From positions 1-20,596 of IMG/VR virus record IMGVR_UViG_3300011258_000425: a stretch of DNA of 20,596 bases; one strand, given 5' to 3'. Both the position numbers and the translations under genes were made by a program. This document shows, piece by piece, positions 1-20,596 of this stretch (position 1 is its first letter; each line of letters begins with the position of its first letter). The stretch is from a virus. Below the pieces are notes generated by a model that made no database searches, was not told the DNA's origin, and was given only the letters and a program-made list of their open reading frames with translations.

Positions 1-2960
1 ACTAAGTTGGTACCAGACCCAGAACACCGTATGAAGGGCATCATCAGTTCCTGAGTATAACTGGGAGATATTAGAAACACCTCGTCGTGCCATACCCAGT
101 CGGTCACTGCTGCTGCACTAACAGGTACTCGAGGCCAAGCCGGGTTTAGAAAATTGGTGTCGAATAGGTGTACGCCTACTTCCGCGAACCTAGAAGGGTC
201 GGGGGTTTTAAACCACCCACGTATACGTATAGATGTACCACCCCACCCACCTTCTTTGTACCAGCCTAGGTCACTAGCACCTACGCCATACCCGGGTTTG
301 TGTACGTAGGTGTCGGTACCAGCCCTAGAAAACGCAGCTCCCGAAGGTACGCCACTGTCTGTTGCTATAGTGACCCCTACGTTCCTTCCAGTCCTGTTCC
401 CCGAGTAACCTACGACTGTACCGTAAGCGGCGCTGGGGTTCTTTATGAAATCCGCATCGTTAGATAATGAGGAAACAACGCGAGCGTCTAAAGAATTGAA
501 TGCTGTGCTTCGAGCAGCCGTCTCGTTGGCTACTAGAGAGAGGGCATTCGTGGCATCAGCTTGCGCTGCCGCAGTAGAGGCATTGGCCGCAGCGATGTCG
601 TCAACACGCGCCGAAGTTTCATCCACGATAGCCTGTTCGACTGACGTTATGTCAGCTTCGGCTGTATCTAGGCGGGCACCTAGGGCACTCACCGCAGACG
701 CCCGGGCAGACGTCTCATTTGCGATAGCCTGCTCGACTGACGTTATGTCAGCTTCGGCTGTATCTAGACGGGCACCTAGGGTACTCGTCTCGGTAGCCCG
801 CGCAGCCGTCTCATTGGCAATGAGAACCGTAGCGTTGGCAGCGGTGGCTTGGGCGTTGAGTGCGGTCTCAGTTATTACATCAGCTGCCTTTACCGACACC
901 TCCAGCCAATCTATCTGACACCCAGTATTGGTCCCATAGCCAGTCCACGCCGCCATTAAGTACACATTTAGGTGTACCGTCCCTACGGGAGCTGTCACGG
1001 TTTTCGAGTAGGTAACTACGCCGTCAGGCGTCAGGGCGTCAGCTCCTTCAAGGTTCCCGTCAGCAGCGAAGTAGAGGTTAGCTGAAGAAATAGTTTGCTG
1101 AGAAGCGTCACGGAATTGTATGTGAACGCCCGCAGCGGCGAAGGTGCCCCCCAGTCGTCTAACCCTTGCGGTTACTACGTAGGTAGCGCCCGGGGTTACA
1201 TTTCTAATGTTTTGTTGTATTCCGTAGCCGGGGAAGGCGGACGTTGCGTCCATGTGCAAAACCGCACGGTCAGGGTTGTCAGGGTCTTGGTTTATTATGA
1301 AGGGGTTCCCAGCCCAAGCAGCCCACCCAGAAGGTGTTCCAGTGGTGCCCACAGGGTCGTACGTGAAGTGCCCGTTGCGGAGTAAGTTTATGGAGGTTTC
1401 ACCGCGCTTAAACTGCACGTCTAAACGGGAGACCTCAGTAAGCCGTGAGGATTCCTCGGTGGCTACTAGAGAGAGGGCATTCGTGGCATCAGCTTGCGCT
1501 GCCGCAGTAGCAGCGGTGGCCACAGCAATGTCGTTAACACGTGCCGAGGTTTCATCTACGATAGCCTGTTCGACTGACGCTATGTCAGCTTCGGCATCTG
1601 AAGTACGCACAGTTAGCGCGTTTAAAGAAGACGCAAGAACGTTATCTGCATTAGCTCTGGTCGCACTCTCTGAAACTACCGCAGCAGAGTTATCGTCAAC
1701 TTGTGAGGTTAATGCGGTGATACTAGACGCAAGAACGTTATCTGCGTCAGCTCTAGTTGCACTCTCTGAAACTACCGCAGCAGCGTTATTGTCAACTTGC
1801 GAGGTTAATGCAGTGATACTAGAGCTAAGAGCGCTATCTGCGGTGGATCGCGCCGTCTGCTCAGATACGATGCCAGCCTCAGCGTCTCCCATACGGGTTA
1901 ATAGACCGGACACATCGGTTGCGATGGCTGTATCAGCATCAGCTCTCGCTGTTTGCTCTGACAGGATGTCAGCCTCAGCGTCTCCCATTCGGGTCGTTAG
2001 AAGGGTTACGTCGCTTGCTATCGCAGTGTCACTTGTTGTGCGAGCCTGTTGCTCACTGACGATGTCAGCCTCAGCGCCTCCCACGCGGGTCGTTAGGACT
2101 GTTAGGAGTTGCGATAACGCGTCATCAGCTGTGGACCGGGCAGTTGTCTCTGCTAGTACCGCTGCATCAGTATCGTCCTGTCGCGTCACTATCCCTGTAA
2201 GGGTAGTAGCGAAAGCCTCAGAGTCACTCTGTCGAGCCGTACTCTCGGCCACGATAGCGGCGTTGAGCGTATCATCACCTAGAACACGAGCGGTTGTCTC
2301 GTCCGCTAAGTCACTACCTAGGGCAGCTACTTGTGAGGCTCGGGTAGTCACCTCGCCAGTCAGGTCGGAGGCCAGTGCGCTCACTGCAGCGGCTCTCGCA
2401 TTAGCTTCAGCGAGAATGGCATCAGCACGGGCGGCTGCCTCTGCGGCCAGACCATCAAGGCGCTGTTGGGCCTCGGTGGCGATTGCCTGCGCTCTGGCGA
2501 TTTCCTCAGCGATAATCCGATTGGATAGCTCGGTCAGTGCTGCGGACTGCTCTAGGCTACCATTAAGTTGCTCGCTGATCCATTGCTCAGTGATGTACCC
2601 TGACCCATTATCTAGGACAGGAACGGCACCTGTGAGGACGCCATCGACGATCTGGTCGAGAAGCTCCTGTAGGATATAGAAGTTCTGTAGGTCACCAGCG
2701 TTCAAATCCCCGGCAAGCAGAGTTTGACCATCAGTAAAGTCAGTGATTCGTGAGGACCTATCAGTGAGGCGCTGGATGCGCACGAACTGCTCTGGGTCAG
2801 GTACTGTAATCAATTCTACCCTTGTAGGGCTGACCCATTTGAAACCGACTAGCGCGCCGTCAACAAATACGAACACATGGGACTTTCGGAGGTAACCGAA
2901 GGTCAGGTCGAATTGTGTAGTAGTGCCATCGGCAGGGTATACTGCGTATGATAACGCCAT
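1..2960 (-). CDS. Tail fiber protein, T7 gp17-like N-terminus, partial (C-terminus off the left edge)
   Basis: Adhesin that should bind the host surface and attach to the tail through its N-terminus. The frame is open from the ATG at 2960 to the window edge (986 complete codons); T7 gp17 has 553. Residues 1-110 resemble the T7 fiber N-terminus: MALSYAVYPADGTTTQFDLT, then FGYLRKSHVFVFVDG and GDLNAGDLQNFYILQE. Residues about 135-520 are Ala/Glu/Asp-rich coiled coil with ETSARAS- and LDTAEADITS-type repeats on a 32-residue period. Residues about 523-690 look like a beta-sandwich carbohydrate-binding module (CBM4/9/22 style): NLLRNGHF near the start, IQQNIRNVTPGATYVVTARV in the middle, IDWLEVSV at the end. 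More coiled coil follows (about 690-828), then a second beta module from about 831 (DADFIKNPSAAYG) to the edge. AAGGA lies 6-10 bases before the start. The N-terminal assignment is strong; the CBM call is by eye. Confidence 0.9.
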   Translation of the reverse strand, partial: MALSYAVYPADGTTTQFDLTFGYLRKSHVFVFVDGALVGFKWVSPTRVELITVPDPEQFVRIQRLTDRSSRITDFTDGQTLLAGDLNAGDLQNFYILQELLDQIVDGVLTGAVPVLDNGSGYITEQWISEQLNGSLEQSAALTELSNRIIAEEIARAQAIATEAQQRLDGLAAEAAARADAILAEANARAAAVSALASDLTGEVTTRASQVAALGSDLADETTARVLGDDTLNAAIVAESTARQSDSEAFATTLTGIVTRQDDTDAAVLAETTARSTADDALSQLLTVLTTRVGGAEADIVSEQQARTTSDTAIASDVTLLTTRMGDAEADILSEQTARADADTAIATDVSGLLTRMGDAEAGIVSEQTARSTADSALSSSITALTSQVDNNAAAVVSESATRADADNVLASSITALTSQVDDNSAAVVSESATRANADNVLASSLNALTVRTSDAEADIASVEQAIVDETSARVNDIAVATAATAAAQADATNALSLVATEESSRLTEVSRLDVQFKRGETSINLLRNGHFTYDPVGTTGTPSGWAAWAGNPFIINQDPDNPDRAVLHMDATSAFPGYGIQQNIRNVTPGATYVVTARVRRLGGTFAAAGVHIQFRDASQQTISSANLYFAADGNLEGADALTPDGVVTYSKTVTAPVGTVHLNVYLMAAWTGYGTNTGCQIDWLEVSVKAADVITETALNAQATAANATVLIANETAARATETSTLGARLDTAEADITSVEQAIANETSARASAVSALGARLDTAEADITSVEQAIVDETSARVDDIAAANASTAAAQADATNALSLVANETAARSTAFNSLDARVVSSLSNDADFIKNPSAAYGTVVGYSGNRTGRNVGVTIATDSGVPSGAAFSRAGTDTYVHKPGYGVGASDLGWYKEGGWGGTSIRIRGWFKTPDPSRFAEVGVHLFDTNFLNPAWPRVPVSAAAVTDWVWHDEVFLISPSYTQELMMPFIRCSGSGTNL
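527..662. repeat. Dispersed direct repeat, copy A (partner 1460-1595)
   Basis: This 136-bp block inside the fiber gene matches 1460-1595 at a spacing of 933 bp (311 codons, in frame). Positions 527-577 are identical to 1460-1510 over 51 bases; the remaining 85 bases differ at about 11 positions, giving about 92% identity overall. The encoded segment is coiled coil just after the beta module in the protein. Confidence 0.9.
631..822. repeat. 96-bp tandem repeat in the fiber coiled coil, two copies
   Basis: Positions 631-685 and 727-781 match with only two differences, a 96-bp period equal to 32 codons. On the coding strand both copies encode ALGARLDTAEADITSVEQAI. The second half of each unit has diverged. 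Confidence 0.85.
1460..1595. repeat. Dispersed direct repeat, copy B (partner 527-662)
   Basis: Second copy of the 136-bp fiber block. It encodes coiled coil just upstream of the first carbohydrate-binding-like module, as copy A does for the second module. The matching position in both units suggests duplication or gene conversion within the gene. Confidence 0.9.
1631..2110. repeat. 96-bp repeat array in the fiber coiled coil, about five units
   Basis: The same 96-bp period continues here. Units starting at 1631 and 1727 share almost all of their sequence. A second subfamily is marked by a gatgycagcctcagcg core at 1869, 1965 and 2061, each 96 bp apart. The 32-residue period is not a multiple of 7 or 11, so each unit probably contains one heptad discontinuity. 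Confidence 0.8.
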
Positions 2961-2986
2961 GTTGTTTTCCTTGAAAGGTGGGCTAA

Positions 2987-3004
2987 CGCCCCCTTTCGGG
3001 GACG
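2987..3004 (-). other. GNRA-tetraloop hairpin between gp16-like gene and tail fiber
   Basis: The minus strand reads CGTCCCC, GAAA, GGGGGCG: a 7-bp stem with one G-U pair closed by a GAAA tetraloop. It begins immediately after the stop codon of the upstream gene and ends 26 bases before the fiber start. No U-tract follows, so it is more likely an mRNA-stabilising or processing hairpin than an intrinsic terminator. Confidence 0.6.
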
Positions 3005-6000
3005 CTAGTCTTCTTCTTCTTCTTCCTCAGGCAACCAGTCGAGGGTGCGGTTGAGGAATGCTTGGGTTAGTACGTGGTTTCCCATGGGTGCCCATGCGGT
3101 CACGAATTTCTTCACATCCTCCTCACTTCCCGGTTGGTCCGTAAAGAGACCTCCGGTTGCTCGGAGCATTGAATAGAAACGTGATCGGGTAGCATTGCCC
3201 AAGAAAGGGTCCCCGGCGAGGCCGGATGCCCTAGATTTAGAGAATAGAGGTGATACCTCATCGAAGCCCGCCCAATTCAGCGCGGACAGCGGGAGGTCGA
3301 TAGCGTTCGGTATTAGAGAGGCGTGGGCTGAATAGTAGAAAGAGGCTTTACCCATTTCCGCCATAGTCCACCGCTCCTCGAGGAACTTCTCTCGCTCCTC
3401 TTCATCGGCGATAGCTTCAGCCTGCGCACGAACCCGCGCCATGTAACCTAAGCTGCCACCCATAGACATCGCTAGGACTTCCGCGACAGCTCGCGTGTCC
3501 TTTACGTTGAAGGCGAAGCCTAGGTGTTTAGAAGCTGCATTGAGTGGGAAGTTGAGGAATTGGAACAGCAGCGTCGTTGACGGGGAGTTACGCATGAAGA
3601 GGGCTTGGTGACCCAAGTCTCCCTCCATGACCACCCTACGCGCATTACGATCCAGCGCGTTGATGAAGGCGTCGAGAGCCTCAGGGTCATCCCACGCGTC
3701 CAAGTCGAAGTTAGGTCTCGGCTTACCTGTATCAGGGCTTTCGATCTCATCCATCTTCTTGAGTTGGGCTGACATGCGCTGCCACATATCCTCGTCTATA
3801 CCCATAGCTGCCATCCGGCGAACGCTGTAAGGCATCTTACCTTTACGCGCGAACTTAACGAAGTCCTGAGCCTCAGCCGTTACGATCGACATACGGAGCC
3901 ACTCTTGGAGAGGGGCCATGCCGGACATACGAGACACTGTATTGGCTTGTTTACGGGTGAAGGTGTCGACCTTCTCCTGTGCCTTAGACATAGGGTCAAT
4001 GAGGTCCTCAAAGTCCCCTTCGTACCTGCTGTTAAAGCCTTGGAGCCTAGAGCGTAACTGAGAGGACCCGTGTCCCATCACAACGTCAGCTAGGTGGAAT
4101 ATGTTGCTGACCACCTCAGGATCACCGGAGCGTGCCAGCTTGTAGTACCTGCGGAACTCTGGGAACTGACGGAACAGTCGGATAGGACCAGTACGGACGA
4201 GAACACCAGCAACCTCAGACAACGCGAGGAAGCCCGTGTTCGACATTAGGTTACCGAAGTTCAGTCGTCTGATCTGATTGGTTACCCAGTTCCAAGTTGG
4301 ACGCTTCATGAGTTCCTCAGGTGGAACCCCTAGGATTGCATCGCGCATATCCTCAAGCATCGAGGCCTCTCTGGAAGCCTTGCCTTGGCGGGTCGGGTCA
4401 CCTGAAGACCTCTTCCTGATCTTAGTGATCTCGGCGTTCAACTCGGATACTGAGTTAAAGCCAGCACGGAGTAACCCAGCGTGCCCTGAAAGTTGCCTAC
4501 GGTATGTCGTGAAGAGTGCTTCAGCATTCCAGTCGAACATGTCGAGGATTTCAGCATCCTGCTCCGCGTCGAGATCGAGCTTCACCCTAGGGCGAGCGCG
4601 AGGGCTGTCGGCAGCTTTCTTCTTCTGGGGAGCTACGAGGTCTAGGATCATCTCAATGGCGTCCTCTACGTTCTCAGCGAACTCAGCGCCGTCGTTGAAG
4701 ACTTCGCGAACAACCTCACGGGCAGCTTCACGGTCACCTTGGCGTACTGGACGGTGAGGGTTAGAGTTACGCATTGCAGGGTTCGTCAAACCATCCACCG
4801 TCTCCATGTACTTGTTGGCTATCTTACGGGCCAAGGTGTATTCATCCACACCCATACGCTTGGAGAGGTCTGAGAGCCACTCCCGGTTGGACCGGAAGAT
4901 TACTTTAGCTAGACGTGACGCTACACCCTTAGGACCCTTCAGGTCGTTTGACACTCGGTTGTATCCGTCAGCACTAAAGCGGCGGTAGACGTAGGCAGGA
5001 TCATGCTCAATGTCCCTGAAGTCGTCGATGCCACGGTAATCGCCTTCCTCCAGTTCGTCAGCCTGTCGACCTGTGACGTGCTGGCGATCTCTGACGTACT
5101 TGAGGGTATCCTCGTAACCGTCCCGGTAGGCAGCTACAGCGCGATTGATTGCAGGATCATCCGACTTACGGACACCTGCGTGAACCTGCGCCACTGTCTT
5201 GAAGAACTCATCGAGCTGTTCGGAGGTTGGGGCACCTGTACGGCCCAGAGCATTGCGAGCATTGAAGTAGTCCACAGCGGCCATTCGGGCCTGACGGACG
5301 TACGCCGCTCCACTCTCGTAGACACGGCGCTGCGCTTCGAATGCAGTGGTGCCTTGTCTGGACCGGGTGTTAGGGTTCCATGAAAGCATGTCACTTAACT
5401 TACGGGTTCCTGCGTCTAGAGAGCGGGATAGGTAGTTCAAAGGCGTACCAAAGATGTGGAAGCCTGCCTGCTCAGGAGCGTCGTCGAGAGCATTTAGAGG
5501 TGTTCGGTCAACTTCGCGTATTACTGGTTTAGCCTGTTTGGCACCTACAGATGACCCTTGGTAGTTCTCAAATCCTTCAGCAATGGTTTCGTCAATCTCT
5601 TTAAGCTCGTCAGCGTCTACGCCCTTCTGGAGACCCCCGAAGGCCCCTGAGAGTACCACAGAGGCGAGGACAGCCGTAGCCGCATTACCTACAGAGGTAT
5701 CAGGATCAATACCAGCTCTCAGGAGTTCCAGTGGAGCATCAGCTGCACCGCCTGCTAGGCCAGCTCGAATAGCATTACCTGTGCGGGTGGAAGAAGCCCC
5801 TACCTTAAATATCTGGGCAGTACCTCCGCCAGCTAGCAGGAACGCAGGGTCGAACGCGTTGACACCAACACGGGTCACGAAGCCCCCTACTCCGGTATTG
5901 GAGTTGGCGATACGTGCCTCTCGGTTCTGGCGTTCTTGATAGGCGGACGCTAGAGCCTTCATGTCCTCCTCGGAGCGGGCAGATGCCAGCTTCCCGAAGT

Positions 6001-6406
6001 GACGCTCTGAAAGGCCATACTCATCAGCCGTCTTAATTATCAACGATGCGTCAGGCGTCCACCCTTTGATGGCGTTAGGATCGTTACCGAACTCGGTGTA
6101 TCCGAAGGCGTCCAAGCGGGCCGATTGCTCGTCGAGGACGTTACCACCCAGCCAGTCTTGGCGGGCTATTTCACCCATCTTAGGGAACTCTACGTTAGGT
6201 AACCAAGTCTTGTTACCGTTGATGTCCCGTGCCCAACTCGCGCGAAGCCAAGGGGTCTTAGCGACGCGGACCTCTGGGTCGTCTGGGTTCTCGCGGTAGT
6301 CAACCTCTTTGGCAGGGTCCACCACAAGTGGGGCTTCCCCGTCTACATCCCCCACGTAAAGGGAGGCAGACCTGAGGAGGGCCTGCTTGAACTCTTCATT
6401 TTTCAT
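3005..6406 (-). CDS. Internal virion protein D-like (T7 gp16 position), 1133 aa
   Basis: By position and size this is the large ejection protein (T7 gp16, 1318 aa) that with the gp14- and gp15-like proteins forms the trans-envelope channel for DNA entry. It lies between the gp15-like gene and the fiber. Residues about 172-260 form a Gly/Ala-rich hydrophobic region (GVGGFVTRVGVNAFDPAFLL, later ATAVLASVVLSGAFGGL) that could enter membranes. A Gly/Met-rich helical segment near residue 1000 contains AEVLAMSMGGSLGYMARVRA. The C-terminus is strongly acidic (LPEEEEEED). I see no lytic transglycosylase signature at the N-terminus, unlike T7 gp16. The ATG follows AGGAAA at normal spacing, and the gp15-like stop is 9 bases upstream. 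Function is inferred mainly from synteny and length. Confidence 0.85.
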   Translation of the reverse strand: MKNEEFKQALLRSASLYVGDVDGEAPLVVDPAKEVDYRENPDDPEVRVAKTPWLRASWARDINGNKTWLPNVEFPKMGEIARQDWLGGNVLDEQSARLDAFGYTEFGNDPNAIKGWTPDASLIIKTADEYGLSERHFGKLASARSEEDMKALASAYQERQNREARIANSNTGVGGFVTRVGVNAFDPAFLLAGGGTAQIFKVGASSTRTGNAIRAGLAGGAADAPLELLRAGIDPDTSVGNAATAVLASVVLSGAFGGLQKGVDADELKEIDETIAEGFENYQGSSVGAKQAKPVIREVDRTPLNALDDAPEQAGFHIFGTPLNYLSRSLDAGTRKLSDMLSWNPNTRSRQGTTAFEAQRRVYESGAAYVRQARMAAVDYFNARNALGRTGAPTSEQLDEFFKTVAQVHAGVRKSDDPAINRAVAAYRDGYEDTLKYVRDRQHVTGRQADELEEGDYRGIDDFRDIEHDPAYVYRRFSADGYNRVSNDLKGPKGVASRLAKVIFRSNREWLSDLSKRMGVDEYTLARKIANKYMETVDGLTNPAMRNSNPHRPVRQGDREAAREVVREVFNDGAEFAENVEDAIEMILDLVAPQKKKAADSPRARPRVKLDLDAEQDAEILDMFDWNAEALFTTYRRQLSGHAGLLRAGFNSVSELNAEITKIRKRSSGDPTRQGKASREASMLEDMRDAILGVPPEELMKRPTWNWVTNQIRRLNFGNLMSNTGFLALSEVAGVLVRTGPIRLFRQFPEFRRYYKLARSGDPEVVSNIFHLADVVMGHGSSQLRSRLQGFNSRYEGDFEDLIDPMSKAQEKVDTFTRKQANTVSRMSGMAPLQEWLRMSIVTAEAQDFVKFARKGKMPYSVRRMAAMGIDEDMWQRMSAQLKKMDEIESPDTGKPRPNFDLDAWDDPEALDAFINALDRNARRVVMEGDLGHQALFMRNSPSTTLLFQFLNFPLNAASKHLGFAFNVKDTRAVAEVLAMSMGGSLGYMARVRAQAEAIADEEEREKFLEERWTMAEMGKASFYYSAHASLIPNAIDLPLSALNWAGFDEVSPLFSKSRASGLAGDPFLGNATRSRFYSMLRATGGLFTDQPGSEEDVKKFVTAWAPMGNHVLTQAFLNRTLDWLPEEEEEED

Positions 6407-6415
6407 GATGTTTCC

Positions 6416-8680
6416 TTATCGGTATGTAGAGGGTCGGAGCGGATCGGGCTTCTTTTGCTGCCGCTTCGAACGCCTTCTATTAGCGGCTTTGTCAGCAGCG
6501 GCTTGACGTTTAGCACTCTCGGCTTCAGCAGCGTCGACAGCAGCTTGAGCTTGAACCGTTTGGCTCATTCTTCTGATTTGGTTTGCAGTAAAATACTGGA
6601 CCTCCCCGTCAGGGTCAGTCACGAGGTACGTGTTACCACCCATGAGGTTCATTGAGTAACCTTCGGAGTTCTCCCTCTCGTCTAGGTCGGAGAGACCGTT
6701 TAAGAAGGCTTCACTCTTAGTTGCCCAACTCGTAGGCGTCTCGCGGGACATTAGAGGGTCACCCGTAGCGCCGTTAGGTAACTGGACGACGCGTCCGCGC
6801 ACGACCGTATGCTCCGACTTGAAGTCGGCTTGGGCCTGCTCTACAGAGGCACCAATGTCTCCGTTGAAGGCGTAATACTCGTTGGCGCGATCTGCGATCC
6901 ACGGTTGCGCGTAGAGGCCGTCGGGTGTCTCTTCCTCAGAGCCGCCGCCCCACAGAAACAGGAACGTCCCTTTGTCGTTGAGAGGATCTTCGATCTCCAG
7001 ACCTTTAACCGCTTCGCGTATTAGCTTAGAGCCGTTTTCGAGTGGAGGTTTATCCATCGTTGCGATAGCTACAGCTCTCCTAGCGATGTCCTCAGGTGAG
7101 GCGTCAGGGCTGCGTTGTTGGAGGCGGTCCATTGTCTCGAAGACTGCACGCGTACGAGTGTCGGAAACGTACCGCCGAGCGATGACTGGGTCCATGCTTT
7201 TGTAAATGGTGAAGCCTTGGGATATGTCCCCGGCACCTTCTAGCATAGCCTCAGGTGTCAGGAGGGCACCTAAGCCTTCCATGTGACCTTTGAGCATTGG
7301 ATCGTACAAGTCACCTTTAGCTAGTTGATTAGTGTACTGGCGGTAACGTTCGGTTTCAGTACCTTTTAAGGACAATGGTTGGTCCCCAAGGTAACGCTGT
7401 CGGAACTGGCGTACGCCTTCCTCAACCAATTGGTTACGAGAGACGGACACTGTGCCCCCTGTTACAGGGTCTACAGCTTCGAAGTCGTCGATCTGGGCAC
7501 CCTGACCATTCATTAGCCTTTCGAGAGCTTCGGAACCTGCCTCTGCTTTCTTAGTCGACCGGAACCACTCCCCATACTGCGCCCGGGCTTCTGAACGTTT
7601 ATTATCCCGGTTTGCGCGATGCCGTTCGATGATCTGCGACTGGAAGCTCTGAGGGAGTTGCTGGAACTCTGGGTCTTCTTCCAGTGACTTGCGAGTAGTC
7701 CCCTCTTCAATCCGGTCGTAGAACTCCGTACGCTTCGCAATATAACCGTCTTGGCTATTCTGCTCATGACGCATCTCGGCCTGCTCGATAAAAGCGGCGA
7801 CATCGTCGATAACATTAGCGTCACCTGCCAGAGGCGGGGCATCACCTCGGCTGGCATTTGCAATGGCTTGGGCCATCGCTAGGTCACCCTTAGCTGCCGC
7901 AGCGCGAAGCATGTTGATCTGGACTGATGTCTGCTCTGCACCTGTCAGTCCGAGCTGAGCGGCCCCTAATGCGTCTACTGCCGCCTGTACGTCCCCTGTA
8001 TCTCGATAGATGGTCAGGAACTCACGTCCAGCAGCCTCTGTCCGCATAGCGTCGGCTTTTATTAGTTTAGCTTGAAGAGCGCTTTGAGTGAACTGAGATT
8101 GGTGGCGCTGGAGCTGCTCATTGAAACCCCGGGAATAGAACTCATCTTGATCCTGCGGGCTGTTGGCTTTAAGATACTCACTGACCTGTTGAGGGTCGCT
8201 TGTATCCACCCCTGCGTCGACCATGGCAATCGCCATTTCGTCAGCCTTAACGCGTCCTTGGTGGACAGCCAGACCTGCTAAGATGTAATTGTTTTCTCTG
8301 AACTTAGCGGCCATTTCGTCTGTGGCGAAGAACTCACCTAGCTGTTCTGAATTGTAACCAGCGAGCCTCGCTTTGATAAGATCAACTTCCTTGGCACCTT
8401 CGTCGCGTAGCAGGTTATCCTGTTCCTTAGCCTCGCGTTTGGCAACTAGCGCCTCCTGCTCGGCCTTTAGCTCCTTACGTTCAGCAGCTTGGGCCTCGGC
8501 ACCTATGCGGTTCTGGCGGGCACGTACGGCACCTTGACCTGCTTGGTTTAGAGTTCCTAGAGCATCTGACAGCTCCATGAGGCTGTTACCCTGTACGGGC
8601 GACCTAGCAGCTACAAAAGTTCCTCCACTGAAACCACCTCTTTGGATACCCTGACGGGGACCTAATCGTTGTCCTGACAT
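6416..8680 (-). CDS. Internal virion protein C-like (T7 gp15-like), 754 aa
   Basis: Predicted core or ejection protein, close in length to T7 gp15 (747 aa) and in the gp15 position. It is mostly helical and polar, rich in Gln, Ala and Glu. Residues about 60-100 are a charged Ala/Glu/Lys coiled coil (AERKELKAEQEALVAKREAK). There is no signal peptide or obvious membrane segment. The C-terminus is basic (ANRRRSKRQQKKPDP), which could contact DNA inside the head. The start is the ATG at 8680; its Shine-Dalgarno GAGGA overlaps the last codons of the gp14-like gene, so translation is probably coupled. The assignment rests on synteny, size and composition; I cannot point to a catalytic motif. Confidence 0.85.
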   Translation of the reverse strand: MSGQRLGPRQGIQRGGFSGGTFVAARSPVQGNSLMELSDALGTLNQAGQGAVRARQNRIGAEAQAAERKELKAEQEALVAKREAKEQDNLLRDEGAKEVDLIKARLAGYNSEQLGEFFATDEMAAKFRENNYILAGLAVHQGRVKADEMAIAMVDAGVDTSDPQQVSEYLKANSPQDQDEFYSRGFNEQLQRHQSQFTQSALQAKLIKADAMRTEAAGREFLTIYRDTGDVQAAVDALGAAQLGLTGAEQTSVQINMLRAAAAKGDLAMAQAIANASRGDAPPLAGDANVIDDVAAFIEQAEMRHEQNSQDGYIAKRTEFYDRIEEGTTRKSLEEDPEFQQLPQSFQSQIIERHRANRDNKRSEARAQYGEWFRSTKKAEAGSEALERLMNGQGAQIDDFEAVDPVTGGTVSVSRNQLVEEGVRQFRQRYLGDQPLSLKGTETERYRQYTNQLAKGDLYDPMLKGHMEGLGALLTPEAMLEGAGDISQGFTIYKSMDPVIARRYVSDTRTRAVFETMDRLQQRSPDASPEDIARRAVAIATMDKPPLENGSKLIREAVKGLEIEDPLNDKGTFLFLWGGGSEEETPDGLYAQPWIADRANEYYAFNGDIGASVEQAQADFKSEHTVVRGRVVQLPNGATGDPLMSRETPTSWATKSEAFLNGLSDLDERENSEGYSMNLMGGNTYLVTDPDGEVQYFTANQIRRMSQTVQAQAAVDAAEAESAKRQAAADKAANRRRSKRQQKKPDPLRPSTYR

Positions 8681-8684
8681 AAGT

Positions 8685-9236
8685 TTAATCCTCTGCAGCA
8701 GCCTTAGCTGCGGTTAAATCTTGTTGCATTGTGTAGCCGTTAAGGGCTGATTGACCTAGGCCAGCTGCGAGACCGATGACACTCGGCTTACGTCCTCTTT
8801 GTACCGAATTGATACGACTCTCGGCGGCATTAGCTGCCCCTCTGGTGCTTAAGCGGTAACGTTGTTGGTCGAGTTGTTGGTTGCGGTTGATAGCAGCGAT
8901 GTTGGAACCTTGCTGGAACCCTAGGTCGCGCTCGAGGGCGGCAGCTGTTAGGCCACCTATGCCTCGCTCACCAGCAGACACGCGGGCACTGGATCGAGCC
9001 GCTAGTCCGGCACGGGCTTGGTCAACGCGTTGGTCTGTAGCGTTTTCGTTTGCGGCCATGGTGTTCAAGTTTGCAGCTTCAATGTCGTCCCGGTAAGCTG
9101 CCAAAGCGTTAGCCTTGTTGCTTTCGTACGTGGCGTCTTGAGCCTTAGCTTGTTGTGTTTGCCCCATGAAGCCTACGACTTGCTGAGTTGCAGCCATAGC
9201 CGTGGCGGCGATTGCAATTGTTGTTGGTTCGCACAT
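8685..9236 (-). CDS. Internal virion protein B-like (T7 gp14-like), 183 aa
   Basis: Predicted ejection protein comparable to T7 gp14 (196 aa), which forms the outer-membrane part of the DNA-ejection conduit. The N-terminus MCEPTTIAIAATAMAATQQV is Ala-rich and mildly hydrophobic, as in other gp14-like proteins. The rest is Ala/Gln/Arg-rich helix (QRVDQARAGLAARSSARVSA, later NRNQQLDQQRYRLS) with a short hydrophobic patch near the end (VIGLAAGLGQSALNG). It sits directly between the gp13- and gp15-like genes. The start is preceded by GGAGG about 5 bases upstream. Confidence 0.85.
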   Translation of the reverse strand: MCEPTTIAIAATAMAATQQVVGFMGQTQQAKAQDATYESNKANALAAYRDDIEAANLNTMAANENATDQRVDQARAGLAARSSARVSAGERGIGGLTAAALERDLGFQQGSNIAAINRNQQLDQQRYRLSTRGAANAAESRINSVQRGRKPSVIGLAAGLGQSALNGYTMQQDLTAAKAAAED

Positions 9237-9245
9237 GATTACCTC

Positions 9246-9704
9246 CTACGGGTAATAGATGAATTGAGTGAATGGGAACCTTAAGGCACCATACGGTTTC
9301 GGGTCGAGCAGCTCACAACCTAATGCTCGAATGTATTTTAGATGTAGCTCATTCTCGGAGTGAGCGTGGTTACTCAGAACTCCGTACTGGGAGGCCCATT
9401 GTTTGAAGAACTTACGGCCTTCTACCAGCATAGCTTTAGCTACTTTGGTACCCTCCAGAGCGTCAGTCCCCATGAACCATGGAGCTGATCGCCCTGTTAG
9501 GTGAGTGAGACCGAACACCGCCACAGGCGTACCGTCTACGTAGGCACAGTAGAGAATATCAGAAGCCTTGCAGGAACGCTTGAAGGCCCTCTTAGGGCTT
9601 CGACCTGTAGAGGCAGCGAACTCGATCTTATCGGGCACGCGTAGGTTCTCTGCGACGAACTGAATGTCTTCGTCTGTGGGGTGTTTGATCTCGATATTAG
9701 ACAC
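9246..9704 (-). CDS. T7 gp13-like protein, GNAT-fold, 152 aa, GTG start
   Basis: It resembles the T7 gp13 family (DUF2833), an acetyltransferase-like fold needed for virion assembly in T7. Visible features are ILYCAYVDGTPVAVFGLT, matching the central GNAT strands, then the APWFMGTD segment and a C-terminal part ending YIRALGCELLDPKPYGALRF. The length (152 aa) is close to T7 gp13 (138 aa). It follows tubular protein B, with which it overlaps 8 bases: its GTG at 9704 lies inside the last codons of that gene (GTGTCTAA). Whether it has acyltransferase activity is unknown; in T7 the role is structural or assembly-related. Confidence 0.88.
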   Translation of the reverse strand: MSNIEIKHPTDEDIQFVAENLRVPDKIEFAASTGRSPKRAFKRSCKASDILYCAYVDGTPVAVFGLTHLTGRSAPWFMGTDALEGTKVAKAMLVEGRKFFKQWASQYGVLSNHAHSENELHLKYIRALGCELLDPKPYGALRFPFTQFIYYP

Positions 9705-12081
9705 GTTGAGATTTGCTTTCCATTAGTCCACGCCACGATCCTGCTACGAAGCGGGACGGGAATGGAGAGTTGTTCTCGATTGAAAGGGACCAGTAAGTGT
9801 TTCTGGTCGGAGTTTTGATACGGAATGTACCTTCGTCCATCTCTGGAATATCGGTAGGGGAGGCCCCTAGGATGCTACCAGAGAACACCTTGTTGTACGG
9901 CTGTCGGAACTTCGGTGAAAAGATAGCGTCGAAGTACCCAGTACCTGTGTAGTCCAAGGAATAATCCCTGACCTTGATGATCGCCTCGGTGTTAGACATC
10001 GTGCCGTTCTGGGCCTGCTGAGTGGCGTAAGGACGCGTCAGCGTAAACCGAGCTTTATACGGTAGGCCTACCACGAAGTCCCATGCTGCTACATTCCCTG
10101 CCACCCTGATCTCATTGTTCAGAACGGAAGCAATGGGTAGTTTAACGCCGGGAGCATGTAGGTTACTTTGGGATTTCACAGTGACGATCTCATAGTCACC
10201 CCGCGCGTTTGCAGGGAGAGTGACGACAGTCTCGTTATTGATGGCATCGTACGTCTGGGTGAACTGCGAGGAGTCCATGCGACGATCTATGTGCGTGAAG
10301 TAGTCCAACCCTGTGTCCGTAAGGTTTGGGCGGAAGCGAACCTTCTCAAGGTGGATACCGTCAGGCCTTTGGATTACAAGGTAAGCCACGTTCTCAAGGA
10401 ACTCGCAGAACATAATGGTATCCTCTAGGTCTAACTCCCAGCGGCTCCATGCACTTTGACGCTTCTCCTGCCCTGCCCAGAAATACTCGTAAACGAACAT
10501 CTGGTTAGGGGTATCAACGGATCGAGCCATGATAACATTTTCCAGCGTACTTGCGGACATGCTCTGGATACCTGAAGGCAGGTAAGTTGGGCAGTGAGCC
10601 GTAACCTCTTGAGCATCTTCAGTCTGCGCAGCGCCGTCGACGTAGAACTCTCGGACACCTGAGGCACCGTCCCTATCGAAGGGGAAGTACACGAAGCGTC
10701 CAGCGGTTACTGGGCGGCAATCAGCGGATGCGGCGAAGGACGTCACTGGGTCGATCTCGGCCTCAGCTGGTGTGAGGAACCCATTGGACCCTAGGATGAA
10801 CTGGGCGTTACGGGCGAAGATAACCAACTTCTTATCGAAGGCCACCGCGTGTTCCAGAATGGACACAGGGGAGCTTTCACCAGAAGCGTCAGACGCTGGG
10901 GTGTCGATAGGGTCACCGTCTAGCAGCGCTGTGGCTGTCGTGCGGAAGAAGTTAAAGTAATCTCCGGCCTGCGATAGGATCACGTTCTCATCTGCTAGGA
11001 AACCTAAGCGGTTCCTGAAGTAGAACATTGATCGTATAGGGAAGCCCTCAAACGAAGGGAACGGTACGCTCTCTTCATCACCTACCTTCCGGTCAACCCA
11101 AGGTAATGTCTCAACCTTGAAGGTGTTGTCGGGGTTCCTGATTAAAGCCAATGGCATTGTGTCAGGGGCGAGAGACGTGGACAGTCCCGGTTGTATGGTT
11201 TCTTCCCAGACGGTACCATCGAAGCGGACGAAGTAATCATCGAAGCTGGAAGTCTGGTCCCCTGCAATGCGGAGGATAAGACCTTCCTTAGCTTTGGGCG
11301 GAAGCTCGGAGAAACGCTGAATGCTATCCTTAAAGCTAGGACACGCGTCACCCCCTTGGTCGTCTTCAGTCTTAATAGTGAAGTCGGTAGTAGGGTCGGC
11401 CACGTAGATGACAGACCCAATGACCTCTACAATCGCCGGGGGGTTGATGCCTGCACGTAGCCCAGAGGCGAGTGCCTCAGCGATAGTAGTGGTCTTGACA
11501 CTGTCGATGTGGATAGGATCAGAACCATCTTGAGTCTCGTAAGAGGCCACGGTAGGGGTACTATCGTCCGCCCATACAATGCTTGCGGCGTACTCTTTAC
11601 CGTAGTTCCCCGCCTTAACGAAGATTAGACCCTCGAAAGGTCGGTCAGGGGCCGTAGCAGGGGCGCGGCTTACGGCAACCTCTCGGTTCACGATGTACGT
11701 GTAGTCGGCCACAGTGAGCGTACGGATAGCGGTAGACGCATCGGTACACCCTAGGTACTCTTGCTGGTTCCCTGTTACCGTCTTCTCTTCACCTGTTGTG
11801 ATGTCAAAGACCTTAACATGCCCTCCGTCAGTTACGACACCTAGGAACCTGTTGTCAGGGTCCCGGTCGATCTTGAAGAAGTGTTTTGTGGAGTTGTAGA
11901 CGTTTGATGCGGAGTCTAGGATGCGCGCAACGTGTTCCGTAGGGGGACGCTTTCGTAAGCCTTCAATAGGGTCGGCTAGGCAGTTGTCCATCTCCTCCAG
12001 TTGGTTGAGGTATCTAGACAGGGGCGTCTGTTGAGAGACACCCCCGAACAGGTTAGGGATTGGTTGGTTTATCAAAGACAT
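9697..12081 (-). CDS. Tail tubular protein B (nozzle, T7 gp12-like), 794 aa
   Basis: Forms the distal nozzle of the short tail. The length equals that of T7 gp12 (794 aa). The N-terminus MSLINQPIPNLFGGVSQQTP is typical of the family (family consensus: I.NL..GVSQQP), followed by NQLEEMDNCLADPIEGLRKR and a PPTEH segment. A mid-region FYFRNRLGFLADENVILSQA also fits the family pattern. The start ATG overlaps the stop of tubular protein A (TAATG), indicating translational coupling. It should assemble below tubular protein A and hold the fibers. Confidence 0.96.
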   Translation of the reverse strand: MSLINQPIPNLFGGVSQQTPLSRYLNQLEEMDNCLADPIEGLRKRPPTEHVARILDSASNVYNSTKHFFKIDRDPDNRFLGVVTDGGHVKVFDITTGEEKTVTGNQQEYLGCTDASTAIRTLTVADYTYIVNREVAVSRAPATAPDRPFEGLIFVKAGNYGKEYAASIVWADDSTPTVASYETQDGSDPIHIDSVKTTTIAEALASGLRAGINPPAIVEVIGSVIYVADPTTDFTIKTEDDQGGDACPSFKDSIQRFSELPPKAKEGLILRIAGDQTSSFDDYFVRFDGTVWEETIQPGLSTSLAPDTMPLALIRNPDNTFKVETLPWVDRKVGDEESVPFPSFEGFPIRSMFYFRNRLGFLADENVILSQAGDYFNFFRTTATALLDGDPIDTPASDASGESSPVSILEHAVAFDKKLVIFARNAQFILGSNGFLTPAEAEIDPVTSFAASADCRPVTAGRFVYFPFDRDGASGVREFYVDGAAQTEDAQEVTAHCPTYLPSGIQSMSASTLENVIMARSVDTPNQMFVYEYFWAGQEKRQSAWSRWELDLEDTIMFCEFLENVAYLVIQRPDGIHLEKVRFRPNLTDTGLDYFTHIDRRMDSSQFTQTYDAINNETVVTLPANARGDYEIVTVKSQSNLHAPGVKLPIASVLNNEIRVAGNVAAWDFVVGLPYKARFTLTRPYATQQAQNGTMSNTEAIIKVRDYSLDYTGTGYFDAIFSPKFRQPYNKVFSGSILGASPTDIPEMDEGTFRIKTPTRNTYWSLSIENNSPFPSRFVAGSWRGLMESKSQRV

Positions 12082-12665
12082 TAGATAGGTCTCCGTAGGA
12101 TGTCCCTGCGGCCCCGGGCAGTCCTGAAGTGACCTCGAGGACGTGCGCGGTTGTCAGCCTTCTTGAGGGAGGCTTGCGCTCGCATCTCGTCGATCTCTGT
12201 GAAAGAGTTCTGACGTGGAGAGCCAGTTGAACGCGCTTGGTATAACCGGGCGGCGCGAAGGGTGATGTAGTAACGGGCAGAACTTGGTAGCTCGGTGAAG
12301 TCCAGCATCTGACATATGTCTAGGTAGACAGCCTGCTTGAACTCGTAAGTGTTGTTCGATAGGTCGTACAGTTTACGGCCACGCTCGACCACGGAAAGGT
12401 TCGCTGAGACGTACGTTGGGCGAATCCAAAGTGTCGTATCCGGGAGGACGATCTCTTGGCTAACATCGGGGAGCATCTTACGGCTGTAATCTGTGTTGAA
12501 GGCCCAGCCTCCATCTTGTACTGTGCGCGATACTTCCTCCAGTGCTGCGGCAGCATCAGCTGCTTCGCTAAAGCCACTCTCGTCCAGTGAAGCCACAGGG
12601 GCCTCTCCATCGTTACGGAGGATGATATTCACCGCGTCTAACTCTGTGAGTGGTGAGGTATTCAT
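12081..12665 (-). CDS. Tail tubular protein A (gatekeeper/adaptor, T7 gp11-like), 194 aa
   Basis: Adaptor ring that joins the portal to the nozzle. The length of 194 aa is close to T7 gp11 (196 aa). Family features are the start TELDAVNIILRNDGEAPVAS, a central GGWAFNTD motif, and LPSSARYYITLRAARLYQAR in the C-terminal half. It is the first gene after the capsid terminator. AGGAG lies 9 bases before the ATG, but GGAG can pair with CTCC just downstream of it, so initiation may be dampened by a small hairpin. The stop overlaps the start of tubular protein B. Confidence 0.95.
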   Translation of the reverse strand: MNTSPLTELDAVNIILRNDGEAPVASLDESGFSEAADAAAALEEVSRTVQDGGWAFNTDYSRKMLPDVSQEIVLPDTTLWIRPTYVSANLSVVERGRKLYDLSNNTYEFKQAVYLDICQMLDFTELPSSARYYITLRAARLYQARSTGSPRQNSFTEIDEMRAQASLKKADNRARPRGHFRTARGRRDILRRPI

Positions 12666-12684
12666 TGGAGGTTTCTCCTAAAGC

Positions 12685-12718
12685 AAAAAAGAGGAGGCCC
12701 TGTAATAGGACCCCCTCT
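12685..12718 (-). terminator. Intrinsic terminator after the capsid gene
   Basis: On the minus strand a 12-bp stem (AGAGGGGGTCCT with AGGGCCTCCTCT, two G-U pairs) with a 5-base loop ATTAC runs directly into a T6 tract. It sits 28 bases after the capsid stop codon and 20 bases before the tubular A start. This matches the position of the T-phi terminator after gene 10 in T7, so it should reduce tail-gene transcription relative to capsid. Confidence 0.92.
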
Positions 12719-12746
12719 GGGTTTGTGACCGTTAGGTCATTACGGA

Positions 12747-13718
12747 CTAAACACGGTCGCGGACGACGAATGCTTCTTCTGGGCGCAACTCGCCGTGACC
12801 CACGAGCATACGGCTTGTAACCAGCGTAGCGTTGTGAGTGACTTTGTAGTCGTTACCAGTCATGCCAACAGATAGGTCGCGTACTTTGACGGTACCAACC
12901 GCGCCCGGACGCCAGCCGATGCCGACAACATCAGTCGCATCAACATCATACTTACTGTTGTGCGTACCAGTGACGTTGCCTGTTGGGACGTTGTTCGTCT
13001 TCACGAGGTTGAACGTGTGAAGCTGACGGACCTTAGCTGTAGCCTGATCGGCGATAGAGCCGTAGTCAGAGCTGATAGTCTCGTTGTCAGATGCCAACAG
13101 GTGGTACTGGGCAGGTTTGAGACCGAAGTAACGATCCTCCTCCGGGATGTCCTTCTCGTCGTAGTTGATAGCGCCAGCCACAAGAGCGGCCTTTAGCTTA
13201 GCAACATCAGTCGAGACACCAGAGCTGTCGATGATCTTACCGACTGTCTTAGCTTCGTAAACGTCGCCTGTACCTGCGAAGCGAGAAGTTGTATTCATCG
13301 CAGCTTTGATCAGCATACGAGCAACGTTCGCGTCATAGAGACGTGCAATTGCGCGGCCATCCTCAGTAGAGAACGGACCACGGTAGTCGAAGTGAGACAT
13401 CGCTTGGTCGATCTCGGCGATAGCTGTAGCAGCTTCGAGGAAGTCGTCGACTGTGATGATGGTCTCAGATAGGTTACCAGCCTGACCTGTAGTCATGGTA
13501 CCGGGAACATGGTAGCTCGCGGTCTTACCGCCTACAGACGGGAACTGGGCAGACTTACCTGATTGCAGTGTACGTGTGTACGTGCGTGAACCGAAGACGT
13601 TAGTCTCCGAATACGCAGTGAACACCTCACCGCCGTAAGTCTTAAGGAATAGGGCGCGGTCATCGCCAGCTTGATTGATCTGACCACCGCGTACTAGAGT
13701 GAAATCTGGTGCAGCCAT
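12747..13718 (-). CDS. Major capsid protein, 323 aa
   Basis: T7 gp10-like HK97-fold shell protein (T7 gp10A is 345 aa), located between the scaffold/holin-like genes and tubular protein A. Features are the N-terminal segment RALFLKTYGGEVFTAYSETN, a middle segment FDYRGPFSTEDGRAIARLYD, and the C-terminal LVTSRMLVGHGELRPEEAF with HGELRPEEA typical of these capsids. I chose the ATG at 13718 because AAAGGA lies 8 bases upstream; the in-frame ATG at 13727 overlaps that Shine-Dalgarno sequence and has none of its own. It is the only gene here with its own promoter, a long structured leader and a terminator on both sides, consistent with the highest expression level. No canonical frameshift heptamer for a longer form is visible. 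Confidence 0.94.
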   Translation of the reverse strand: MAAPDFTLVRGGQINQAGDDRALFLKTYGGEVFTAYSETNVFGSRTYTRTLQSGKSAQFPSVGGKTASYHVPGTMTTGQAGNLSETIITVDDFLEAATAIAEIDQAMSHFDYRGPFSTEDGRAIARLYDANVARMLIKAAMNTTSRFAGTGDVYEAKTVGKIIDSSGVSTDVAKLKAALVAGAINYDEKDIPEEDRYFGLKPAQYHLLASDNETISSDYGSIADQATAKVRQLHTFNLVKTNNVPTGNVTGTHNSKYDVDATDVVGIGWRPGAVGTVKVRDLSVGMTGNDYKVTHNATLVTSRMLVGHGELRPEEAFVVRDRV

Positions 13719-13920
13719 TAGGTGCATCCTTTCGTGACATAAGGTTTCGCTTGAAGTTGAAGCGGCCTTGGGTCCTCTCTCGGGTACTCAGAGCTATCGT
13801 TGGCGATCCCCGCAGGGTTCGAGCTACTAGATGTCTCGTTGTAATTGAGTAGAAGATTGGGCCAAGCTGCCTAACTAAGAAGCAGCACATGCTTGGCGTC
13901 ACAAAGGTATATTCCCGCTC
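13719..13920 (-). promoter_or_regulatory. Structured 5' leader of the capsid mRNA
   Basis: About 200 bases from the predicted transcription start to the capsid ATG with no credible gene. The minus strand contains a perfect 7-bp stem GCCAAGC/GCTTGGC (13861-13897) with an alternative inner pairing of GCTGC with GCAGC, a CGAG/CTCG stem (13820-13838), and a CGCTT/AAGCG stem (13748-13764) just before the Shine-Dalgarno AAAGGA at 13727-13732. The hairpins could stabilise the transcript or tune initiation. Pairings are by eye; no known riboswitch class is recognised. Confidence 0.55.
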
Positions 13921-13926
13921 GGTAAC

Positions 13927-13935
13927 ATTATACCA
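13927..13935 (-). promoter_or_regulatory. Extended -10 promoter (TGGTATAAT) for the capsid gene
   Basis: The minus strand carries a perfect TATAAT preceded by TGG, the extended -10 form TGN-TATAAT used by bacterial sigma-70. No good -35 hexamer is visible 16-18 bases upstream, which extended -10 promoters can do without. It lies 44 bases downstream of the terminator at 13979-14018 and about 200 bases upstream of the capsid start. Position and match support a host-polymerase promoter; activity is not shown. Confidence 0.65.
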
Positions 13936-13978
13936 GCAGGTGCATGAATTTTGGATAAAACTTCCTGATCGGGAAGAT

Positions 13979-14018
13979 AAAAAACCTCGGGCGTATGCAA
14001 GGCAGGGACGCACCAAGG
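13979..14018 (-). terminator. Intrinsic terminator upstream of the capsid promoter
   Basis: The minus strand forms a 10-bp stem, CCTTGG-GCGT pairing with ACGC-CCGAGG, with one bulged T and one G-U pair, a 13-base loop, and then six T's. It would stop transcripts coming from the portal-scaffold-holin genes before they reach the capsid gene, leaving the latter to its own promoter. Confidence 0.82.
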
Positions 14019-14028
14019 TGAATGAGTA

Positions 14029-14100
14029 ACCCCTCGGCTCTCGTGTTAACGGAGCGTTGCTCTCACGAGGGTCGCATTCGCGTATTGGAATGGGAGGGGT
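14029..14100 (-). other. Possible three-way-junction RNA element
   Basis: In the minus-strand RNA a perfect 7-bp outer stem (ACCCCTC at 14100-14094 with GAGGGGT at 14035-14029) encloses two hairpins: CATTC/GAATG (14075-14092), and CTCGTG/CACGAG (14040-14069) continued by an inner GAGC/GCTC stem. All pairs are Watson-Crick. It lies just upstream of the terminator in the non-coding block before the capsid gene. No known RNA family is recognised; it might be a processing signal, an anti-termination element or the body of a small RNA ending at the terminator. Confidence 0.5.
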
Positions 14101-14137
14101 CTTATACGGTTTCGCGTATGGGGAACTCGTAAAGAAT

Positions 14138-14163
14138 GACCCCCGCTCCGAAGAACGAGGGCC
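14138..14163 (-). other. cUUCGg hairpin after the holin-like gene
   Basis: The minus strand reads GGCCCTCGTTC, TTCG, GAGCGGGGGTC: an 11-bp stem with three G-U pairs closed by the very stable cUUCGg tetraloop. The following bases ATTCTTT are a poor U-tract, so it could be a weak terminator or a 3'-end protecting hairpin. It begins 39 bases after the stop of the holin-like gene. A short (GT)n run at 14170-14181 lies between them. Confidence 0.65.
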
Positions 14164-14202
14164 AAGTTCACACACACACATGACTGGAGAGTCACATGAA
14201 CT

Positions 14203-14679
14203 TTAGGATATACCTCCCGGCCCCTTAGAGGTCAACGGGCTATTCTTCCCAAAATGCGGAAGACGAACAGGGAGGTTAGTTAAGCTGCGGATACCGTAAG
14301 ACACGGCAGCACCAGCTAAGACGATCTGGATGTACCAAGGGGGTACACCCTCCAGTGCCGAGAAGCCGTCAGTGACGAGTTCCTTACCACCGGGGATAAA
14401 TGAGAGGACCAGAGGTACCGAGAAGAGGAGTAGCATGTACTCATCCTTCCAGCTCTTATCGCTGTTGCGAGCCATGATCTGTTCCCACTCTTGGGTATGC
14501 TCTTGAGCGTTCGCCGCCATGTTGATTACAGCGGTAGCGCGCGCTTCCTCAATACGGGCCTTGCTTTCGAACTTAGCGATCTCTAGGCGCATCTTCGCCT
14601 CGGCTGTCGCCTTACGCGTCTCGAAGACATCCTTGACAATTCCGAGGATGCCTTCACCGATGAGGGACCAGATAGCCAC
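14203..14679 (-). CDS. Holin-like membrane protein, 158 aa, GTG start
   Basis: The N-terminus (about 1-17) is amphipathic (MAIWSLIGEGILGIVKDVF), followed by a charged helix or coiled coil (residues 20-75). Two hydrophobic segments follow, about 81-96 (YMLLLFSVPLVLSFIP) and 115-132 (WYIQIVLAGAAVSYGIR), then a basic, Pro/Gly-rich tail. The SWKDEYMLL-SFIPGG-WY-SYGIR pattern resembles small membrane proteins annotated as three-segment holins in marine podophages. If so it would form inner-membrane lesions that release the endolysin, which is not in this window. The start is a GTG one base after the scaffold stop (TAAGGTG), so it depends on coupled translation. Its place between scaffold and capsid differs from T7, where the holin gene is 17.5. 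A virion-associated role is an alternative. Confidence 0.65.
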   Translation of the reverse strand: MAIWSLIGEGILGIVKDVFETRKATAEAKMRLEIAKFESKARIEEARATAVINMAANAQEHTQEWEQIMARNSDKSWKDEYMLLLFSVPLVLSFIPGGKELVTDGFSALEGVPPWYIQIVLAGAAVSYGIRSLTNLPVRLPHFGKNSPLTSKGPGGIS

Positions 14680-14680
14680 C

Positions 14681-15448
14681 TTAGTAATCCGAGATTGCTA
14701 GGCGCTGCTGAACTTCGGTAATGTAGGACCGCTCACCACGCTTGTAACGCGGGTCTCTCATGGCTGTTGTAACTTCAGCCTGACTCATAAACGGTTTGAT
14801 ACCATCAGGTGTCGAGTTGGTCGTCTTGACGTAGTTCGGCTCGCCGCCACCCATCTGAGCCTTGACGGCAGCAATGAGCATCTTAGCGGCGGTGTTGTCA
14901 CCTTGAAGGATAGCAGCGGTTGTTGCATTGTTGAACGCGTCCTGCTGTTCCTTCGGGAGGTTCTGAGTGCCCCAAGCGCAGAGCTTGTCGAAGTCTTCCT
15001 TACTCCCGGCAGCTTCAAAAAGCTCGTTACCTCGGAGTGTTTGGATAGCCTTGAGACCTTCGAAGTACGTGTCAGCCATCTCAGGCGCTAGACCGGATGC
15101 CTTCAGCTTTTCGTCGATCTTACCACGACTATCTTCGCTAAGCTCACCGTTCTCGAAGAACTCAGATGCGAAAGGCTCAACGTCGAAGACTTCAACTTCA
15201 GAGGCCTCTTCTTCAGTTTCCTCAGAAGTCTCTTCTTCAGTTTCCTCAGAGGTCTCTTCTTCGCCCATCTTGGATGGTTTGGTTTCAGTCGTCTCTTTCG
15301 TTACCTGCTCTTCAGGTGTCTCTGCGGTTTCAGTCGGCGCTTTCGAGGCCTCTTCAGGACTCAGTCGGACTTCCACAAAGTCTTCTGTTGTGTCTGACAG
15401 GCTGTCAAGTGTAGGTCCTACCGACACGCCTTGGTCTTCTGTTGACAT
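14681..15448 (-). CDS. Head scaffolding protein (T7 gp9-like), 255 aa
   Basis: Internal scaffold for procapsid assembly, located between portal and capsid genes as in T7 (gp9, 307 aa). Residues about 30-90 are extremely acidic, rich in Glu, Ser and Thr, with an eight-residue repeat around EETSEETE. The C-terminal part carries the family-like end: SQAEVTTAMRDPRYKRGER followed by SYITEVQQRLAISDY, the helix expected to contact the capsid protein. The start overlaps the portal stop (TAATG). Low sequence complexity in the middle is usual for this family. Confidence 0.9.
   Translation of the reverse strand: MSTEDQGVSVGPTLDSLSDTTEDFVEVRLSPEEASKAPTETAETPEEQVTKETTETKPSKMGEEETSEETEEETSEETEEEASEVEVFDVEPFASEFFENGELSEDSRGKIDEKLKASGLAPEMADTYFEGLKAIQTLRGNELFEAAGSKEDFDKLCAWGTQNLPKEQQDAFNNATTAAILQGDNTAAKMLIAAVKAQMGGGEPNYVKTTNSTPDGIKPFMSQAEVTTAMRDPRYKRGERSYITEVQQRLAISDY
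15206..15262. repeat. 24-bp tandem repeat in the scaffold gene
   Basis: About 2.4 copies of a 24-bp unit (units start at 15206, 15230 and 15254) that differ at one base between the first two. It encodes the acidic Glu/Ser/Thr octapeptide repeat of the scaffold and is likely to vary in copy number by slippage. Confidence 0.9.
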
Positions 15449-17058
15449 TATTGGTTTCCTTCTGCGGCGGCTTTAGCCATAGCTTGGACGGCTGGGCCTG
15501 TGCCCTTGTCCAGCATTGACTGTTGCATCTGCTGTTCTTGAGCTTGGGCATCTTCTGCGGCAAGCTCTTCGTTCGATTTGATTAAGCCCGCGATGTCCAC
15601 GTTGTGGCCATTAGCGAAGCGTTGAATGAGTTCGTCATCTTTAATTCGACGAGCAACCTGAGGCACTACTGTAGCAAGACCTTGAAGGTCCTGAGAGAAG
15701 CCTCGGAGGCGCGATAGGTCCTGACCACGGCCAAGAGCGTCTATGCCTGTTACGATCATAGGTTCAACGGAACCCTTAGGTAACTTCGGTAAGTCGCCAC
15801 GGCGTTCCATAATGACCATCCAGCGGCGTACGATAGGAAGCTGAAGTTCTTGGGCCAATAGCGAGTAGTAGCCACCAAGGACGTCTTCGAGTTCCTGCGT
15901 CATCGCACTGATCTCAAACGCAGTTACGCGCTCACCTGCCCGTTGGACAGACGAGTTCATAAGATAGGCTCTCTCGAGGCGCGCGATGATACCCTGAAGG
16001 GTTCGTTCAGCGACCGTAAAGTCGGCCATCTTCTCAGCTCGTAAAGCGTTTAGGTCCTCAGAGCGTCCCGGGACAATGTCACCGTTGGAAGCCTCTTCGA
16101 TGTCGTCGAGGTCCGTCAAGCCGTTAGGGTTCAGGAGCCAGATCATCTTAGCTGAAAGCATACCACCTTGGACCAGTGCCTTAGTCAGGCTGTTGGCCGA
16201 GTTTAGGTCGCCGTAAAGTTCCTCACAGTAGCTCCGCCCGTAATCTTCGCCATCCACCGGGATCATCCGAAGGGCGAGCCAAGGCAAGGTGGCCGTTTGG
16301 TATGCACCTCGGGTGCCGGGAACTTCCTTATCGAGAACCTCTTGGTAAGACGTCCAGTTATCTCCGCGTACGCGCTCAACCACCGTGAAGATGGCAACCT
16401 CATCGTTAGATGTTTCCTGCTTATCGGTCACCGACTTTTTGTCTGGCATGTCCAAAGAAGCGAGGAAGGCAGGATCTAGGGTTCGCTTGTCCACCATTTC
16501 GCGGACAATGATCTTCGTGACGTTACCTGAACTGTCGCGGGAGGCCACGTACTTGTACAATGGGAAACCTTTAGGCTTCTCTCCAATGTACAGAAGGTAG
16601 TTACCAGCGACCAGAAGGTGCTTGATGGTTGTGAATAAGCTCGTCCGTAGGGGCGTACGCTCAATGTCCTGAGTGATGTCATACTCAATACGCTGAAGAC
16701 CTGCTTCCACCTCTGCGGCGAATTGGTCGGCCTCCTCGCCCTCCAGTTGGAGTAGCTCTTCACGTTGCTTTCGCCCCATGATCAGTTGGAAGAACGGGCT
16801 GTTGGCTGGGAGAACGGCAAGAACCAACTTGGCCGTCAAGGTGTTTACCCCTGTCGACCCAATGGATTGCCATGGTTGCTCAACTTCAACCTCAGTGTTC
16901 TTTCGGTTCTGGTCCGTATCGCTAGGAATGAGCGTGGGGATGGTTAGCTTGGAACACTCATGGGCGCGGTTTAGGTACTGCTGCCTCTCGGTCTTCATGC
17001 GACTATACTCTGCCGCTGCTGAGACCTTAGGTGTCTTCTTGGTTTCTTCGTTACGCAT
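15448..17058 (-). CDS. Portal / head-to-tail connector protein (T7 gp8-like), 536 aa
   Basis: Twelve-subunit portal through which DNA is packaged and ejected. The length is identical to T7 gp8 (536 aa). Family features are YSRMKTERQQYLNRAHECSK near the start, QSIGSTGVNTLTAKLVLAVL with LPANSPFFQL after it, and AGERVTAFEISAMTQELEDV with the VTAxEI motif in the C-terminal half. The C-terminus is Gln/Ala-rich (AQAQEQQMQQS). The start ATG overlaps the stop of the small upstream gene (TAATG), and the stop overlaps the scaffold start. Confidence 0.96.
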   Translation of the reverse strand: MRNEETKKTPKVSAAAEYSRMKTERQQYLNRAHECSKLTIPTLIPSDTDQNRKNTEVEVEQPWQSIGSTGVNTLTAKLVLAVLPANSPFFQLIMGRKQREELLQLEGEEADQFAAEVEAGLQRIEYDITQDIERTPLRTSLFTTIKHLLVAGNYLLYIGEKPKGFPLYKYVASRDSSGNVTKIIVREMVDKRTLDPAFLASLDMPDKKSVTDKQETSNDEVAIFTVVERVRGDNWTSYQEVLDKEVPGTRGAYQTATLPWLALRMIPVDGEDYGRSYCEELYGDLNSANSLTKALVQGGMLSAKMIWLLNPNGLTDLDDIEEASNGDIVPGRSEDLNALRAEKMADFTVAERTLQGIIARLERAYLMNSSVQRAGERVTAFEISAMTQELEDVLGGYYSLLAQELQLPIVRRWMVIMERRGDLPKLPKGSVEPMIVTGIDALGRGQDLSRLRGFSQDLQGLATVVPQVARRIKDDELIQRFANGHNVDIAGLIKSNEELAAEDAQAQEQQMQQSMLDKGTGPAVQAMAKAAAEGNQ

Positions 17059-17264
17059 TAGCCCATCCTTGCGATGTTAGCGCCAGCGCCTCCGGTCATA
17101 TTGACATCGGTTCGCATAGTGCGGCGTGACCGTGCTGTGTTCTTCGTAACCTTACCGCCGTTGGGATTACGACGCTCTTGCATACGGAAGTTCTCTGCGG
17201 TTTTGATTGGGGGTGCAGGGGCCGCAGCGGGTGTGGCCTGTTCAATGTTAGGGGTACTACACAT
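17058..17264 (-). CDS. Small basic protein before portal, 68 aa
   Basis: Unnamed small protein of a type often seen next to podophage portal genes: an N-terminus beginning MC with a Pro/Ala-rich stretch (ATPAAAPAPPI), then a basic Arg/Asn-rich part and a C-terminal pattern RRTMRTDVNMTGGAGANI that recalls the R-R-x-x-x-T-x-x-T-G-G motif of such proteins. A strong AGGAGG lies 6 bases before the ATG. It overlaps the preceding small gene by 8 bases and its stop overlaps the portal start, so it is clearly part of the operon. The function is not known to me; a minor virion or assembly role is a guess from context. Confidence 0.75.
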   Translation of the reverse strand: MCSTPNIEQATPAAAPAPPIKTAENFRMQERRNPNGGKVTKNTARSRRTMRTDVNMTGGAGANIARMG

Positions 17265-17436
17265 GCTTCGCCTCCTGTTGTTTGTTATATTCGTGACGCA
17301 GTAGGTCTAATACCTTCTGCTCTCCTGAGCGCTCCCCAAACGCAAAAAGCCCCCCGTCTTGTGAACGAGGGGCCTTGTCGGGGAAGCGTTTATCCAGCTC
17401 TGTAAGTAGGCCGGAAGGTATGGTAGGGAATGCCAT
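17257..17436 (-). CDS. Small conserved-looking phage protein, 59 aa, with an internal terminator-like hairpin
   Basis: The sequence starts MAFPTIPSGLLTELDKRFPD and ends VLDLLRHEYNKQQEAKHV. The pattern IP-x-L-x-x-L-x-x-RFPD, then GE-x-x-V-x-x-LL-x-x-EYN recalls small uncharacterised proteins found just upstream of portals in many podophages. I chose the ATG at 17436 because AGGAGG lies 4 bases upstream; a longer form from a TTG at 17475 has weaker support. A 9-bp GC-rich hairpin plus T5 lies within the coding region around residues 22-31. It forms the boundary between replication and virion genes. Function unknown. Confidence 0.75.
   Translation of the reverse strand: MAFPTIPSGLLTELDKRFPDKAPRSQDGGLFAFGERSGEQKVLDLLRHEYNKQQEAKHV
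17344..17373 (-). terminator. Terminator-like hairpin inside a coding sequence
   Basis: The minus strand reads GCCCCTCGT, loop TCACAAG, ACGGGGGGC, then TTTTT: a 9-bp stem with one G-U pair and a U-tract, the form of an intrinsic terminator. It lies within the 59-aa gene upstream of the portal. Ribosomes translating the gene would keep it from folding, so termination may depend on translation. It would separate replication genes from virion genes. Confidence 0.7.
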
Positions 17437-17492
17437 AGCGCCTCCTAAAGTGATCTTTAAGGTTGATGTCTCCAATTACTCAGGGTTTTGGA

Positions 17493-18107
17493 TTATGCAG
17501 CCTTGAATGACCCCTCACCTGCGTTAACAGCTCGGTACTCTTCAAGCATCTCTTCAAGCACTGAAGGGTCAACCATTGGATGACGATCGTCGATCAGCGT
17601 ATCATTTAGGATCGCATCGAGAACGATGGCGCAACCTGACATGATGTGAGTGAGGTGGTGAAGTCCGCTATCCGAAGCGCGATCCTGACCTGCGTTGAAC
17701 AGGGCTAGGTGTCGGTAGATAGCGTCAGTGTACACTGAGAGGTTCACCGGAGTGTCTCTCCAGTTGAACGGGGTGTACTTCTTGGCCCCATCTCGGAAGG
17801 CCTGCGCTAGTTCAATGTTCGCGATCTCTGGTACCAACGACATGGATACCTTATGGCGCGCGGCGATGTCTTTGAGGTTCACCGCTTTGCCACCTGTCGG
17901 GGTCGAGGCAGGTGACTTACCCCGCAAAGTGGAGCAACCCATAGGGCCACATTGGCGTTTCCCACAATGGGTGGTGCAGGTATTTGCTGACACTCGTTTT
18001 CCTTTCTTTTCGTAATCGGGGTTCATGCACCCATCGTTAGGTCCGGCACCGCAGAAGTCGCAGTGTTCCCAGTTGTCTGGGCAAGGGGGAGTTGAGAACT
18101 CAGCCAT
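17493..18107 (-). CDS. Cys-rich N-terminus fused to DUF5664-like (dATP/dGTP diphosphohydrolase family) protein, 204 aa
   Basis: The C-terminal part (about 85-185) resembles DUF5664, related to the all-alpha MazG-type nucleotide diphosphohydrolases: FRDGAKKYTPFNWRD, then YTDAIYRHLALFNAGQD and SGLHHLTHIMSGCAIVLDAI. Family members hydrolyse dNTPs such as dGTP and dATP to monophosphates, which would reshape the nucleotide pool. Residues 9-58 hold eight cysteines (9, 16, 19, 27, 44, 48, 53, 58) with CDFCGAGPNDGC and HCGKRQCGPMGC, a probable zinc-binding module. The ATG at 18107 overlaps the exonuclease stop (TAATG); a longer in-frame form from 18140 would run deeper into the exonuclease gene and is less likely. 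Catalytic residues were not verified, and substrate is unknown. Confidence 0.75.
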   Translation of the reverse strand: MAEFSTPPCPDNWEHCDFCGAGPNDGCMNPDYEKKGKRVSANTCTTHCGKRQCGPMGCSTLRGKSPASTPTGGKAVNLKDIAARHKVSMSLVPEIANIELAQAFRDGAKKYTPFNWRDTPVNLSVYTDAIYRHLALFNAGQDRASDSGLHHLTHIMSGCAIVLDAILNDTLIDDRHPMVDPSVLEEMLEEYRAVNAGEGSFKAA

Positions 18108-18895
18108 TAAGCCTCGCTTTCTGGGATTGGAGGGACCCAAGGGATCACTTCTTGTGTCGTAGGGTTGTAGTCTTCAGCACGAAGGATGCGGGCAACCTGC
18201 GCTTGTGATAGGGCGTACTCAGCGGTGAGGCCCTTCTTGATAAACTCAGGGACGATCAAATCATCCCACACCTCAGCGATTTCGTCGTCAGGGATTGGGC
18301 GGTCGAGGATGTTAATAGCGGTCTTGAAGCCAATGCCCGGGCACCCGGGGTATCCGTCTGTAGCGTCACCCATAAGCGTCTGGAGCAGGTGCATCCAGTT
18401 AGCTTCGGCCACTGTAACTTCGAAGTGTTCGTCCTTGCGGAAGTTATAATGTCGACCCGGGATCGTCGCTAGGTCCTTATCCGTGGTTACACAGATGGTA
18501 TTCCATGATCCCGGCTTCGTCTGGAGAATACCCATGACGTCGTCACCTTCCAGAGGACGCACACAGCGACCCCATGGTTGCGACTCTACCCAATCACGCA
18601 GAGGGCCGATGAGCATAGGCTTCACGGACGCTTTGCGGTTGGACTTGTAGTCACTGTAGATGTCCTTACGCCAGTTGACGGAGCTATCAGTCACCACACA
18701 GATGAACCCATTTGCTCCAGCCTTCTCGGCTACAGTGTGGATACTGTCTTCGAGGCGTTTACAAGCCTCATCCCAGTGAGCGTGGCGTGTCCATAGGACT
18801 TCACCTGCGTCACCGTGTGGCCACGGGATGTTACGTTCGCATATCGAAGCTGCTTCATACACGAGGATGTCGGCATCAATTAAAGCTAAGGTCAT
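18107..18895 (-). CDS. 5'-3' exonuclease (T7 gp6-like), FEN/PIN family, 262 aa
   Basis: Predicted to degrade host DNA and remove RNA primers during phage replication. Motifs in order: the metal-binding ALIDADILVYEAA (Asp7, Asp9), basic YSDYKSNRK (about 81-88), LEGDDVMGIL (Glu116, Asp118, Asp119), VTTDKDL (Asp139, Asp141), and the helix-3-turn-helix GDATDGYPGCPGIGFKTA (176-193) that grips DNA. All expected acidic metal ligands are present, so it should be active. The length is somewhat shorter than T7 gp6 (300 aa). The start overlaps the upstream stop as ATGA, and the stop overlaps the next start as TAATG. Confidence 0.95.
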   Translation of the reverse strand: MTLALIDADILVYEAASICERNIPWPHGDAGEVLWTRHAHWDEACKRLEDSIHTVAEKAGANGFICVVTDSSVNWRKDIYSDYKSNRKASVKPMLIGPLRDWVESQPWGRCVRPLEGDDVMGILQTKPGSWNTICVTTDKDLATIPGRHYNFRKDEHFEVTVAEANWMHLLQTLMGDATDGYPGCPGIGFKTAINILDRPIPDDEIAEVWDDLIVPEFIKKGLTAEYALSQAQVARILRAEDYNPTTQEVIPWVPPIPESEA

Positions 18896-19491
18896 ACAGT
18901 CGGTGCCTCTCTGACGGCTTCGCTGAACGCTTTGAACCGGACAGAGATGTCAGACCAAATCTCGATAGCGAGGGCATTGTTTTGGGGATGGTTGAATGTA
19001 CTCTTACGTCCAAAGGAACGGTACAGAGCCGTGAAGTCGATGATGGTGCCCGAGAGATACACCGTTACAGGCGTGTCTAGGGTCAGGACATTCATTGATT
19101 GGGAGAAGTTAATCCCTGCCTCGACCATTTGGGTCATGAGGGCTTCGCCAGTTTCTCGCCGTTCGGCCAGTGCATCTTCGTAATCAATGCTATCGAGGTG
19201 GAATAAATCACCTTCGTAACCTGCGCGGTAGAAGCCTTCGAACTCTGGTGTCTCACCTGTGAAGATGGGAGTGACCTTACCTCTAAATAGGGTTGTTAGT
19301 TCTATAGCGGCCATGGCGCTGACGGTAGCTGCGTAGTTCAAGGACACAGCGGAACAAGCCCACGTGTCTCCGTTTTGCAGTGACTGGCGAAGCAGGACTA
19401 CCTTCCGGTGATATGGCGTATTCTCTGGGGCATCCTCGCCGAGTAGGCGCAGGGCAACCTCTTCTGGATTACTAATTAATGTCAGCATCAT
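18892..19491 (-). CDS. Unknown protein, possibly a divergent ThyX-like fold lacking the RHR motif, 199 aa
   Basis: Not recognised with confidence. The C-terminal half (MVEAGINFSQSMNVLTLDTP, then VTVYLSGTIIDFTALYRSFG and HPQNNALAIEIWSDI) lines up by eye with the corresponding part of flavin-dependent thymidylate synthase ThyX (a segment like E-SG---VARIVLPL, then T--NARSL--FL-LR and HAQWEI). Where ThyX has RHR-x7-S, this protein reads ELTTLFRGKVTPIFTGE, so the signature is missing. Some marine podophages such as SIO1 carry thyX near their polymerase gene. I chose the ATG at 19491, with AAAGGA 5 bases upstream and an ATGA overlap with the previous gene; a GTG at 19512 gives a longer form. It could equally be an unrelated protein, or a non-catalytic relative. 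Confidence 0.6.
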   Translation of the reverse strand: MMLTLISNPEEVALRLLGEDAPENTPYHRKVVLLRQSLQNGDTWACSAVSLNYAATVSAMAAIELTTLFRGKVTPIFTGETPEFEGFYRAGYEGDLFHLDSIDYEDALAERRETGEALMTQMVEAGINFSQSMNVLTLDTPVTVYLSGTIIDFTALYRSFGRKSTFNHPQNNALAIEIWSDISVRFKAFSEAVREAPTV

Positions 19492-19685
19492 GTTAATCCT
19501 TTGAGTGACCACAAGACGTGCAAGCCTTGCGGTGTGATTAAGTGTCTATTGGCGTAAGTGTTGGGGCCAATGCGGGTGGTCACGAGCTTTCGCTCCGTGG
19601 CCATAGCGAGGACTTCAGCATTCTGACGCGCGAGGTCAGAGCGGGAGCTAATCCCACCCTGCCAAGCTACGTCTAAGAGTTGCAC
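19488..19685 (-). CDS. Small protein, possibly winged-helix, 65 aa, GTG start likely
   Basis: The pattern LLDVAWQGGISSRSDLARQN, AEVLAMATERKLVTTRI, then NRHLITPQGLHVLWSL resembles a compact winged-helix domain (helix-turn-helix followed by a hairpin and closing helix), so DNA binding is possible. No ATG fits well. The GTG at 19685 has AGAGG 5 bases upstream and follows the stop of the previous gene by 34 bases; upstream in-frame ATGs at 19781 and 19823 would overlap that gene by 60 bases or more. The stop overlaps the next start as ATGA. Regulatory function is only a guess. Confidence 0.55.
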   Translation of the reverse strand: MQLLDVAWQGGISSRSDLARQNAEVLAMATERKLVTTRIGPNTYANRHLITPQGLHVLWSLKGLT

Positions 19686-19719
19686 AAGTGCCTCTAGGTG
19701 TGGTTGATCAAACAGTCCG

Positions 19720-19905
19720 TTATGCCAGCGCTGGGATAAGGTCAGGCCACAGGTCCTTGCGGAAGATGGCGTGGACCTCATTTGCGGTGATAGCCTTTGC
19801 AAACGCAGTCTCACCGTCTTCACTGAAGCGGGTGATCTCGTAAGCAGGACTTAGAGGTTGTTTGGTATAACGGTACCGTTGACCGATCTGTGGTTTAGCA
19901 GCCAT
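19720..19905 (-). CDS. Small hypothetical protein, 61 aa
   Basis: Begins MAAKPQIGQRYRYTKQPLSP and ends HAIFRKDLWPDLIPALA. The short beta-rich opening (IGQRYRYT, YEITRFSEDG, TAFAKAIT) suggests a small SH3- or OB-like fold, but nothing is recognisable. AAGGA lies 9 bases before the ATG. It sits between the Cys-rich protein gene and the winged-helix-like gene in the replication operon. Function unknown. Confidence 0.65.
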   Translation of the reverse strand: MAAKPQIGQRYRYTKQPLSPAYEITRFSEDGETAFAKAITANEVHAIFRKDLWPDLIPALA

Positions 19906-19930
19906 TAGTGGGTGTCCTTATCTGTTAATG

Positions 19931-20404
19931 TTAGGCGGTGTACGGCCCGTAGTCGGTGCAGAGAGCGTCAACATCGGCGGACAGCCACTGAAGACCCTGA
20001 GCATCGGGGCGATTACACACGAGCGTGGCGAGGACGCGAAGCCACCCTTCACGACCCTCAAAGTACGAGGATAACTTGACTATCCTAGTGACCCTGACGC
20101 TGTTAGAGGCGAGCTTTTCTCGACTTTTTTCGAGCTGACTGTGTCTGAACTCGTCATCAGTGTGGTAGCGGTTCCTCCACGAAGCCAACGCGCGGGCATA
20201 CCTTTCAGGGTCCGAGCGGCGCTTCGTGTTGTCGCGGAGCATGGTCGCCTTGCCTTCAGGTGTTTTCCTGAAAGCACGCTGCCTCTCTGTTTTGCATTGG
20301 CGGCAATATGAATTTAGGTGGGTTCTGCCGTCTTGCTTGCGTGTGCCGAAGCACTCCGCAGGCTTAACCTGAGAACACACCGGGCATTTCTTTTCAGTTT
20401 TCAT
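19931..20404 (-). CDS. Zinc-binding (treble-clef-like) protein with basic helical repeats, 157 aa
   Basis: The N-terminus carries KKCPVCSQVKPAECF and YCRQCKTERQR, a CxxC...CxxC pair (Cys7, Cys10, Cys32, Cys35) as in the N-terminal part of phage HNH/endonuclease VII-like proteins. Three basic helical segments follow, around TPEGKATMLRDNTKRR, SDPERYARALASWRNR and TDDEFRHSQLEKSREK, a repeat pattern common in that group. A complete HNH catalytic motif is not visible, so it may be a DNA-binding remnant rather than a nuclease. The start is the ATG at 20404 with AGAGGT 5 bases upstream; an ATG at 20431 would overlap the polymerase end and lacks a good ribosome site. Confidence 0.65.
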   Translation of the reverse strand: MKTEKKCPVCSQVKPAECFGTRKQDGRTHLNSYCRQCKTERQRAFRKTPEGKATMLRDNTKRRSDPERYARALASWRNRYHTDDEFRHSQLEKSREKLASNSVRVTRIVKLSSYFEGREGWLRVLATLVCNRPDAQGLQWLSADVDALCTDYGPYTA

Positions 20405-20412
20405 TGTTACCT

Positions 20413-20596
20413 CTAGTGGGTGTCGGCCCATGACGATCCGATGAGTGCCTCACCCTCGAGAGGGCACTTAAATCCTAACTGTCGACCAGCCTCAGCGATT
20501 GACCATTCGGCAACCTCAGAGGCAGTCTTAACTAGGTCTGGGTGTACAGTGATCTCGAATTCATCATGGACGTTTGCGACGAGCGCCCAGTCCTTA
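20413..20596 (-). CDS. DNA polymerase, family A (T7 gp5-like), C-terminal end only
   Basis: The last 60 codons of a gene entering from the right edge. The fragment starts KDWALVANVHDEFEITVHPD, which contains motif C (VHDE) of family A polymerases with the catalytic aspartate. It ends LEGEALIGSSWADTH, closely comparable to the T7 gp5 end, which has a G-x-x-W-x-x-x-H terminus. It ends in TAG 8 bases before the downstream ATG. Replicative polymerase of the phage; the exonuclease and other polymerase motifs are outside the window. Confidence 0.93.
   Translation of the reverse strand, partial: KDWALVANVHDEFEITVHPDLVKTASEVAEWSIAEAGRQLGFKCPLEGEALIGSSWADTH

Follow-up and report, generated by a model that had tools for sequence, protein, structure and literature searches.

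A three-way-junction RNA element in the gap upstream of the major capsid gene of T7-like podophages

The stretch of DNA analyzed here (the window) is a 20.6-kb virus record of a T7-like podophage, in which PHROGs recognise genes for portal, scaffold, major capsid, and internal virion proteins as well as a phrog_2524 gene. The minus strand is the coding strand for these phage genes. A gap of 475 bases separates the phrog_2524 gene (14203–14679, minus strand, function unknown) from the T7-like major capsid gene (12747–13727, minus strand), for which the ATG at 13718 is the probable start codon. This gap holds a three-way-junction fold (14029–14100, minus strand), which lies downstream of the phrog_2524 gene and some 270–310 bases away from the capsid start. 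The major capsid gene of T7-like phages is highly expressed. The gene for a single-subunit RNA polymerase was detected in all six clade relatives (E < 1e-105), which places the clade among the T7-like phages with an RNA polymerase of their own; the window fragment ends short of this gene.

The sequence-only reading of the locus had proposed a three-way junction made up of a perfect closing stem and two hairpins, and folding of the minus strand confirmed this architecture. The outer stem comprises 7 bp, in which the 5′ strand ACCCCUC (14094–14100) pairs with the 3′ strand GAGGGGU (14029–14035), position 14100 being matched with 14029 and 14094 with 14035. Comparison with relatives revealed A-U/C-G exchanges at two positions of this stem. 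The outer stem encloses hairpin 1 (14073–14093; CC-AUUC...GAAU-G(C)G with a bulged C at 14074), the junction linker ACC (14070–14072; the same in all three family members), hairpin 2 (14040–14069), and a second junction linker AGCC (14036–14039; AGMC in the alignment of the three family members described below). In hairpin 2, the stem CUCGUG/CACGAG pairs 14069–14064 with 14045–14040, and in the window a small inner stem is added. The minimum free energy of the minus strand (14100–14029) was −24.3 kcal/mol (z −3.26) and none of 200 shuffled sequences reached this value; thus, the fold is better than that of shuffled sequence. The antisense copy, folded in isolation, was even more stable than the sense strand (−36.3 kcal/mol, z −4.8). 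Since the energies are good for both strands, folding energy alone cannot assign the strand, but comparison with relatives does.

For this comparison, the capsid protein was used as bait and yielded relatives sharing 61–75% identity with it. A second bait, a conserved leader hairpin, brought in the relative L028, and the upstream gene used as bait yielded zero confirmed relatives. Of about a dozen relatives fetched, only L028 and L035 shared the element with the window phage, in each case in the gap before the T7-like capsid gene. In L028 (2841–2975), the same junction was found (z −3.75, no shuffle as good), and it still forms on its own folding with a hairpin 1 that is longer by about 65 nucleotides. 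In the 3′ portion of the element, 50 of 54 bases are identical between window and L028, whereas agreement drops to about half of the bases in the flanks and amounts to 69% over the capsid gene; the conserved block stops at the borders of the fold. L035 is a contig of phage origin from a metagenome bin labelled Flavobacteriales, to which it may have been wrongly assigned. Its element (3669–3735) consists of different stem sequences (z −5.66, no shuffle as good) and its hairpin 1 is a 7-bp stem with a UUUA loop. Hairpin 2 had originally been described as two-tiered. The inner tier is present in the window and in L028, but in L035 the stem is a continuous 9-bp helix, so that two tiers are not a defining feature of the element.

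All 19 base pairs were kept in the three members, in six cases through changes of both partners, no pair was broken, and the junction letters CUCCCA / UGCGACCCUC / GAGAGMCGAGG were unchanged. Shuffles matched this covariation result in 2 of 500 cases, and slid controls, in which the pairing partners were moved by 1–3 columns, gave zero doubly changed pairs. For the covariation alignment, the loops were trimmed manually and with knowledge of the structure, which biases the result towards it, and loops were replaced by N before pair counting because MAFFT had misplaced gaps in hairpin 1. As the trimming works in favor of the fold, two leave-one-out models were built. Here, we found that the model trained on the window and L028 recovered L035 as best match outside the training set (E 3.1e-7) and that the model trained on L028 and L035 recovered the window (E 4.3e-8); both E-values are rough owing to a short calibration. 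In L035, hairpin 1 contains a U-G and hairpin 2 a G-U wobble pair. On the other strand, these would be A-C mismatches, and pairing on the coding strand only indicates that the sense RNA is likely to be the functional molecule. The number of known members is three, two of which differ little within the element. Taken together, homologues at the same locus, compensatory changes, and leave-one-out recovery support the three-way-junction RNA as a real element with an invariant core.

The element had also been placed in non-coding DNA. This part of the earlier description needs qualification for the window, where an open frame of 173 codons (14181–13660, minus strand) crosses the fold, but it holds insofar as this frame had no PHROG match and the corresponding frame is interrupted by stop codons in L028 and L035. 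A protein-coding reading of the element was therefore rejected.

To compare the element with known RNA classes, we searched Rfam 15 (4227 families) at gathering and permissive thresholds and obtained no match at or above gathering score. The only match was a chance similarity to the MS2 operator (16.7 bits vs. a cut-off of 40). A DNA similarity search of named phages and plasmids returned chance matches of 18–21 bases only, and in the open-access literature nothing relevant was found on a comparable phage element. Its kind, structured non-coding RNA of phages, is already known, and within this kind the element is a new, uncatalogued motif that matched nothing in Rfam 15, named phages, or plasmids, which agrees with the original proposal of a new structured RNA. 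A validated fold with a core of 56 positions is available that is directly testable in vitro.

Several known systems resemble the element in part. With the tRNA genes of T7-like phages it shares the slot upstream of the capsid gene, a 7-bp closing stem, and a length of about 72 bases; however, it has three helices rather than four and lacks a T-loop. A tRNA or degenerate tRNA was rejected, as ARAGORN found no cloverleaf and there was no match to Rfam RF00005. Like the messages of T7, which carry RNase III sites and leader hairpins, the phages studied here have structured gene borders, but the element is branched with a sequence-invariant junction, in contrast to an irregular hairpin. HDV-like ribozymes are defined by a nested pseudoknot. 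Our element differs from them in that it is a three-way junction, apparently lacking a nested pseudoknot, and has no Rfam match. The HDV-like theta ribozymes of gut phages are likewise phage RNA devices linked to tRNA genes (PMC10879173).

The type II and type III hammerheads (Rfam RF02276 and relatives) are small three-way junctions with a conserved core that lie between phage genes in the same clade, as our element does. Natural type II hammerheads are common in bacteria and some of them are located in intergenic regions of phages (PMC3088659). The element differs from them by the absence of CUGANGA, GAAA, and an NUH site, by its junction linkers (0/ACC/AGMC), and by the bulged C in hairpin 1. 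A hammerhead was rejected because the CUGANGA...GAAA...NUH core is missing from the element, and a descriptor scan of the window found none. Elsewhere in the clade, hammerheads occupy the borders of early genes: L044 contains three of type II above the Rfam cut-off. For the genome G003, the descriptor indicated eight type II hammerheads and one of type III between early genes (L049 18500–20000, L050 1–3000, minus strand), and several of these begin at the stop codon of the preceding gene. One type III hammerhead was found by descriptor in the phage of L035, and the hammerhead loci also include L046 (about 227) and L058 (about 9000). The outer stem of the L035 element itself begins within the stop codon that closes a small gene and in this respect resembles the starts of the type II hammerheads of G003.

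Upstream of the fold lies an element that we call E1 (14129–14198, minus strand). It consists of a hairpin, a single-stranded GUGUGUGUGUG, and a terminator-like hairpin with UUCUUU, includes a GUGUGUG run, and was kept in the window and 11 relatives despite changed stems (12 of 12 readable phages). In the window, a second terminator-like hairpin precedes the fold (14164–14137). On the sense strand of six full relatives, 42 of 59 CACACAC runs are located within 40 bases upstream of a frame-opening ATG, as compared with three on the other strand; three more distant T7-like genomes contain six such runs, one of them near an ATG. E1 could be a putative late RNA that silences early genes by pairing with their CA-rich leaders.

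Downstream of the fold, the window carries a terminator-like hairpin with T6 (13979–14018, minus strand), and the terminator that had been noted next to the fold is thus present. It was seen in the window only; behind the folds of L028 and L035, a T-run terminator is absent. It is followed by a hairpin CTTCCCGATCAGGAAG with TTTT (13957–13976, minus strand), which is also found in L028, there without the T-run, and by an extended −10 promoter-like TGGTATAAT between fold and capsid gene (13927–13935, minus strand), again in the window only. The capsid leader contains E5 (13859–13896, minus strand), a bulged hairpin of the form CCAAGC-bulge-CUGC...GCAG-CUUGG that covaries in relatives. Across six distinct sequences, two of its pairs show changes in both partners, and it is altered in L003 and L035.

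A search for sigma-70-type promoters detected none for a separate RNA between the two terminators of the window, and a search for a promoter-like motif of the phage polymerase found no repeat. For TATAAG (14101–14106), a weak −10 candidate, the earlier doubt stands, as a start from it would cut into the outer stem. The sequence-only reading had suggested a short RNA ending at 13979. This did not hold up as a general feature, since the downstream terminator is specific to the window and the interval between the two terminators contains no fitting promoter; such an RNA is possible for the window phage, but it is not the conserved arrangement. Because a conserved promoter or terminator around the fold is missing, the fold appears to be part of a longer transcript.

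The content of the slot between E1 and the capsid leader varies from phage to phage. In L014, L033, and L011 it is occupied by tRNA genes, the cultured Rhizobium phage RHEph21 has two tRNAs there, and other well-folding stretches fill it in L001 and L010. In the capsid-upstream gap of RHEph21, a weak match to abiF RNA (38.0 bits vs. a cut-off of 37) was seen ahead of these two tRNAs (L069 23001–23036). A motif CUGCACGAC...GUCACGAUA within a longer, covarying-looking stem was observed in the same slot of L001 (~2638–2677), L002 (~590–628), and L004 (~2673–2713); these three phages do not have the three-way junction. Shortly 5′ of the capsid start, a GGCCC-hairpin-GGACAACC motif recurs in L062–L067 and in clade loci, that is, in several T7-like phages of different hosts.

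Model searches of the fetched relatives and of whole clade genomes gave no further convincing copies of the element. It was absent from the seven named phages that are near by capsid (L062–L070), and among 149 genomes from the class of the L035 bin only L035 itself matched. A loop-sequence scan returned L028 as its only match. Two hits of an IMG/VR core-pattern scan, L036 and L037, are located within genes and were regarded as chance; L036 folds otherwise. In the capsid tree, the carriers do not group together. With support, the closest phage to L028 is L013 and the closest to the window is L006, and the shortest capsid distance of L035 is to L008; L013, L006, and L008 are all devoid of the element. 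The element is patchy, each carrier having a close relative without it. This scattering indicates that the element was either gained and lost or exchanged, and its presence in only three of about a dozen relatives means that capsid expression does not depend on it.

From the fold, its conservation, its strand, and its place we infer that the element may act in cis on the late transcript, as a processing or stability element by which an RNA end is set or protected, a tentative reading to which we assign a probability of about 0.4. The element would be transcribed within the late phage transcript from the non-coding gap that has the scaffold/phrog_2524 genes on one side and the major capsid gene on the other. 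There, it would serve as punctuation: being compactly folded, it would mark or protect the end of an RNA that is processed or terminated between the upstream genes and the capsid message. Members of the clade put other RNA devices (hammerhead ribozymes, tRNAs, conserved and terminator hairpins) at such gene borders, and it is before the major capsid gene that the element is found. However, the carriers number only three among about a dozen relatives and are scattered on the capsid tree, and in the window a terminator and the extended −10 motif separate the fold from the capsid gene, so that it may be off the capsid message there.

The strongest competitor, which we regard as possible but doubtful, is a separate accessory RNA gene that acts in trans and travels as cargo of the RNA-gene slot, like the tRNAs of sister phages. 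The tRNA genes in this slot, the patchy distribution, the end of the conserved window–L028 block at the fold borders, and the position of the fold between two terminators in the window are consistent with such cargo. On the other hand, the sigma-70-type search found no promoter of its own, L028 and L035 lack the downstream terminator, and the fold offers no long unpaired conserved stretch as pairing seed.

A new class of small self-cleaving ribozymes, built around the core with the invariant junction letters and used by T7-like phages to cleave the late transcript ahead of the capsid gene, appears unlikely. A compact core with invariant junction bases, covarying stems, and freely variable arms (one of them extended by 65 nucleotides) is the look of such ribozymes, and relatives (L044, G003, the phage of L035) use hammerheads between genes. 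However, riboswitches and protein-binding RNAs share this look, neither the hammerhead core nor any Rfam ribozyme family is matched, and with few members a cleavage site cannot be placed. If self-cleavage were true, the element would add a ribozyme class; otherwise, it would represent a new element for the processing or regulation of late phage messages.

Quite improbable, too, is a candidate binding site for a phage protein (e.g., capsid protein or phage RNA polymerase) or a small ligand that adjusts capsid synthesis. The position before a highly expressed gene and the invariant junction bases would fit, but in close relatives that lack the element the capsid gene is equally intact and other leader elements are retained in its place, and some 270–310 bases separate the fold from the capsid start. 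A chance fold, a DNA cruciform, or coding sequence, to which the open frame of the window and the well-folding antisense strand might point, is hardly credible in view of the compensatory changes at the same place in three phages, the leave-one-out recovery, the closed frames in L028 and L035, and the G-U pairs that fit one strand only.

Apart from the capsid-upstream gap, group I introns were observed in L013 (3371–3988, within the capsid gene) and in L049 (7208–7479). At either end of the G003 contig (start of L048, end of L050) stands a tandem repeat of twelve bases, GGTGCCTAGGGT, and these are likely to be terminal repeats.
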